The notes beneath the pieces were generated by a model that was not told the DNA's origin, searched no databases, and saw nothing but the letters and a program-made list of their open reading frames with translations. Below are positions 1 to 64,000 of a stretch of DNA of 64,000 nucleotides, one piece after another. Every line of letters begins with the position of its first letter. Position 1 is the first letter of the stretch. The position numbers were made by a program, and so were the translations under genes. Origin of the DNA: Marinigracilibium pacificum. Its GTDB lineage: Bacteria > Bacteroidota > Bacteroidia > Cytophagales > Cyclobacteriaceae. The stretch spans positions 248,001 through 312,000 of the forward strand of contig NZ_JABBNU010000005.1 in the NCBI RefSeq assembly GCF_012926615.1. The letters run 5' to 3'.

Positions 1-2642
1 GTTACCTTTACTATGTCTCCAAACATTTTGTTTACCTCTGCATAATTCTTCTTTATTTTCTCAAATTTGTCTTCCAGACCAAGCCCTCTTGCTTGTGGAC
101 GCAAATTAGAATACTGACCTCCCGGAATCTCATTTTCATAAACCTCAGCTGTACCTGCCTTCAATCCTGATTCAAAAGGATAATAATACTCTCTTACTTC
201 CTCCCAATATCTGGAATATGCATTCAGACTTTCAAGATCAAAACTTTGAGATCTTTCGTGGCCTTCAAGTGCTGCAACTAAAGAGTTGAAATTAGGTTGT
301 GAAGTAAGACCACTCATTGAACTTAAAGCAACATCAACAACATCAACACCACACTCGATAGCTTTTAAATAAGTCGAAGATTGAATTGATGAAGTATCGT
401 GTGTATGTAAATGAATCGGCATGTCCACTGCATCTTTCAATGCCGGAATTAATTTTTCAGCAGCAAAAGGCTTAAGCAGTCCGGCCATATCTTTAATTGC
501 AAGAATATGCGCTCCACAATCCTCAAGCTTCTTTGCCATATCGACATAATATTGAAGATTGTATTTACTATCCGGAACCATGATATCGCCAGTATAGCAA
601 ATTGCAGCTTCAGCCAAAGAATTTGTTCTTTCAACAACAGCTTTGATACTGGTTTGCATATTCTCAACCCAGTTTAGTGAATCGAATATCCTGAATATAT
701 CAATACCTGTCTCAGCAGATTCTTCAATAAACTTAACTATAAGATTATCCGGATAGGCTTTATATCCTACACCATTAGATCCTCTAAGCAACATTTGCAG
801 CAAGATATTAGGCATTGCCTCTCTTAGCAAACGTAATCTTTCCCAAGGATCTTCCTTTAAAAATCTATAAGCAACATCAAAGGTAGCTCCACCCCAAACT
901 TCCATTGAGAAAACATTTGGGTGATTTTTTGCAAACCCCTCCGCAACCTTCATCATATCATGAGTCCTGAATCGGGTTGCTAAAAGTGACTGGTGAGCAT
1001 CTCTAAATGTTGTATCAGTATACTTTATTTCCTTTTCATTTCTTAACCACTCTATAAATTTCTCTCTACCTAATTCAGTCAGCTTATCTTTGCTTCCTGC
1101 CGGATGAGAGGCAAATTTTGGATATTCAGGAACTTTTGGAGTTACAAAAGTCTTTGATCTATCTACATATTTTACATCAGGATTACCATTTATAGTAGCG
1201 TCTGCCAGATATGACAACATCTTTGTACCTCTGTCAAACTTTATTCCGATATCAAATAATTCAGGATGATCCTCAATAAACTTCACTGTAGCTTTTCCAG
1301 TGTAGAATATTTCATGTCTAATTACATTTTCAAGGAATCCGATATTAGTTTTTACTCCCCTGATCCTGAATTCCCGAAGCGCCCTATCCAGACGTTGAGC
1401 CGTTCCTTTCAAGGTTCTTCCACTTGCTGAAATCTTAACAAGCATACTATCGAAGAAAGGAGATACTTTTACTCCGGTATAACAGTTACCAGCATCTAAC
1501 CTGATACCATACCCACCAGCACTTCTGTAGGCTATGATTGTACCATAATTAGGCTTAAAATTATTAGCTGGATCTTCAGTTGTAACCCTACACTGTATAG
1601 CATACCCCTCGCATTTAACATCATCCTGACTCCTTATATAAATTCTTGGATCAGCCAAAGCATACCCTCTGGCAATCTGGATCTGAGACCTGACTATATC
1701 AATCTGGGTTATTTCTTCAGTAATTGTATGCTCTACCTGGATACGAGGATTTACTTCGATAAAATAAATATTCTCATCTGCATCAACTAGAAACTCGACA
1801 GTACCAACATTATTATAATTTACATTCTTAGCTAATGCTAATGCATATTGATAAAGCTTGTCTTTAGTTTCTTGTTTTATACTAACACATGGAGCAACTT
1901 CAACTACCTTTTGAAAACGTCTTTGAACGGAACAATCCCTTTCATACAAATGAACAGTATTTCCGTAATTATCAGCCATTATCTGCACTTCAATGTGCTT
2001 AGGGCTATCGATAAACTTTTCTAAAAAGATGGTGTCATCACCAAATGCATTCTTTGCTTCATTTTTTGCTTCATGAAAAGCTACTTCTAACTGTTTATCA
2101 TCCTTAACAACACGCATCCCGCGACCTCCGCCACCTGCAGCAGCCTTAACAATAACAGGATAGCCGATACGATTTGCTTCCTTTAGTGCTATTTCATAAG
2201 AAACTAACTTTTCCTTAGAGTCCTCGATAATTGGAACATTACTCTCTATTGCAACTTTCTTAGCCTCAACTTTGTCTCCAAGTTTCTCCATCACCTCAGG
2301 AGTCGGCCCGATAAAAATTATTCCTTCTTCTCTACATCTTCTCGCAAATGTGGTGTTTTCGGACAAAAATCCATATCCTGGGTGAATAGCATCAACACCT
2401 TCTCTTTTGGCAACACTGATGATTTCTTCTATATCAAGATATGGCTTTAAAGGGTCGTCGTCAGCCCCAACCTGATAGGCCTCATCTGCCTTATACCTGT
2501 GAAGTGAATACCTGTCTTCAAATGTAAAAATTGCTACTGTTCGGATACTTAACTCCGATGCAGCCCGGAATACTCTGATTGCAATCTCTCCCCGGTTAGC
2601 TACAAGAATTTTCTGAATTTTGTTTACTTGTTGATCCTCCAT
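1..2642 (-). CDS. pyc: pyruvate carboxylase (3' part outside the window)
   Basis: Biotin-dependent enzyme that carboxylates pyruvate to oxaloacetate, the anaplerotic entry to the TCA cycle, in the cytoplasm. Reading down from the ATG at 2642-2640, about 880 codons are open to the window edge; the family is usually about 1150 residues. The biotin carboxylase domain fills roughly residues 8-460: ILVANRGEIAIR at the start, the glycine-rich ATP loop AAAGGGGRGMRVV, and EVNPRIQVEHT. The carboxyltransferase domain begins near residue 540 with TFRDAHQSLLATRFRT and includes AIKDMAGLLKP. The biotinyl-lysine domain must lie to the left of the window. The ATG chosen places the conserved N-terminus ten residues in. 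Divergent or leftward neighbours cannot be seen. The match to the family is very strong. Confidence 0.96.
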   Translation of the reverse strand, partial: MEDQQVNKIQKILVANRGEIAIRVFRAASELSIRTVAIFTFEDRYSLHRYKADEAYQVGADDDPLKPYLDIEEIISVAKREGVDAIHPGYGFLSENTTFARRCREEGIIFIGPTPEVMEKLGDKVEAKKVAIESNVPIIEDSKEKLVSYEIALKEANRIGYPVIVKAAAGGGGRGMRVVKDDKQLEVAFHEAKNEAKNAFGDDTIFLEKFIDSPKHIEVQIMADNYGNTVHLYERDCSVQRRFQKVVEVAPCVSIKQETKDKLYQYALALAKNVNYNNVGTVEFLVDADENIYFIEVNPRIQVEHTITEEITQIDIVRSQIQIARGYALADPRIYIRSQDDVKCEGYAIQCRVTTEDPANNFKPNYGTIIAYRSAGGYGIRLDAGNCYTGVKVSPFFDSMLVKISASGRTLKGTAQRLDRALREFRIRGVKTNIGFLENVIRHEIFYTGKATVKFIEDHPELFDIGIKFDRGTKMLSYLADATINGNPDVKYVDRSKTFVTPKVPEYPKFASHPAGSKDKLTELGREKFIEWLRNEKEIKYTDTTFRDAHQSLLATRFRTHDMMKVAEGFAKNHPNVFSMEVWGGATFDVAYRFLKEDPWERLRLLREAMPNILLQMLLRGSNGVGYKAYPDNLIVKFIEESAETGIDIFRIFDSLNWVENMQTSIKAVVERTNSLAEAAICYTGDIMVPDSKYNLQYYVDMAKKLEDCGAHILAIKDMAGLLKPFAAEKLIPALKDAVDMPIHLHTHDTSSIQSSTYLKAIECGVDVVDVALSSMSGLTSQPNFNSLVAALEGHERSQSFDLESLNAYSRYWEEVREYYYPFESGLKAGTAEVYENEIPGGQYSNLRPQARGLGLEDKFEKIKKNYAEVNKMFGDIVKV

Positions 2643-2800
2643 GTGTACTGTTATGAAATTGGAATGCTGAATTTAACGATTCTGTCATTATTTCAAAAGA
2701 ACTACCGACATTAGCGTTAATTGACAATAAATTTTTACAAGAATTAAAAAATAAACAACAGAAATCGAGTGCAAATTGCCAATTTATTAACTGCAAAAAT

Positions 2801-2831
2801 AAAAAAACGCCAATCGGTACCGATTGGCGTT
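2801..2831 (-). terminator. intrinsic terminator of the 2860-3882 gene
   Basis: A perfect 12-bp inverted repeat (arms 2806-2817 and 2820-2831, core CGCCAATCGG) is followed, on the minus strand, by a run of seven T (2807-2801) and more T. It lies 29 bp past the stop codon of the secreted protein gene and separates it from pyc. Confidence 0.85.
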
Positions 2832-2859
2832 TCCACACATATTACGATCAAATCAATTT

Positions 2860-3882
2860 TTACTCAACTGCAAGTTTTGTTGTAAACTGTCCTTTCTCAT
2901 GTTGAATTTTCGCAACATAAATACCTGGATTTAAATTCAGATTATTTATTACTGTTACTCTTTCATTGAGTCCTTGTTCAAAAACCAATTGCCCTGAACT
3001 ATTAAAAACTGCCATACTTGCACTACCGGCTAAATTATTATCTTTTAAATCTATTATTAATCTATTATTAAAATCATTTAGAGGATTTGGATATACTGCT
3101 ATCTCCTGACTCCCGTACTGTACATCCGGATATACAGCAATTATTGGGTGATATTCAATAAACCCATCGTAATCAGTTGCTTTCAACCTGTAATAGGTTG
3201 TCTGTTTAACAGAATACTCATCCGTATAAGAATAATAATTTATTCTACTACCACCTTTTCCATAAACATCATTCACAGAAGTGAAATCTATTCCGTTAAG
3301 TGACCTTTCTACAGTAAAAAAATTAAAGTTCTCTTCCGAAGCAGTAGCCCATTCAAGCTCAACATAATCATTGTAAGATTCGCCGCTAAATGAAATTAGC
3401 TCTACCGGCAATTTCCCTGGTATAGAATTTTCATCAATTACTAAAGGCCCATTTAAATCAGAATTGGTGCAACCATCAGACTCACAACCACGTCCCCAAA
3501 CACCATTTCCTCCAATTTCAATTAACGTACCACTACTATTATTTCCAGCTTCGAGTAAAGCTCCACTTTGAACATCTATTTCAGCACCAGAAGGCAATAT
3601 CAATTTTGAATTTGATCCAAATGTCAAGGTATTTCCAGACTGTATGGTAATCTTCGCAATAGAAGTTGAAGAAAAATTGTAGGTTGTATTATTAGGAATG
3701 GTTACATCCGCAGAAATTATAATTTCATCAATTGCCTGGGAGCCATTGGGAACAAATCCACAACTCCAATTTGAAGCAACTTGCCATTTATCGCTATCAG
3801 TACCTAAGAACGTACAGACCTGCCCATCTACATTAAAAGCCAAAATAAACATTGGCACTACAAACATTAAAAAATTCTTCAT
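2860..3882 (-). CDS. secreted protein with type IX secretion C-terminal sorting domain
   Basis: A 340-residue exported protein of unknown function. A signal peptide (about residues 1-20, ending VDGQ) is followed by a region of about 140 residues rich in N, S, G and I with short beta-repeat character (ITIQSGNTLTFGSNSKL), typical of parallel-beta surface proteins. Next comes the Bacteroidota linker LPVELISFSGE and a fibronectin-like segment (VELEWATASEENFNFF). The C-terminal 80 residues start at VYPNPLND and end GIYVAKI...TTKLAVE, which matches the type A sorting domain recognised by the type IX system. It is therefore a likely client of the SprA/PorU/PorV machinery encoded elsewhere in this window. 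It is monocistronic with its own terminator. Its catalytic or binding role cannot be told from sequence. Confidence 0.85.
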   Translation of the reverse strand: MKNFLMFVVPMFILAFNVDGQVCTFLGTDSDKWQVASNWSCGFVPNGSQAIDEIIISADVTIPNNTTYNFSSTSIAKITIQSGNTLTFGSNSKLILPSGAEIDVQSGALLEAGNNSSGTLIEIGGNGVWGRGCESDGCTNSDLNGPLVIDENSIPGKLPVELISFSGESYNDYVELEWATASEENFNFFTVERSLNGIDFTSVNDVYGKGGSRINYYSYTDEYSVKQTTYYRLKATDYDGFIEYHPIIAVYPDVQYGSQEIAVYPNPLNDFNNRLIIDLKDNNLAGSASMAVFNSSGQLVFEQGLNERVTVINNLNLNPGIYVAKIQHEKGQFTTKLAVE

Positions 3883-4215
3883 CTCGCTGGTTTATGAAAT
3901 TCTTATAACTCTTGATACCATATAGTATAATGGTGTAACCAATACCTACCTCCTCTTTCGATAAACAATAGATTAATTACGACCAATATTATCCTAGAAC
4001 AGCTAAAAATAATTCACGAAATAAAGCAATCAACCGGGGTGAATTATCCAACATTTACTAAGAATAAGCACAAAACTACACTTATTTATTCTATATTTAT
4101 TTATATTTTTATGAAAATAGCATAAAATGGATGACCATAAATCATGGCCTATTCATTTTGTGATTACACCGAGCCAGTTTATATTTGAACCATAACGAAA
4201 GACAATTTAGCTTTT
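3883..4215. other. divergent intergenic region
   Basis: No gene is seen in these 333 bases between two divergent genes. The right end holds a good promoter for the plus-strand operon. Just upstream of it is an interrupted dyad: AAAATG (4124-4129) with CATTTT (4154-4159), and inside it CCAT (4135-4138) with ATGG (4144-4147). This could be an operator. I found no convincing promoter for the minus-strand gene. Confidence 0.5.
4158..4187 (+). promoter_or_regulatory. promoter of the 4.2-12.6 kb envelope operon
   Basis: TTG at 4158-4160 and TATATTTG at 4180-4187, 19 bp apart, match the Bacteroidota consensus TTG / TAnnTTTG. Transcription would start near 4194, about 20 bases before the ATG at 4216. 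Confidence 0.6.
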
Positions 4216-5001
4216 ATGCAAAAATTTGAAAACCTACTGTTGTCGTTAGAAGATTCTATTCTAACCATAACCGTAAATCGTCCGGATAAGCTGAATGCAT
4301 TAAATTCTCAAACCTTGGATGAGTTAGAAGAGGCTATGCAACTAGCTTTAGATAACAACGAGGTAAAAGCTATAATAATAACCGGATCCGGTGAAAAGGC
4401 TTTTGTGGCCGGAGCCGACATCAGTGAGCTAGCGCAGCTTAATGAAATGACTGCAAGAGGTTTTGCTGAAAAAGGTCAGGAGATATTCCAGAGAATAGAA
4501 AGTAGTCCGAAACCGGTAATTGCTGCTGTTAATGGTTTTGCGTTAGGTGGCGGATGTGAACTTGCAATGGCCTGCCATCTTAGAATTGCAACAACAAATG
4601 TAAAATTTGGACAGCCGGAAGTAAACCTAGGTGTAATCCCAGGTTACGGTGGTACACAACGAATGACGCAATTAATTGGCAAAGGAAAAGCACTGGAGTA
4701 CATGCTCACCGGCGATATGATTGATGTAAATGAGGCTCATCGTCTGGGATTGATTAATCATATTGCTGAAAATCACGAACAACTAATCTCAAAATCAATA
4801 GATATACTTAACAAAATCATGACCAAAGCTCCTCTGGCTATCGGCATGGTAATTGATTGTGTTAATGCAGTATATAATAATGATGAGAATGGTTATCAAA
4901 CTGAAGCTAACAGCTTTAGTAACTGTTGCAAATCAAAAGATTTTAAGGAAGGAACACAGGCTTTTCTTGAAAAAAGAAAACCTGAGTTCACAGGAGAATA
5001 A
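4216..5001 (+). CDS. enoyl-CoA hydratase/isomerase family protein
   Basis: Crotonase-fold enzyme of 261 residues, most likely hydrating 2-enoyl-CoA to 3-hydroxyacyl-CoA in fatty-acid or butyrate-type metabolism. Oxyanion-hole segments are AFVAGADI (residues 62-69) and NGFALGGGCEL (106-116). The two glutamates that act as acid/base in true hydratases are present: Glu115 in GGGCELAMAC and Glu135 in GQPEVNLGVIPGYGGTQR. Length is normal. It is the first gene of a run of seven plus-strand genes, with only 9 bp to the next. A metabolic enzyme heading an envelope operon is probably a matter of shared promoter rather than shared pathway. The exact acyl-CoA substrate is not decidable. Confidence 0.92.
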   Translation: MQKFENLLLSLEDSILTITVNRPDKLNALNSQTLDELEEAMQLALDNNEVKAIIITGSGEKAFVAGADISELAQLNEMTARGFAEKGQEIFQRIESSPKPVIAAVNGFALGGGCELAMACHLRIATTNVKFGQPEVNLGVIPGYGGTQRMTQLIGKGKALEYMLTGDMIDVNEAHRLGLINHIAENHEQLISKSIDILNKIMTKAPLAIGMVIDCVNAVYNNDENGYQTEANSFSNCCKSKDFKEGTQAFLEKRKPEFTGE

Positions 5002-5010
5002 TTACATATA

Positions 5011-6495
5011 GTGAATCCACTAAAAAAACTTGCCGGTGAAACGGTAATATATGGCGTTCCAACTATTCTGGGACGCTTTTTGTATTTTCTACTTATTAAG
5101 TTACACACTAGTGTCTTATCTGAAGGTGAGTATGGCACCTATACTTACTTATATTCTTATACTGCATTTTTTCTGGTAATCTATACCATGGGAATGGAGA
5201 CATCCTATTTCAGATTTGCTACAAAAGACAATGAAAAAGATGCTTACAACCAATCCTTTACTTTCTTACTAATTACTGGATTAATCCTTACAATAATCTT
5301 GTGGTTTGGATCAGATTACTGGGCATCTTTAATAGGCAATGCCGATTATTCAGAATTCATAAAATGGCTAGCTCTGATACTCTTTGTGGATGCAATTACG
5401 GCCATTCCTTTCGCTAGATTAAGGCTACAGAGAAAAGCAATAAAGTTTGCCTCTGCAAAATTATTAAGTATTTTCATTCAAATAGGAATTCAGGTTTTCT
5501 TCCTTTTAATATGCGAAAAGGTTTTAACAGGAAATCTATTTCCGGGATGGAAGCCCTTTATCGGCAAGATATATAACCCTGACAATCCCCTCCCCTATTT
5601 GTTTGCTGCCAACCTCATAGGAAATGGTATAGCTATCGTGATTTTATATAAATCCATGTTTAATGTAAAACTTGGATTAACAAAAAAAATCCTAAAGCCA
5701 ATGTTAATCTATGCTCTACCGATCATGGCTATGGGTTTAACTGGAATGGCTAATGATAATCTGGATAAAATCCTGATGGAGCTCCGATTACCCGACAACT
5801 TCTATGAGGGCCTTACTTCTCAGGAAGCTTTAGGAGTATATGGAGCAGCATTTAAATTGTCTATGGTAATGGGAATTGCAGTTCAGGCATTCAGGTTTGC
5901 AGGCGAGCCGTTTTTTTTCTCTCAATCAAAAGAAAAAAACTCTCCAGAGCTATTTGCAAAAGTAACCTATTATTTCATGGTATTTGGAGTATTAATTTGG
6001 GTAGGCATTAGTCTTAACCTGGAGCTTTTGAGCAACATTCTTCTAGGAAGTGCTGCATTTAAAAGTGCAATTTACATTGTTCCTGTATTACTTTTTGGTA
6101 AATTATTATATGGATTATATGTGAATTTAAGTATCTGGTTTAAGCTTAGTGATAAAACCTATTTTGGGACATTATTAAGTATTGCAGGAGCCTTCATTAC
6201 ACTGATTGGCAATTATTTCTTTATCCCCGTATTTGGATATTGGGCTTCTGCAGTTACACTTGTCCTGTCATATTTCACTATGGTTATCCTTAGTGCTGTA
6301 CTAGGAAATAAACACTTCCCAATTCCTTACCAATGGCTAAATATCATTGGCTACATTGTTGCAGGGGGGTTGATAATCTTTATTACAGACAAATCCGGAA
6401 TGCAAAATGGATTATCAGGTATATTAATCACATCTGTAATTGTTCTTTTAATATTCCTTATGGAAAGAAAGAAAATCGCAGTAAAAACTGGTTAA
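5011..6495 (+). CDS. oligosaccharide flippase family (MOP superfamily) membrane protein
   Basis: A 494-residue integral membrane protein with about 12-14 hydrophobic helices. Its start LKKLAGETVIYGVPTILGR resembles polysaccharide biosynthesis/Wzx-type flippases, which move lipid-linked glycans across the inner membrane. The start is GTG, 9 bp after the upstream gene; an ATG option is not available at the conserved N-terminus. It is followed by a sugar-phosphate nucleotidyltransferase, which fits a role in surface glycan export. No ligase or polymerase gene is adjacent, so the substrate is unknown. Confidence 0.88.
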   Translation: MNPLKKLAGETVIYGVPTILGRFLYFLLIKLHTSVLSEGEYGTYTYLYSYTAFFLVIYTMGMETSYFRFATKDNEKDAYNQSFTFLLITGLILTIILWFGSDYWASLIGNADYSEFIKWLALILFVDAITAIPFARLRLQRKAIKFASAKLLSIFIQIGIQVFFLLICEKVLTGNLFPGWKPFIGKIYNPDNPLPYLFAANLIGNGIAIVILYKSMFNVKLGLTKKILKPMLIYALPIMAMGLTGMANDNLDKILMELRLPDNFYEGLTSQEALGVYGAAFKLSMVMGIAVQAFRFAGEPFFFSQSKEKNSPELFAKVTYYFMVFGVLIWVGISLNLELLSNILLGSAAFKSAIYIVPVLLFGKLLYGLYVNLSIWFKLSDKTYFGTLLSIAGAFITLIGNYFFIPVFGYWASAVTLVLSYFTMVILSAVLGNKHFPIPYQWLNIIGYIVAGGLIIFITDKSGMQNGLSGILITSVIVLLIFLMERKKIAVKTG

Positions 6496-6502
6496 AATTT
6501 TA

Positions 6503-6510
6503 TATTTTTG
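6503..6510 (+). promoter_or_regulatory. possible internal promoter (-7 element)
   Basis: TATTTTTG fits TAnnTTTG and lies 42 bp before the ATG at 6553. No TTG is found at the expected -33 distance, so this may be weak or fortuitous. Confidence 0.3.
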
Positions 6511-6552
6511 ATCAAATAGCCATTTTTATTAAATAAAACTAAACAACCAAGT

Positions 6553-7557
6553 ATGAATATTATCATTCCAATGGCCGGACGCGGCACCAGATTGAGACCA
6601 CATACTCTTACAATCCCTAAACCATTAATTCCAATTGCTGGAAAGCCTATCGTTCAACGTCTTGTTGAAGATATTGTTGAGGTTTGTGATGACAAAGTTG
6701 AAAATATTGGTTTCATAATCGGTGATTTCGGAAAGGAAGTTGAAGAGCATCTTTTAAAAATTGCAAAAAGCCTCGGAGCTAAAGGGCACATTTATCATCA
6801 GGAGCAAGCTTTGGGTACTGCACACGCTATTTTATGTGCTGAAGAATTGTTAACCGGAAAAACAATTATTGCCTTCGCTGATACCTTGTTCAGAGCTGAC
6901 TTCACTCTTGATAGCTCAAAGGATGGCATTATCTGGGTTCAAAAAGTAGATGACCCAAAGGCTTTTGGTGTTGTTAAATTTAATGACGATGGAGTTATCA
7001 CTGATTTTGTAGAAAAACCACAAGAGTTTGTAAGCGATCTGGCAATTATTGGTATCTATTACATGAAGGATGGCGACTTCCTTAGAAGCGAACTTCAATA
7101 CCTTATTGATAATGACATCAAGGATAAAGGAGAGTTTCAACTTACCAATGCCCTTGAAAACATGAGATTGAAGGGCAGTAAATTCGTTCCAGGCAAAGTT
7201 GATGAATGGTTAGATTGTGGTAATAAAGACGTTACTGTCAATACTAACATGAGATATTTAGACTTTATCAAGGATAAAAAACTAATTTCAGACTCTGCCA
7301 AAATCTCAAATTCAACCATTATCGAACCGGTTTATATCGGAGAAAATGTAGAAATTAATAATTCAGTTATTGGGCCCCATGTCTCAATTGGAGATAACAC
7401 GAAAATCAGTAGAAGTATTATTGATACATCTCTGATTCAAAACAACTCAGTTGTAAATGGAATGAATGCTACAAACTCAATGATTGGAAATTTCGTTCAA
7501 TATCATGAAATAGCTGATGATTTAAGCATTGGCGATTACAATGTTGTAAAAAAATAG
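6553..7557 (+). CDS. sugar-phosphate nucleotidyltransferase with left-handed beta-helix tail
   Basis: A 334-residue cytoplasmic enzyme that would join a sugar 1-phosphate to an NTP. The N-terminus IIIPMAGRGTRLRPHT (residues 3-18) with PKPLIPIAGKP is the nucleotide-binding signature of RmlA/GlmU-like enzymes. LGTAHAIL and the VEKP motif follow. From about residue 250 hexapeptide-like repeats (STIIEP, VYIGEN, SVIGPH, VSIGDN, SIIDTS) build a left-handed beta-helix. No acetyltransferase signature is clear, so the tail may only aid oligomerisation. The gene ends one base before the ATG of the next. Confidence 0.9.
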   Translation: MNIIIPMAGRGTRLRPHTLTIPKPLIPIAGKPIVQRLVEDIVEVCDDKVENIGFIIGDFGKEVEEHLLKIAKSLGAKGHIYHQEQALGTAHAILCAEELLTGKTIIAFADTLFRADFTLDSSKDGIIWVQKVDDPKAFGVVKFNDDGVITDFVEKPQEFVSDLAIIGIYYMKDGDFLRSELQYLIDNDIKDKGEFQLTNALENMRLKGSKFVPGKVDEWLDCGNKDVTVNTNMRYLDFIKDKKLISDSAKISNSTIIEPVYIGENVEINNSVIGPHVSIGDNTKISRSIIDTSLIQNNSVVNGMNATNSMIGNFVQYHEIADDLSIGDYNVVKK

Positions 7558-7558
7558 A

Positions 7559-9271
7559 ATGCACCAGGATAGATTAAAATACTTCTTATTTCTCTTTCTG
7601 ATAATAATCGGAAGCTCTGTAATTTATGGTCAATCTAAAAACCTGAATTATAAAGATAAAAGAGCTTTCGAAAACTTTTTCGGAGAGGGAAATAAGTATT
7701 TTATTCTCCAGGAATACGACACTGCTATTGAGCTTTATAAATTAGCTTTGGAAGTAGATAAAAATAATTCTACTGTTTTATATAAAATTGGTGAAATCTA
7801 CCTGAACCTTGGTAAACCTTTTGAAGCAAAACCTTTTGCTGAAGAAGCGTTGAAAAATGACAAGTCTAACAAATACATCTATCTTCTAGCTGCTGAAGTC
7901 AATACCCAGACAGGCAACATAAAGGAAGCAATAGAAATCTATGAAAAGCTCCTTGAAAACATTCCTAATTCAAATGTTTACCTTTTCAATCTGGCTACAC
8001 TTTATCAATATCGCAAAGATTTTGAAAAGGCATTAGAGATTTTAAATGAAGCAGAACAAAAAATGGGAGTTTCAAAAGAAACTGCATTTAGGAAAAAATC
8101 ACTGTTGCTTCAAATGGGTAGAGAACAAGAAGCTGCCGATGAATTACAAAAACTAGTTAATATTTATCCAGACAATAATTTATACATATATGAACTTGGA
8201 GATTTATATATGAGTCTGAATCAATTTGATAAGGCAGAAGAAATGGTGAATCTGTTATTAGAAAATGACCCTAATAACGCTCAAGGGCAAGTAATGCTTG
8301 CTGAATTATATCGCAAAAAAGGAAATGAAGCCGAATGCAGAAGAATTTTAACTAATGCAGTAAAAAATCCCGATCTTGATTTTGACACTAAAGTCAACAT
8401 TGTTGCTGAATATATCAAAGAAATTAAAAACCCTGAGGTAGCTCCATTTATTATTGAAATGGGTAATGATATTATTGCCACACATCCTGATGAACCCAAG
8501 TCTCATGCACTACTGGGAGATATATATTTTCAAGCCGGAGATAAAAAATCTGCCTTGACAAAATATCTGACAGCGATTGAAAAAAATGATAATAATTTCG
8601 AAGTTTGGCAGAATATTTTAAATCTCGAATATGGATTAGGGTACTTTGAAGACTTAAAAATTCATGCTATAGAAGCTATGATTCTTTACCCAAATCAGCC
8701 TTCAGTATATTATTATGCAGGTACTGCCGCTTTAAATTTAAAAGATTACAAGGAGGCTTCACTATACTTTGATCAAGCTATTCCATATACAAATAACGAC
8801 AAGGATCTTCAAGCTGTCTTCTACGGACTTAAAGGTGATGCCTATCATGCACAGGAAGAATATGAAACTGCTTACAAATCGTATGAACAAGCATTGGAAA
8901 TAAACCCTGAGTTAGCTCATGTCCTTAATAATTACTCCTATTTTTTAGCCATTAGAAAATATAACCTTTCCAAGGCATACGAGCTTTCTACAAAACTAAT
9001 AAAATTATTCCCGGGCAATGCAAGATACCTGGATACACATGCATGGGTTTTGTTTAACCAGGGCAAATATAAAGAAGCAAAAAACTTTCTAAAATCAGCG
9101 ATAGATACACAAGATGCCAATGCTACAATTTATGAACATTACGGTGATGTATTGTTTAAATTAGGTGAAAAGCAAAAAGCAGTTGAACAATGGCAAATTG
9201 CCAAAAGTAAAGGATCGACAAGTGAGTATATTGATAAAAAAATTGCAGAACAACGCTTATATGAAAATTAA
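7559..9271 (+). CDS. secreted or periplasmic tetratricopeptide repeat protein
   Basis: A 570-residue protein with a signal peptide (residues 1-24, ending YGQ) and then about a dozen TPR units across the whole length, for example ALEVDKNNSTVLYKIGEIY near residue 55 and ALEINPELAHVLNNYSYFLA near 445. It is probably a scaffold in the periplasm or at the outer membrane. In many Bacteroidota a TPR gene sits between the nucleotidyltransferase and the DUF4292/LytM genes, as here, so a link to envelope assembly is likely. It overlaps the start of the next gene by 11 bases, which suggests coupled translation. Confidence 0.88.
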   Translation: MHQDRLKYFLFLFLIIIGSSVIYGQSKNLNYKDKRAFENFFGEGNKYFILQEYDTAIELYKLALEVDKNNSTVLYKIGEIYLNLGKPFEAKPFAEEALKNDKSNKYIYLLAAEVNTQTGNIKEAIEIYEKLLENIPNSNVYLFNLATLYQYRKDFEKALEILNEAEQKMGVSKETAFRKKSLLLQMGREQEAADELQKLVNIYPDNNLYIYELGDLYMSLNQFDKAEEMVNLLLENDPNNAQGQVMLAELYRKKGNEAECRRILTNAVKNPDLDFDTKVNIVAEYIKEIKNPEVAPFIIEMGNDIIATHPDEPKSHALLGDIYFQAGDKKSALTKYLTAIEKNDNNFEVWQNILNLEYGLGYFEDLKIHAIEAMILYPNQPSVYYYAGTAALNLKDYKEASLYFDQAIPYTNNDKDLQAVFYGLKGDAYHAQEEYETAYKSYEQALEINPELAHVLNNYSYFLAIRKYNLSKAYELSTKLIKLFPGNARYLDTHAWVLFNQGKYKEAKNFLKSAIDTQDANATIYEHYGDVLFKLGEKQKAVEQWQIAKSKGSTSEYIDKKIAEQRLYEN

Positions 9272-10028
9272 GTTTGTAGCCATTATATTAATGGCTTTTT
9301 TGATATTGACTTCATGTAATAAAAAATTTTCAACTTTAAATTTCAGTTTTGGTAATAAGAAAAAACTTAAGGTAGAAAACCTCGATTTCAACTACTTAAA
9401 AGCTAAAGGAAAGATTAAGCTTGAAACCGATGCCAATGAAACAAATGCTACTGTAAATATCCGGATAAAAAAAGATTCAATTATATGGATGTCTCTTGGT
9501 TCTGCAATTGGTATTGAAGGAGGTAGAGTTCTTATCAACCGTGATTCAATGATTATGATTAACAGGCTTGATAAAAACTATAAAGTCTTTACGTTCGAGG
9601 AACTTTCTGAGAAGTATAAATTCGATGTTAACTACGACATATTGCAATCACTTCTATTGGGAGAAATGCCAATAGAAGACCTTGATGATGCTGAAATAGA
9701 AAGATCGGGTAATTTTTATAAGGTGACTCAAAATTATCGTGATAAAGAAGTCGTTAATATGGTGAATTCTGTTACACTTAAACTTGAGAACATTACCATG
9801 ACGGATTCACCCGTACCCAATAAGCTGAATGTAACATATAGAAACTTTGATTATCCGAAGGGTAAAACAGTACCTGTGGCATTTACTTCAATGATTTATC
9901 TTGAATATTATGAGGACAATGCTAAATTTATGGCTCAGATTGGATTAGAATATAATAAAGTTGAGCTTGAGGATAAACCCGTAAGCTTTCCTTTTAGTCT
10001 TCCTGACAAATATACCAGAGTAGAATAG
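9261..10028 (+). CDS. DUF4292 family lipoprotein
   Basis: A 255-residue lipoprotein. I chose the ATG at 9261 because it gives a clean signal peptide and lipobox (LILTSC, Cys17); an upstream in-frame extension to 9165 would lie inside the TPR gene. After the lipobox the chain is mainly beta (LKAKGKIKLETDANETNATVNIRIKKD split over two strands) and has the spacing of DUF4292, a Bacteroidota family of unknown function often found beside LytM genes. A lipoprotein-carrier-like fold is possible but is inference. It is followed after 2 bp by the EnvC-like gene. Confidence 0.85.
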   Translation: MKIKFVAIILMAFLILTSCNKKFSTLNFSFGNKKKLKVENLDFNYLKAKGKIKLETDANETNATVNIRIKKDSIIWMSLGSAIGIEGGRVLINRDSMIMINRLDKNYKVFTFEELSEKYKFDVNYDILQSLLLGEMPIEDLDDAEIERSGNFYKVTQNYRDKEVVNMVNSVTLKLENITMTDSPVPNKLNVTYRNFDYPKGKTVPVAFTSMIYLEYYEDNAKFMAQIGLEYNKVELEDKPVSFPFSLPDKYTRVE

Positions 10029-10030
10029 AT

Positions 10031-11218
10031 ATGTGTAAAGGCTATTTTTTAATTATATTATTATTTATTGTTTCTTCTTTTGCTTCCTTAGGTCAGAATA
10101 AAGCTGAACTTCAGCAAAAAAAGCAGCAAACTCTTAAAAAGATTAATGAAGCTGAAAAAATCTTAAAGCAAACTACTACCCAAAAGAAAAACACTTTGGG
10201 ACAGTTGAGTGCTTTAAATCAGCAGATCAAGACAAGAAGAGAGCTGATGTCAGCAATAGAATCTGAAATTGGCCTTCTGGATTCTGAAATTGGCGAAATT
10301 GATCTTCTCTATGATGCCTTGGACAGTGACCTTGAAAATCTAAAAGAAGAATATGCTCAAATGATTTATGGGTTATCCAAAAACAGTAGCTCCTACGGAA
10401 AACTAGCATTTCTATTTAGTGCAGAATCATTTAACCAGTTTGTTCGAAGAATGGAATATCTTCAGCAATACTCTGAAGCAAGAAAATCCCAGGTAAATCA
10501 AATTCAAACTGTTCAAGAATTACTCAAAGAAAACAGACTTTCCAAACAAACAAAGAGAGTTGAACAAGAAATCCTCTTAAATGAACAAATAGCAGAAAAC
10601 GAAAAACTTGAAACACTCAAAGACAAACAGTCATCTGTAATTGCAGAACTAGGCAAAAAAGAGAATCTGCTAATTGCTGAAATTGAAAAAAATAAGCGTG
10701 CAGCTGTTGAAATTTCAAATTTGATAGACAAACTAATCGCTGCTGAAGCTTCAAAATCTTCAGACACTCGAATGGAAAATACTCCGGAAGGTAAAATCCT
10801 GTCTGCTTCTTTTGCTGAAAATAAAAACAGACTGCCATGGCCTGTGTCACAAGGGTTTATCTCACAAGGGTTTGGAGAACAAAAACACCCTGTACTAAAA
10901 CAGGTAGTTATAAAAAATAATGGTGTAAACATTCAGACTCAAGCTGATGAATCGGTTCGAGTGGTGTTTGACGGGATAGTTACTTTTGAAGGAAGTGTCC
11001 GAGATATGGCAGGTTCTGTAGTAATCATCCAACATGGAGAATACCGAACAGTTTATACTAATATCAAAAATGTTAGTGTAAAGAGAGGTGATAAAGTTAA
11101 AGCTGGTCAATCTATTGGTCAGGTTTATACAAACAGTGATGGCCTTTCTGAAATTAAATTCCAGGTGAGACATGGTGCTCAAGTGTTAAACCCTGAAATA
11201 TGGCTTACAAAAAAATAA
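10031..11218 (+). CDS. EnvC-like murein hydrolase activator (coiled coil + degenerate LytM)
   Basis: A 395-residue periplasmic protein: signal peptide (1-22), long coiled coil (about 24-235, heptads rich in K, E, Q, L) and a C-terminal LytM/M23 domain (about 270-395). The zinc ligands of active M23 enzymes are missing. The first HxxxD position reads NNGVNI and the HxH position reads IKFQVR, while the fold markers GFISQGFG, GDKVKAGQSIG and NPEIWL are kept. This is the state of E. coli EnvC, which activates amidases rather than cutting peptidoglycan itself. The last codons overlap the start of the CapA-SPOR gene by 19 bases. Confidence 0.9.
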   Translation: MCKGYFLIILLFIVSSFASLGQNKAELQQKKQQTLKKINEAEKILKQTTTQKKNTLGQLSALNQQIKTRRELMSAIESEIGLLDSEIGEIDLLYDALDSDLENLKEEYAQMIYGLSKNSSSYGKLAFLFSAESFNQFVRRMEYLQQYSEARKSQVNQIQTVQELLKENRLSKQTKRVEQEILLNEQIAENEKLETLKDKQSSVIAELGKKENLLIAEIEKNKRAAVEISNLIDKLIAAEASKSSDTRMENTPEGKILSASFAENKNRLPWPVSQGFISQGFGEQKHPVLKQVVIKNNGVNIQTQADESVRVVFDGIVTFEGSVRDMAGSVVIIQHGEYRTVYTNIKNVSVKRGDKVKAGQSIGQVYTNSDGLSEIKFQVRHGAQVLNPEIWLTKK

Positions 11219-12642
11219 TTTTCTCCTTCCTTCTCTTATTCTTTTTCTTCGAATCATTTTGTCAGGAAAAGAGTATCTCATTGCTATTTACAGGAGATGT
11301 AATGCAGCATGATTCGCAAATTAATGCTGCGTATTATAAAGATAAAGGCTATGATTATGAGCCGGTCTTCAAATATATATCACCAATATTTCATAATCAT
11401 GACTTGGTTATTGCTAATCTGGAATTGACTCTGGCAGGACCTCCATTTAGAGGGTATCCTCAATTCTCTGCCCCTGACGAATTAGCTATTGCATTAAAAA
11501 ACTCAGGTGTTGACATTCTTGTTACCGCAAATAACCATTCTAATGACAGAAGAGGAAAAGGGGTTAAAAGAACGTTGGACATTCTCGACAGTCTCGGAAT
11601 TAAACATACCGGGACATTTAGAAATAAAGAAGAACGTAATAAGGAATACCCCCTAATTATTGAAAAGGATAGCTTCAAAATAGCATTACTAAACTATACT
11701 TATGGCACGAACGGTATTCCTGATTCCCCGCCAACAATAGTCAATCGACTGGATGAAAGCATAATTATTGCCGACATAAAAAAAGCCAAAACTTCTTCAC
11801 CCGACAAAATAATCGTTGTTGTACACTGGGGATTGGAATATCAAAGACTACCTGGTCAAGAACAATTGAAATGGGAAAAGTTGTTTTATGATAATGGTGT
11901 AGATGCTGTTATCGGAATGCATCCACATGTTATTCAGCCAATAAAAAGGGTGTTTGATCCAACTATCAATAAAGAGAAGATTACAGCTTATAGTCTTGGG
12001 AATTTTGTTAGTAACCAAAGAAAAAGATACACTGATGGCGGCCTGATTGTAAGTTTGGAAATCAATAGAAATCCTATTACAAATGAGGTTCGATTTGGTG
12101 ATGCAGGACACTATCTCACCTGGGTTTATAAAGAATATTATCAAGGAACTAAACGATTTCATGTAATTCCGGCTGACAATTTTGAGTTAACCTCAAAATT
12201 ACCATTCGAACCCAGTGAAAAAGCAATGTTAAATACATTCATTTCCGATAGTCGGTCATTATTATCAAAAAACAACTACCGAGTTTCAGAATACAGGTAT
12301 TCTCCACTACTTAAAAATTTCACTTTAAGAAGATCATATAAATTTCTTGATTTCAAAACTAATTATAGTGGAGTGTTAAATATCAACCCAGCTAAAAACT
12401 CACTAAAATCATCTAATTACCTGGAGAATAATGGTTATTACATTCAACTTGCAGCTTTAAATAATGGTAATAAGAACCTGGACCTTCCCAAAAGCATAAA
12501 TCAAACCGTAATAGTTAAAAAGAATAATCAGGGCTTATTTAAATATCATCTTGGTCCCTACAGTAATAAAGAAGAAGCGTTAGATGCACTTAAAGAAATA
12601 AAAGATTTCGGATATAGTGAAGCTTTTCTAATAACTTATTAA
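11200..12642 (+). CDS. CapA-family metallophosphoesterase-like protein with C-terminal SPOR domain
   Basis: A 480-residue exported protein: signal peptide (1-22, ending SFCQ), a CapA/PGA_cap domain (about 24-275) and a SPOR-like domain (about 412-480). CapA motifs are complete: FTGDVM, ANLELTLAG, VTANNHSND, VHWGLEYQ and GMHPHVIQPIK, the metal and phosphate positions of calcineurin-type folds. The tail has the SPOR pattern GYYIQLAAL ... KYHLGPYSNKEEALDAL ... GYSEAFLI. SPOR domains bind peptidoglycan glycan strands stripped of stem peptides by amidases, and the gene overlaps an EnvC-type amidase activator. A role at the septum or other amidase sites is therefore a reasonable inference. No poly-glutamate synthesis genes are nearby. 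Confidence 0.85.
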   Translation: MAYKKIIFSFLLLFFFFESFCQEKSISLLFTGDVMQHDSQINAAYYKDKGYDYEPVFKYISPIFHNHDLVIANLELTLAGPPFRGYPQFSAPDELAIALKNSGVDILVTANNHSNDRRGKGVKRTLDILDSLGIKHTGTFRNKEERNKEYPLIIEKDSFKIALLNYTYGTNGIPDSPPTIVNRLDESIIIADIKKAKTSSPDKIIVVVHWGLEYQRLPGQEQLKWEKLFYDNGVDAVIGMHPHVIQPIKRVFDPTINKEKITAYSLGNFVSNQRKRYTDGGLIVSLEINRNPITNEVRFGDAGHYLTWVYKEYYQGTKRFHVIPADNFELTSKLPFEPSEKAMLNTFISDSRSLLSKNNYRVSEYRYSPLLKNFTLRRSYKFLDFKTNYSGVLNINPAKNSLKSSNYLENNGYYIQLAALNNGNKNLDLPKSINQTVIVKKNNQGLFKYHLGPYSNKEEALDALKEIKDFGYSEAFLITY

Positions 12643-12694
12643 TTATCATTACGTTAATAACATTACATGAACATTTAAATAAATGATTGTGTGT

Positions 12695-12724
12695 TTGTTG
12701 ATGATTGTAAATTGTTTAATTTTA
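12695..12724 (+). promoter_or_regulatory. candidate tatA promoter
   Basis: TTG at 12695-12697 and TAATTTTA at 12717-12724 are 19 bp apart. The last base differs from TAnnTTTG. It is 24 bp before the tatA ATG. Confidence 0.4.
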
Positions 12725-12748
12725 CATATAAATTAAAACTCTTTAGTA

Positions 12749-12946
12749 ATGTTAGATTTAATCTTAGCATGGACTCCGGGAGCCGGAGAATTAATTTTAA
12801 TTGCTTTTGTGGTAGTACTACTATTTGGAGCAAAGAAGATTCCTGAACTAGCCAGAGGAATGGGTAAGGGAATCCGTGAGTTCAAAGATGCTACTAAGGA
12901 TATCTCAAAAGAAATTGAAGATAGCAAGAAAGAAGTAGAGAAATAA
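12749..12946 (+). CDS. tatA: twin-arginine translocase subunit TatA/TatE
   Basis: A 65-residue single-span inner-membrane protein that forms the pore-like part of the Tat pathway for folded proteins. The short periplasmic N-terminus, the hydrophobic helix (about residues 11-27), the FGAKKIPELARGMGKG hinge with amphipathic helix, and a charged tail (KDISKEIEDSKKEVEK) are all typical. The tatC partner is not in the window. It is followed after 9 bp by gatA, an order found in related genomes. Confidence 0.95.
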   Translation: MLDLILAWTPGAGELILIAFVVVLLFGAKKIPELARGMGKGIREFKDATKDISKEIEDSKKEVEK

Positions 12947-12955
12947 TTATATTCC

Positions 12956-14374
12956 GTGCCTTCAAAGACAATCAAAGAAATTCAAGATTCAATTTTGAAA
13001 GGTAATGCTAACTGTGTAGAACAAGTAAAGCATTACCTTTCTTCAATTAATAAGCAAAAACACCTTAATGCTTTTGTGGAGGTATTCGAAGAAGAAGCTC
13101 TCCACCAGGCCGGCCTTATTGATGAAAAAATCAAATCGGGCAATGCCGGAAAATTAGCCGGTGTTGTAGTTGGTATTAAGGATGTTTTGGCATATAAAAA
13201 CCATAAATTAACATGTGGTTCCAAAATATTAGAAGGTTTCAATTCTTTATATACTGCTACTGCAGTTCAACGTTTGATTGACGAAGATGCAATCATAATT
13301 GGAACCCTAAATTGCGATGAATTTGCAATGGGATCATCAAACGAAACATCAGTTTATGGTCCAACTCTAAATGCTATTGATACAGAGAGGGTACCTGGTG
13401 GTTCAAGTGGCGGAAGTGCTGTTGCGGTACAGGCTGACATGTGTACAGTTGCGTTAGGAACTGACACCGGTGGATCAGTGAGACAACCTGCTGCTTTTTG
13501 CAATGTATGGGGCCTAAAACCTACTTATTCAAGAATAAGCAGGTATGGTTTAGCATCATACGCATCATCCTTTGATTGTATTGGAACTTTCACTAATTGT
13601 CCTGAAGACGCAGCATTGCTTTTAGAAATAATGTCAGGAAAAGATGAAAAAGATAGTACATCATCATCTGCTCCAGTGAATGACTACACTTTAAGTGAAG
13701 AAAGCGATCAAAAATATAAAGTTGCCTATCTTTCTGAGGCATTGCATCATGAGGGTCTCTCTCCTGAAGTAAAAGAAGTCTTTGAGGAAAAGATTAAAAA
13801 TTTAAAAGAAGCAGGGCATCAGGTTGAAGAAATCAACTTTGAACTTCTACCCTATCTTTTACCAACATACTATATCCTGACAACTGCCGAAGCAAGTAGT
13901 AACTTGTCACGATATGATGGTGTTAGATATGGATACCGTACAGAGCAGGATAATAATACCGAATTATTATATAAAAAATCGAGAACAGAAGGTTTTGGTC
14001 CTGAAGTACAAAAAAGAATAATTCTGGGAACATTTGTTTTATCAGCAGACTATTTTGATGCTTATTACGTTAAAGCTCTCAAAGCCCGGAAATTAATTAG
14101 GAATAAGACTTTGGAAATACTTAATGATTATGATTTCATCATGACTCCAACAGCTCCAACAGAGCCATATAAACTTGGAGAACATGATAAAGATCAAATG
14201 GCAATGTATTTAGGTGATGTATTTACTGTTCAGGCGTCATTGTGTGGTTTGCCATCATTGAATATTCCATTTTTAAATAAGAAATCCGGATATCCGGTAG
14301 GGGTTCAAATTACAGGGGCTCCGTTTAAAGAACAGGAGATATTACAGGCAGGAAAATTTTTTAAGAGCTTGTAG
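12956..14374 (+). CDS. gatA: Asp-tRNA(Asn)/Glu-tRNA(Gln) amidotransferase subunit A
   Basis: A 472-residue amidase-signature enzyme that frees ammonia from glutamine for the GatCAB complex, which converts misacylated Glu-tRNA(Gln) or Asp-tRNA(Asn). The Ser-cisSer-Lys triad is complete: Lys75 (VGIKDV), Ser150 (PGGSSGGS) and Ser174 (TDTGGSVR). The start is GTG at 12956, which gives the expected short N-terminus before the helix SILKGNANC. gatB and gatC are not adjacent, as is usual in this phylum. Length and motifs are normal. Confidence 0.95.
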   Translation: MPSKTIKEIQDSILKGNANCVEQVKHYLSSINKQKHLNAFVEVFEEEALHQAGLIDEKIKSGNAGKLAGVVVGIKDVLAYKNHKLTCGSKILEGFNSLYTATAVQRLIDEDAIIIGTLNCDEFAMGSSNETSVYGPTLNAIDTERVPGGSSGGSAVAVQADMCTVALGTDTGGSVRQPAAFCNVWGLKPTYSRISRYGLASYASSFDCIGTFTNCPEDAALLLEIMSGKDEKDSTSSSAPVNDYTLSEESDQKYKVAYLSEALHHEGLSPEVKEVFEEKIKNLKEAGHQVEEINFELLPYLLPTYYILTTAEASSNLSRYDGVRYGYRTEQDNNTELLYKKSRTEGFGPEVQKRIILGTFVLSADYFDAYYVKALKARKLIRNKTLEILNDYDFIMTPTAPTEPYKLGEHDKDQMAMYLGDVFTVQASLCGLPSLNIPFLNKKSGYPVGVQITGAPFKEQEILQAGKFFKSL

Positions 14375-14441
14375 AAAGTTTTTATATATCTTCTAAAAAT
14401 TATATATTGTGTAGTTAAAGGTTATTGTATTGGTTGATAAG

Positions 14442-15959
14442 ATGAGAAAGGCTATAATTTTTTACTTCCTTAATGTCACTTTTTTCTTGGGCATCAATGG
14501 TCAGGACAAGGTGATCAATTCACTTCCCGTTTCTAAAGAGAGACTTAAAGAATTCGAAGAAAACATTGTTTTACTCCCTATAACTTCTGGAAATGAAGTG
14601 CTGACTTCTTCTGAAATAGCACTTTCGGAAGACGAGGAACTTGATAGTTTGAATGAAACTATCACAAATATGAGTCAGTATGATTTTGACTATTCTCCAG
14701 ATTTCAATTATGCGGAAGTTGAGGAAAGAATAAATCAAATCGACACTGACCTTCCAATGCAATTAAATCCAACAGTTTATGGATTTATACAATTTTTCGT
14801 TGAAAGAAACAGAAACCACACTCGTCAGGTGCTTGCCAAGACTGAGGTATACTTCCCTCTTTTTGAAAAGTATTTAAAAGAATATGGCCTTCCTGATGAA
14901 TTAAAATATTTATCTATTATCGAATCGGCACTAAAGCCGCAAGTTGAATCAAGAGCCAGAGCAGTAGGTTTATGGCAATTTATGGGTGCAACTGGTAGAA
15001 TGTATGGCCTAAGCAATGATTTTTATATTGACGAGCGAATGGATCCGGAAAAATCTACTATCGCAGCATGTAAATATCTAAAGTCTTTACACAATATATT
15101 TAATGATTGGGAATTGGCATTAGCTGCTTATAACGCTGGGCCTGGAAATGTTAAAAAAGCAATTCGCAGATCCGGATATAAAGAGGGCTTTTGGGAGATT
15201 TACCCATATCTGCCAAGAGAAACCAGAAGTTACGTACCTCAGTTTTATGCAATGATCTATGCTCTAAAATATAGACATGAGCATAACCTTGATACTGAAC
15301 TTGAATACAATATTGCTGTAGATACTGTACTTGTGAGTAACTATGTTTATTTAAATGCCATTGCAAGTGAATTAAATTTTTGTGCGGACGATTTAAGAAT
15401 GTTAAACCCACAAATTAAACATGGAGCTCTTCCGGAAGACACTAAGAACTTCCCTCTAAATATTCCTGTTGACCTAAAACCTTTCTTTCTGGAAAATAAA
15501 ACAGAGATTCTTGCTAAAATCGAAGAGGATGGAAAAGAAAGAATTGCATTCCTGGCAAGAAACAGTGTTGGATCAACTTATGGCAGAACAAAAGTTTATC
15601 ACAAAGTAAGAAGTGGTGAGGTACTAGGCCGAATTGCTGAAAAATATCACGTTCGAGTTGCTGACTTAAGAGCTTGGAATGGAATAAGAGGAAACCTTAT
15701 CAGAAGTGGCCAGAATCTAAGTGTTTGGATTATTCCTGGTCAATCAATTTCAAAATCCTCTACTACTGCAAGTGCATCAACAACAGTTAAGAAGCAGCCA
15801 ATTCCTGATGGTTCACCTGTTCATGTTGTTCAACCTGGCGATACTCTTTGGGATATTTCCAGAAAATATGAAGGCTTAACCGTTGACAAGCTTAAAAAAC
15901 TTAATAATCTAACATCAGGTAGTAAAATTAAACCGGGTCAGCAATTAAGAATAGGATAA
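14442..15959 (+). CDS. membrane-bound lytic transglycosylase with LysM repeats (MltD type)
   Basis: A 505-residue exported peptidoglycan-cleaving enzyme. The ATG at 14442 (MRKAIIFYF) gives a standard signal peptide ending NGQ; a TTG four codons earlier is less likely. An acidic stretch (about 50-95) is followed by the SLT domain (about 135-270), with catalytic Glu in [10 protein letters not shown] and then VGLWQFM and [11 protein letters not shown]. Two clear LysM repeats close the protein ([15 protein letters not shown] and [15 protein letters not shown]), with a degenerate one before them. It would cut glycan strands to 1,6-anhydro products. Downstream is a DUF4837 gene. Confidence 0.92.
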
Positions 15960-15963
15960 TCAA

Positions 15964-15979
15964 AACTAAATTGTTAGTT
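15964..15979. promoter_or_regulatory. AACTA-N6-TAGTT dyad
   Basis: AACTA at 15964-15968 and TAGTT at 15975-15979, six bases apart. It lies 5 bp after the transglycosylase stop and 25 bp before the DUF4837 start. It is the same motif as the cluster around the TonB genes at 28-31 kb, but a single isolated copy could be chance in AT-rich DNA. Confidence 0.35.
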
Positions 15980-16004
15980 TTACATAAATCCTAATAGAAT
16001 CATT

Positions 16005-17084
16005 ATGCTTAGATCCATATCTAAATCAATTTTTATAGTTATTGCAGGTCTCCTAATTGTATCCTGTGATAAGTCATCTAACGAAAATTCTAACCCAAAC
16101 AATTTGCCTAGAGCAGCGGGTGAAGTTTCGCAGTTGATGATCATTGCTGATGATAATCAGTATAGTGGAATGGTTAAAGAAACTATTGGTCAGGTATTCG
16201 GGGTTAACACTCCAGGATTACCAAGGCCAGAGCCAATATACGATGTATTCCAGATCCCCCCTCAAAGACTGAATCGTACCTTACGCGAGATGAGGAATGT
16301 ATTAATTTTAGCTACATCAAAATCTCCTGAGGAAGTTCTGGAATTATATAGTTCTGAAGCGAAGGAAGAATTAAAAAAAGATCCGTCACAATATTTTTCA
16401 GTTCAGCGAAATGTATATTCAAAAAACCAAACTGTTGGTTTATTATATGCTGAAAATGAAGCTCTATTGATAAAATACCTTCATGATAATAAAGAGAAAT
16501 TAAGGGAGTTATATGTTCCAGGTGATTTAAAAGTTATCAGAAGCAGAACATATGCCAATCAGCCAAAAAAATCAGTTGCTGAGCAGTTAATAAAAAAGCA
16601 CCAGTTTTCTATGCAGATTCCTGGTGAATACATGTTAGCAAAAGAAACTGATAATATGGTTTGGTTTAGAAATGCCTTGGACAAAGCAGATTATAGTATT
16701 TGGGCTTATTACACTGACTACAAAGATGAATCTGTTTTTACAAAGGACAGTCTTGTTGCCTTTAGAAACAGAATTGCTAAGGAAAATTTTTATGTTGATC
16801 CTAAAGACCCTAGAACATATATTTCTACAGAACAAGATTATTCTGATGTTGAAATTGACACTGTTAATTTCAACAATAACTTTGCTGTTGAAATGCGTGG
16901 CTTATGGAGATCTAACTATGTTACAATGGGAGGCCCATTTTTAAGTTATACATTTGTTGATCAGTCCAGAAACAGACTTTATTACATCGAAGGATTTTTA
17001 TATTCTCCGGGTCTTGATCAGAGGAATCCCATGAAGAGAATTGAAATAATTCTTAGATCATTTAAAATGCATGAAGAAAAATAA
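16005..17084 (+). CDS. DUF4837 family lipoprotein
   Basis: A 359-residue predicted lipoprotein: signal peptide with lipobox LIVSC (Cys21), then a polar linker (SSNENSNPNN) and a globular region beginning GEVSQLMIIADDNQY. The order of segments (PGLPRPEPIYDVFQIPP near residue 70, a central charged part, then GGPFLSYTFVD and the YYIEGFLYSPG end) matches DUF4837, a Bacteroidota family without a known function. Its place directly after a lytic transglycosylase and before a strong terminator suggests an envelope-related partner, but this is only context. Confidence 0.82.
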   Translation: MLRSISKSIFIVIAGLLIVSCDKSSNENSNPNNLPRAAGEVSQLMIIADDNQYSGMVKETIGQVFGVNTPGLPRPEPIYDVFQIPPQRLNRTLREMRNVLILATSKSPEEVLELYSSEAKEELKKDPSQYFSVQRNVYSKNQTVGLLYAENEALLIKYLHDNKEKLRELYVPGDLKVIRSRTYANQPKKSVAEQLIKKHQFSMQIPGEYMLAKETDNMVWFRNALDKADYSIWAYYTDYKDESVFTKDSLVAFRNRIAKENFYVDPKDPRTYISTEQDYSDVEIDTVNFNNNFAVEMRGLWRSNYVTMGGPFLSYTFVDQSRNRLYYIEGFLYSPGLDQRNPMKRIEIILRSFKMHEEK

Positions 17085-17105
17085 AATTCGCATATTACAA
17101 TATTG

Positions 17106-17134
17106 AAAGCCACTTTAAAAAAGTGGCTTTTTTT
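17106..17134 (+). terminator. intrinsic terminator after DUF4837 gene
   Basis: Stem AAAGCCACTT (17106-17115) with AAGTGGCTTT (17121-17130), 5-nt loop, then a T run to 17134. It begins 22 bp past the stop codon. Confidence 0.9.
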
Positions 17135-17189
17135 ATTTAAATAAAACGATAATATAGCTATTTGATACGGCAATTTTAAGCTAATTTAA

Positions 17190-17197
17190 TAGCTTTG
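17190..17197 (+). promoter_or_regulatory. maeB promoter -7 element
   Basis: TAGCTTTG is a perfect TAnnTTTG. A TTG at 17162-17164 is 25 bp upstream, slightly far. A start near 17203 would place the ATG at 17199 upstream of the RNA start, which favours the ATG at 17220 as the real initiation codon. Confidence 0.5.
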
Positions 17198-17219
17198 CAT
17201 GGGAGACAAACAAACAGTT

Positions 17220-19499
17220 ATGGCAATTAAAATAAGAAAACAGGACGCGCTTAACTATCATAAGCAGGAACCTGCCGGAAAAATCGAGGTTGTGCCAACT
17301 AAGGCCTTAAGTTCTCAGCTGGATCTTGCATTAGCCTATTCTCCGGGGGTAGCAGAACCTTGTAAAGAAATTCATGCTGATCCGGAAAAAGCATATTCAT
17401 ATACCGCAAAAGGAAATCTTGTGGCTGTAATATCAAATGGTACAGCAGTTTTAGGATTAGGTGATATCGGACCGGAAGCTAGTAAACCCGTAATGGAGGG
17501 TAAAGGTGTCCTTTTTAAAAAATTTGCAGGAATAGATGTTTTTGATATTGAGGTTAATGAAAATGATCCTCAAAAATTTATTGAGATTGTTAAATCACTG
17601 GAACCAACTTTTGGAGGAATCAATCTTGAAGATATCAAAGCACCTGATTGTTTCATTATTGAAAAAGAACTTAAGGAAAAACTAAATATTCCGGTAATGC
17701 ATGATGATCAACATGGAACAGCAATTATTTCTGCTGCCGCATTGATCAATGCACTGGAGATCTCTGGAAAGAAAATTGAAGATCTGAAAATTGTAGTAAA
17801 TGGAGCGGGTGCTGCATCTGTTTCTTGTACAAAACTGTATTTGTCATTAGGTGCCAAAAGCGAAAATATCGTAATGCTCGATAGCAAAGGGGTAATCAGA
17901 AAAGATCGTGATAACCTCGATGATATCAAAGCACAGTTCGCTACTTCAAGAGATATCCATACCATGGATGATGCTATGAAAGGTGCTGATATGTTTCTGG
18001 GTCTTTCAATAGGGAATGTACTAAGCAAAGATCAAATAAAAATGATGGGAGATAACCCAATAATCTTTGCCCTTGCAAATCCAGACCCTGAAATTCCTTA
18101 TGAAGATGCAATGGAGGCCAGACCTGATGCAATCATGGCAACAGGAAGATCAGACCATCCTAATCAGGTTAACAATGTATTGGGATTCCCATATATCTTT
18201 AGAGGAGCTCTTGATGTGAGATCTAAAGAAATCAATGAAGAGATGAAGCTTGCTGCAGTTTATGCATTAGCAAAACTCGCAAAAGAGCCTGTACCTGAAA
18301 TGGTTACCAAAGCATACAATGAGCCAACGCTATCTTTTGGTAAGGAATACTTAATCCCAAAACCACTTGACCCAAGACTGATTACAACTATTTCTCCAGC
18401 TGTTGCTAAAGCTGCAATTGATTCTGGAGTTGCTCGAATAAACATTACAAACTGGGAAGAATATAATATCAATCTGCAAAAAAGACTAGGTATTGATACC
18501 CGTTTAATGTCTAGAATCATTCAAAGAGCTAAAAAAGATCCAAAGAGGGTTGTTTTTGCTGAAGCAGATAATATCAAGATTCTTAAAGCAGCACAAACTT
18601 TAGTAGATGAAGGAATTGCTCATCCTATTTTATTAGGTAACGAAAAGATCATCAAAGAGCTTATTGAGGAAAATGGTCTTGAGTTACAAGATTGCCAAAT
18701 AATCGAACCATATATAGAAAAAGAAAAAAGAGCTGAATATGGTGAATTATTGTATAAAAAGCGTCAAAGAAAAGGAATTACATCAGCGGAGGCTGTAAAG
18801 CTTCTTCGTGATAGAAACTACTTTGGTGCGATGATGGTCGAAGCAGGTGATGCTGACGCTCTTATTTCAGGTCTTACTAAGGACTATAGATCAACCATCA
18901 AACCGGCACTTCAAGTTATTGGTACTGAAGATGGAGTCGATAAAGTTGCTGGAATTTATATTATTAAAAATAATAAAGGTACTTTTTACTTCGGAGACAC
19001 TACGGTGAATGTAGATCCGACTGCTGAAGAACTGGCGAATCTTGTAGGTCTTATTGCAAAAGGAGTAAGATTCTTCGATGCAGAACCAAGAATTGCCATG
19101 CTTTCTTATAGCAATTTTGGATCTTCTTCAGGTAGAATCCCGGAAAAAGTACAGAAAGCAGTCAAGATTGCCAAAGAGAAGTTTCCTGAATTAACAATTG
19201 ACGGAGATATACAGGCAAACGTTGCTTTAAACACCGAAATTCAACAAAATAGTTACCCATTTAGTCAGCTGGCAGAAAAAGGTGCTAACACTTTAATATT
19301 TCCTGACTTGACTTCTGGAAATATTGCTTATAAATTGCTAATGGAAATGGGAGGTGCCGAAGGTATTGGACCAATACTTTTAGGTACTAATAAACCAGTT
19401 CATATTCTTCAACTAGGATCTAGCATTAGGGAGATCATAAACATGGTGGCTATAGCAGTTGTGGATGCACAACTCTATAATGCGAAAAAACAAAAATAA
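17220..19499 (+). CDS. maeB: NADP-dependent malic enzyme fused to a phosphotransacetylase domain (MaeB type)
   Basis: A 759-residue cytoplasmic enzyme that decarboxylates malate to pyruvate with NADP reduction. The malic domain (about 1-420) has [11 protein letters not shown], the catalytic region [20 protein letters not shown] and the nucleotide-binding loop [11 protein letters not shown]. The C-terminal part (about 425-759) is a phosphate acetyl/butyryltransferase-like domain ([21 protein letters not shown]), which in this family is usually regulatory and senses acetyl-CoA rather than catalysing. The ATG at 17220 gives the usual start [11 protein letters not shown] and fits the promoter; the ATG at 17199 would add seven residues. 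The stop overlaps the ruvA start by one base. Confidence 0.93.
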
Positions 19500-20095
19500 T
19501 GATCGCATACATTAAAGGGAAATTAGATTATAAAGATCCGGCACAGGTAGTCATAGAGGCTGCAGGTGTCGGATATCGTTTATTAATATCATTACAAACA
19601 TATGAGAAGATTCCAGATAAGGAAAATATAAAACTTCTTACTTATCTTCATATTAAAGAAGATTCTCATACACTATTTGGTTTTGCTGAGGAAAGTGAGC
19701 GTGTATTATTTTTACACCTTATTAGTGTTTCAGGAGTAGGCCCTAGCACTGCTTTGATGATGCTTTCAAGCATGCATGCTGCAGAAATTATTGATGCAGT
19801 TGTTAGTGAAGATGTTAAAACGATTCAAAGTGTAAAAGGAATTGGTGCTAAAACAGCACAGCGATTAATCCTTGAATTAAAAGATAAATTAAAGAAAGAA
19901 GCATTAGAACTGGCTATAACTGAAAATAATGGAAAAAGTTCTGTATCCGGTATACGATTAGAAGCCGTTACAGCGTTAACTACCTTAGGCATTGCTAAAT
20001 CTGCTGCTGAAAAAAATATTGACCTCGTTCTCAAAAAGCTCGGGAACACCATAAGTTTGGAAGAATTAATTCGTCAAGCATTAAAAATCTCGTGA
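19499..20095 (+). CDS. ruvA: Holliday junction branch migration protein RuvA
   Basis: A 198-residue DNA-binding subunit that holds the four-way junction for the RuvB motor during recombination repair. It shows the N-terminal OB domain ([22 protein letters not shown]), two helix-hairpin-helix motifs (SVSGVGPSTALMM and SVKGIGAKTAQRLI) and the C-terminal RuvB-binding domain (VTALTTLGIAKSAAEK). Its start overlaps the maeB stop as TAATG and its end overlaps the sprA start. ruvA next to sprA is a common order in Bacteroidota. ruvB and ruvC are elsewhere. Confidence 0.96.
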   Translation: MIAYIKGKLDYKDPAQVVIEAAGVGYRLLISLQTYEKIPDKENIKLLTYLHIKEDSHTLFGFAEESERVLFLHLISVSGVGPSTALMMLSSMHAAEIIDAVVSEDVKTIQSVKGIGAKTAQRLILELKDKLKKEALELAITENNGKSSVSGIRLEAVTALTTLGIAKSAAEKNIDLVLKKLGNTISLEELIRQALKIS

Positions 20096-23000
20096 TTTTT
20101 TCAACTAATACCGATTTGTTGTTTAAAACTGTAAAAAAGACTCTTTGTCTTTGGATTCTATTTATCCCGTTCACCTCGGGAGCTGAAAATTTTGAGGAAC
20201 TATTCCAGGTCCTTCAGGATACCGCTATATCTGATACTCTCAAGGATGATCGCTATAAAAAACCCTATGAAAGTTCTTATACGCCATATTTGAGATTAAG
20301 AGATCGGTACGGTGATCCGTTTACTAATAACAAAGCCTACTCACCTTTTGATTTGGGGCAACCTCAAGGCACAGAAATCATGCTTGACTATGATACTGCG
20401 GGCACATATAATGTTTATGAACAATTAGGTAGAATACCCTATCGGCCTCCAACTAAGCTTTCTTTTGACCGATACAACCAACTTCAGGAACAACAACTTA
20501 GAAAAGACTATTTCAAAAACAAATCAGCAGGACTTGACGGTGAAAGTGCAGTAAGCGGAAGAAACCTGATCCCAACTTTATATATAAGCCCGGTATTTGA
20601 CAGAATATTTGGTGGCTCTGAAATTAACATTGTCCCAAATGGATTCATAACTCTTGACTTAGGCTACAGGCATCAAAGAGTACTAAACCCATCAATTCCG
20701 GTCAGACAACAACGAAACGGAACCTTCGAATTTGACCAGCAAATTAGCATGAATGTTGTCGGAAGTATTGGTGAAAAAATGAAAGTAACTGCTCAGTTTG
20801 ACAACAATAATTCATTTGACTTTCAAAATGACCTGAAACTTGAGTATTCCGGATTTGAAGAAGATATCATTAAAAAAATTGAGGTTGGTAATGTTAGTTT
20901 ACCGTTATCTAATTCACTAATAACCGGTGGTCAAAATTTATTTGGGGTAAAAACCCAAATGCAATTCGGTAGACTTTATGTCACCACTCTGTTTTCTGAA
21001 CAAAGAGGTAAATCTGAAACCATAACCATCAACCAGGGATTCCAGGGAAGACAATTTCAATTCAGAGCATCGGATTATGACGAAAACAGACACTTTCTCT
21101 TAGGTCAGTTTTTCAGATCTAATTATAACAGATGGCATGATAATATCCCTAACCTGACTTCAGGTTTAAATGTTACTCCCAGAGTTGAAGTTTATATCCT
21201 AAATAGAAGAAACGATACCGAGTCATTGAGAAATGTTGTTGCTTTAATGGACCTGGGAGAAAATGTGATTGTAAATAATGATCAATTTGCCTCTGGAACA
21301 AATGCATCTCAGTCGCCTACCAGAAATCAGGCCAACTCATTATTCAGTGACATTCAAAATTATGGTCCCGCAATTTTTGATGTGGACAACGTCTCTCCTA
21401 TCCTTGAAAACGAATTTAACCTCGAAAAAGGGGTCGATTTTGAAGTAATCAAGTCAGCTAGTAAACTTGACCCTTCCGAATATATCATAAACTCACAACT
21501 TGGATATATCACCCTGCTAAGAAAACTTCAGAATGATGAAATGCTGGCAGTTGCTTATGAATATACCTATAACGGAGAAAGATATCAGGTTGGAGAATTA
21601 CAATCTGACTATCAATCACGAAGCAACGAATCAGTGATTTTCCTTAAAATGTTAAGGCCAAGGCAGATTCTCACTAAGGCTCCTACCTGGGACTTGATGA
21701 TGAAGAACATCTATAATCTTAATGCCAACAGAATTAACCCTGAAGATTTTCAATTAAGAGTAATTTATCAAGACGATAGAACCGGTCAATATTACCCTAA
21801 CCTTTCCGAAAGTGAAATCAAAGATTTGCCTTTAATTGAAGTAGTTAAACTAGACCAGTTAGGTCCGGCAAATGACCCACCTGCTGATGGTAACTTTGAC
21901 TTTATTGAAGGAATAACAATTGATACAGAACGTGGACTAATAAAATTCCCAGTCATAGAGCCTTTTGGTGCTACTATCCAGGAAAGGGTTTCAGAACAAT
22001 GGTATGCTAAATATGTTTTTGATTCACTGTATACAAACACCAAAGCAGATGCAGAACTTCAAACTGTTAAAAACAAATATTTAATCTCAGGTAACTTCCA
22101 GTCGGGTAGCAGTTCGGAAATAGCCTTAAGAGGATATAATATAGCAGAAGGATCTGTGGTGATTTATGCTGGTGGAACGCCACTTATTGAAGGTGTAGAT
22201 TACAGAGTAAATTATCAGATTGGCCGGGTAACAATACTAAATGAAAGTGTACTTAACTCTGGCAAACAAATTCAAATTACCTACGAAAAAGATGACGTTT
22301 TTACGTTTAATAGCCGCTTTCTTGCTGGGACAAGACTAGATTACCGGATAAGTGATAAAATAAACTTTGGAGGTACACTTTTACATCATTGGCAGAGAAG
22401 GGGTAGCAGAACACGCTGGAGAATAGGTGATGAACCTACCCGAAACACCAAATATGGTGTGGATTTCAATTTTAGCGATGATAGTCGAATTCTTACCAGA
22501 ATGGTTGATGCCATTCCATTAATTTCTACTAAAGAAACATCCACTGTAAATATATCCGGAGAATTTGCTCAGTTAGTTTCAGGAACAACAAACGTTGTTG
22601 ATGGTGACCAGACATTCTATATTGATGACTTTGAATCAGCTGTCACACCTTTTAATTTAGGTGGTGGTGCACAGGGTTGGAGACTTTCATCCACTCCTTC
22701 TACCGACGATAACAGATTTTTTGGCGATGCAGGAATTAACAATTTACAGTATGGTTACAAAAGAGCCAAACTAGCCTGGTACACAATTGATAACGTCTTC
22801 TATCGCGATGGAGGAGTTGAGAAACCTTCAAATATTACTGATGATGATATTAAAAATCACTATGTATCGCCTGTATATCCTCAGCAAATCTTTGAACGAC
22901 AAGACAGACAGCAGATAAATGTCAACCTACCTGTCTTTGACTTGGCATATTATCCTGAAGAAAGAGGTCCTTATAATTACAATCCTGACATTAATAATGA

Positions 23001-26000
23001 TGGAACATTAGGTGGTAATCCTAAAGACAATTTTGGAGGTATCACCAGAGCCATAACAGGAGACATAGATTTTGACAGAAACAATATTCAGTATATTGAA
23101 TTCTGGATGCTAGATCCGTTTATAAATGTTACTCAAGGCAATTTATCTAACCCAAATGGGCTTATTGATGACGGACGTGGAAATCCACAAGCTAACACCA
23201 CTGGAGGTAAGCTGGTTTTTAACCTGGGAGATATTTCCGAAGATGTTGTTAAGGATGGTAAGCATGGATTTGAGAATGGTCTGGATCCAACTGGTAATGA
23301 CCAAAACGAAGACATTACAGAATGGGGAAAAGTAACAAATAGGCAGTTCTTAACTGATGCCTTTGATAATAATCCTGCTTCTCGAGATAATCAGGATGTT
23401 GGTCACGATGGTGTTCAAAATGAAAAGGAAGCAGATTTCTATCAAGATTTTATTAACTCACTATCCGGTGGTGCGGCTGTAGCTGTTCAGGATGACCCTT
23501 CTGCAGATAATTTCGAATATTACTTGGGGGAGAATCTCGATGCAAGGGACGCCAAGATTCTTGAAAGGTATAAGAATTATAATAATCACGATGGAAATAC
23601 CCCAGTTATTACTTCTACTAACCTTAATTTCTCGCCTGTAGGAAATAACTTCCCTGATAATGAAGACCTTAACAATGATAATAGCATATCAGATATTGAA
23701 AATTACTATCAATATTCACTCGACCTTCGTCCTGGAGAACTTGAGGTAGGTAAAAATTATATCGTAGATAAAGTAACAAATAATTTCAACGAAGCTCAGG
23801 AACCTTCTACCTGGTATCTTGTAAGAATCCCAATCAGACAACCTGAAAAGACTCATGGTAGCATAAATGGCTTTAAGTCTATAAAGTTTATGCGACTATA
23901 TATGACCGAATTTGAGCAACCGGTTGTAGTAAGAATGGCAAAATTTCAGCTGGTAGGTAGCCAATGGAGAGAGTCTCTTGAGTATCCATATTTACCGGGA
24001 TTTGGAGAAATTACTGAGCCACAAGATATACCTGTAAATATTTCGGTAGTTAACATTGAAGAAAACGGCAGTGGTGGACCTGATAACATTCCATACAACC
24101 TGCCTCCGGGTATTTCGAGAGATCAGGATAATACCTCTAACGTAGCTCGTCGACTTAATGAGCAATCACTACAGCTTTGTGTTGATGACTTACCAAATGG
24201 CACCAAGAAATCTATTTATAAAATAGATGAGCTAGATATGGTGAATTTTGAACGTTTAAAAATGTTTATACATGCTCACTCCCGAACTGCCAAGGATGAT
24301 GAATTAATGGCATTTATAAGACTTGGGCAAGATGATGGACAAAACTACTACCAAATATCAGTTCCTTTAAAATTAACACCATTTGGAATAAGTAGTGAAG
24401 ATCGTGAAGGTATTTGGCCAGAAAAAAACTGGATCGATATTGCGCTTGATGAAATCCAGACAGTAAAAAAGAACAGGGATATTCAATTTGGAGATAGCGT
24501 TGCTTTCTCATTCTCTCAACAAGTAAGACAATATACAGTTACAATTAAGGGTAGACCAAACCTTCAAAATGTTCGAAACCTATCCATGGGTGTAATTAAC
24601 CCTGAAACTCCTGATGGCCTAACTCATGATGTTTGCGTTTGGTTTGATGAACTGAGAGTGACAGGATTAGCAACAAGCAAAGGTTGGGCAGCAACAGCTC
24701 GAATGGGATTAAAATTAGCTGACTTTGCAGTTATTAATTCAAGTCTAAGATATTCAACAGTTGGTTTTGGAGGAATTCAACAACGAATAAGCGAAACTCA
24801 ACGATCAGATATATTAAATTATGATATAACATCGACATTTAATCTTGATAAATTCTTTCCTGAAGATTGGGGATTGAGAATCCCGATGTACATGAGTTTT
24901 AATGGACAAAAAGACACTCCACTTTTTGATCCTTTTGACAAGGATATTCGATTAGAGGCAGCACTGGCGGCAATAGAAAACCCACAGGAAAGGGAGCTTT
25001 ATGAAAGAGTAGCTATTGCAAGAAGAACTCAAAGGTCAATAAACTTCATTAATGTTCAGAAAACAAAAACTAATCCTGACGCTAAATCTCATATCTACGA
25101 TATAGAAAATTTCGCATTTTCTTATTCATTCAGTGAGTCTGAAGCAAATAATGATCAAATGGCTGAATTTATAAACAGACAACAGCGTGGAAGTATTGCA
25201 TATAATTATGCTTCTCAATATACTGGTTGGAGTCCGTTTGAAAAAAGTGAGAAAATGAAATCTCCTTGGTTTAGTCTAATAAAAGATTTCAACATTAATC
25301 CAATTCCTCGAAGTATTAATGTCAGATATGAACTTGACAGAAAGTTCACCAAAAGACAATATTGGACTGAAGATTTTCAGCTAGATCCATCATTAGTGAA
25401 TATTGAAAAATATTTCTTCTTTAATAGAACACATGGATTCAGATGGGATCTTTCAAATAATTTATCACTTGACTTCAGAGCAATAGCTAATGCAATTATT
25501 GATGAACCTGAAGGAGAAATCACCACTGATGCTCAAAAAAGAGAGATTTGGGATAATATCAAGAATTTTGGAAGAATGAAGCGTTATGAACAAACTGCTA
25601 CATTAAACTATACACTTCCTCTGGATAAAATACCACTTGTTGATTGGGTCAGTGCCGATTATCGATATACGGCAGCATACAATTTCTTAGCTGCAGCTAG
25701 AGACCAAATTGATAGGTATGGTAATACTCTTAAGAATCGTAATGATCAAAACATTTCCGGACGATTAGATTTTGTGAAGCTATACAACAAAAGTAAAGCA
25801 CTGCAAAAAATTAATACTCCGGCAAATACTTCCAGATCCAGAAGTCGAAGCAGAAGCAGAGATCAAGAAGAAGAAGAAGTAAAATCAGGTGGTAAAGCTG
25901 GTAATTCCATATTAAGGTTCATGATGATGATTCGATCAGCTAATTTTTCATATAACTTAAGTCAGGAAACACAATTAGCAGGTTATACTAAAACCCCTCA

Positions 26001-27306
26001 AATTCTTGGGATGGATAATGATTTTGATTCACCAGGATGGGATTTTGTTTTTGGTAGCCAGGACCCTACTATCAGATACAGAGCTGCTAACAATGATTGG
26101 TTGACTAGAGATACTACTTTAACAACACCTTTCAGACAAATGCGAACGGAAGATTTGAATTTCAGAATAACAATAGAACCAGCAAATGATTTTCAAATCA
26201 CATTAGATGCCAGAAAGAGAACTAGAGATAATTTCGAAGAAATATTCAGGTATAATCCGAATAATGACCAATCAGACAATTCAGGTTTTAGATCTTTAAC
26301 ACCGGTTAGAACTGGTTCATATGAAATATCATGGCTATCTATAGCTACAGCATTTGAGAAGTCTAGAGATGACTACTTCTCCCCTGCCTTTGAAGAATTT
26401 GTATCAAACAGAGAAATAATTCAACAAAGGTTAAATATTGATAATGAAAGTACGATCTCATATGATACTAATGCACAGGATGTTCTTATACCTGCATTCC
26501 TTGCTGCATATTCTGGTGAGGACGCAAGAGAAACAAGGTTAGGAAGATTACCGAAATTCCCTATTCCTTCATGGACGGTTTCATATAATGGTCTATCAAA
26601 GCTTAAGTTTTTCAAAGATAAATTCAGATCAATAAGTATTACTCACGGGTATAATTCATCCGTTAACGTAAATAATTATTCAAGCTCACTACTATATAAA
26701 GAAAACCTTGAATTAGTTAACAAGTTTGGTAACTACGGATTAGCAGCACCTTTTGATGAAAATGGAAATCAACTTGATCCTAATGATCCTAACGGTATAC
26801 TGGTCCCACTATATACAATAAGCCAGGTAATTATTAAAGAATCCTTTAACCCATTAATTGGAGTTAATCTAAGAACTAAGAATCGCACATCGATTAGGGT
26901 TGAATATAAAAAGGAAAGAAACCTAGGACTGAATATCAATAATTCACAGGTTACAGAATTAAGAAGAAATGACTTCGTAGTTGATGTTGGGTATACTAAA
27001 ACAGGAATGAAACTTCCTTTTAAAGTTGAAGGTGAAAAATTAACATTAAAAAATGAATTACAATTCAGGCTTGGGTTAACAATTAGTGACACTTATACTG
27101 TTCAAAGAACAATTGGTGAAGACCCTCAGGCTACTAATGGAAACTATAATTTCCAAATTAAGCCTACGATTAGATACATGATTGATCCAAAATGGAATGT
27201 ACAATTCTACTTTGAAAGAAATGTAAACAAACCAAAGATCACTAACACTTTTCCTAGGTCAACCACTGCATTTGGGTTCCAAATACAATTTAGCCTGGCA
27301 CAATAA
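20092..27306 (+). CDS. sprA: type IX secretion system outer-membrane translocon SprA (Sov)
   Basis: A 2404-residue outer-membrane protein that forms the giant single-chain barrel through which type IX clients cross the outer membrane. Length and markers fit: a signal peptide near residues 8-28, the N-terminal segment PYLRLRDRYGDPF, many long amphipathic strands ending in aromatic residues, and the C-terminal strand FGFQIQFSLAQ. The GTG at 20092 overlaps the ruvA stop; a later start is possible but would shorten the signal region. Near residue 1915 there is an Arg/Ser run followed by a block of Glu, probably a loop. PorV, which plugs or escorts through this pore, is encoded at 41 kb. Confidence 0.95.
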   Translation: MIFSTNTDLLFKTVKKTLCLWILFIPFTSGAENFEELFQVLQDTAISDTLKDDRYKKPYESSYTPYLRLRDRYGDPFTNNKAYSPFDLGQPQGTEIMLDYDTAGTYNVYEQLGRIPYRPPTKLSFDRYNQLQEQQLRKDYFKNKSAGLDGESAVSGRNLIPTLYISPVFDRIFGGSEINIVPNGFITLDLGYRHQRVLNPSIPVRQQRNGTFEFDQQISMNVVGSIGEKMKVTAQFDNNNSFDFQNDLKLEYSGFEEDIIKKIEVGNVSLPLSNSLITGGQNLFGVKTQMQFGRLYVTTLFSEQRGKSETITINQGFQGRQFQFRASDYDENRHFLLGQFFRSNYNRWHDNIPNLTSGLNVTPRVEVYILNRRNDTESLRNVVALMDLGENVIVNNDQFASGTNASQSPTRNQANSLFSDIQNYGPAIFDVDNVSPILENEFNLEKGVDFEVIKSASKLDPSEYIINSQLGYITLLRKLQNDEMLAVAYEYTYNGERYQVGELQSDYQSRSNESVIFLKMLRPRQILTKAPTWDLMMKNIYNLNANRINPEDFQLRVIYQDDRTGQYYPNLSESEIKDLPLIEVVKLDQLGPANDPPADGNFDFIEGITIDTERGLIKFPVIEPFGATIQERVSEQWYAKYVFDSLYTNTKADAELQTVKNKYLISGNFQSGSSSEIALRGYNIAEGSVVIYAGGTPLIEGVDYRVNYQIGRVTILNESVLNSGKQIQITYEKDDVFTFNSRFLAGTRLDYRISDKINFGGTLLHHWQRRGSRTRWRIGDEPTRNTKYGVDFNFSDDSRILTRMVDAIPLISTKETSTVNISGEFAQLVSGTTNVVDGDQTFYIDDFESAVTPFNLGGGAQGWRLSSTPSTDDNRFFGDAGINNLQYGYKRAKLAWYTIDNVFYRDGGVEKPSNITDDDIKNHYVSPVYPQQIFERQDRQQINVNLPVFDLAYYPEERGPYNYNPDINNDGTLGGNPKDNFGGITRAITGDIDFDRNNIQYIEFWMLDPFINVTQGNLSNPNGLIDDGRGNPQANTTGGKLVFNLGDISEDVVKDGKHGFENGLDPTGNDQNEDITEWGKVTNRQFLTDAFDNNPASRDNQDVGHDGVQNEKEADFYQDFINSLSGGAAVAVQDDPSADNFEYYLGENLDARDAKILERYKNYNNHDGNTPVITSTNLNFSPVGNNFPDNEDLNNDNSISDIENYYQYSLDLRPGELEVGKNYIVDKVTNNFNEAQEPSTWYLVRIPIRQPEKTHGSINGFKSIKFMRLYMTEFEQPVVVRMAKFQLVGSQWRESLEYPYLPGFGEITEPQDIPVNISVVNIEENGSGGPDNIPYNLPPGISRDQDNTSNVARRLNEQSLQLCVDDLPNGTKKSIYKIDELDMVNFERLKMFIHAHSRTAKDDELMAFIRLGQDDGQNYYQISVPLKLTPFGISSEDREGIWPEKNWIDIALDEIQTVKKNRDIQFGDSVAFSFSQQVRQYTVTIKGRPNLQNVRNLSMGVINPETPDGLTHDVCVWFDELRVTGLATSKGWAATARMGLKLADFAVINSSLRYSTVGFGGIQQRISETQRSDILNYDITSTFNLDKFFPEDWGLRIPMYMSFNGQKDTPLFDPFDKDIRLEAALAAIENPQERELYERVAIARRTQRSINFINVQKTKTNPDAKSHIYDIENFAFSYSFSESEANNDQMAEFINRQQRGSIAYNYASQYTGWSPFEKSEKMKSPWFSLIKDFNINPIPRSINVRYELDRKFTKRQYWTEDFQLDPSLVNIEKYFFFNRTHGFRWDLSNNLSLDFRAIANAIIDEPEGEITTDAQKREIWDNIKNFGRMKRYEQTATLNYTLPLDKIPLVDWVSADYRYTAAYNFLAAARDQIDRYGNTLKNRNDQNISGRLDFVKLYNKSKALQKINTPANTSRSRSRSRSRDQEEEEVKSGGKAGNSILRFMMMIRSANFSYNLSQETQLAGYTKTPQILGMDNDFDSPGWDFVFGSQDPTIRYRAANNDWLTRDTTLTTPFRQMRTEDLNFRITIEPANDFQITLDARKRTRDNFEEIFRYNPNNDQSDNSGFRSLTPVRTGSYEISWLSIATAFEKSRDDYFSPAFEEFVSNREIIQQRLNIDNESTISYDTNAQDVLIPAFLAAYSGEDARETRLGRLPKFPIPSWTVSYNGLSKLKFFKDKFRSISITHGYNSSVNVNNYSSSLLYKENLELVNKFGNYGLAAPFDENGNQLDPNDPNGILVPLYTISQVIIKESFNPLIGVNLRTKNRTSIRVEYKKERNLGLNINNSQVTELRRNDFVVDVGYTKTGMKLPFKVEGEKLTLKNELQFRLGLTISDTYTVQRTIGEDPQATNGNYNFQIKPTIRYMIDPKWNVQFYFERNVNKPKITNTFPRSTTAFGFQIQFSLAQ

Positions 27307-27350
27307 GAACTATTATACAGTAAAAGATTTTCAGACTTCAAAAATTAATT

Positions 27351-27358
27351 TATTTTTG
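27351..27358 (+). promoter_or_regulatory. candidate gcvH promoter (-7 element)
   Basis: TATTTTTG fits TAnnTTTG and lies 31 bp before the gcvH ATG. No clear TTG at -33 is visible. Confidence 0.35.
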
Positions 27359-27389
27359 GCCATCTTAAACTAAATAAACAATTATTACA

Positions 27390-27767
27390 ATGAATATCCC
27401 AAAAGACCTAAAATATACCAACGATCACGAGTGGGTAAAAATCGAAGGAGATGTAGCTACTATCGGTATTACAGATTTCGCACAAAAAGAATTAGGTGAT
27501 ATTGTATACGTTGAAGTTGAAACTGAAGGTGAAGATATCGAGAAAGGTGAAACTTTCGGAACAGTAGAAGCTGTGAAGACAGTATCAGATCTTTTCATGC
27601 CTATCTCAGGTAACATTACTGAATTTAATTCAGAATTAGAAAGCTCTCCGGAAAAAGTAAACGAAGATCCTTATGGAGAAGGCTGGATGATCAAAGTTAA
27701 GATTGAAGATGAATCTCAACTTGATGATCTATTAGATGCTGCGGCATACGAAGATCTAATTGGATAA
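27390..27767 (+). CDS. gcvH: glycine cleavage system H protein
   Basis: A 125-residue lipoyl carrier that shuttles the methylamine intermediate between the P, T and L proteins of glycine cleavage. The lipoylation site is Lys63 in [13 protein letters not shown]. The N-terminal YTNDHEWV and [16 protein letters not shown] are family hallmarks. The other glycine cleavage genes are not in the window; gcvH placed after sprA is a frequent Bacteroidota order. The next gene follows after 8 bp. Confidence 0.97.
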
Positions 27768-27775
27768 TAAATACA

Positions 27776-28162
27776 TTGTTTGTAAGATATAATCTCTTTG
27801 GAATTATTTGGGCATTGATAATTTCAGTGCTTACGCTGACACCAGGTGAAGAAATGGTAGAAGTAAATATTTGGGGAACTGCCGATGTTTTTACTTTTGC
27901 TCATGTAGGTTTTTTCACAGTTCTGGTGTTTCTGTTGTGCGTTGGTTTTACCAAACAATATACTTTTAAGGAGATAAAAGAAAGGCCAGAAAAATTTGCC
28001 GTGGTATTAGGTGTGATTTTTGGATTTATTCTGGAAATAACCCAAGCATTAATCCCAGGGCGTGTACTGGAAGTTATAGACCTGATTGCCAATAGCATAG
28101 GGTGCCTAGCAGGCTATTTTCTATTCTTTCTTGTTTATAAGGCAACTATAAATTTGTCTTAA
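27776..28162 (+). CDS. VanZ-like family membrane protein
   Basis: A 128-residue inner-membrane protein with four predicted helices. VanZ-like markers are the N-terminal LTLTPGEEM, the HVGFFTVLVFLL helix and the pair EITQALIPGRVLEVIDLIANSIGCLAG split across helices 3 and 4. The biochemical role of such short VanZ proteins is unknown. The start is a TTG 8 bp after gcvH, with no ATG in a suitable place. The last codons contain the -33 element of the tonB promoter. Confidence 0.82.
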   Translation: MFVRYNLFGIIWALIISVLTLTPGEEMVEVNIWGTADVFTFAHVGFFTVLVFLLCVGFTKQYTFKEIKERPEKFAVVLGVIFGFILEITQALIPGRVLEVIDLIANSIGCLAGYFLFFLVYKATINLS

Positions 28163-28183
28163 ACTAAACTTTTAGTATATTTG
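28154..28183 (+). promoter_or_regulatory. tonB promoter P1 (upstream of tandem pair)
   Basis: TTG at 28154-28156 and TATATTTG at 28176-28183, 19 bp apart. The spacer is filled by a near-perfect copy of the AACTA-N6-TAGTT dyad. The predicted start is near 28190. Confidence 0.6.
28162..28177. promoter_or_regulatory. AACTA-N6-TAGTA dyad in promoter P1
   Basis: AACTA at 28162-28166 and TAGTA at 28173-28177. The inner arms ACTAAA and TTTAGT are perfectly complementary around CT. It lies between the -33 and -7 elements of P1, the usual place of a repressor site. One base differs from the exact copies downstream. Confidence 0.55.
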
Positions 28184-28210
28184 ATACGTACTGTAAAATA
28201 GGTATATTTG
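28181..28210 (+). promoter_or_regulatory. tonB promoter P2 (downstream of tandem pair)
   Basis: TTG at 28181-28183, which is the end of the P1 -7 element, and TATATTTG at 28203-28210, again 19 bp apart. The predicted start is near 28217, about 20 bp before the ATG. Confidence 0.6.
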
Positions 28211-28235
28211 AGATTCAATTTGAAGTAAAAATATT

Positions 28236-28910
28236 ATGGAAGTTAAAAAGAGTCCAAAAGCAGACCTCGAAAGGAAGTCACCGCTATTCCTAAGTATTGG
28301 ATACGTGATCACTCTTGCTTTTGTCTTATTCGCATTTGAATATGGCTTCAAGGAAGAGGGAGATATCCAGAATTTCGGGTCAATGAACGAAATCATGGAA
28401 GAAACTATCGATATTCCAATTACTGAACAACCACCTCCACCTCCACCAAAAATTCAACAGCCGGAGATTATTGAGGTACCAGATGAGGAAGAAATCGAAG
28501 AAGAAATCGAAGTAGACCTTGATGTTGAAATCGATGAAGAAACTGTAATCGAAGAAGTTCAGTTCGAAGCAGAACCAGTTGAGGAAGAAGTAGAGCAGGT
28601 ATTTACGATAGTTGAAGAATCTGCAGGTTTCCCTGGTGGTATGGATGCATGGTATACATTCCTTAAAGATAACTTAAAATACCCTTCACAAGCTCGAAGA
28701 ATGGGAATCGAAGGTAGAGTATATGTTGAATTTATCGTAAGTAAAACCGGACAACTTTCTGATATCAGAGTGGTAAAAGGAATTGGCGGAGGTTGCGATG
28801 AAGAAGCAGTCAGAGTTCTAAAACAATCGCCAAGATGGCAGCCGGGTAAACAAAGAGGTCGTCCGGTAATTCAGAAAATGACTTTCCCTATAATGTTCAA
28901 GTTGCAATAA
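28236..28910 (+). CDS. energy transducer TonB (first copy)
   Basis: A 224-residue inner-membrane protein that passes proton-motive energy from ExbB/ExbD to outer-membrane receptors. The short cytoplasmic N-terminus (ERKSPLFLSIGYV) leads to one membrane span (about 20-37), then a Pro-rich piece (PPPPPP near 64-69), a very acidic linker (EEEIEEEIEVDLD) and a TonB C-terminal domain (about 130-224) with FPGGMDAWYTFLK, LKYPSQARRMGIEGRV and KGIGGGCDEEAVRVLKQSP. exbB and exbD are not nearby. It has its own tandem promoter and terminator, unlike the later copies, and its linker is more acidic. Confidence 0.93.
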   Translation: MEVKKSPKADLERKSPLFLSIGYVITLAFVLFAFEYGFKEEGDIQNFGSMNEIMEETIDIPITEQPPPPPPKIQQPEIIEVPDEEEIEEEIEVDLDVEIDEETVIEEVQFEAEPVEEEVEQVFTIVEESAGFPGGMDAWYTFLKDNLKYPSQARRMGIEGRVYVEFIVSKTGQLSDIRVVKGIGGGCDEEAVRVLKQSPRWQPGKQRGRPVIQKMTFPIMFKLQ

Positions 28911-28930
28911 GACAACTCAATATAAATTAA

Positions 28931-28961
28931 AAGCGTGAGAATTATCTCACGCTTTTTTTTT
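28931..28961 (+). terminator. intrinsic terminator after the first tonB
   Basis: Stem AAGCGTGAGA (28931-28940) with TCTCACGCTT (28945-28954), loop ATTA, then a run of nine T. Confidence 0.93.
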
Positions 28962-28977
28962 GTATTTACTTGTTTAT

Positions 28978-28993
28978 AACTAACCAATTAGTT
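28978..28993. promoter_or_regulatory. AACTA-N6-TAGTT dyad, copy upstream of the TonB-C lipoprotein (a)
   Basis: AACTA 28978-28982 and TAGTT 28989-28993. The palindrome extends to a perfect 10-bp inverted repeat (28974-28983 with 28988-28997). Its centre is 22 bp from the next copy, about two helical turns. Confidence 0.6.
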
Positions 28994-28999
28994 ATAATT

Positions 29000-29015
29000 A
29001 ACTATACAATTAGTT
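29000..29015. promoter_or_regulatory. AACTA-N6-TAGTT dyad, copy upstream of the TonB-C lipoprotein (b)
   Basis: AACTA 29000-29004 and TAGTT 29011-29015, ending 9 bp before the ATG at 29025. It stands 22 bp from copy (a), so both would lie on the same face of the helix. Confidence 0.6.
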
Positions 29016-29024
29016 ATAGCAGTT

Positions 29025-29453
29025 ATGAAGAAGCTTTTATACCATCTAATATTTACCTCAGCCGCTTTTATAGCTTGTGAAGATCCAACTGAGAAATTTT
29101 CTTCTGAAAGAAAAATTGAAAGTATTGAAGAGGTTAATAGTGATCACTTCACTTGTATTTTAATAGAATCACAACCTGAATTCCCTGGTGGAATGGATGC
29201 TTATTATGACTATCTCAAAGAGAAGACTAATTCTATAACCCTAAATAAGAAATGTATTGAAGGAAGAATTTACATTCAATTTACAGTTGAAAAAGATGGA
29301 GCGATAACTGAAGTAAATGTCTTAAAAGGGATTGATAAAGAAATTGAAGAAAAAGCAAAATCAATAGTTTCAGGGTTCCCAAAATGGATACCTGGTAAGC
29401 TAGGCAATAAAATTGTTAGGTCAAAAATGATAATACCAATCTACTTTAACTAA
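29025..29453 (+). CDS. lipoprotein consisting of a TonB C-terminal-like domain
   Basis: A 142-residue protein with a signal peptide and probable lipobox FIAC (Cys18). After a short linker it is almost entirely a TonB-C-like domain (about 48-142): PEFPGGMDAYYDYLKE, GRIYIQFTVEKDGAITEVNVLKGI and PKWIPGKLG. It has no inner-membrane anchor helix and no Pro-rich arm, so it cannot couple to ExbB in the normal way. It may sit on the outer or inner membrane as a lipid-anchored partner or competitor, or as a structural protein. The conserved Cys in GGGCDEE of the neighbours is lost. Two dyads precede it. Function unknown. Confidence 0.8.
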   Translation: MKKLLYHLIFTSAAFIACEDPTEKFSSERKIESIEEVNSDHFTCILIESQPEFPGGMDAYYDYLKEKTNSITLNKKCIEGRIYIQFTVEKDGAITEVNVLKGIDKEIEEKAKSIVSGFPKWIPGKLGNKIVRSKMIIPIYFN

Positions 29454-29470
29454 AAAAACTTAATTTGTTT

Positions 29471-29486
29471 AACTAAAATCATAGTT
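29471..29486. promoter_or_regulatory. AACTA-N6-TAGTT dyad before the second tonB
   Basis: AACTA 29471-29475 and TAGTT 29482-29486, ending 2 bp before the ATG at 29489. The same sequence recurs before the third copy because the duplicated unit includes it. Confidence 0.6.
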
Positions 29487-29488
29487 TT

Positions 29489-30163
29489 ATGGAACCTAAA
29501 AAGTCAGATAAGGCCAACTTAGAAAAAAAGTCTCCAATGTTCTTAAGTATTGGTTTTTTAATAGCTCTAGGTACAGTATTAGTTGCTTTTGAATATAAAA
29601 CAAAGCCTGATATGGATATTGTTGGTTGTTCTTTTAATACAAAGGAAATTGAAGATCCATTAATAATTCCACACACCTTTAATGAACCTCCTCCACCTCC
29701 TAAACCAGTAGTACCAAGAATAATAGAGGTACCTGAAATAGAAGATATAGAGGATCCAGATCTTGTAATAGATATTGAAACATCAGAAATAGATATTATT
29801 GACATAGTAACTAATGTTGAAGAGAAAAAGGAAGAGGTCGTTGAAGATAAAGTTCATGATTTTGTTGAAGAACAAGCCAACTTCCCTGGTGGGCAAACTG
29901 AATGGATGAAGTATTTACAGAAAAACATGAAGTATCCTTCCAATGCAAGACGAATGGGAATAGAGGGGAAAGTGTATGTTCAGTTTATAATTGACAAATC
30001 AGGTGAATTAAGCGACATCAAAGTTGTAAAGGGTATCGGAGGCGGATGTGATGAAGAAGCTTTAAGAGTTATTCAAAATGCTCCAAAATGGAACCCTGGC
30101 AAACAAAGAGGAAGGGCTGTAAAGCAAAGAATGACGTTACCTGTATTCTTTCAATTACAATAA
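29489..30163 (+). CDS. energy transducer TonB (second copy)
   Basis: A 224-residue TonB-family protein. It has a cytoplasmic N-terminus (EKKSPMFLSIGF), one membrane helix (about 20-37), a short Pro stretch (NEPPPPPKPVVP near 65-76), an acidic linker, and a TonB-C domain (about 128-224) with ANFPGGQTEWMKYLQ and GIGGGCDEEALRVIQ. It is the sister of the next gene. The first 46 residues and last 99 are nearly the same in both, while the linker between about 47 and 120 has diverged strongly. No internal terminator separates the two, and no separate promoter is obvious, so they may be co-transcribed with the lipoprotein gene. No receptor gene is adjacent. Confidence 0.92.
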   Translation: MEPKKSDKANLEKKSPMFLSIGFLIALGTVLVAFEYKTKPDMDIVGCSFNTKEIEDPLIIPHTFNEPPPPPKPVVPRIIEVPEIEDIEDPDLVIDIETSEIDIIDIVTNVEEKKEEVVEDKVHDFVEEQANFPGGQTEWMKYLQKNMKYPSNARRMGIEGKVYVQFIIDKSGELSDIKVVKGIGGGCDEEALRVIQNAPKWNPGKQRGRAVKQRMTLPVFFQLQ

Positions 30164-30202
30164 ATCTTTTACTAATACAAGATAAAAAAATTTAAATTGT
30201 TT

Positions 30203-30218
30203 AACTAAAATCATAGTT
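30203..30218. promoter_or_regulatory. AACTA-N6-TAGTT dyad before the third tonB
   Basis: AACTA 30203-30207 and TAGTT 30214-30218, ending 2 bp before the ATG at 30221, in a leader nearly identical to that of the second copy. Confidence 0.6.
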
Positions 30219-30220
30219 TT

Positions 30221-30895
30221 ATGGAACCTAAAAAGTCAGATAAAGCCAACTTGGAAAAAAAGTCTCCAATGTTCTTAAGTATTGGTTTTTTAATAGCCCT
30301 GGGAGCAGTATTAGCAGCTTTTGAGTATAAAACCAAACCTGATTTGGATATTGATAACTTTACATCAAATAACACCAACACTGAAGAGCTAATTGATATA
30401 CCAGTTACATTTAATGATCCTCCTCCACCTCCGAAACCAGTGGTACCTAATGTTATCGAGGTTGAAGAAGACGAAATAATTGATGAACCGGAATATGAAT
30501 TTACTTTAGAAACTAGTGAAACTGAAATCGTAGATATCGTTACGCATGTAGAAAAGAAAACAGAAGAGAAAGTTGATAATGAAATTCATGATATTGTAGA
30601 AGAACAAGCTAACTTCCCTGGTGGTCAAACTGCATGGATGAAATATTTACAAAAAAATATGAAGTACCCATCTCAAGCAAGACGAATGGGAATAGAAGGA
30701 AAAGTGTATGTTCAATTTATAATTGACAAATCGGGTGAGTTAACTGACATCAAAGTAGTAAAAGGTATTGGTGGAGGATGTGATGAAGAAGCCTTAAGAG
30801 TTATTCAAAATGCTCCTAATTGGAATCCTGGTAAGCAAAGAGGCAGAGCTGTAAAACAAAGAATGACATTGCCTGTATTCTTTCAATTACAATAA
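30221..30895 (+). CDS. energy transducer TonB (third copy)
   Basis: A 224-residue paralogue of the preceding gene, of exactly equal length. The anchor and TonB-C domain differ from the second copy at only a few residues (for example TAWMKY for TEWMKY and APNWNPG for APKWNPG). The periplasmic linker (NNTNTEELIDIPV, DEIIDEPEYEFTLE) is different in sequence but equally acidic. Many synonymous changes separate the two genes, so the duplication is not recent and the ends are under purifying selection. It ends before a bidirectional terminator shared with yicC. Confidence 0.92.
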   Translation: MEPKKSDKANLEKKSPMFLSIGFLIALGAVLAAFEYKTKPDLDIDNFTSNNTNTEELIDIPVTFNDPPPPPKPVVPNVIEVEEDEIIDEPEYEFTLETSETEIVDIVTHVEKKTEEKVDNEIHDIVEEQANFPGGQTAWMKYLQKNMKYPSQARRMGIEGKVYVQFIIDKSGELTDIKVVKGIGGGCDEEALRVIQNAPNWNPGKQRGRAVKQRMTLPVFFQLQ

Positions 30896-30911
30896 TTTTT
30901 TTACTTATTTT

Positions 30912-30927
30912 AACTAAAAAAATAGTT
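30912..30927. promoter_or_regulatory. AACTA-N6-TAGTT dyad downstream of the third tonB
   Basis: AACTA 30912-30916 and TAGTT 30923-30927, between the last tonB stop and the terminator. No gene follows on this strand, so it may be a relic of the leader of a lost copy, or an extra binding site. Confidence 0.5.
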
Positions 30928-30938
30928 GCATAATATTA

Positions 30939-30970
30939 AAAAAAGGAGCGATAAATACCGCTCCTTTTTT
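30939..30970. terminator. bidirectional terminator between tonB and yicC
   Basis: Stem of 12 bp (30939-30950 with 30959-30970, core GGAGCG/CGCTCC) flanked by A and T runs, so it can end transcripts from both convergent genes. Confidence 0.88.
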
Positions 30971-30972
30971 CT

Positions 30973-31854
30973 TTATAAAATATTTAAAATTTGTTCTTTA
31001 ATCTGCTCCAATGATTCCTTCATGTTAACGACATATTTTTGAATCATGGCATCATTTGCTTTACTTCCGATAGTATTAATTTCACGCCCAATTTCCTGAC
31101 CGATAAAATTTAATTTCTTACCACTACTATCATCATAATCCAACACCTCTGTAAAATAATCAAGATGGGCTTTTAGACGCACTTTCTCTTCATTAATATC
31201 AAGCTTTTCAATATAATAGATTAGTTCTTGCTCGAACCTGTTCTCATCAACCTTATCCTTGTCAATATATTCTTTGATATTCTTTTCAATGCGTTCTCGA
31301 ATCATCTCAACACGAGCTGGATCTCTTTCCTTAACCTTTTCAAGATAATTACCGATGTTATCTATTTCATTATGTATCTGGTCAGATAATATCTTTCCTT
31401 CCTTTTGTCGAAAGGCGTCTGTTTTATTCAAGGCTTCTTGAATTGTCTGTTCAATTATAGGCCAAAATTGAGCTATTTCTTCTTCATCCAGAAAGTCCTC
31501 CATTACATCAGGAGACTGAACTGCAAGCCTGAAAATATCCGCATCAGAAACATGGTTTACTGCATTTTTAAGCTCTGATAATTCATGATAATAATGCTTA
31601 AATAACAGCTTATTATACTTTATCCTGGCTAAACTATCATCCTTTACTTGAAAATCGATGGAAATGGTAACTTTCCCTCTTTGAAGTATTTTTGATATAA
31701 GAGATTTTACTTCGATTTCTTTCGCAGTAAACTCTTTTGGTAATTTGATTTGTGTATCTAGGTACTTTGAATTGAGTGATTTTACCTCAACCATTACCAG
31801 ACAATGCTCATCTTCATGTCTGGTCATTCCATACCCCGTCATTGATTTAATCAT
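30973..31854 (-). CDS. yicC: YicC family endoribonuclease
   Basis: A 293-residue cytoplasmic protein of the YicC/YloC family, shown in some bacteria to be an endoribonuclease. It starts with the hallmark MIKSMTGYG and has VEVKSLNSKYLD (about residues 22-33). The C-terminal DUF1732-like part contains FEQELIYYIEKLDINEE, AHLDYF and GKKLNFIGQEIGREINTIGSKAND. Length is normal. In many bacteria yicC precedes gmk, which is not seen on the visible side here. It shares its terminator with the tonB cluster and lies 45 bp after the upstream minus-strand gene. Confidence 0.94.
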   Translation of the reverse strand: MIKSMTGYGMTRHEDEHCLVMVEVKSLNSKYLDTQIKLPKEFTAKEIEVKSLISKILQRGKVTISIDFQVKDDSLARIKYNKLLFKHYYHELSELKNAVNHVSDADIFRLAVQSPDVMEDFLDEEEIAQFWPIIEQTIQEALNKTDAFRQKEGKILSDQIHNEIDNIGNYLEKVKERDPARVEMIRERIEKNIKEYIDKDKVDENRFEQELIYYIEKLDINEEKVRLKAHLDYFTEVLDYDDSSGKKLNFIGQEIGREINTIGSKANDAMIQKYVVNMKESLEQIKEQILNIL

Positions 31855-31899
31855 ATACTAATATGAATTATAAAATAAAACCTGTCTTATATATAGAAA

Positions 31900-34800
31900 T
31901 TAAAAGTCATAGCCAAGTGTAAAATAGAATTTTGGATCCTGAACATTGTAATTAATTGTAGGCCATGCCACATCAAATTTCATATAATATCCAAGAAAAA
32001 CAGTCCTTGCTCCAAAACCCCAACTATATAGCCATTTGTTTGAAAAATTTTGAACTTTAGCAACAAATGGACCATTTGGACCCGTTGTAATTATATCTAC
32101 ATTTTGTTCGCTTTCATCATCAAATGGACTAATGGTAGTCCATGCAGTACCAATATCGTAGAATCCTATAAATGAAAAGTTTCGTATAAAATTAGATCCT
32201 ATAAAACCTCTATATAATACTCTAGCTATCGGTACTCTCAACTCAGCATTTAACAATGCTACTTTTGAACCATTAAAAGTATTGTAATCAAATCCTCGGA
32301 GGGTAGTGATATAATCAACAAAATAAATATCATCATTTTGCTGAAAGCTCTTAAAGTTTAGTGGGTGTTCCTGGTTAGGTCTGTCTGCATTGTCAAAAAA
32401 CAACCAATTGTCCATCCCTCCTAGCAAAAATGTTTGACGCTTATTATTGAAGTACTGACCATAAAATCCACGAACTGCAAAAGTCATTGTTCTAAAGATT
32501 TCCTCATAATGCCTTACATCAACAATCAACTTATTAAATGATTTCGATTTATCTCCAAAAGCATTCATACTTGTGAATACTGCTTTTGCTCTTGTTCCGA
32601 TTATTGCATTTCTACCAACCACTTCAGTATCATCAAATACATAAGCCAGATCAAAACCTCCATAATTCGTTATTTGTCTCGACTGATCCGGATCTGGGAA
32701 TTGAGTATAAACCGGACTTAAACTATGAAACTGAGTATTTAAATAAAATGGGTTAAACTCTAACCTTGATCTAACACTAAATGGGTATGCAGCTCCTAAA
32801 GTAATTTTATTCTTAACGTATTTATGTCTGTCATCATTTATCTGAGATGATTCAGTTTCAGGATCAACAAAGAAAGTCTCTCTTTCAAATTTAATTTTAA
32901 AATCGATCAAGTATTTTAGAAATTGATACTCAGTAAATATCCCTCCACTTTTTAGATCTCTAAATGAAAGAAATACTCCTCCGCTCATGATATGATTTTG
33001 AAGTATATCTGACATGTTACCTTGTAACTTTAAGCCAAAGCCTAATAAAGGATTAACTCCAATTGTGGTCGTTACGAAATTTGTATGAAATCTAGGTTGA
33101 TACTCGTATGGTCCCTCAACTTCACTCTTACGTCTGTATTTTCTATAATTAGACAAGAAAGTTGACTTGCTCTGAATATCAGGCTGCTTGTTTTGAGTAG
33201 CATCATTATTACTTTTCTCAAAAGCGTAATTTTCTGTATCTAAAAACTCATCATTGTCATTCTGTTCTATATCAAATTGATAATCATCTGTATTAATAAT
33301 ATTTTTATTTTGATCATCAACCATAACATCAGCAATTTCCTCAGGAATGGTATCTGAGTTAATAACTATCGTATCAAGAGGTGTTTGATTTTGTTCAACA
33401 ACTTGAGGTTGCTCTTGTCGAGCATTTATTCTATTCGCTACTATTGTAGCTAAAATTCGCTGCTGCCTAGGAGTTTGAGGAGTAAATACATTTCTATTCA
33501 GATCAAAATTTCTTTCGGAATAGATATATTCTCCTTCCATATCTCCTACTGTATAAACGAGTGTATTTGACTCAAAACTAAAATCAATATCGTCCAGACT
33601 ATGTGAGAAGTTGGTCAATTGCCTGCCAAGTCCGGTACTTAGATTATAATAAAAGACATTTGTCACTCCCTTTTGGTCACTCAAATACACCATTTCATCT
33701 CCTCTAACCACCGGTTTTGTATCATTAGATATTGTTTTAATAGGAGAATAAGAATCAGAAAAAGCACTATCAGTAGGCCAAATGTAAATGTTAAATGTTT
33801 TAAGATCCTTTATATCTGATAATGAATCGAGTGGTCTGTTTGAAGAAAAAACTAATGATCTTCTTCCTTCTACAAATCTTGGATTTAAATCATCATATGG
33901 ATCATTATTGATTCTTCTAACTGTATTTCTTCTGAGATTGAATAAAAACAAATCAGTTTGTCCATTCACACTCGCACTCATTACAATATGATTTCCTGAA
34001 GGACTAAAACTAAAGTCATTAATTCTTAAAAAACGATCTGTTGATCGACTAAATCCTTTTTTAGTTTCTACATTGATAACTTCTAAGGTTGATATCCCTC
34101 TTTTTGAACTTAAAATCCCAACAGTAACAGAATCCATCCAAGCTAATTTGGGCAGCTCCTCATCTAACCTTTGATTTATGATGTATTGGCCTCCGCGGTT
34201 AATTATGGTTTCTTTTTCGGTCTCCAGGTTTCGATAATAGACTTTATGTCGACCATTAATATTTTTTACATATACAAGCCTCTTGCCATCAGGACTAACT
34301 GATAAATCCGTAAATACCCCTTCTTTTGTGTTTTTTATTTTACCCATCGGGTTATCAGGAAGATCAACATACGCATTCATTACAGGCTCATTGATTCTTT
34401 TATAATAATCTTCCCAACCTTTTAAAAACTGTTTAAAAGGAATTCCCAAGGTATATGCAATACTACTTTGTTCATTTCTATTAATGCGAGTCAGGTTAAG
34501 CACATTACTCATGTAAATCCTGCCATATTCCTGAACCATATAATTCCAGACCGATTGACCTAAAATTATGGCTTCATTTTTAGATAACTGATGAAATTCT
34601 TTTTGCGAATCACTATTAAAATATGCCCGAACATAATCATCCATTTCCTCATCCCAACCAAAGGCTATGTATCTTGCTGCTCCTACACTAAACCATTCGG
34701 GTAAACTTAGTAAAAAGGTATTCTGCACCATGTCACCAAGACTACCACCAAATAACATATCATTAATTAATGTGTTAGCAACATGAAATGATAGCTCTTT

Positions 34801-35202
34801 TTGAAATTCAGTTTGTGTTCCTTGATAAGCTACTTCAACAAAGTTTTGATTAAAATTTGTTTGACCTCCTTCATTGTATTCATTTTCGGTTATACCAATA
34901 TTACTTTGTTGTAAATCTGTAATAGAGTTATACAGATATATTTCAGTTTTATAAGGAGGTAGATACCCTAGAATATCACTTATACGATTAAATTCCTCTT
35001 CAAGGTAATCAATAGCATTTCTCGCTATTTCATTACCATCATCATAATAGTAAAGATTGAAGTTTTCGGTTTCGTAAAATTTCCAATCGAATGTCTTAAA
35101 TTGTAAACGATTCTGTCCAAACTCAACTTCAGCCTGTTGGGCTACCAGACCTGAAGATGCTATTAAAGTCAGAACTAAAAAACACAACTGATATTTTTTC
35201 AT
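31900..35202 (-). CDS. TolB-type propeller protein with C-terminal Omp85/D15-like barrel
   Basis: A 1100-residue outer-membrane protein. The ATG at 35202 gives the signal peptide MKKYQLCFLVL; a TTG six codons earlier is less likely. Residues about 30-260 resemble a peptidase MA domain (LPEWFSVGAARYIAFGW) but no HExxH zinc site is seen, so it looks inactive. Residues about 265-560 contain PD40/WD40-like blades (VSPDGKRLVYVKN, FSPSGNHIVMSAS, LVFSSNRP). A low-complexity N/D/Q segment follows (about 600-680), then a barrel (about 690-1100) with the Omp85-like LRGFDYNTFNGSK and GFYDIGTAW. Such fusions are known in Bacteroidota without a settled role; assembly of surface proteins is a guess. Confidence 0.85.
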   Translation of the reverse strand: MKKYQLCFLVLTLIASSGLVAQQAEVEFGQNRLQFKTFDWKFYETENFNLYYYDDGNEIARNAIDYLEEEFNRISDILGYLPPYKTEIYLYNSITDLQQSNIGITENEYNEGGQTNFNQNFVEVAYQGTQTEFQKELSFHVANTLINDMLFGGSLGDMVQNTFLLSLPEWFSVGAARYIAFGWDEEMDDYVRAYFNSDSQKEFHQLSKNEAIILGQSVWNYMVQEYGRIYMSNVLNLTRINRNEQSSIAYTLGIPFKQFLKGWEDYYKRINEPVMNAYVDLPDNPMGKIKNTKEGVFTDLSVSPDGKRLVYVKNINGRHKVYYRNLETEKETIINRGGQYIINQRLDEELPKLAWMDSVTVGILSSKRGISTLEVINVETKKGFSRSTDRFLRINDFSFSPSGNHIVMSASVNGQTDLFLFNLRRNTVRRINNDPYDDLNPRFVEGRRSLVFSSNRPLDSLSDIKDLKTFNIYIWPTDSAFSDSYSPIKTISNDTKPVVRGDEMVYLSDQKGVTNVFYYNLSTGLGRQLTNFSHSLDDIDFSFESNTLVYTVGDMEGEYIYSERNFDLNRNVFTPQTPRQQRILATIVANRINARQEQPQVVEQNQTPLDTIVINSDTIPEEIADVMVDDQNKNIINTDDYQFDIEQNDNDEFLDTENYAFEKSNNDATQNKQPDIQSKSTFLSNYRKYRRKSEVEGPYEYQPRFHTNFVTTTIGVNPLLGFGLKLQGNMSDILQNHIMSGGVFLSFRDLKSGGIFTEYQFLKYLIDFKIKFERETFFVDPETESSQINDDRHKYVKNKITLGAAYPFSVRSRLEFNPFYLNTQFHSLSPVYTQFPDPDQSRQITNYGGFDLAYVFDDTEVVGRNAIIGTRAKAVFTSMNAFGDKSKSFNKLIVDVRHYEEIFRTMTFAVRGFYGQYFNNKRQTFLLGGMDNWLFFDNADRPNQEHPLNFKSFQQNDDIYFVDYITTLRGFDYNTFNGSKVALLNAELRVPIARVLYRGFIGSNFIRNFSFIGFYDIGTAWTTISPFDDESEQNVDIITTGPNGPFVAKVQNFSNKWLYSWGFGARTVFLGYYMKFDVAWPTINYNVQDPKFYFTLGYDF

Positions 35203-35220
35203 ATGAATAAATATAAGCAA

Positions 35221-36282
35221 TTACATTAATAACGAGAAAAAACGATTGATATTTACTTGGTCTTCAACCGGTTTATTTTCTAAAATCAAATTTATCAATT
35301 CCTTTGCACACCAAGGGGCCAATGAAACACCCTTTGCTCCTAGTCCATTAAGTATAAAAACGTTATTTAACTCAGGATGTTTACCTACTATCGGTCTGCG
35401 ATCTTTTGTTGCCGGACGAATACCTGCCTTTTGTTCTTCAACCTTTGGTTTTAACTTCATGAAACTGCTAAAGCCTTCCAAAATACTACTTTTTGCTTCC
35501 TCAGTTATTTCCTCATTTTTGTAATGGTTATCATAGGTAGCTCCTAATCGATATTTTCCATTTCCAATTGGCATAAAAAATTTCCCTTTTGTTACTCCAA
35601 AGTCAAGTTCAATATCACTTGAGACAGTCAACACTTCTCCCTTATTAGGTCTGAATGGCAGCCACCCAAAAACAGAAGAATCTTTCTCCACAGCCCCTCT
35701 ACATAAAATGATACTATCATATTCTAATCCGTTCCATAGAATGGTTTGCCCCGCAGCTACATCATCGAAAGAAAACTCACTTTCAATTATTTTGGCTTTT
35801 GCATTGAGATATTCTCTAGATTTCATTAAAAACTGAGGAATATCAAGATAACCGCTATTTTTCAACATCAATCCTCCAAAAGGATTAATCAAAAGATCTT
35901 CCAATAATGGCTTCCTTTCCACATTTTCAATATAATCTGAATATTCATCATCATCATATTTTGCAAGCCAATCATTCAAATCACTCATTTCAGGAAAGGG
36001 ACGATAAATATTACGATCATAGAGAAACTTAATACCTAATCCAGTCTCCCATCTTGAATAAAAATTCTTTAGCTCCGGAAATAAAATATCTGCATTCCAG
36101 GTTTTAACCATTTTTCTTCCTGTAATAGGATTAATTATCCCTCCTGCAACCCATGAAGAACCCTGATTACCAGCGGAACGCACAATTGTTACATCTTGAT
36201 TCTTTTCAATTAATTGAAGAGCAAGAATCGTACCTGCAAGTCCTTGACCAATTATTAGTATCCTTTTCTTATCTTTGCCCAT
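35221..36282 (-). CDS. FAD-dependent oxidoreductase (DAO family)
   Basis: A 353-residue cytoplasmic flavoenzyme. The ATG at 36282 places the FAD motif ILIIGQGLAGTILA at residues 8-21; an earlier TTG or ATG would add a non-conserved leader. Further signs are SWVAGGIINPITGRK after the first strand-helix pair and the C-terminal GIRPATKDRRPIVGKHPE with NGLGAKGVSLAPW, which closes on the flavin. The family includes glycine and D-amino-acid oxidases and the MnmC C-domain, so an amine or amino-acid substrate is likely but not known. Its stop is 18 bp before the ATG of the propeller-barrel gene. Confidence 0.87.
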   Translation of the reverse strand: MGKDKKRILIIGQGLAGTILALQLIEKNQDVTIVRSAGNQGSSWVAGGIINPITGRKMVKTWNADILFPELKNFYSRWETGLGIKFLYDRNIYRPFPEMSDLNDWLAKYDDDEYSDYIENVERKPLLEDLLINPFGGLMLKNSGYLDIPQFLMKSREYLNAKAKIIESEFSFDDVAAGQTILWNGLEYDSIILCRGAVEKDSSVFGWLPFRPNKGEVLTVSSDIELDFGVTKGKFFMPIGNGKYRLGATYDNHYKNEEITEEAKSSILEGFSSFMKLKPKVEEQKAGIRPATKDRRPIVGKHPELNNVFILNGLGAKGVSLAPWCAKELINLILENKPVEDQVNINRFFSLLM

Positions 36283-36338
36283 TATAGTTTTGGAATGATC
36301 GCTTAGGCACAAATTTGCAAAGCACGAAGTATATATCT

Positions 36339-36977
36339 ATGAAAATACACACTTTTACTTTTAATCCGTTTTACGAGAACACTTATGTAATCGCAAATAA
36401 CGATGGAGAATGTATAATTATCGATCCGGGTTGCTACGAAATAGAAGAAAAAGATATTCTTGAGAAATTCATTAGTGATAATAACTATACTGTTAAAAGA
36501 TTAATTAATACTCATTGCCATATAGATCATGTTTTAGGAAACAGTTTCGTAAAGAATAAGTATAAAGTTATTCTCGAAGGACACAAAGATGATCAAGAGA
36601 CATTAAAAGCAGTTGAAGCCTACGCGCCTTCTTATGGGTTTTCCAATTATGAAAGCACAGAAATGGATTCATTTTTAAGTGAACATGATGAAATATCTTT
36701 GGGTGATATTACGTTTAAAATTTTATTTGTCCCCGGACATGCACCAGGCCATATCGCTCTCTACAATGAAAAAGAAAAAGTGCTTATAGGCGGAGATGTC
36801 TTATTTAATGGAAGCATAGGGAGAACAGACCTCCCGGGTGGAGATTTTGATACTTTAGCAAATTCAATTAAATCAAAATTCTACACTCTGCCTGATGATG
36901 TCATTGTATATAGTGGACATGGTGATTCAACTACAATAGGAAAAGAAAAAGTGTCAAACCCATTTGTTAAAGCCTGA
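36339..36977 (+). CDS. MBL-fold metallo-hydrolase (glyoxalase II-like)
   Basis: A 212-residue metallo-beta-lactamase-fold hydrolase. The ATG at 36339 starts MKIHTFTFNPFYENTYV; an earlier in-frame ATG at 36315 is less typical. The binuclear metal motif is THCHIDHVLG (about residues 60-69), with FVPGHAPGHIALY, GGDVLFNGSIGRTDLPGG and YSGHGDSTTIG supplying the later ligands. This subset hydrolyses thioesters such as S-lactoylglutathione or related thiols. It is divergent from the FAD enzyme across 56 bp and runs into pssA. Confidence 0.92.
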   Translation: MKIHTFTFNPFYENTYVIANNDGECIIIDPGCYEIEEKDILEKFISDNNYTVKRLINTHCHIDHVLGNSFVKNKYKVILEGHKDDQETLKAVEAYAPSYGFSNYESTEMDSFLSEHDEISLGDITFKILFVPGHAPGHIALYNEKEKVLIGGDVLFNGSIGRTDLPGGDFDTLANSIKSKFYTLPDDVIVYSGHGDSTTIGKEKVSNPFVKA

Positions 36978-36981
36978 TATT

Positions 36982-37689
36982 GTGAATAAAATCATTAAGA
37001 ATATTCCTAACACAATTACTTCACTAAACTTATTTTGTGGAATTGTTGGTATTTCTTTTGCCTTTTCAAACAGACTGGACATAGCTGCATATATGATTTG
37101 GACTGCAGCTATTATGGATTTCTTTGATGGTTTTGCTGCCAGGGCTTTAAAGGTTAGCTCTCCAATAGGAAAAGAACTTGATAGCCTTGCTGATGTTGTT
37201 TCGTTTGGGGTGTTACCAGGCTTTATTATGTATCACCTGATTGATGCTGTAATGATTTATTCCTGGGTGCCTTATCTTTCTGCTTTAATTCCTATTATGT
37301 CGGCAATAAGGTTAGCTAAATTTAATATTGATGATGCTCAAACCCATTCTTTTATTGGTTTACCAACCCCTGCACATGCTCTTTATATCAGTTCATTACC
37401 GTTGATTATCAATAATGCTGATGAAGAATGGGTAAATTGGTTTAGCAACCCTCATTTTCTTATTATCAGTACAGTTTTCTTCTCATTTTTATTGGTGAGC
37501 AAACTTGAATTAATTGCATTTAAATTTAAAACATACGATTGGAAAGCAAACGCCTTTAAATATATGCTTGTATTCTTAAGTATCATTATTTTGATTATTT
37601 TAGGATATAAGGGAATACCATTTATTTTTATTTCGTATATAATAATGTCTGTTCTTGAAAAAAAGCTTTCTTCCAGGACAGAAACTTGA
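36982..37689 (+). CDS. pssA: CDP-diacylglycerol--serine O-phosphatidyltransferase
   Basis: A 235-residue inner-membrane enzyme that makes phosphatidylserine, precursor of phosphatidylethanolamine. The CDP-alcohol signature is DFFDGFAARALKVSS...GKELDSLADVVSFG, with the DG-AR-G-D-D spacing complete. Six to eight hydrophobic helices are present. I took GTG at 36982, which follows the previous stop by 4 bp and gives VNKIIKNIPNTITSLNL; a TTG at 36964 would add six residues and overlap the upstream gene. The decarboxylase psd is not in view. PorU follows after 9 bp. Confidence 0.93.
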   Translation: MNKIIKNIPNTITSLNLFCGIVGISFAFSNRLDIAAYMIWTAAIMDFFDGFAARALKVSSPIGKELDSLADVVSFGVLPGFIMYHLIDAVMIYSWVPYLSALIPIMSAIRLAKFNIDDAQTHSFIGLPTPAHALYISSLPLIINNADEEWVNWFSNPHFLIISTVFFSFLLVSKLELIAFKFKTYDWKANAFKYMLVFLSIIILIILGYKGIPFIFISYIIMSVLEKKLSSRTET

Positions 37690-37698
37690 GATTGAGTG

Positions 37699-40600
37699 AT
37701 GAGGTTGAGATTAGTTTTATATTACTTTTTTATTTTCATATTTTTTCCATTTCTGCTTGAAGCACAAAACGAGCTGCCTGTATCCTTATATTCTGGGAAT
37801 GTCTATAAAGTTTATATTCCTGAAACCGGAATATATAAAATTGACAAGCAATACCTTAACTCAAGTGGGATATCCACAGACGAATTAAAACCTGAGAATA
37901 TTAAAATAATAGCTCTTCCTGGTGGATCACTACCTCAAAAAATTGATGATGCCAATAACCTCCCACAGGAAATCCCTACAAAAATAATTAATGGAGGACT
38001 TACCTTTGAAGACAATACTCAAATATTGTTTTATGCTGAAGGGATCCAAAATCTCACTTACTCTCAAATAACTAATAGAATAAATAATAATAAAAGTGCA
38101 TATGCAGATAGCGCATTTATTTACATTTCTATAAGCAATATTAGTGCTGTTGAAATAGCACAGAGTACCTCAGAAAGTATCCTGACAAATAAAGGTGAGT
38201 GGATCAATGCCAGATCTATTGAAAATGACGAAGCTAAGATTTTATTGTCAGGTAAGAACTGGTATTTTAGTCCTTTATCAAATATTAATGGATCAAAATC
38301 AATAGAATTATCAACAATAAACACTAGTTCTGAATTCTCAGATCATTTATTAATTGATGCTATTAGCTCTGTCACAGGTCCATCATCCTTGGATATATCT
38401 GCTAATGGATCATTGCTGGAAAATATTTCACCTCCGCAAATCTCAAGCTCCACGTATGCTCCTAAAGGGATATATCTAACAAGAGATTATGATTTAGATA
38501 ATTTATCAAATGATAATATAAGCATTAGTTTTTCCTTCACCGGCCAGGGGAATTTTTATGTAGATAGAGCTATTTATTATTCCTTAAACTCTGGAAACCA
38601 TACAAAAGCTAATACAATATCATATGTATCTTCTTCAGGTTATATTGAGGTTAATGAAAACGCACTTATTTGGGATGTTACAAATTGGAATAACGCAATA
38701 GAACTTATACCTAATTGTACAAATGGGTGTAAAATTGATGTTAAAAAAGGACAAAAAATTATTGTTTTTGATCCTTCCATTGCACAAAAACCATCATTTA
38801 TAGCTGAAAAAACAACAATCCCATCACTAAATAGCTCAAGTTTAGATTATATAATTATATCTGACCCTGACCTTATAAATGAATCGCGGAATCTTGCAGA
38901 TTACCGCTCTCAAACTAACAATTTTAATGTTGGCATTATTACTCCCACAGATATTTACAAAGTTTATGGATTAGGCAGAAAAGATGTTACGGCTATTAGA
39001 AATTTCATTCTTCATTCTTATTCTTCAGGAGGGCAACAACTTAAGTATTTACTGCTAGCCGGGAATGCATCTTATGACTTTAGAGGAATTCAGCGCCCAG
39101 GAACAGATATAGTACCTGCCTATCAGTCAAATAATTCTTCAGACCCTGTTTACAGTTATGTATCTGATGATTATTATGGATTTCTTGAAGAAGGTGAAGG
39201 TGAATGGCTTGAGCAATTTAATGAAGGCCATGATATGGAAATTAGCGTGGGAAGAATTCCAACTGATGATCCGGAAGTTTTTAATACATACATTAATAAA
39301 ATCAAGCACTATGAGTCAACATCATTATTAGACACCTCTTCATGGCAAAATCAAGTTGTCATGGTGGCTGATGATGGTGATTTTAACGCCCATATTGCAG
39401 ATATAAATGACCTCAGCTTATTATTACAGCAAGGAGAAAGTTCTTTTGATGTAAAAAAATTAGCTCTTGATGACTACCCACAACAATCCTTACCTAGTGG
39501 ACAAAGGTCGCCTGAATTTAAGCAAGAACTAATTAATACGATTAACAAAGGAGCTCTGATGGTTAACTATACTGGCCATGGTAGAAAACAAGGGTTAGGA
39601 CATGAAGACTTTTTTAATGATGAATCAATTGAGGCTCTTACTAACCTTGATAAACTAACCATTTTTGTTACTGCCACATGTGAATATGGAGGATTTGACT
39701 ACCCTCCTGTTACTCCAGGTGCAGAAAAAATGCTTTTCAACCCCAATGGTGGAGCTATTATAATGCTCACAACCACACGCCCTGTTAGTATTTCGGATAA
39801 CTATAAAGTAAATGAAGCACTAATTGAATCTTTGAGAAAAAAAGAAATTCGCAATATGACCGTCGGTCAATGGTTTACAACGATCAAAAATAACAACCAA
39901 ACCAATAGAGGTAGCAGAGGCTTTATATTAATGGGAGATCCGGCAGTCAAACCAGCCATACCTACGAATGAAATAATTATTGATGAAATTAAAAATCTAT
40001 CAACAAATTCAGATACCCTATCTGCTCTTTCAAAAATAAGAATCTCCGGTAGTATTATCGACTCTCAAACCAACGATGTTGACGATAGCTTTAATGGATT
40101 AATAAATATAAATATCTTTGATCAGCCTGTTTCGAGAACTACTCTTGGAGATGAAAGCAGCCCTTATACATATCAGGCAACAAACAATTATCTTTTTAAA
40201 GGTAAAGCAATAGCTGAAAATGGACAGTTTAGTTTTGAATTCACCGTCTCAAAAAATATCAATTATCAATTTGGAAAAGGAAAGGCTAGTTTTTACAGTA
40301 TTTCTGAAATAGGTACCACAGCATCCGGATTTAATACTGACCTAAAGATTTCGGGTAGTAACCCGGCTCCTGCTAATGATAATACTTCACCGGACGTTAC
40401 TGCATATATTAATAATCCTGAGTTTATCAATGGACAAACAGTAAGCAACAACTCTTTATTTATTGCTGAAGTTTTTGATGAAAACGGTATTAACCTTAGT
40501 AATAGATCATTGGATTTTGGGCCTCATATCATTCTTGATGATACAATTTATTTTGATTTGGTTGAATATTTTACTACAATTGCTGACGATGAGAAGTCAG

Positions 40601-41037
40601 GCCTAATTTCATTACCATTAAAAAATCTGAATTCCGGTGATCATAAATTGAAATTAAGAATAAGAGATAATTTCAATAATCTTTCAACCACGGAACTGGA
40701 ATTTACAGTAAATAATGATAATGGAGTAACAATTCAAAAAGCCTGGAACTATCCAAACCCGGTTAAAGAAGAAACAACATTTGTAATTGAACATAACAGG
40801 GCTGGAGAGACTCTTGATATAACATTAGAAATTTATAGTATTCATGGTGATATAATACTTAGTCACAATGAAACTATTAATAATGCCAGTAATAAAATTG
40901 AACTTTCAACTTTACAAATACCATATAACACCGAAAATTTAAGAAATGGAATATACGTTTATCGTATATTGGTACGTTCTACAAAGGACGGAGCCAAAAA
41001 TGAAATTTATAATCGGATGATTTTACAAAGTTATTAA
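37699..41037 (+). CDS. porU: type IX secretion system sortase PorU
   Basis: A 1112-residue outer-membrane-associated cysteine protease of the gingipain (C25) family, which removes the C-terminal sorting domain of type IX clients and attaches them to the surface. It has a signal peptide ending EAQ (about residue 22) and a large N-terminal beta region. The peptidase domain (about 390-760) contains YLLLAGNASYDFRG, the catalytic His in VNYTGHGRKQGLGHED, and the catalytic Cys in VTATCEYGGFD. A C-terminal Ig-like/tail domain begins WNYPNPVKEE. The start is ATG at 37699; a GTG lies one codon earlier. porV follows 31 bp downstream, the standard pairing. Confidence 0.95.
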   Translation: MRLRLVLYYFFIFIFFPFLLEAQNELPVSLYSGNVYKVYIPETGIYKIDKQYLNSSGISTDELKPENIKIIALPGGSLPQKIDDANNLPQEIPTKIINGGLTFEDNTQILFYAEGIQNLTYSQITNRINNNKSAYADSAFIYISISNISAVEIAQSTSESILTNKGEWINARSIENDEAKILLSGKNWYFSPLSNINGSKSIELSTINTSSEFSDHLLIDAISSVTGPSSLDISANGSLLENISPPQISSSTYAPKGIYLTRDYDLDNLSNDNISISFSFTGQGNFYVDRAIYYSLNSGNHTKANTISYVSSSGYIEVNENALIWDVTNWNNAIELIPNCTNGCKIDVKKGQKIIVFDPSIAQKPSFIAEKTTIPSLNSSSLDYIIISDPDLINESRNLADYRSQTNNFNVGIITPTDIYKVYGLGRKDVTAIRNFILHSYSSGGQQLKYLLLAGNASYDFRGIQRPGTDIVPAYQSNNSSDPVYSYVSDDYYGFLEEGEGEWLEQFNEGHDMEISVGRIPTDDPEVFNTYINKIKHYESTSLLDTSSWQNQVVMVADDGDFNAHIADINDLSLLLQQGESSFDVKKLALDDYPQQSLPSGQRSPEFKQELINTINKGALMVNYTGHGRKQGLGHEDFFNDESIEALTNLDKLTIFVTATCEYGGFDYPPVTPGAEKMLFNPNGGAIIMLTTTRPVSISDNYKVNEALIESLRKKEIRNMTVGQWFTTIKNNNQTNRGSRGFILMGDPAVKPAIPTNEIIIDEIKNLSTNSDTLSALSKIRISGSIIDSQTNDVDDSFNGLININIFDQPVSRTTLGDESSPYTYQATNNYLFKGKAIAENGQFSFEFTVSKNINYQFGKGKASFYSISEIGTTASGFNTDLKISGSNPAPANDNTSPDVTAYINNPEFINGQTVSNNSLFIAEVFDENGINLSNRSLDFGPHIILDDTIYFDLVEYFTTIADDEKSGLISLPLKNLNSGDHKLKLRIRDNFNNLSTTELEFTVNNDNGVTIQKAWNYPNPVKEETTFVIEHNRAGETLDITLEIYSIHGDIILSHNETINNASNKIELSTLQIPYNTENLRNGIYVYRILVRSTKDGAKNEIYNRMILQSY

Positions 41038-41068
41038 CTATATTTAACCTCGAAAAACTCACTTTTAA

Positions 41069-42283
41069 ATGAAAAAAATCCTATTTCTGGTTCCGATATT
41101 ATTATTTGGAGTTAACCACACAGTTTTTTCGCAAGGAGCTATAATTGCCGGACAGGATTCTACCCGAAATGTTATTACTACGGCTGTTCCCTTTCTAACT
41201 ATTGGTCCTGATGCACGCGCTGCAGGGATGGGTGATGCCGGAGGAAGCCTTTCACCAGATATTAATTCTACCTATTGGAATCCTGCCAAGCTAGTATTTG
41301 TAGATGGCGATATGGGATTTTCCTTTTCATATTCTCCATGGCTAAGGAAAATCATTAATGACATGGGTCTATACTACCTTAATGGTTACAAAAAACTTGA
41401 TGATAATAATGCTTTAGGTGCATCATTAAAATACTTTGATTTAGGTGATATACCATTGGCTACGGATGATGGTACAGAATCTGGTACATTCAGTCCTAGA
41501 GAATTTTCAATAGATGTAGTTTATAGTCGTAAATTAAACGAAGGAAGAGGAATTGGTGCATCTTTCAGGTTTATCCATTCAAACCTTTCTGGCAATTTTA
41601 CTAATAGTGCTTTTGATACAAAGCCGGGTACTTCAGTTGCAGTTGATATTGGGTACTACAATGATAAAGAAATCACATTCTTAAGAAAACCAACTAATTG
41701 GAGGTTTGCAGCTTCAATCACTAATATAGGATCAAAAATGACCTATACAAATGATAACAATAGAGATTGGTTACCAACAAACCTTAGAGTAGGGACTTCA
41801 TTTGGAATTGAAATAGATCCTTACAATACCTTCACATTTGCTATTGACTTAAATAAATTAATGGTTCCAACACCACCTATTTATGAAAGGGATGGAAATG
41901 GAAATATCGTCTTTGATCCAAATACAGGAGATCCAATTATTAAGGATGGAAAAGATCCAAACAGAGGATTACTTAGTGGTATGTTTGGATCATTTGCTGA
42001 TGCACCAGGTGGATTTAGTGAAGAAATGAAAGAATTTCAAATTGCCTTTGGTATGGAGTATGCTTATCGAGATGCATTCTTTGCTAGGACTGGTTATTTC
42101 TACGAGAATGAAATGAAAGGTAACAGAAGATACTTCACTTTAGGTCTTGGATTAGAGTATCAAAAATTCGGAATTGATTTTTCATATCTAATCCCAACTA
42201 TTCAAAACCACCCATTGGCTGAAACATTGCGATTTACATTGCAATACAATTTTGACGCAAAAGATTATTCTGAAGAAGACTAA
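41069..42283 (+). CDS. porV: type IX secretion system outer-membrane protein PorV (LptO)
   Basis: A 404-residue outer-membrane barrel of the FadL-like fold. PorV carries clients from the SprA translocon to the PorU sortase. After the signal peptide (1-21, ending FSQ) the family signature is plain: VPFLTIGPDARAAGMGDAG, then STYWNPAKLVF. Amphipathic strands run to the end, with FARTGYFYENEMKGNRRYFTLG cut in two by turns near residue 350. The gene order porU-porV is conserved in Bacteroidota. Length is normal. Confidence 0.95.
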   Translation: MKKILFLVPILLFGVNHTVFSQGAIIAGQDSTRNVITTAVPFLTIGPDARAAGMGDAGGSLSPDINSTYWNPAKLVFVDGDMGFSFSYSPWLRKIINDMGLYYLNGYKKLDDNNALGASLKYFDLGDIPLATDDGTESGTFSPREFSIDVVYSRKLNEGRGIGASFRFIHSNLSGNFTNSAFDTKPGTSVAVDIGYYNDKEITFLRKPTNWRFAASITNIGSKMTYTNDNNRDWLPTNLRVGTSFGIEIDPYNTFTFAIDLNKLMVPTPPIYERDGNGNIVFDPNTGDPIIKDGKDPNRGLLSGMFGSFADAPGGFSEEMKEFQIAFGMEYAYRDAFFARTGYFYENEMKGNRRYFTLGLGLEYQKFGIDFSYLIPTIQNHPLAETLRFTLQYNFDAKDYSEED

Positions 42284-42294
42284 AAATATCTTTC

Positions 42295-43563
42295 ATGCTT
42301 GATAGAACTAAAGCTCCGTATATTAACGATTTAGTTCAGCAGGACATTATCAGAGCACAGGAGGCTTTCATATTTGAGAAAACTCCTGTGTTTTTTGTTC
42401 ATTCTGACAATCAGGAAGCTCTTAAAATAGAGATTATAACTGATTCAGGATCAAAATCTGAAAGTGTCCCGGCTGCAGCTTCAACAACTCTATCCTTATT
42501 AAATGAGGGAACGACTTCCCGAAGTGGCAGTGAAATTTCAGAAGGATTTGATAAACTGGGAGCTTTCACTGACTTTAATAATACTAGTGACAGGCAGCAT
42601 ATTTCATGTTATACACTTGAGAGATTTTTTCCCGAGTGTATTGAAATGTTATCTGATGTATGGCTTAACCCTGCATTTCCAGAGCATGAAATTGAAAGAT
42701 ACCAAAGTCAAAAAGCTGAACAAATAGCACAGCAAAGAAAAAAGAATCAATACAAAGCTGCTGAAATATTTAAGAATTCATTGTTTGGACTGGATCACCC
42801 ATATGGCAGAACAGTTGGTCCGGAAGAATTAAAAGCAGTAACAAGACAAGATTTAATAGATTTTCACCCAACAATGTATAGAAACCCCATCATACTATTG
42901 AGCGGGAAAATTACAGACAGGGTGTTATCTTCTTTACAAGATCATTTAAAGAAAATACCGGTTCAAAAACATACCAATACACCACTACCAAAAGGAAATC
43001 AAACTACTGGTCAAATTGTTATAGATAGGCCAGAAAGCCTTCAATCATCTATCAGGATGGGTCTTCCGGTAATTGATCGTGGTCATGAAGATTACTACAA
43101 ACTGGTCGTAACCAACGAAATTTTTGGAGGATACTTCGGTAGTAGATTAATGAAAAATATCCGCGAAGATAAAGGGTATACATATGGTATTCATTCTCGC
43201 TTGATGCATTTGGAAGAAGCTGGGTACTTAATCATTGGAACAGATGTAGTAAAAGATAAAACTTCTGATACTCTTATTGAAATAAAAAAAGAATTAGAAA
43301 TATTGTCTACTGAAAATGTTCCAGATTCAGAGTTCAGAACCGTTATAAATTACTTGAAAGGCAATTTCATTTCTTCTGTTAATACACCATATGCTCTCAC
43401 TGATAAATTTAAAAGCATATATTTTTTTGGGCTTGATTACAGCTTTTATGATGAATATTTTACTAACCTTGATAAAATCACACCTGAAGATATCAAATCC
43501 ACTGTTAATAAATATCTGCTAAATGATCAATGGACAGAGGTGATTGTTGGAGGGCTAAAATAA
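42295..43563 (+). CDS. M16 family peptidase-like protein, HXXEH-less subunit
   Basis: A 422-residue protein of the pitrilysin/insulinase fold (two similar domains, about 20-215 and 235-422). The zinc motif HXXEH is absent: the matching helix reads TLSLLNEGTT. The Arg/Tyr pair near the C-terminal half, in KNIREDKGYTYGIHS, is kept. In heterodimeric M16B enzymes one subunit carries zinc and the other carries Arg/Tyr. This is the second type, and no zinc-bearing partner is in the window. No signal peptide is seen. It starts 11 bp after porV, so co-expression with the secretion genes is likely. Confidence 0.88.
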   Translation: MLDRTKAPYINDLVQQDIIRAQEAFIFEKTPVFFVHSDNQEALKIEIITDSGSKSESVPAAASTTLSLLNEGTTSRSGSEISEGFDKLGAFTDFNNTSDRQHISCYTLERFFPECIEMLSDVWLNPAFPEHEIERYQSQKAEQIAQQRKKNQYKAAEIFKNSLFGLDHPYGRTVGPEELKAVTRQDLIDFHPTMYRNPIILLSGKITDRVLSSLQDHLKKIPVQKHTNTPLPKGNQTTGQIVIDRPESLQSSIRMGLPVIDRGHEDYYKLVVTNEIFGGYFGSRLMKNIREDKGYTYGIHSRLMHLEEAGYLIIGTDVVKDKTSDTLIEIKKELEILSTENVPDSEFRTVINYLKGNFISSVNTPYALTDKFKSIYFFGLDYSFYDEYFTNLDKITPEDIKSTVNKYLLNDQWTEVIVGGLK

Positions 43564-43577
43564 AGACTGCAAAATTT

Positions 43578-43599
43578 ATATTCTTTTCGCAAAGAATAT
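43578..43599. promoter_or_regulatory. 9-bp inverted repeat with TCGC loop before TPM gene
   Basis: ATATTCTTT (43578-43586) and AAAGAATAT (43591-43599) around TCGC. No T run follows, so it is not a usual terminator. It may be an operator or an mRNA hairpin in the leader of the next gene. Confidence 0.45.
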
Positions 43600-43611
43600 T
43601 ATATTAATACC

Positions 43612-43616
43612 GGAGG
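43612..43616 (+). promoter_or_regulatory. strong Shine-Dalgarno site
   Basis: GGAGG lies 8 bp before the ATG at 43625. Such strong sites are uncommon in Bacteroidota leaders and in this window, and it fixes the start of the TPM gene. Confidence 0.6.
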
Positions 43617-43624
43617 AAAAAGTT

Positions 43625-44407
43625 ATGGCAGGAAAATTGGGTCTTTATCTATTGTTTATTTTATTTTCTTTTTCAACTAGTGCACAAATCAAAGGCTATG
43701 TTTTTGATAATGCGGAGCTATTAAAAAAGAAAGATTTTTCTTCTTTAGAATTTTTTATGAGAGGAATTAATGAAGATAATGGGCCTGAATACGTATTTTA
43801 TTCTATAAACAATTTACTAGGTGAAGATATAAATGAGGTCAGCAGAAGATTATACTCAAATTTAATCGGCAGAAATCCATATATAGATAATGGAGTTTTG
43901 TATGTCTATTCTAAGGAAGATAATCAATTTGCTTTAACTACCGGTGAAGTTTTAAAATGGCATTACGATAAAGCATTTGAAGATAGTATAATAAATATTT
44001 CAAAATCATACTTTTCAAATGAAGATTACTTCAATGGCCTATCAAAAACATTTACTGCACTTTATGATAAATTCAATAACCAAATAAACTGGAACACCTC
44101 ATATAATTCTTTTACAGAGTTGGGTAATGATCTGGGTAGCAGTGAAGGTAAGTTAGTAGAATTTATAGGTATTCCTTTAACTAAAAACTTCACAGTCAGA
44201 CATGATCCAAAAGTATATTCGAGTGATGAATATTATATCAGAATCAAAGGAGATAATGGTAAAGTAATTCGGTTATTTTACACTCTCGATATGCTCGATG
44301 ACATTGAAAGTGTAATTAACTCTTCACAAGTAAGGATAATTGCACGTGTAGGCAGTTTAAAACCTTTTAAGTTTTTGTATGTCGGGAAAAAACCTTTGGA
44401 TCAGTAA
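43625..44407 (+). CDS. TPM-domain protein
   Basis: A 260-residue exported protein with a signal peptide (1-20, ending TSAQ) and a TPM domain (about 22-150): IKGYVFDNAELLKKKDF matches the usual opening, followed by NGVLYVYSKEDNQFALTTGEVL and SYFSNEDYFNGLSK. TPM domains occur in thylakoid TLP18.3 and bacterial envelope proteins; some have phosphatase activity, many only bind partners. The C-terminal 100 residues (from about 160) are beta-rich and not recognised. No second membrane helix is seen, so it is probably periplasmic. It converges with rarA, overlapping by 7 bp. Confidence 0.75.
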   Translation: MAGKLGLYLLFILFSFSTSAQIKGYVFDNAELLKKKDFSSLEFFMRGINEDNGPEYVFYSINNLLGEDINEVSRRLYSNLIGRNPYIDNGVLYVYSKEDNQFALTTGEVLKWHYDKAFEDSIINISKSYFSNEDYFNGLSKTFTALYDKFNNQINWNTSYNSFTELGNDLGSSEGKLVEFIGIPLTKNFTVRHDPKVYSSDEYYIRIKGDNGKVIRLFYTLDMLDDIESVINSSQVRIIARVGSLKPFKFLYVGKKPLDQ

Positions 44408-45687
44408 CCATATTTTTCTCTCCATAATGCTCTCATACGTTTTCTCATTTCATTTTCTCTGGCATTATCTCCAGGTTCATAAAACTTTGTTTTGATAATT
44501 TCTTCCGGAAAATACTCTTCAAAAACAAAGTTATTCTGATAATCGTGGGGATATTTATATGCTTTACCATACCCCAGATCTTTCATTAACTTTGTCGGAG
44601 CATTTCTTAAATTGAGAGGAATAGGTAGGTCTCCTGTCTCTTTAACAAACTTCCGAGCTTCTTTAATTGCTTTATATGAAGCGTTAGATTTTGGAGAGCA
44701 AGCAAGGTAAACAACACATTGTGATAAAATGATTTCCGCTTCGGGATACCCTATTAAGTTTACAGCCTGAAAGGTATTTACCGACATAACCATTGCCGTA
44801 GGATTAGCATTACCTATGTCTTCTGAAGCAAATATCACTAGTCTTCTGGCTATAAACTTCACATCTTCTCCTCCTTCAATCATCCTAGCCAGATAATATA
44901 AAGAGGCATTTGGATCACTCCCTCTCATAGATTTAATAAATGCAGAAATAAGGTCATAATGCTGCTCACCAGATTTATCATAAATGGCCATTTTTTGCTG
45001 GGCTACCTTCATGACTAATTCATCGGTTATTATTACCTTTTCTTCACCAGAAGCATTATTAACAGCTAACTCAAATAAATTTAATAACCTCCTTGCATCA
45101 CCTCCACTGTATTTAAGCAAAGCACCATTTTCCTTAATTTCAATCTCTTTATTTTTTAGCTTGTCATCTTTGGATTTTGCTTTATCAAGTAGAGACAATA
45201 AATCCTCAATAGACAAATGTTTTAAAGTATATACCTGGCATCTGGACAATAAAGCTGCATTCACCTCAAAACTTGGGTTTTCAGTTGTTGCACCAATTAG
45301 TATTATTGTACCCTTCTCCACAGCTGCTAACAAGGCATCTTGCTGAGATTTATTAAACCGGTGAATCTCATCTATAAACAATATTGTTCCTTGTTGCCTT
45401 TTAGCTTTTTCGATTACTTCTCTAACATCTTTAACTCCGGAACTAATGGCGCTAAGCGTATAAAAAGGAAGATTTAATTCGTTACTGATAACTTCCGCTA
45501 TTGTTGTTTTCCCTACACCCGGTGGTCCCCACAAAATCATACTTGGGATAGCATTACGGCTAATAAACCTTGATAAAACTCCATCTTCTCCTACCAAATG
45601 ATCCTGCCCTACAATATCATTTACTTTTACAGGACGCATTCTCTCTGCAAGTGGTTTTTCTGCTTCGAACAACATATTATTTAGCAT
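44401..45687 (-). CDS. rarA: replication-associated recombination protein A (RarA/MgsA)
   Basis: A 428-residue cytoplasmic AAA+ ATPase that acts at stalled replication forks. Walker A is WGPPGVGKTTIAE (about residues 54-66) and Walker B is LFIDEIHRFNKSQQDALL; sensor 1 is GATTENPSFEVN. The C-terminal half has the RarA-specific SLYYLARMIEGGEDVKF and LPIPLNLRNAPTKLMKDLGYGK. Length is typical. ATG at 45687 is used; a second Met is four codons in. It is divergent from the EamA gene. Confidence 0.95.
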   Translation of the reverse strand: MLNNMLFEAEKPLAERMRPVKVNDIVGQDHLVGEDGVLSRFISRNAIPSMILWGPPGVGKTTIAEVISNELNLPFYTLSAISSGVKDVREVIEKAKRQQGTILFIDEIHRFNKSQQDALLAAVEKGTIILIGATTENPSFEVNAALLSRCQVYTLKHLSIEDLLSLLDKAKSKDDKLKNKEIEIKENGALLKYSGGDARRLLNLFELAVNNASGEEKVIITDELVMKVAQQKMAIYDKSGEQHYDLISAFIKSMRGSDPNASLYYLARMIEGGEDVKFIARRLVIFASEDIGNANPTAMVMSVNTFQAVNLIGYPEAEIILSQCVVYLACSPKSNASYKAIKEARKFVKETGDLPIPLNLRNAPTKLMKDLGYGKAYKYPHDYQNNFVFEEYFPEEIIKTKFYEPGDNARENEMRKRMRALWREKYGY

Positions 45688-45715
45688 TTTCTTAAAAAGG
45701 TCTTACGCAATGTAA

Positions 45716-45723
45716 TACATTTG
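45716..45723 (+). promoter_or_regulatory. candidate promoter of the EamA gene (-7 element)
   Basis: TACATTTG is a perfect TAnnTTTG, 33 bp before the ATG at 45757. No TTG at the -33 distance. Confidence 0.4.
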
Positions 45724-45756
45724 CTACAAGTTTAACGAGCCGGGAAAATCAAATTA

Positions 45757-46653
45757 ATGAACAAATCAGTTATACCGCATATTCAATTATTCATCGTGGC
45801 ATTAATTTATGGAGCAAACTATTCAATTGCTAAATCCATCATGCCAGACTGGCTAACTCCCAATGCATTCATATTCATTCGAATAGCTTCTGGCACATTT
45901 GCTTTCTGGGTTATCGCCTATCTAATGAGAATTAATGAAAGTGTTGCTAAATCTGATTTTCCAAGATTGATATTCTGCGGATTGACTGGCACAGCCATAA
46001 ACCAGTTGTTTTTCTTTAAAGGATTAGTTTATACCAGCTCAGTCAATGCATCTGTAATTATGACATTAAGCCCTATTCTTGTTCTTATAATAAGTGCTAT
46101 TGTATTAAGAACTAAAATTACAGCCATTAAAATTACTGGTATTATTATCGGAGCTATTGGAGCAGCTTTATTGATGGGGCAAAAAAACTTTGATATAAGT
46201 AATGAGAGCTTTTTAGGAGATTTATTCATTCTAATAAATGCATCTTCTTATGCTTTTTACCTTGTTATGGTAAAACCACTTATGGTAAAATATAATGCAA
46301 TGACTGTAGTTAAATGGGTATTTACTTTTGGATTGATATTCATCACTCCTTTTGGGTTGATCGATACACTTCAAACCAATTTTAGTATTATGCCACCAAC
46401 AGTTTTACTTAGAGTTGGATATGTAGTGATATGCACTACTATTTTAGCTTATATGCTTAATTTATTAGCCATGAAAAAAGTTAATCCGTCAGTAGTTGGT
46501 GCTTATATCTATTTACAGCCAGTCTGTGCAATGATAATATCTGTACTGATACTTAACAATTCATTATCAATAGAGAAAATTCTTTATAGTATTTTGATCT
46601 TTGTTGGAGTTTATATGGTTTCACAACCAAAACTTTCTAGAAAAGCTGCTTAA
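45757..46653 (+). CDS. EamA/DMT superfamily transporter
   Basis: A 298-residue inner-membrane protein with ten hydrophobic helices arranged as two EamA repeats (about 8-140 and 150-290). The first helix carries ALIYGANYSIAKSIM and the fourth SVNASVIMTLSPILVLI, the pattern of drug/metabolite exporters. The substrate cannot be told; relatives export amino acids or small metabolites. The 3' end overlaps the convergent threonine aldolase gene by 17 bp. Confidence 0.9.
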   Translation: MNKSVIPHIQLFIVALIYGANYSIAKSIMPDWLTPNAFIFIRIASGTFAFWVIAYLMRINESVAKSDFPRLIFCGLTGTAINQLFFFKGLVYTSSVNASVIMTLSPILVLIISAIVLRTKITAIKITGIIIGAIGAALLMGQKNFDISNESFLGDLFILINASSYAFYLVMVKPLMVKYNAMTVVKWVFTFGLIFITPFGLIDTLQTNFSIMPPTVLLRVGYVVICTTILAYMLNLLAMKKVNPSVVGAYIYLQPVCAMIISVLILNNSLSIEKILYSILIFVGVYMVSQPKLSRKAA

Positions 46654-47656
46654 AAACCTTGATAGAATATTCAAGCTGGTCATCAGTAAAATCCAGATGA
46701 GTCACAAGCCTGATTGCACCAGGTCCAAACGGAACTGCTAATATCCCTTTTTGTTCCATTGCTTTCAATACATTTTCTGTAGTAAAAGAAGGTGTTACTT
46801 TAAATATTACAATATTTGTTTCTACTGGTAGAATTTCGCTAATATATGAAACCGAATTTAATTCGCTACCAAACTGTTTTGCCCTACTATGATCTTCACT
46901 CAGACGGTCAATATTGTTCTTAAGAGCATAAAGTCCAGCTGCAGCAATAATTCCAGCCTGTCGCATACCTCCACCCATTACTTTCCTTACTCTGGTTGCT
47001 TTCTTAATTGTATTTTTATCACTAACAAGAAGTGAACCAACAGGAGCACCAAGGCCTTTACTTAGGCAAATTGAAATAGTATCAAAATATTTAGCATGAT
47101 CTGTGATTTCTTCATTAGTTGACACGATAGCATTAAAAAAACGAGCCCCATCCAGATGAAGTTTAAGATTTCTCTCTTTAGCCAGATCTGCAATTGGAGC
47201 TATATCCTTCACTTTATAACATGCCCCTCCCCCTTTATTAACAGTATTTTCAAGACCAATTACTCTACTTACCGGGTAATGAATATCATCATGATGGATA
47301 CAAGGCTCTATTAATTCAGGTGTAAGAATCCCTCTTTCTCCATCAGCAAGCCTAACAGATACCAGAGAATTTGATGCAAGACCTCCTCCTTCATAGTTAT
47401 AAATATGACTTCGTTGATCACATATAACCTCATCTTGAGGCTGAGTAAGACACCTGATTGCAATTTGATTAGTCATTGTACCTGAAGGACAAAACAAAGC
47501 TGCTTCTTTCCCTAAAAGATTTGCTGCATATTCCTCCAATTCATTTACAGTTGGATCTTCGTTAAACACATCATCTCCTACAGGCGCTGAGAGCATGACT
47601 TCCCTCATCTCTGCTGAAGGCTTTGTTACAGTATCACTTCTTAAATCGACTATCAT
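46637..47656 (-). CDS. ltaE: low-specificity L-threonine aldolase
   Basis: A 339-residue PLP enzyme that splits L-threonine or allo-threonine to glycine and acetaldehyde. The N-terminal DLRSDTVTKPSAEM, VFNEDPTVNELE and CPSGTMTNQIA are family marks. The PLP lysine lies in SICLSKGLGAPVGS (near residue 199), and the Arg in KVMGGGMRQAG is kept. Its ATG overlaps the stop of the large TPR gene by four bases (ATGA), so the two are translated from one message. A functional link between them is not evident. Confidence 0.93.
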   Translation of the reverse strand: MIVDLRSDTVTKPSAEMREVMLSAPVGDDVFNEDPTVNELEEYAANLLGKEAALFCPSGTMTNQIAIRCLTQPQDEVICDQRSHIYNYEGGGLASNSLVSVRLADGERGILTPELIEPCIHHDDIHYPVSRVIGLENTVNKGGGACYKVKDIAPIADLAKERNLKLHLDGARFFNAIVSTNEEITDHAKYFDTISICLSKGLGAPVGSLLVSDKNTIKKATRVRKVMGGGMRQAGIIAAAGLYALKNNIDRLSEDHSRAKQFGSELNSVSYISEILPVETNIVIFKVTPSFTTENVLKAMEQKGILAVPFGPGAIRLVTHLDFTDDQLEYSIKVFKQLF

Positions 47657-50600
47657 TGCTGGCAGTATTGTTTTATATAAAATGCAGATTCCCTATCTCC
47701 TAACCCACTGCCCTTCGTCCATGCCTCACAAGCACCCTTCGTATCTTTCATTTGATAGAGGGAAGAACCTTTTCCTCTATAATATTCACCATTTTCTGAA
47801 TCTAATTCAATAGCTCTTTCATAATCTTTTAATGCTGTAGAATACGACTCTAAAGAAAAATAAGCATTTGCACGATCAAACACTACTTTTGCATCATCGG
47901 GCTTAATTTCAAGAAATTTGGAATAATCACTTACCGCAGCTTCAAAATTCCCTAGTTGCTCCATTAAATACCCTCTATTATATCTTGCATTCTCATTTTG
48001 AGGATCATTTGACAAAATAACGTTCAAATCTTCTACGGCTGGCTGATTATTACCTAAATACATATTTGCCAATGCTCTACCATTATAGGCCGGTACATAG
48101 TCTTTATCAATATTTATTGCCTGTGTAAACCTGGTTAATGCATCTCTTAAACTTTCAATTTCAATAAAAAGGTCGCCTAATGCGGTAAGTTGCTCAGCTC
48201 CACTTGCACCATTACTTATTGCTTTTTCATAGTAGGAAATTGCAGCTCCAAATCTTTCCTGAGATGTATATGCCTTAGCAATAATCTCATAATATTCCCC
48301 GGATAGCTTACCTCCATTCAGTTTTTCAGCAAAGAGAAGGTCATCGATACCATCTTCATAATTCTCCATTGAAATATGTAAAACACCTCTATTTTCAAAT
48401 GCCCTTGAATACTGACCATCAAGCTCAATTGCTTTATCATAAGCATCAAGAGCTGCTCCAGGCTTATTATCATTTTCTCTTGCCTTACCTAAATTATTAA
48501 ACAATAACGGATCCTTGCTGCCTCTTTCAACCGCAGCTTCATAGGCTAATACTGCTTTATCATAATACTTTGCCCTGAAATAACTATTCCCAAGAGTGTA
48601 AGGAACATCAATATCATTGGAAAGATCAGCCAATGCTTTCTCCAAGTATAGATTTGCAGACTCGAATTCACCTCCATGATAATATGATGAACCAATCATT
48701 TTGTTCAATTCAGTTTCTGTATATCCGGATTTCTCTGCTTCCAGTAATACCTGTAGTGCCTTTTCATATTCACCCGATGCAAATAAACAACCTCCTTTGG
48801 CTCCTTTAAGATCCGGGGATGTAAAGCCTTTATTCTCAGCAACAGTTATATCTGATCCAATTTCGTCACAAGCGTTGTTTTTATATAATGCAATCGCACG
48901 GAAACCATAAAGCTGACCTGTGTTGTGCCCTCCGTTTATTGCTTTTGTTAAAGGTTCGATTGATTTTTGATATTCATTTTTCAAAAATAAGACTCTTCCT
49001 ATAATGGAGTATGTTTCAGAATTAGCATTTCCTGATTCCTGAATCTTGTAGGCATCTGATAATGCTTCATCATATTTCTTAAGTTCAAAATTAACGAGTG
49101 CACGTCCATTGAGTGCGGCAATATTTTGATTATCGATATTTAATGCCTTATCAAAACTTGTTAAGGCTTCATTAAATGATCCATTTTGCAGGTAAGCTTT
49201 ACCTAATAAAGCATTTAATTCAGCTGAATTCATTCCGAAATTCTGAGCTTTGTTAAACATATCAATAGCGCTATCATTTTCTCCTTCTGTGATATGGATC
49301 TTTCCTAATTCGAAATACACTTCAGAAATATCTGTACTTAAAGACACCGCTTTCAAAAATTGATCTTTTGCTTCTGAGGTTTTATTTATTTTAATAAGTG
49401 ACAATCCAAAGTGAGATATTAATTTTTTATCATTAGAAGATGAAATTCCACCCTGACCATATGCTTTTACAGCGCCTGAAAAATTACTTAACTGATAATA
49501 CGTTTCAGCAAGCCTTATAAAAGTCATTTCATCATTAACACCTAAACTAATTGCTTTTTCAAGATTTACTGAAACACCCTTCAAGTCTTTATTTTGTTCA
49601 CTTACATTAGCAAGAAACATATAAAATTCTGGCTTTTCTATTCCTTCAGAAATAGCAGAACGAACAACATTTTCAGTATTTTCATCTTTATACTCTATCA
49701 TTAAAGAAGCCAATACTTCCAGTGCCTTTTTATCATTTTTCACTCCTGATCCAACAGACTTGAGATCAGATAAGGCTTGTTGTTTATTACCCGTTTCGAA
49801 ATATGAAAGTCCACGATAGACAAGTGCTTTAGATTTATGCTCAGGTATTTCGACTAATTTTGAAGCCGTTCTAATAACTTCTTTATAGTTCTTTTCTTGA
49901 AAATTAAGCTTGACCAAAATCGGATAAAGTTCATCACCTGTATATCCCGATTTTTCAGCTTTATCAAGAGTTTGCAATGCTGAAGAAATATCTTCCCTAC
50001 CTGCATAAAGAGTTCCCAGATAAAAATAACCCTTGCCTTTAAGCAATGGAGAATCCTTCAACGTCGATAGATATTCAAATGCCTTGTCTTTATTACCAAG
50101 CTCATAAGCATTAATTCCTGCAATGTGCTTCATTTGCGAGTCTTCACTTCCATCACTAATTGCAGTTTCAGCCCATTGAAAAGCAAGGCTTTTATTATTT
50201 AATGAATTTTCAATAGTAGCAATCTTTTCGGCATAAGCAGAATTAGCTTTCAATTCATAAGCTTTTTTATAGTCAGCTGCAGCTGCTACTTTATCTCCGG
50301 ATTCAAATTCCAATTCAGCTTTTTTCACAAAAAATTCAACATTTGAATATCCTGCCCCAGCTGCTTTATTCCACATAGCAACAGCTTTACTATTCATACC
50401 AAGATTTATAAAAGACTGACCGGCATTAAATGCCTCTTGGGCCGAAAGTGGCTTTTTCTCTTGTAGTAAATCATAATATTTGACAGCCTTTTCCCAGTCA
50501 GAATTAGAAAAAGCTCCATTAGCGAGATACTCTAAAACAGTTTCATTATTATTCCCCTTATTCAAGGTTCTTTCTAATAATTCAATTCCTTTTGAATAAT

Positions 50601-51678
50601 CCTTGGAATCAATATAATACTTTCCTGCAAGAGTGATTAATATAAGATTATCAGACCCTTTTGAAACAGCATTAATAGCAGCTGATTCCTTTCCTTCTTT
50701 ATTTAATTCGATCAATGCCAAAGAAAACTTTTCATGATCTTCAAGAGTACCAAGCGAATTAATTACCCTTTTGAAATCACTAATAGCATCAGCCTTTCTA
50801 TTAATATTATAATTTGATCTTGCTCTCATCAATATTAATGAATCAGCTGGGCTGGAAATTTTATTAATATCATTAACTACATCAGAATATCTTTCCAATT
50901 CAAAATTTAATAATGCTCTTGTTGTAAGTGCATTTTGATTATCCGGATATTTATCTAACAGTCTATTAAGAAATAATTTTGCTTTGTTTTTATCATCTGA
51001 TTGGATAGAAAGTTCAATTGCAATTTCAAAAGCTTTCTTATCATCATTAACGATAGCCAGATACTTATCAAAGCTTGTTACAGCAAGCTTTTTGTCTCCA
51101 TAATAATAATCCTGATATGCCTTGAAAAGATAATTTTGACCAATTGAACCTTTATTTTTTAGAACAGAAGAATCAAAACAAGATGAAGAAAACCAAACAG
51201 CTTTTTGATCTTGATTAATAATCACCCCTGTAAATGAAGAACCAACAAATGTAAATGAAACTTCAGGTAGCTCACTGGTATTAACCATTGCAATAGAGCC
51301 AAATGAAGATTTCACTACTTGTTCAAGAGAAATATCTTTTGATTTTAAAGAGGTTTGTCCTTCTTTCCAATAGGCTACATGAGTAGGAGATTTTGAAGAC
51401 TCACCAACAACCGGTTCAAAAGATGCCGTCAAGGTATTATTAATTGAATATCCGGTTAGACCTACCAGATGAAAATTTACTGAAGGTTGAATTTCATGGA
51501 TGGAACTATCCTGAGTAATTATTGAAGCTCCGGATTTACCTGACAAAGATAAAAAGGTACCATTATTGGATAGAAAGATTCCTGAAATTCCAGATTTTTC
51601 AGAGTAGCCAATATTCTTTTCTTGAGAAAATGTCGAAGAAAAAGTAATGATCAATAATGCTATAAAAAAACACCTCAT
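47653..51678 (-). CDS. very large exported tetratricopeptide repeat protein
   Basis: A 1341-residue protein. A signal peptide (1-18, ending TFSQ) is followed by about 160 residues with a repeated GISGIFLSNNGT / VAYWKEG pattern that may form a small beta domain. From about residue 185 to the end it is built of some 30 TPR units in tandem, for example ALTTRALLNFELERY, AIELDGQYSRAFENRG and FLEIKPDDAKVVFDRA. Such solenoids bind peptides or assemble envelope complexes. The C-terminal units end with ACEAWTKGSGLGD, as in Sel1/TPR capping repeats. No anchor is seen beyond the signal peptide. Repeats drive its great length; no truncation is visible. Confidence 0.87.
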   Translation of the reverse strand: MRCFFIALLIITFSSTFSQEKNIGYSEKSGISGIFLSNNGTFLSLSGKSGASIITQDSSIHEIQPSVNFHLVGLTGYSINNTLTASFEPVVGESSKSPTHVAYWKEGQTSLKSKDISLEQVVKSSFGSIAMVNTSELPEVSFTFVGSSFTGVIINQDQKAVWFSSSCFDSSVLKNKGSIGQNYLFKAYQDYYYGDKKLAVTSFDKYLAIVNDDKKAFEIAIELSIQSDDKNKAKLFLNRLLDKYPDNQNALTTRALLNFELERYSDVVNDINKISSPADSLILMRARSNYNINRKADAISDFKRVINSLGTLEDHEKFSLALIELNKEGKESAAINAVSKGSDNLILITLAGKYYIDSKDYSKGIELLERTLNKGNNNETVLEYLANGAFSNSDWEKAVKYYDLLQEKKPLSAQEAFNAGQSFINLGMNSKAVAMWNKAAGAGYSNVEFFVKKAELEFESGDKVAAAADYKKAYELKANSAYAEKIATIENSLNNKSLAFQWAETAISDGSEDSQMKHIAGINAYELGNKDKAFEYLSTLKDSPLLKGKGYFYLGTLYAGREDISSALQTLDKAEKSGYTGDELYPILVKLNFQEKNYKEVIRTASKLVEIPEHKSKALVYRGLSYFETGNKQQALSDLKSVGSGVKNDKKALEVLASLMIEYKDENTENVVRSAISEGIEKPEFYMFLANVSEQNKDLKGVSVNLEKAISLGVNDEMTFIRLAETYYQLSNFSGAVKAYGQGGISSSNDKKLISHFGLSLIKINKTSEAKDQFLKAVSLSTDISEVYFELGKIHITEGENDSAIDMFNKAQNFGMNSAELNALLGKAYLQNGSFNEALTSFDKALNIDNQNIAALNGRALVNFELKKYDEALSDAYKIQESGNANSETYSIIGRVLFLKNEYQKSIEPLTKAINGGHNTGQLYGFRAIALYKNNACDEIGSDITVAENKGFTSPDLKGAKGGCLFASGEYEKALQVLLEAEKSGYTETELNKMIGSSYYHGGEFESANLYLEKALADLSNDIDVPYTLGNSYFRAKYYDKAVLAYEAAVERGSKDPLLFNNLGKARENDNKPGAALDAYDKAIELDGQYSRAFENRGVLHISMENYEDGIDDLLFAEKLNGGKLSGEYYEIIAKAYTSQERFGAAISYYEKAISNGASGAEQLTALGDLFIEIESLRDALTRFTQAINIDKDYVPAYNGRALANMYLGNNQPAVEDLNVILSNDPQNENARYNRGYLMEQLGNFEAAVSDYSKFLEIKPDDAKVVFDRANAYFSLESYSTALKDYERAIELDSENGEYYRGKGSSLYQMKDTKGACEAWTKGSGLGDRESAFYIKQYCQQ

Positions 51679-51715
51679 GCTATAAAAAATAAAATTTATA
51701 CTATTAATAGTACAT

Positions 51716-52414
51716 TCAAAAAAGTATAAAAAGTACTCCGGAAAACACCGAAGCAGAAGCAGTACAAAAGAAGTTAACCAAATGCTTATTGAGATAACCT
51801 CTACTTTCCAAATACGTGCCTAAAATACTATCTACCAAATTACCTGAAAAACCCGAAATTGTTATAATCAAAAAGCCTTTAAATCCAACATCCTGATTAA
51901 TAAACAAGAAAATTCCTGAAATTAATACTGCCCCAAAAAATGCGGCAATAGTACCTTCTATACTGATAGCTCCATCAACACCTCTATTTGCCTTACGGAA
52001 AGTTGGGAAAAATACAAATTTTGAACCCAGTCTCTGTCCGATTTCGCTAGCCATAGTATCCGAATTAGCAGCTGCTATAGAAGCAACACAACTATAAGTC
52101 AATAAAATTTTATACTCTAAAAAATAAACCCCTAAAGCTAATAATATCACTACAGCTCCGTTCCCTAATACATTTTGCCAACTCCTTTTACCTTTATCTA
52201 TATCTTTGGATTTAGTGAGATTATAGCTCCACATACTAACAACCGTTCCAGAGATAAAAAATACAAAAAGTAATAAAACTATATGCCATCCAAATTGAAT
52301 GTATGCAAGTAGACCACAAATAAATGCCCAAATTGAACCCGAAATAGTTAAGGCATTATACCTGACTGCCAAAACCAATCCAATTACTAAAAATGAAATA
52401 AAATAGTAAAGCAT
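51716..52414 (-). CDS. DUF92 family membrane protein
   Basis: A 232-residue inner-membrane protein with about six hydrophobic helices. The ATG at 52414 starts MLYYFISFLVIG; an upstream ATG at 52456 would add an unlikely leader. The DUF92 pattern is present: RYNALTISGSIWAF near the start, SIAAANSDTMASEIGQ (about 125-140) and RGVDGAISIEGT. Plant relatives (VTE6) are phytyl-phosphate kinases, and bacterial members are of unknown activity; a CTP-dependent polyprenol or lipid phosphate kinase is a possibility. It lies 37 bp before the large TPR gene on the same strand. Confidence 0.87.
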   Translation of the reverse strand: MLYYFISFLVIGLVLAVRYNALTISGSIWAFICGLLAYIQFGWHIVLLLFVFFISGTVVSMWSYNLTKSKDIDKGKRSWQNVLGNGAVVILLALGVYFLEYKILLTYSCVASIAAANSDTMASEIGQRLGSKFVFFPTFRKANRGVDGAISIEGTIAAFFGAVLISGIFLFINQDVGFKGFLIITISGFSGNLVDSILGTYLESRGYLNKHLVNFFCTASASVFSGVLFILF

Positions 52415-52626
52415 ATTGACCTTTACATTAAAAATTGTCAAGGAATAATTACACAATTAACTTATTTACAGATAGTTATATGATATAACAATCTTATTGA
52501 CTATATTTTTTAAAATTAAGTTGCTTATCAACTAATGTAAGTAATACCTGAAAACATTTCTGGCTGATTCTAAATATTAGCTGATAAAATTTAAATCAAA
52601 TAACGATCATATTAAACTTTTAAATT

Positions 52627-52788
52627 ATGAAAACTTTAAGACTTGTATTCGTATGCGCTTTATTTATTTTAGGCTTCGCACAGTGTGAAACTGAGGATCC
52701 ACAACCACTTCGTCCGGAGCTTGACCAGGTTCAAGATTTAGTTGCGACAGATGGCGATAAAGACGGTGAGGTCAAGGATATTGACTAA
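52627..52788 (+). CDS. 53-residue exported mini-protein with EF-hand-like loop
   Basis: A short gene not usually called because of its size. ATG at 52627 gives a hydrophobic signal segment (residues 4-19, LRLVFVCALFILGFAQ) and Cys20, then CETEDPQP and a tail with TDGDKDGEVKDID at residues 41-53. That tail fits an EF-hand loop: Asp at positions 1, 3, 5 and 12, Gly at 6 and Val at 8. The site before Cys20 (FAQC) is not an ideal lipobox, so it is either a lipoprotein with an acidic surface-export signal or a secreted peptide cut before Gln19. It is followed by a hairpin terminator. Codon use looks normal and the reading frame is closed. Confidence 0.6.
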   Translation: MKTLRLVFVCALFILGFAQCETEDPQPLRPELDQVQDLVATDGDKDGEVKDID

Positions 52789-52810
52789 TCGTCATAATAC
52801 AGTTAAAAGA

Positions 52811-52847
52811 TTATCGAAAATAGGTTCTCTTTTCGATAAATTATTTT
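52811..52847 (+). terminator. hairpin after the mini-protein gene
   Basis: Perfect 10-bp stem TTATCGAAAA (52811-52820) with TTTTCGATAA (52830-52839), 9-nt loop, followed by an A/T-rich tail (ATTATTTT) with an imperfect T run. It lies 22 bp after the stop. Confidence 0.5.
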
Positions 52848-52898
52848 GATATAGATTTCAGGCTTCTTTATTTTAGGGAAATATTTTATATATTTTCC

Positions 52899-54185
52899 AT
52901 GGAGTCCTTTTGTAAAAATTTCAACAATGCACTTAAGATCACTTTTGTATTGATTCTTTTGATACATTTCAGTGCAATTCCTGCTATTGCTGAAAAAATA
53001 GATAAAGACTCTGTATACAATGAATTAAAGAGAAGTTTCAAGTCTGATTCACATGAAGATTTTATCGAAAACTGCATAAATGCAATTAATGCAGAAACGA
53101 TCTCCTTTAAAGATATGGGCAAAGTCAAATATATGATGGCTCAATCATATAATATTAAAGGAGACTTAATTAATTGTGTTCAAAGTCTTTTTTCTGCTTC
53201 TGATATATTTATTGAGTTAAACGACAAGGAGAAACTTGCTTTAACATATAACTTTCTTGGAGAGGTTTATAGAAAAGGAGGCGAATATGTTGCTGCTATT
53301 GATTACTTTATTGAATCCTTAACATACTTTAAGGAACAAAACAAGTATGATAATGTTGCAATGGTATGCTATAATCTTGGGTTAACCTATTACAACATTG
53401 ATGACTATGAAGATGCCAAGAAGTATTTTTTTGAAGCTCTGGACAACAATGAAAAAGTAAATGATATAGACAGGAGTTCTAGAATTTATAATTTACTTGG
53501 TGCAATTCATTTCAAACTGGCTGATTACGAAGTAGCCAGATCATACTATCTGCTTTCTATGGAAATATATAAAGATAAGGTACCAGAAGAAAGGCTTGGG
53601 ATAGCATATTCAAACTTGGCTGAAATCCACTTGGTTCAGGGCAACTATCAAAAAGCAATTTCTGAATCAAGAAAAGCTTTAATTTATAAAGAAGAGCCAT
53701 ACCCTAACTCTCAATCATACGACCTACCTGATGCCATGATTACTCTAGCTAAAGCGTTATTGGAAACAGGGAAAATTAAAGAGAGTATTAATATACTTGA
53801 AAACGGAATTTTAGAAAGGGATCAAGCAGGTTTCCATCAAAATTATTTTAGAGCAATAGATTTATATTTTAGCATTTCAGATAGCTTACAATTGCAGTCT
53901 TCCAATTCAAACAGAATTGCAAAGATTCTTGTAGACCAAACCAAGCTATTAAAAGAACAAAACAGTCTTCTCAATAACAGTAAAAGTCAATACCTCATAA
54001 GATTAGCGGATTCAGACTACCGATACGAATCAGCACTGTCCGGGATAAAGACAAATAAAAAGATTAATTACTGGGGATATTTGATTTTTATATGCCTGGT
54101 GTCTTTTGCCGTTTCTGTTCACTTTTACAGAAGAAGGAAAAGAAAAGAAAAGCTTAAAAAATCTCTTAAAGATTTATTGAACTAA
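52899..54185 (+). CDS. TPR protein with single C-terminal membrane span
   Basis: A 428-residue protein: signal peptide or first anchor (about 10-30), seven or so TPR units (about 60-300, such as NFLGEVYRKGGEYVAAIDYF and GIAYSNLAEIHLVQGNYQKA), a coiled part (about 320-385) and a hydrophobic helix at about 393-412, ending in a basic tail RRRKRKEKLKKS. This is the frame of Bacteroidota TPR-sensor proteins that carry a LuxR-type or histidine-kinase output after the helix, but here the chain stops 16 residues later with no output domain. It may work by recruiting a partner. It converges with the XRE gene, with a four-base overlap. Confidence 0.82.
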   Translation: MESFCKNFNNALKITFVLILLIHFSAIPAIAEKIDKDSVYNELKRSFKSDSHEDFIENCINAINAETISFKDMGKVKYMMAQSYNIKGDLINCVQSLFSASDIFIELNDKEKLALTYNFLGEVYRKGGEYVAAIDYFIESLTYFKEQNKYDNVAMVCYNLGLTYYNIDDYEDAKKYFFEALDNNEKVNDIDRSSRIYNLLGAIHFKLADYEVARSYYLLSMEIYKDKVPEERLGIAYSNLAEIHLVQGNYQKAISESRKALIYKEEPYPNSQSYDLPDAMITLAKALLETGKIKESINILENGILERDQAGFHQNYFRAIDLYFSISDSLQLQSSNSNRIAKILVDQTKLLKEQNSLLNNSKSQYLIRLADSDYRYESALSGIKTNKKINYWGYLIFICLVSFAVSVHFYRRRKRKEKLKKSLKDLLN

Positions 54186-54691
54186 AGTTCTTTTTCAATA
54201 ATTGTTGCAATTTTTTCTTGCAAGGAAATCATTCTATCTTTCAGATTAATATTTTCATCTCTTAGTCTTACTACCTCCTTGACCAATTGATCATTAACCT
54301 GCTGAAATCTATTGAATAACCTCTCTAATTGTTCTCTTGAAAGTCCACCTGGTGTCAATGGCTGAGCATGAGCCATTTGGGCCATACTTAGAATCATTTC
54401 AGTAGATAAAGAGTCATTTGGAATTAGGTCTTCTTCACTTTCAATGGATACTACACCTTCACCAACTTTTACTCCAAGCATTGTATCTATTGAAACATCA
54501 AGAATTCTTGCAATATGGGGAACTAAATCAAGAGATGGATAACTAACCCCCGTTTCATAATTTGAAATAGTATGACGTTTGAAATGAATTCCTGCAGAAT
54601 CATTAAGTAATGTTGCAAATTCATCCTGACTTAATCCTTTTGCTTTCCTAAGCTTCTTTAGATTTTCACCAAATACTTTAAACTTCTTCAA
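54182..54691 (-). CDS. XRE family transcriptional regulator with C-terminal coiled coil
   Basis: A helix-turn-helix protein of 169 residues if started at the TTG at 54691 (MKKFKVFGENLKKLR). An ATG at 54799 would add 36 residues of non-conserved sequence and lies inside a stable hairpin, so I prefer the internal start. The HTH (about 7-65) has LRKAKGLSQDEFATLL, HTISNYETGVSYPSLD and LDVSIDTMLG. The rest holds a linker and a strongly charged coiled coil (about 125-169). It sits 3' of a helical gene on the same strand and antisense to a TPR gene. The target is unknown; self-regulation is common in this family. Confidence 0.8.
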   Translation of the reverse strand: MKKFKVFGENLKKLRKAKGLSQDEFATLLNDSAGIHFKRHTISNYETGVSYPSLDLVPHIARILDVSIDTMLGVKVGEGVVSIESEEDLIPNDSLSTEMILSMAQMAHAQPLTPGGLSREQLERLFNRFQQVNDQLVKEVVRLRDENINLKDRMISLQEKIATIIEKEL

Positions 54692-54783
54692 AATATGTTC
54701 TATTTTCTTGACAATAATGTCAAATAACTTTACATTTAAACCAACGATGGCATTATTTGCTGTTGTTATATGGGATTTAGTTA

Positions 54784-54813
54784 GGCGGGTGCATTGCATC
54801 CGCCATTTTTTTT
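54784..54813 (+). terminator. GC-rich hairpin with T run on the plus strand
   Basis: GGCGGGTGCA (54784-54793) and TGCATCCGCC (54795-54804) pair with one G-U, followed by eight T (54806-54813). Polarity fits the plus strand. No plus-strand gene ends nearby; the nearest is the TPR gene at 54185, so its transcript could run antisense through the XRE gene to this point. Confidence 0.55.
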
Positions 54814-56260
54814 ATTGCTCCCTTGATAACAATTTAATAAAATCTTCATCCATCTTAACAAGTGAAGTAGGGGTAAATCCTGATTTCGGAATTGCTTTAA
54901 ATTTATCTACTAACACTTTAATCTTATCATATTTATCACGTTTAGCCTCGCTAATTGAGATTTTCATCATCTTAGCAAGTATTTGTACGTGCTCACAGGT
55001 ATCTTTGTTTAAAATTCTTATTTGCCTCTGAATACTATTAATCAACTGATTAAATAAATCATAATCATTTATAATACAGTATTGAAGTGCTAAAATTGCC
55101 TTTACCTCTAACTGAGCATATGGATATTTTTTCAAACTCACTTCATTAAGCAAGTTATTGATCCATCTTGCGGACTCCTCATATTTACCTGCAAAATGAC
55201 AACTTAATGATCTATAAGTCATGTAAATCACATATTGAGGAATATCATTAGTATTACTTTCATAATCTTGAAACAAAGCAATATTCTCATCATATATCTC
55301 ATTCTCAAGCCCCATTCTTAAATGACGATCCATTTTAGTTAATAAGAACTGAGAAGGAAAGGTAAATAGATTGTAGTTGGTCAATAGATTCTCTACAGAT
55401 TCATTAACCTCTTCAAAATAAGTTTCTGCCTTTCTGTAAACCTTATAATGATTATAATATTCAAGAGTAAGAAACTCATGCACAATCTTTAAATGGAAAT
55501 AAATTGTATCAAGCTGATAAGATTCAAATATTTTCTGGACATTATCGAGAATATCTTCAATAGGTTCAAGATCACTCTCCATTTCAGCATCTTGTTCTAC
55601 AAATAACCTATGAAAGATATTAATACAGCTTTTGTAAACATACATTCTGTGAGACACATAAAGAGCACTGGTACTCAACATCTCTTTATTAAGTAATGTA
55701 AGAGCAAGCTTATCTGTATCTTCACCACTTAACATGTATGCACCATACTTCTTAAAATACTCGGCCAAAATATCTTCAGCTTTATCAACAGCTAAAGTGT
55801 ATGCAACATATTTATTGTATAATTGACTGTAATTAAAATGATCAGGAGAATTGATATGCAATTTTTTTAATGCCTTATAAACCACAGTCAATTCACTTGC
55901 CAAATCATAATCAAGAAGTTCTTTCTCCAGCTTTTTAAGAGTTGCAATAGCAATAGCTCTTTTCTTAGTAAAAAGCACTTCATTAATATTAGCCACTTTT
56001 TTAAGAATATCAGTCCTCGGATTTTCCATCTGTTGAAGCAGATATTCTTCAATTTTCTGATTTAATCTAGACCTAAGGGTATAGTATGCATTTGTATTAA
56101 CATCCAGCTCATCCATCACAGCAGTATCTGAAACGGATTTATCACGCATAGATTTCAACAAATATGCAGACTTGTCGGCACCGCTTTCCATTAGCTGATT
56201 ATAAATTGTTTCATAATCATTATCGGAAAGCTGCTTGATGATATTTTTGAGTTTGGCCAT
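54812..56260 (-). CDS. large helical protein of unknown function
   Basis: A 482-residue soluble protein that I do not recognise. It is nearly all alpha-helical, with no signal peptide and no membrane helix. The N-terminal 75 residues (ADKSAYLLKSMRDKSVSDT, LDVNTNAYYTLRSRLNQKIEEYLLQQ) have the look of a winged-helix or DNA-binding-like segment. The rest (about 110-470) carries weak helical repeats reminiscent of TPR (LSCHFAGKYEESARWINNLL). Few Cys, balanced charge. It is a plausible regulator or scaffold and shares strand and spacing with the XRE gene (first candidate start 12 bp later). Function not assigned. Confidence 0.75.
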   Translation of the reverse strand: MAKLKNIIKQLSDNDYETIYNQLMESGADKSAYLLKSMRDKSVSDTAVMDELDVNTNAYYTLRSRLNQKIEEYLLQQMENPRTDILKKVANINEVLFTKKRAIAIATLKKLEKELLDYDLASELTVVYKALKKLHINSPDHFNYSQLYNKYVAYTLAVDKAEDILAEYFKKYGAYMLSGEDTDKLALTLLNKEMLSTSALYVSHRMYVYKSCINIFHRLFVEQDAEMESDLEPIEDILDNVQKIFESYQLDTIYFHLKIVHEFLTLEYYNHYKVYRKAETYFEEVNESVENLLTNYNLFTFPSQFLLTKMDRHLRMGLENEIYDENIALFQDYESNTNDIPQYVIYMTYRSLSCHFAGKYEESARWINNLLNEVSLKKYPYAQLEVKAILALQYCIINDYDLFNQLINSIQRQIRILNKDTCEHVQILAKMMKISISEAKRDKYDKIKVLVDKFKAIPKSGFTPTSLVKMDEDFIKLLSREQ

Positions 56261-57190
56261 AATGTAAGTGGTACAAATTGGGTTTATCTTTCAAATTCCA
56301 ATTCTATATTCAAAAATAGGATTTTTTAACATATAGTCATTGCAAGATTAAAATTAGTTTTTAGGTTAAAACCTTACACGAGAAATTATTAGAATAGCTG
56401 TTTATCATAAAAGTACTATTTCATATTTAAGTCAACGCAACTTATCATTCAACATAACCAATTGATAAACAATAATATAAATAACTTCATAAAGAACTAA
56501 TTCTGTTTTTATTTATTTAAAATAATTAAAATACAAATTTTATCGCTATAAAATCGGTATTTTCTTCATCTACCCTCTCAATATACAAAATAAGTCTTTT
56601 AGTTTATAGACTTGTTGATTTTTTAGTAAACACAATACTTTTCATACCCTCATAAAAATGTCAAAAAACGACAAAACAGACCTTATAATAGATTATTTTC
56701 ATTACCTAAATAATTCAAAATCGAAATAAAACTAGAATAATATCATGATTTTAAAGGCCCCAATTACTATCGCTTCTAATGTTAAATTTTTAGATCAGCT
56801 AAAATAAATATTGACAACTAGGTAATATCAAATCCGAATATCCCCAATGGATTGAACATAAACTTTACTCTATAAACTACTTTTTAAACCAAAAACCATT
56901 GTAGCCTTACATCAAAATTGCTATAGATTGATGCCTAATAATTTTTGTAAGCATATAAAACCCAGATTTTTAATTCCTCAAGCCAAACCATTACTCCTGT
57001 TTTCAAAATAGCTACGAGATGCCTCAGATTATATATTTCTCCTTTGGGGTGAGTGAATCTGATCGAATTAGAATTAATGCTTCTGTTTATAGTTGATCTA
57101 TTACCAAAAAACATTGATAAACTACCAATAATATTCAATTATGAAACTATAAAAAAGTGTGAGGTTGAGAATGTGAGTAAAGTGAAAACA
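56261..57190. other. 930-bp AT-rich region without a gene
   Basis: I found no convincing coding region, tRNA or terminator here. Two short open frames (plus 57053-57277 and minus 56935-57138) run over the tRNA or have no coding character. One -7-like element (CAAAAATA at 56311-56318 read on the minus strand as TATTTTTG) may serve the gene at 54812-56260. The region is richer in A and T than its neighbours. Confidence 0.5.
56311..56318 (-). promoter_or_regulatory. candidate promoter of the 54812-56260 gene
   Basis: On the minus strand TATTTTTG fits TAnnTTTG, 50 bp before the ATG at 56260; the nearest TTG is 24 bp upstream, a little far. Confidence 0.4.
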
Positions 57191-57224
57191 AAAAATGAGA
57201 ATGAAATAATTCATTCTCATTTTT
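57191..57224 (-). terminator. terminator after tRNA-Ala
   Basis: A 14-bp inverted repeat (57191-57204 with 57211-57224, core ATGAGAATGA) with an A run on one side that reads as T on the minus strand. It starts 7 bp beyond the tRNA 3' end. Confidence 0.85.
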
Positions 57225-57230
57225 GTTATG

Positions 57231-57304
57231 TGGAGCATATCGGAGTCGAACCGATGACCTCTACGCTGCCAGCGTAGCGCTCTAGCCAGCTGAGCTAATG
57301 CCCC
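57231..57304 (-). tRNA. tRNA-Ala (anticodon GGC)
   Basis: A 74-nt cloverleaf. The acceptor stem GGGGCAT/ATGCTCC has the G3-U70 pair that identifies alanine tRNAs. The anticodon stem CTACG/CGTAG encloses CTGGCAG with anticodon GGC, and the T loop is GGTTCGACTCC. The discriminator is A and the CCA end is not encoded. It is followed by its own terminator. Confidence 0.97.
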
Positions 57305-57337
57305 AAAGGCTAGCAAATATATAACAAATTTTTATAA

Positions 57338-57844
57338 TCAAAAATATCGGCGTGCCTTTACAAATATTCTCTTATAATATCCTTCATTCAAGACACTTTC
57401 GGTCACACCAAGCTTTGTAGATGCATGAATAAACTTTATAGTTTTACCATCATTATAAGAGACAATCCCAACATGGGTAATCTTTCGTCTCCCGGGCTTA
57501 AAACTAAAAAACACCAGATCCCCTGGTTTAAGCTTATTCATTTTAACTTTCTCTCCTTCCTTACTCTGGTCTTTTGCCGTCCTGGGTAAACTTTGATCGA
57601 TAGAATTATAGGCTTTACAAGTCAATGCAGAACAGTCAATCCCACTTCTGGTTGTCCCACCATACTTATATGGCGTGCCATAATACGACCTGGCAGTTTT
57701 AATTGCAGTATTAGCTTTTTGTTCACGAATAGCCATTTTTCTGGCTGACCCACATGAAGATAAAACTAAAACCATCAACATTAAAACCAATATTGATTTC
57801 AAAAATATATAAGTAGAATTCACTGACCGTTTCATAAAGCTCAT
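57338..57844 (-). CDS. NlpC/P60 family (C40) peptidoglycan endopeptidase lipoprotein
   Basis: A 168-residue cell-wall hydrolase. The signal segment ends in lipobox VLSSC (Cys31). The NlpC/P60 domain (about 48-165) has the catalytic Cys in [10 protein letters not shown], His in [10 protein letters not shown] and a third polar residue in [20 protein letters not shown] precedes the Cys as usual. It would cut gamma-D-Glu-diamino-acid bonds in stem peptides. Two start codons three residues apart (57844, 57835) are equally possible. It is divergent from asnB. Confidence 0.92.
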
Positions 57845-57949
57845 AGTTAAAAAAATATTAAAAATAAGATTACAATTTTTACCGAAAATTCATTTTTTCA
57901 CTTCTTCAAGTTAAAAATCAGCACGTATTAGGGTACTTAATTGTCTCTT

Positions 57950-57980
57950 TTGTATCTTAACGCTCCGAATTTTAAATTTA
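57950..57980 (+). promoter_or_regulatory. candidate asnB promoter
   Basis: TTG at 57950-57952 and TAAATTTA at 57973-57980, 20 bp apart; the last base differs from TAnnTTTG. Start near 57987 excludes an upstream TTG initiation at 57941 and supports the ATG at 57998. Confidence 0.4.
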
Positions 57981-57997
57981 TTGAATTTTTTAAGAAA

Positions 57998-59884
57998 ATG
58001 TGTGGGATAACCGGAGTTTTTGCTCTTAATGAGATTGGTCGAATGCAAATGATACATTTATCAAATGCTACATCTGCATTAGCTCATCGTGGCCCGGATG
58101 ATCAGGGTTTATACAATGATTATAGAGTAGCCCTTGGGCACCGTAGACTTTCTGTCATAGACTTATCAAATGCCGGTCATCAACCAATGAGTGATAAAAC
58201 AGGAAGATACCACATAGTTTTTAATGGCGAAATATACAACTATCGTCAGCTTCGAACTGAGCTTCAACAAGGTGGAGTTGAATTCACAAGTGATTCCGAT
58301 ACGGAAGTTTTACTCCAATTACTTATTAATAAAGGAATTGAAGCTCTGGATAGCATCAACGGTTTTTTTGCGTTTGCTTTTTACGATAGTCAAAAGGAAG
58401 AAATTTACCTGGCAAGAGACAGGTTTGGAATAAAACCTTTATACTATCATATCGATGATGATAAGTTACTTTTTGCTTCTGAAGCCAAATCGATTCATAA
58501 TTATGGTCTTGAAAAAAATATAGACAAAGAAGCTCTTTCTATATACTTACAGCTAAACTATATACCGGCACCTCATACAATGATCGAGGGAATCAAGAAA
58601 TTAATGCCTGGTACATATGTCAAATGTAATTCTAATGGAGAGCTGACATTTAGCAATTATTACAACCTTCCAACTCCGGAGCATTTCACAGGCCTTAGCT
58701 ATGAAGATGCTCAAAAAAAGTTAAGGGAGTTGCTCGAAAAATCAGTAGAAGCAAGACTTATAGCAGATGTTCCCACGGGTACATTTTTAAGCGGTGGAAT
58801 TGATTCTTCGATAATTACAGCCATAGCTTCAAAGAAGAAACCGGATTTAAAAAGCTTTTCAATTGGATTCCATGATCAGCCTTTTTTTGACGAAACTAAT
58901 TATGCTAGTGCTACAGCCAAGCATCTGGGAGTTGATCATACTATATTCTCTTTAACAATTGATGATCTTTACAGCAATCTCAATGATATGCTGGATAGTC
59001 TGTCTGAACCTTTTGCAGACAGCTCTGCTCTTCCGGTTTATTTATTGAGTAAGTTAACACGAGATCATATAACAGTTGCCTTATCAGGAGATGGGGCAGA
59101 TGAGCTTTTTGCTGGTTATAATAAATATTCTGCTTTTCAAAAAGTTCTTAATCCCGGGATAAAAGAAAATCTGGCGTTGGCAGGTTCGTCGATCTGGAAA
59201 TACCTCCCTCAATCAAGGAGTAGCAAAATTGGAAATACATTCAGGCAATTAAACAGATTCGCTGGGGGAGCAAAGCTGGAGCCAAAAGATAGATATTGGT
59301 TTTGGGCTACATTTATGCAAGAAAAAGAAGCTCAGTCATATCTAACTTCTGATTATAGAGGTAATTCTAAACATGTTATTGAAGAACTTTGTAAATATAT
59401 TCATAAAGGATCGATCAATGAAGTGTTAAACAATGACCTTTCTCTAGTATTAACCAACGATATGTTGGCGAAAGTTGATTTAATGTCAATGGCTCATGCT
59501 CTTGAGGTACGCGTGCCATTCCTTGATCATAATGTTGTGAATTTTGCTCAATCGCTCACTGTTGATTATAAGATCAATGGAAACATGAAAAAACGCATAT
59601 TACAGGATGCATTTAAAGATGATTTACCAGAGATTTTATATAATAGACCTAAAAAAGGATTTGAAGTTCCTCTACTACCATGGATGAGAGGTGAACTTAA
59701 AAGTAGGATTAAAAACGAATGGCTAAATCCATCGGTTATTTCTGACCAGGGAATATTTGACCCTAATGCTATAAAAGCATTAACAGACAAACTATTTTCA
59801 TCAAATCCCGGAGATAGTCATGCTACAACCTGGGCATTGATCGTTTTTCAGCAGTGGTACAAAAATTACATGATAAGTGAATAA
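57998..59884 (+). CDS. asnB: asparagine synthase (glutamine-hydrolysing)
   Basis: A 628-residue cytoplasmic enzyme that makes asparagine from aspartate, ATP and glutamine. ATG at 57998 places the catalytic nucleophile at Cys2 (MCGITGVFALNE), which must be exposed by Met removal; longer forms are therefore wrong. The glutaminase domain (1-200) has LAHRGPDDQG, GHRRLSVIDLS and FNGEIYNY. The synthetase domain (about 235-600) has the PP-loop LSGGIDSSII, LSGDGADELFAGY and AKVDLMSMAHALEVR. In Bacteroidota similar genes also serve surface-glycan loci, but neighbours here do not suggest this. The next gene starts 2 bp after the stop. Confidence 0.94.
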   Translation: MCGITGVFALNEIGRMQMIHLSNATSALAHRGPDDQGLYNDYRVALGHRRLSVIDLSNAGHQPMSDKTGRYHIVFNGEIYNYRQLRTELQQGGVEFTSDSDTEVLLQLLINKGIEALDSINGFFAFAFYDSQKEEIYLARDRFGIKPLYYHIDDDKLLFASEAKSIHNYGLEKNIDKEALSIYLQLNYIPAPHTMIEGIKKLMPGTYVKCNSNGELTFSNYYNLPTPEHFTGLSYEDAQKKLRELLEKSVEARLIADVPTGTFLSGGIDSSIITAIASKKKPDLKSFSIGFHDQPFFDETNYASATAKHLGVDHTIFSLTIDDLYSNLNDMLDSLSEPFADSSALPVYLLSKLTRDHITVALSGDGADELFAGYNKYSAFQKVLNPGIKENLALAGSSIWKYLPQSRSSKIGNTFRQLNRFAGGAKLEPKDRYWFWATFMQEKEAQSYLTSDYRGNSKHVIEELCKYIHKGSINEVLNNDLSLVLTNDMLAKVDLMSMAHALEVRVPFLDHNVVNFAQSLTVDYKINGNMKKRILQDAFKDDLPEILYNRPKKGFEVPLLPWMRGELKSRIKNEWLNPSVISDQGIFDPNAIKALTDKLFSSNPGDSHATTWALIVFQQWYKNYMISE

Positions 59885-59886
59885 CT

Positions 59887-62838
59887 ATGGATGAAAATTT
59901 GATCTTATCGACACTTAATGAACTTAAAAATGAATTTTCAGGTCAAATTCATACTGAAAATGCATTACGACATATATATGCAACAGATGCTTCTGCATAT
60001 AGAGAATTACCCATTGCTGTTACTTATCCAAAAAACGAAAGTGATCTAATAGCTTTAATAAAATTAGCAAAAGAATTTAAAGTAGGATTAATTCCACGTA
60101 CAGCAGGAACTTCATTGGCAGGGCAAGTAGTAGGAAACGGAATTATAGTTGATGTTTCAAAATACTTCACGGAGATAATTGAAGTAAACAAAGATGAATC
60201 ATGGGTTAGACTACAACCTGGTGTTATCAGAGATGAGCTAAACCGCCATCTTACTGATTATAGTTTATTTTTTGGCCCGGAAACCAGTACGGCTAACAGA
60301 GCAATGCTAGGTGGCATGGTAGGAAATAACAGCTGCGGATCAAACTCTGTAATTTATGGAAGTACAAGAGATCACCTAATTGAAGTAAGAGCCATATTAC
60401 ATGATGGATCAATTACCACATTTAAAAATATCTCTGAAGAGGAGTTCAGAAATAAATGTAGTGAAAACAACCCAAATGTTGCAGAAAGAGACATTTATAG
60501 AAAAACTTTAGAAATCCTCAGTCCTGAAGAAAACAGAAAACTAATAGAGGATAATTTCCCAAAGAAGTCAATTCACAGAAGAAATACTGGTTATGCTCTT
60601 GATTTATTGAGTGAGGCAGGAATTTTTGATCATTCTGATAAACCATTCAACTTTTGTAAGCTCATTGCAGGATCTGAAGGCACTTTAGCTTTTATAACCG
60701 AAATAAAGGTAAATGTCTTACCTACTCCACCAAAATACAGTGCTTTGATATGCGCACATTTTAACTCTATATATGATTCGCTAAAGGCAAACCTAATTGG
60801 TCTAAAATATAGCCCAAGTGCATCAGAGTTAATGGATGATAAGATTCTTGAAAGAACGAAAGGCAATATTCAACAGAGACAAAATCGATTTTTCGTTCAG
60901 GGAGACCCAGTCGCAATCCTGGTTATTGAACTCCAAAGGAACGATGAAGAGGAACTTAACAAAGAAGTAGATGCACTTATAAATGAATTAAAAGAAAAGG
61001 GTCTGGGCTATCATTTCCCAGTCGTTTCTGGTGAGGACACTAAAAAGGTTTGGAATCTTAGAAAGGCAGGTCTTGGGCTATTGTCAAATATTCCTGGAGA
61101 TGCAAAACCTGCTCCAGTTATTGAAGACACAGCAGTTGATGTCAATGACTTACCCGACTATATCAATGAATTCAATGAAATCCTTGAAAAGCATGACATG
61201 TCATGCGTGCATTATGCTCATGCCGGATCTGGAGAACTTCATTTAAGACCCGTTCTAAATCTTAAGACTTCCGAAGGACAAAAAGATTTCAGACTTATAG
61301 CGGAAGAAATTGCAACTCTGGTTAAAAAGTACAAAGGTAGCTTAAGTGGGGAACATGGAGATGGGAGATTAAGAGCAGAGTTCATTTCATATATGGTTGG
61401 TGAAAAAGCCTATGAAATGATGAGGCAAATTAAATATAGCTGGGATCCTGACAATATCTTTAATCCGGGAAAAATTGTCGACACACCTCCGATGGACACT
61501 TCCCTAAGATACTCTATAGATCAAGTCACTCCTGAATATGAAACAATCCTAAGGTTTGATGACTATCAGGGTTATATCCGTAGCGCAGAGCTTTGTAATG
61601 GGTCAGGTGATTGTAGAAAGCTTGCAAGTGCCGGAGGGACAATGTGCCCTACATATATGGCTACAAGAGACGAGAAAGAAACAACCAGAGCCAGGGCTAA
61701 CATTTTAAGGGAGATGCTTTCAGATCCAAATGCTATAAAACCATTTGAAAATGAAGAGGCATTTGAAATACTTGATCATTGTGTTAGTTGCAAAGGATGT
61801 AAATCAGAGTGCCCTAGTAATGTTGATATGGCAAAACTCAAAACTGAGTTTCTACATCAGCGATACAAGTCTAAAGGTGTTCCATTAAGAAGTAAAATGA
61901 TAGCAAACGTTAACCAGGTAAATAAACTGGCTTCAATAACACCAGCTATCTATAATTTCCTTATTGGCAATAGCTTTACGGGTAATCTCATCAAAAAAAT
62001 AAATGGATTTGCTACAGAACGTTCACTTCCATCAATACATAATACCACAGTTAAAAAATGGTATGACAAAAATAAACCTGGAAATTTTGGCTTTAAACAA
62101 CCTACCAGAGGTAAGGTAATTTTATTTTGTGATGAATTCACAAATTACCTGGACACTCCGGTCGGCATCAAAGCTATTCAATTACTTACCAAAGTTGGTT
62201 ATGAGGTGATCATACCTAATCATGAAGAAAGTGGCAGAGCACATATTAGTAAAGGCTTGCTTGAAAAAGCAAAAGCATTATCAAATACAAACATTAGCAT
62301 TTTAAGCCAATTAGTTGATGAAAACACTCCATTGATAGGAATAGAACCTTCTGCCCTTTTCACATTTAAAGATGAATACCTTGATCTTTGTGATATTGAA
62401 CTTAAACCCCATGCAGAGAGATTAGCAAAAAACACCTATCTGGTAGAAGAATTTCTAATGAGGGAAATTGAGTTAGGAAATCTAAAAGATTTGGAATTCA
62501 AAAAAGAAAGTAAAAAAATAAAATTACATGGTCACTGCCATCAAAAAGCACTTAGCTCAATGGTACCTGTAAAAAAACTACTTTCTCTACCTCCTAACTA
62601 CGTTGTTGAAATGATACCTTCAGGATGTTGCGGAATGGCTGGTTCATTTGGTTATGAAGAAGAACATTTTGAGCTTTCGATGAAAATTGGAGAAACTGTT
62701 TTATTCCCAACTATTAGAAAAACTGATAAAGAAACGATTATTGCTGCACCAGGAACAAGTTGTAGACATCAAATTAAAGATGGTACACAAAGAAATGCTC
62801 TACATACAATAGAGGTATTTTATGAAAGCTTAATTTAA
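59887..62838 (+). CDS. FAD-linked D-2-hydroxyacid dehydrogenase with Fe-S and CCG domains (YdiJ type)
   Basis: A 983-residue flavoprotein. The FAD-binding PCMH domain (about 35-230) has PRTAGTSLAGQVVG and MVGNNSCGSNSV. The FAD-oxidase C domain (about 240-535) ends near SGEHGDGRLRAEF. Two Cys-rich Fe-S motifs follow: CNGSGDCRK...TMCPTY (near 575-595) and CVSCKGCKSECPSN (near 632-645). The C-terminal part has a CCG-type signature SGCCGMAGSFGYE (near 915). Relatives oxidise D-lactate or D-2-hydroxyglutarate and pass electrons on to the membrane quinones. Substrate cannot be fixed here. Its 3' end overlaps the DinB gene by 4 bp. Confidence 0.92.
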   Translation: MDENLILSTLNELKNEFSGQIHTENALRHIYATDASAYRELPIAVTYPKNESDLIALIKLAKEFKVGLIPRTAGTSLAGQVVGNGIIVDVSKYFTEIIEVNKDESWVRLQPGVIRDELNRHLTDYSLFFGPETSTANRAMLGGMVGNNSCGSNSVIYGSTRDHLIEVRAILHDGSITTFKNISEEEFRNKCSENNPNVAERDIYRKTLEILSPEENRKLIEDNFPKKSIHRRNTGYALDLLSEAGIFDHSDKPFNFCKLIAGSEGTLAFITEIKVNVLPTPPKYSALICAHFNSIYDSLKANLIGLKYSPSASELMDDKILERTKGNIQQRQNRFFVQGDPVAILVIELQRNDEEELNKEVDALINELKEKGLGYHFPVVSGEDTKKVWNLRKAGLGLLSNIPGDAKPAPVIEDTAVDVNDLPDYINEFNEILEKHDMSCVHYAHAGSGELHLRPVLNLKTSEGQKDFRLIAEEIATLVKKYKGSLSGEHGDGRLRAEFISYMVGEKAYEMMRQIKYSWDPDNIFNPGKIVDTPPMDTSLRYSIDQVTPEYETILRFDDYQGYIRSAELCNGSGDCRKLASAGGTMCPTYMATRDEKETTRARANILREMLSDPNAIKPFENEEAFEILDHCVSCKGCKSECPSNVDMAKLKTEFLHQRYKSKGVPLRSKMIANVNQVNKLASITPAIYNFLIGNSFTGNLIKKINGFATERSLPSIHNTTVKKWYDKNKPGNFGFKQPTRGKVILFCDEFTNYLDTPVGIKAIQLLTKVGYEVIIPNHEESGRAHISKGLLEKAKALSNTNISILSQLVDENTPLIGIEPSALFTFKDEYLDLCDIELKPHAERLAKNTYLVEEFLMREIELGNLKDLEFKKESKKIKLHGHCHQKALSSMVPVKKLLSLPPNYVVEMIPSGCCGMAGSFGYEEEHFELSMKIGETVLFPTIRKTDKETIIAAPGTSCRHQIKDGTQRNALHTIEVFYESLI

Positions 62839-63383
62839 TATGATTCAATTGCCTTTTTGGCTTGTTCAATATGCCTGTGATTGTGAAATGCATATACTCT
62901 AAGTGCATCACCAAGCTTTAATTTTATTACAGGAAGAGTAGTACTAACTTTCTTATCAAGGTTAACTCCTGAAAACCCTTTCTTTATAGTATTCAAAAAA
63001 GCATTCAAGTCGGTAGTGAATTCATCTATAACCGTTGGATCCAATTCTTCATGAATTGGGTTTTTGCTTTTAAATGTAGGCATTTTTGAAGCCCCTTCAG
63101 ACAATGGCTTAACACTATCTGCAAACTTCTCACCTAACCACCCTGGCGAAAACTGATTTTTAGAAACTTTACTTGGCAAAGAAAGCTCCTTCATAAAAAC
63201 CGGTAAGTAAAATTCACTATACCTGTTTAAATGTTCAATACATTCCAAAGCCGACCAGGAAGTATCACCAGGCCTATGATTTAACTTTTCAGAGGAATAA
63301 TTTCTTATTGATCTTGCAAAATCAAGACATAATTCAGTTCTGTGAATCAAATCCTGATTTATTTCACTATATGAAAGAATCAT
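62835..63383 (-). CDS. DinB family protein
   Basis: A 182-residue four-helix-bundle protein of the DinB/YfiT-like superfamily, often metal-binding and thiol-dependent. The triad of His is visible: His in WSALECIEHLNRY (about residue 50) and two in VYAFHNHRHIEQAKK near the end. A DUF1569/DinB_2-like central part includes GWLGEKFADSV. Substrates of such proteins are often bacillithiol or mycothiol conjugates, unknown here. It converges with the dehydrogenase gene. Confidence 0.88.
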   Translation of the reverse strand: MILSYSEINQDLIHRTELCLDFARSIRNYSSEKLNHRPGDTSWSALECIEHLNRYSEFYLPVFMKELSLPSKVSKNQFSPGWLGEKFADSVKPLSEGASKMPTFKSKNPIHEELDPTVIDEFTTDLNAFLNTIKKGFSGVNLDKKVSTTLPVIKLKLGDALRVYAFHNHRHIEQAKKAIESY

Positions 63384-63528
63384 AATTTATTGGTTGATTA
63401 GTTTAAATATACACATTGACAATGAGTTTTTTATGGATATAAAATGAATTAACGCATAAATTATTTGCCACTAAACTAATTACAATCCTTATTAAGAAAT
63501 CATTGAATATCAGAATAATAGCTGAAAT

Positions 63529-63554
63529 AAAAAAGACCCGACAAATGCCGGGCC
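63529..63554 (-). terminator. intrinsic terminator of the small RNA candidate
   Basis: On the minus strand GGCCCG (63554-63549) pairs with CGGGTC (63540-63535), with one G-U that pairs only in the minus-strand RNA, then six T (63534-63529). Confidence 0.7.
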
Positions 63555-63697
63555 CATATATCAGTCAAGATTCTGTCCTAGATTTATTTGGTGTTAATCT
63601 TAAATCTAAACCTTTAGAAGTATGACCTAGTCAAATTTCTGGTCTAGCATAGACATAATTCAACTGACAAAGTGACGAATATCTTTAGTATATACCT
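63529..63697 (-). ncRNA. candidate small RNA downstream of dnaK
   Basis: The pieces are a promoter at 63704-63736, a likely RNA start near 63697 and an intrinsic terminator ending near 63529, giving about 169 nt. It contains no long open frame; a nine-codon frame near 63647-63618 is the only notable one. dnaK has its own terminator upstream, so the transcript would be independent. I do not match it to a known RNA family. 6S RNA has a similar length, but I did not confirm its structure. Confidence 0.35.
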
Positions 63698-63703
63698 AAC
63701 AAA

Positions 63704-63736
63704 CAAACTTAATAATAGATTTAATAAAACTAACAA
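63704..63736 (-). promoter_or_regulatory. promoter of the small RNA candidate
   Basis: On the minus strand TTG (63736-63734) and TAAGTTTG (63711-63704) are 22 bp apart; the -7 element is perfect. Confidence 0.5.
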
Positions 63737-63815
63737 AAAGTTTCTTAAGCGGTAAAAAATTTACATGACTGATTAATGCTAAATTTTACCTATGTAAAAA
63801 ACCTTGACGATTTAT

Positions 63816-63848
63816 AAAAAAACCCTGACAAAGCAAAGCTTGTCAGGG
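63816..63848 (-). terminator. intrinsic terminator of dnaK
   Basis: Stem CCCTGACAA (63848-63840 on the minus strand) with TTGTCAGGG (63831-63823), followed by seven T (63822-63816). It lies 27 bp after the dnaK stop. Confidence 0.93.
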
Positions 63849-63874
63849 CCAATGAATTTATAATTTTATAAGAA

Positions 63875-64000
63875 CTATTTCTTATCGTCTACTTCCTCAT
63901 ACTCCACATCTGAAACATCATCTGCACCACCTTCGGCTCCGGCTTGCGCCCCAGCATCAGCTCCAGGAGCTCCACCTTCTGCTCCGCCTGCAGCCTGTTG
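63875..64000 (-). CDS. dnaK: molecular chaperone DnaK (C-terminal 41 residues only)
   Basis: Only the end of the gene is in the window. It shows the disordered Gly/Ala-rich tail (GGAEGGAPGADAGAQAG) and the final acidic motif DVEYEEVDDKK, which is the EEVD-type end of bacterial Hsp70. The stop is TAG at 63877-63875. The ATPase and substrate domains lie to the right, outside the window. Confidence 0.88.
   Translation of the reverse strand, partial: QQAAGGAEGGAPGADAGAQAGAEGGADDVSDVEYEEVDDKK

Follow-up and report, generated by a model that had tools for sequence, protein, structure and literature searches.

The cluster of four TonB_C genes in the Marinigracilibium pacificum genome is interspersed with a 16-bp inverted repeat, AACTA-N6-TAGTT, which raises the question of what reads this sequence and which genes it controls. 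A sequence-only reading of the 64-kb stretch of DNA analyzed (the window, positions 248,001 to 312,000 of its contig) had proposed that the repeat is the operator of a dimeric regulator, guessed to be of the BlaI/MecI type, and that it marks a TonB regulon. Exact copies of AACTA-N6-TAGTT begin at six positions in the window (15964, 28978, 29000, 29471, 30203, and 30912), with five of the six lying within 28978-30927 and the sixth, 15964, lying ahead of a DUF4837 gene. The site at 28162 carries one mismatch to the 16-mer but none to the ACTA-N6-TAGT core. All six coordinates given in the earlier reading were correct, with the exact site at 15964 being additional to that list, and its chance estimate had been a fraction of one site per 64 kb. 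A mean of 0.16 exact sites was obtained from 100 dinucleotide shuffles of the window, none of which reached the observed six. When the letters of the half-site were reordered (20 orderings), the remaining 19 orderings scored 0 or 1 each in the window, and AACTA/TAGTT half-sites at spacers of 0-15 other than 6 were absent from it. Chance or base composition as the origin of the window sites is thus ruled out by the shuffles and by the letter-order and spacer controls. Window sites with up to two mismatches were at chance level (72 vs. 62.4 expected), so the signal is carried by near-exact sites only. Dyad positions 6 and 7 and their mirrors varied among the window sites.

Table 1. Operator dyads, promoter elements, and genes in the window; G001 and G002 are two congeners.
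Feature	Position	Strand	Basis or conservation
Operator dyad upstream of DUF4837 gene	15964..15979	+	in G001 and G002 with another spacer
DUF4837 protein (PF16125), regulon member	16005..17084	+	Pfam
TTTG, -33-type element of tonB1 promoter	28153..28156	+	sequence; same in both congeners
Operator dyad 1, AACTAAACTTTTAGTA, in 19-bp tonB1 promoter spacer	28162..28177	+	identical in G001 and G002
TATATTTG, -7-type element of tonB1 promoter	28176..28183	+	sequence; TAnnTTTG consensus
tonB1, 224 aa, TonB_C (PF03544)	28236..28910	+	
Operator dyad 2, first of tandem pair	28978..28993	+	22-bp pair also in G001 and G002
Operator dyad 3, second of tandem pair	29000..29015	+	pair also in G001 and G002
tonB2, 142 aa, TonB_C domain, lipoprotein-like N-terminus (by eye)	29025..29453	+	
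Operator dyad 4, ending 2 bases 5' of tonB3 ATG	29471..29486	+	site at same place in G001 and G002
tonB3, 224 aa, TonB_C	29489..30163	+	
Operator dyad 5, ending 2 bases 5' of tonB4 ATG	30203..30218	+	leader same as dyad 4
tonB4, 224 aa, TonB_C	30221..30895	+	
Operator-type dyad 6, behind last tonB gene	30912..30927	+	site at same place in G001 and G002
Terminator-like hairpin GGAGCG...CGCTCC, then T run	30945..30964	+	sequence, by eye

The position of the first dyad confirmed the earlier claim that it sits in the spacer of the tonB1 promoter, where it shares 2 bp with the -7 element. A shared leader, considered as a general explanation of the dyads, holds for the 29471/30203 pair alone, as the earlier reading had maintained; at the place of tonB3 and tonB4, the two congeners carry one such gene vs. 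two here. Dyad 6 follows the stop codon of tonB4 (30895) and precedes the terminator-like hairpin, convergent with a minus-strand gene (30973-31854). One of the six copies listed earlier, 30912, thus lies ahead of no gene.

Simple genome totals of the motif are misleading: the whole genome contains 16 exact sites vs. 63 for a reversed control pattern, and 318 vs. 1012 sites at one mismatch or fewer. The evidence lies instead in shared positions, pairs, and neighbors. Twelve of the 16 exact sites fall at six loci common to the two congeners, namely blaI-M56, the tonB cluster, exbD, DUF4349, DUF4837, and a thioredoxin-like lipoprotein gene, and the spacers differ at most of these loci among the three congeneric species. 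The tonB cluster is therefore marked as had been claimed, but the regulon is wider than a TonB regulon. Regulated proteins of the TonB/ExbD type carry PF03544 and PF02472, and no beta-lactamase or PBP2a gene was present among the six shared loci. Exact sites were also found inside listed reading frames (C2:27277 and C23:297397), within a short frame identified by eye (C12:230058), and in an intergenic position not shared with the congeners (C23:2114). One site in G002 (C3:217452) lies 10 bp behind a stop. Both congeners have a transglutaminase-like regulon gene (L225/L234) whose ortholog here lacks an upstream site.

The BlaI/MecI guess gained support from the genome scan, which revealed a tandem pair at a BlaI-M56 promoter. 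This BlaI, on contig C5 and outside the window, is one of the five that the genome encodes; it is a 132-aa Penicillinase_R protein (PF03965, 105 bits) that matches the MecI structures 1okr and 1sax (E 3.6e-13), and its 467-aa M56 partner (PF05569) has the HEXXH motif as HEYYH. Two exact sites 20 bp apart occupy the blaI promoter, their cores beginning 48 and 28 bp upstream of the BlaI start; here, too, a dyad fills the 19-bp spacer between a -33 TTTG and a -7 TAnnTTTG. Since the dyad fills the -33/-7 spacer of both tonB1 and blaI, steric repression is implied. Three of the four other BlaI genes have related sites; judging by the outer bases only, the repressor acting at tonB is most likely the C5 BlaI.

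The association extended to relatives, with BlaI relatives being present in 41 of 59 related genomes. An exact core was located within 350 bp upstream of 47 of the 101 BlaI genes in these 41 genomes (0.58 expected over 100 of these genes), which adds support to the BlaI/MecI guess; the reversed control core preceded 1 of the 101, and among close BlaI genes (at least 56% identity) the proportion rose to 29/40. At the 54 of 101 BlaI genes without an exact core within 350 bp, TonB-first operons and other dyad flavors account for some cases, not all. The tandem-pair pattern occurred 45 times in the 59 genomes, compared to 11 times for a reversed control that is thus not zero, and the genes downstream of the 45, assigned partly by matching coordinates by hand, were BlaI (25), TonB (9), M56 (2), DUF4349 (1), and other or unassigned (8). 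Pairs were present in 26 of the 41 genomes with BlaI vs. 1 of the 18 without (Fisher p = 3.5e-5). In a sample of the phylum, the 20-bp pair was found in 35 of 296 genomes and its reversed control in 0, with BlaI adjoining the pair at 24 of the 27 loci examined (from 27 of the 35 pair genomes, our own locus having been excluded from 28). Neighboring exact sites ahead of BlaI genes were 20 bp apart in 21 of 32 cases, making the 22-bp spacing of the 28978/29000 pair unusual. TAnnTTTG lay beside the dyad at 11 of 47 BlaI promoters vs. 0.8 expected, at the same offset in 9 of the 11, although 3 of these 9 belong to our own genus.

Operator flavor (AACTA vs. TTCTA) tracks the BlaI clade and a tyrosine of the BlaI helix. 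On the weakly resolved BlaI tree, the outer base (A or T) changed twice over 47 genes, and TTCTA-N6-TAGAA preceded 10 of the 14 genes of another BlaI clade and 0 of 87 elsewhere. Residue 2 of the recognition-helix segment was tyrosine in 37/37 AACTA rows and 0/12 TTCTA/CTCTA rows; this tyrosine was also present in 43/48 rows without a perfect dyad. A few BlaI rows carry a sequence one base longer than the dyad (AACTAAATGGATAAGTT in L044, L046, and L047; AACTAAATTCATAAGTT in L042).

Taken together, these data very probably identify the 16-base palindrome as the docking site of a BlaI-like protein, which appears to switch its own gene and the TonB nutrient-uptake machinery, as opposed to a gene for antibiotic resistance. 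We hold with considerable confidence that AACTA-N6-TAGTT is the operator of one BlaI/MecI-type clade and that the C5 BlaI most likely acts on the operon that encodes it and on an envelope regulon including the tonB cluster, by steric repression that M56 cleavage would relieve. One BlaI dimer would bind each dyad, with two dimers 20 bp apart at the blaI promoter, and, to judge from its position, a repressor on the dyad in the -33/-7 spacer would shut out RNA polymerase. Its targets would be its own operon, the tonB cluster, the exbD pair, and the DUF4349, DUF4837, and thioredoxin-like lipoprotein genes. By analogy with BlaR1/MecR1, M56 may sense an envelope signal through a periplasmic, TonB-CTD-like C-terminal domain and then cleave BlaI, derepressing the regulon.

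Control of TonB is patchy beyond our own genus, which counts against a general TonB rule: the exact core was found in the 300 bp upstream of 14 of 80 and 7 of 29 TonB relatives in two sets (one of 30 loci in the second was dropped as too short) and was absent there from 66/80 and 22/29, while ExbD and DUF4349 sites were confined to our own genus (3/30 and 3/24). The dyad could be a BlaI-family operator that is mainly autoregulatory, the tonB copies having come with duplicated leaders or serving another BlaI paralogue, so that TonB would not be a target of the C5 BlaI. Autoregulation is indeed better conserved (29/40 close BlaI genes vs. 14/80 TonB relatives), and the genome does hold four further BlaI genes. 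However, the spacer is not the same at tonB1, at the lipoprotein-like tonB2, and at tonB3, whose sites recur in the two congeners, 9 tandem pairs lie ahead of TonB genes in the 59 genomes, and in seven Roseivirga loci 19/19 listed tonB genes are preceded by a core site; most of the Roseivirga and congener tonB sites differ in their spacers. We therefore consider a mainly autoregulatory role improbable; conservation upstream of orthologous tonB genes, suggested earlier as a check, was observed in the two congeners and these seven Roseivirga loci.

That another dimeric repressor, of the TetR or a different family, binds the dyad and controls blaI by happenstance is more improbable still, even though a palindrome of this length would fit many families, since the pairs track BlaI over genomes (26/41 vs. 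1/18) and adjoin it in the phylum sample (24/27), and the outer bases track both the BlaI tree and the BlaI helix. It is hardly conceivable that the palindrome works as RNA, namely as a small stem-loop in the leaders of tonB messages. The dyad arms are complementary, and dyads 4 and 5 sit 2 bp before an ATG, but the tonB1 and blaI dyads lie between the -33 and -7 elements and so precede whatever that promoter transcribes, a 5-bp A/U-rich stem would be weak, and DNA is favored by both the 20-bp spacing and the connection with the BlaI helix.

The C5 operon resembles the BlaI/MecI-BlaR1/MecR1 systems of staphylococci and Bacillus licheniformis (PMC7593790, PMC3305447) in that a Penicillinase_R repressor lies beside an HEXXH M56 protein, a C-terminal domain follows the membrane part of M56, and several operators occupy the repressor's own promoter. 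It differs in having a C-terminal domain that resembles a TonB CTD instead of a beta-lactamase, in its shared targets (tonB/exbD and other envelope-type genes), and in the loss of the inner CA..TG of the bla/mec TACA..TGTA core; among BlaI rows, ACTACAATTGTAGT, with the inner TACA-NN-TGTA core, occurred only in L286, L290, and L307. The earlier reading knew of no described site of such form, but the outer positions of the CopR/CopY cop operator, published as the 16-bp dyad RNYKACANNTGTMRNY, provide a precedent (PMC7253601). By eye, columns R1, Y3, K4, and A5 and their mirrors fit AACTA...TAGTT, except that 28162 fails at column 16, its last base, whereas the sites here do not conserve C6, A7, or the mirrors of these two columns. 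No copper exporter was among the site-neighbor genes put through Pfam, and no paper on the motif or a BlaI-TonB regulon was found among the matches listed in the open-access literature.

Among relatives, 27 of 30 BlaI loci yielded a frame for the M56 partner (one of the 27, L028, lacks HEXXH and is not an M56), and 21 of these 27 frames close with a TonB_C domain; a diverged version is present in our own M56. Pfam found only Peptidase_M56 in the latter and no beta-lactamase-like sensor domain at its C-terminus, while hhalign aligned its C-terminal 128 aa to TonB_C with 59% probability (E 9e-5), and Foldseek ranked the CTDs of HasB, TonB, and FusB and TolA III at 1-9, none at E 0.001 or better. 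It is conceivable, although we think it rather doubtful, that a TonB homeostasis circuit operates, in which the TonB-type periplasmic domain of M56 binds TonB boxes or peptidoglycan like TonB; a shortage of TonB relative to receptors would leave this domain engaged, BlaI would be cut, and tonB/exbD would be derepressed, with the lipoprotein-like TonB_C protein (29025-29453) competing as a damper.

In well-studied bacteria, tonB is controlled by iron regulators such as Fur, whereas for the TonB-ExbD transducers here a BlaI-type repressor is indicated. The name of most BlaI relatives does not reveal their targets, and the motif offers a readable operator for them; the dependence of its outer bases on the clade allows regulons to be predicted from sequence. 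Bacteroidota rely on TonB-dependent uptake to import polysaccharides and iron. The motif links one BlaI clade to the energy supply of this uptake, and the TonB-like domain on M56 suggests a way in which the cell may gauge its demand for TonB.

Six exact copies of AACTA-N6-TAGTT occur in the window (15964, 28978, 29000, 29471, 30203 and 30912) versus 0.16 expected, confirming the dyad cluster described in the sequence-only reading, which had estimated a chance rate of a fraction of one per 64 kb. That reading had correctly listed five exact copies plus site 28162, whose single mismatch falls outside the ACTA-N6-TAGT core, but had missed the copy at 15964. No half-sites at any other spacer from 0 to 15 were found in the window. 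The four TonB_C genes lie downstream of gcvH- and VanZ-like genes (the latter two recognised by eye), and Cytophagales (Roseivirga, Reichenbachiella, Ekhidna and others) form the majority of named carriers of similar TonB proteins. Copies do precede the TonB genes, and the tonB1 site is identical in M. pacificum and its two congeners (G001 and G002). The dyad at 30912-30927, by contrast, is upstream of no gene: the stop codon of the last tonB gene is on one side of it and a terminator-like hairpin on the other. A site occupies the equivalent position in both congeners, and this dyad is perhaps an auxiliary or looping site. The TonB_C protein encoded within the cluster at 29025-29453 is lipoprotein-like and lacks the proline-rich stretch that the other TonB proteins have; in a relative's locus, L118, tonB is likewise followed by a small gene of lipoprotein-like type (3374-3799).

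The genome-wide scan that the same reading had proposed returned 16 exact sites in the 4.96-Mb genome (37 contigs), 12 of them at six loci that include the blaI-M56 pair. Six site-bearing loci are common to all three congeneric species, and 11/12 exact sites in G001 and 11/13 in G002 fall at loci where one or both of the other two species also have a site; a divergent transglutaminase-like/lipoprotein gene pair is a site locus common to G001 and G002 only. At most loci, the half-sites are kept across the congeners and the spacers are different, as at the DUF4837 gene (AACTAAATTGTTAGTT versus AACTAATGGTTTAGTT).

Site-bearing loci of M. pacificum and elements of the tonB1 promoter
Feature	Contig	Sites	Promoter elements
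blaI-M56 operon	C5	site pair	
DUF4349 gene	C3	site pair	
two exbD pairs	C7	site(s) between them	
thioredoxin-like lipoprotein gene	C12		
DUF4837 gene	C33		
tonB cluster	C33		
tonB1 promoter	C33	dyad 28162-28177	TTTG 28153-28156, 19 bp, TATATTTG 28176-28183

The suggestion of a BlaI-type regulator gained support beyond the evidence on which it was made. Core-type dyads lie upstream of four of the five Penicillinase_R genes in the genome: AACTA...TAGTT twice, 20 bp apart, before the blaI gene on C5, and TACTATAAATATAGTT, TACTACATCTATAGTA and AACTACAATTGTAGTA before three others, with no core-type dyad upstream of the fifth. When the exact core was sought within 350 bp upstream of 101 BlaI genes from 41 genomes, M. 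pacificum included, 47 carried it, versus 0.58 expected (computed over 100 of them) and 1/101 for the reversed motif. The tandem pattern was found 45 times in 59 genomes versus 11 for its reversed control, the downstream gene being BlaI in 25 cases, TonB in nine, M56 in two, DUF4349 in one and other or unassigned in eight; in three genomes (G011, G014, G027), the pair precedes TonB and BlaI lies directly behind TonB. Pairs tracked the presence of BlaI (26/41 genomes with BlaI versus 1/18 without, p = 3.5e-5), and of 296 genomes sampled across the phylum, 35 had the exact 20-bp pair versus none for reversed controls; among 27 of these loci that were inspected, BlaI adjoined the pair at 24. Two of the eight other or unassigned pairs, both from relatives, hint at wider regulons: L205:1326-1359 lies 212 bp before an OMP_b-brl_3 outer-membrane receptor-like gene, and L211:2293-2326 before a MacB/FtsX-type permease gene.

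The BlaI tree and a helix residue also speak for this reading, though less strongly than at first judged, which lowers the confidence in it very slightly. The weakly resolved protein tree of the 47 genes calls for two changes of the outer base (A or T). TTCTA-N6-TAGAA is found at 10/14 genes of another BlaI clade and 0/87 elsewhere. The BlaI segment AYNT, which aligns with MecI SPKT in the recognition helix, has tyrosine as its second residue in 37/37 AACTA rows versus 0/12 TTCTA/CTCTA rows; this tyrosine is not sufficient, because it is also present in 43/48 rows without a perfect dyad. Several of the ten TTCTA rows (L285, L287, L288, L289, L296, L297, L298, L300, L301, L303) have a TATATTTG-type -7 element within the dyad, and five have a one-mismatch copy 20 bp off. 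In one BlaI subclade the dyad is longer by one base (AACTAAATGGATAAGTT in L044, L046 and L047; AACTAAATTCATAAGTT in L042), and three of its four genomes have a core site ~240 bp before tonB.

Conservation at tonB orthologues, which the sequence-only reading had made a point of, extends to both congeners and to seven Roseivirga loci, where a core site lies upstream of every listed tonB gene (19/19), but the exact core occurs within 300 bp upstream of only 7/29 and 14/80 TonB relatives in two sets. TonB control is thus patchy outside the genus. Sites at ExbD (3/30 upstream regions) and DUF4349 (3/24) are all from the genus itself, and the remaining 48 upstream regions, which have no site, are serviceable as negative controls.

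At the blaI promoter, TTTG is located at the linker that separates the dyads, followed by 19 bp holding the second dyad and then TATTTTTG. TAnnTTTG adjoins the downstream dyad in 11/47 BlaI promoters versus 0.8 expected, nine of the 11 at one common offset (three of these from the genus itself), and TTG lies immediately upstream of that dyad in 23/47, a count without a computed expectation. At the tonB1 and blaI promoters, the repressor would be in competition with RNA polymerase for a shared stretch of DNA. The M56 partner carries HEYYH and, by analogy with BlaR1/MecR1 (PMC7593790), may cut BlaI and so relieve repression.

Taken together, these data support AACTA-N6-TAGTT as the predicted BlaI operator of a TonB-containing regulon. 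In relatives, a TonB_C domain follows M56 in 21/27 frames (profile search, E below 1e-8). For the M56 end in the genus itself, Pfam found no TonB_C and the profile search gave no detection (E 0.1 to 2.4), and profile-to-profile comparison with TonB_C gave E 9e-5 at 59% probability. In a Foldseek search with its predicted model (mean pLDDT 66.7), HasB, TonB, FusB and TolA C-terminal domains took ranks 1-9, all with E above 0.001. A TonB-like domain on the presumed sensor would set this circuit apart from an ordinary member of the family.
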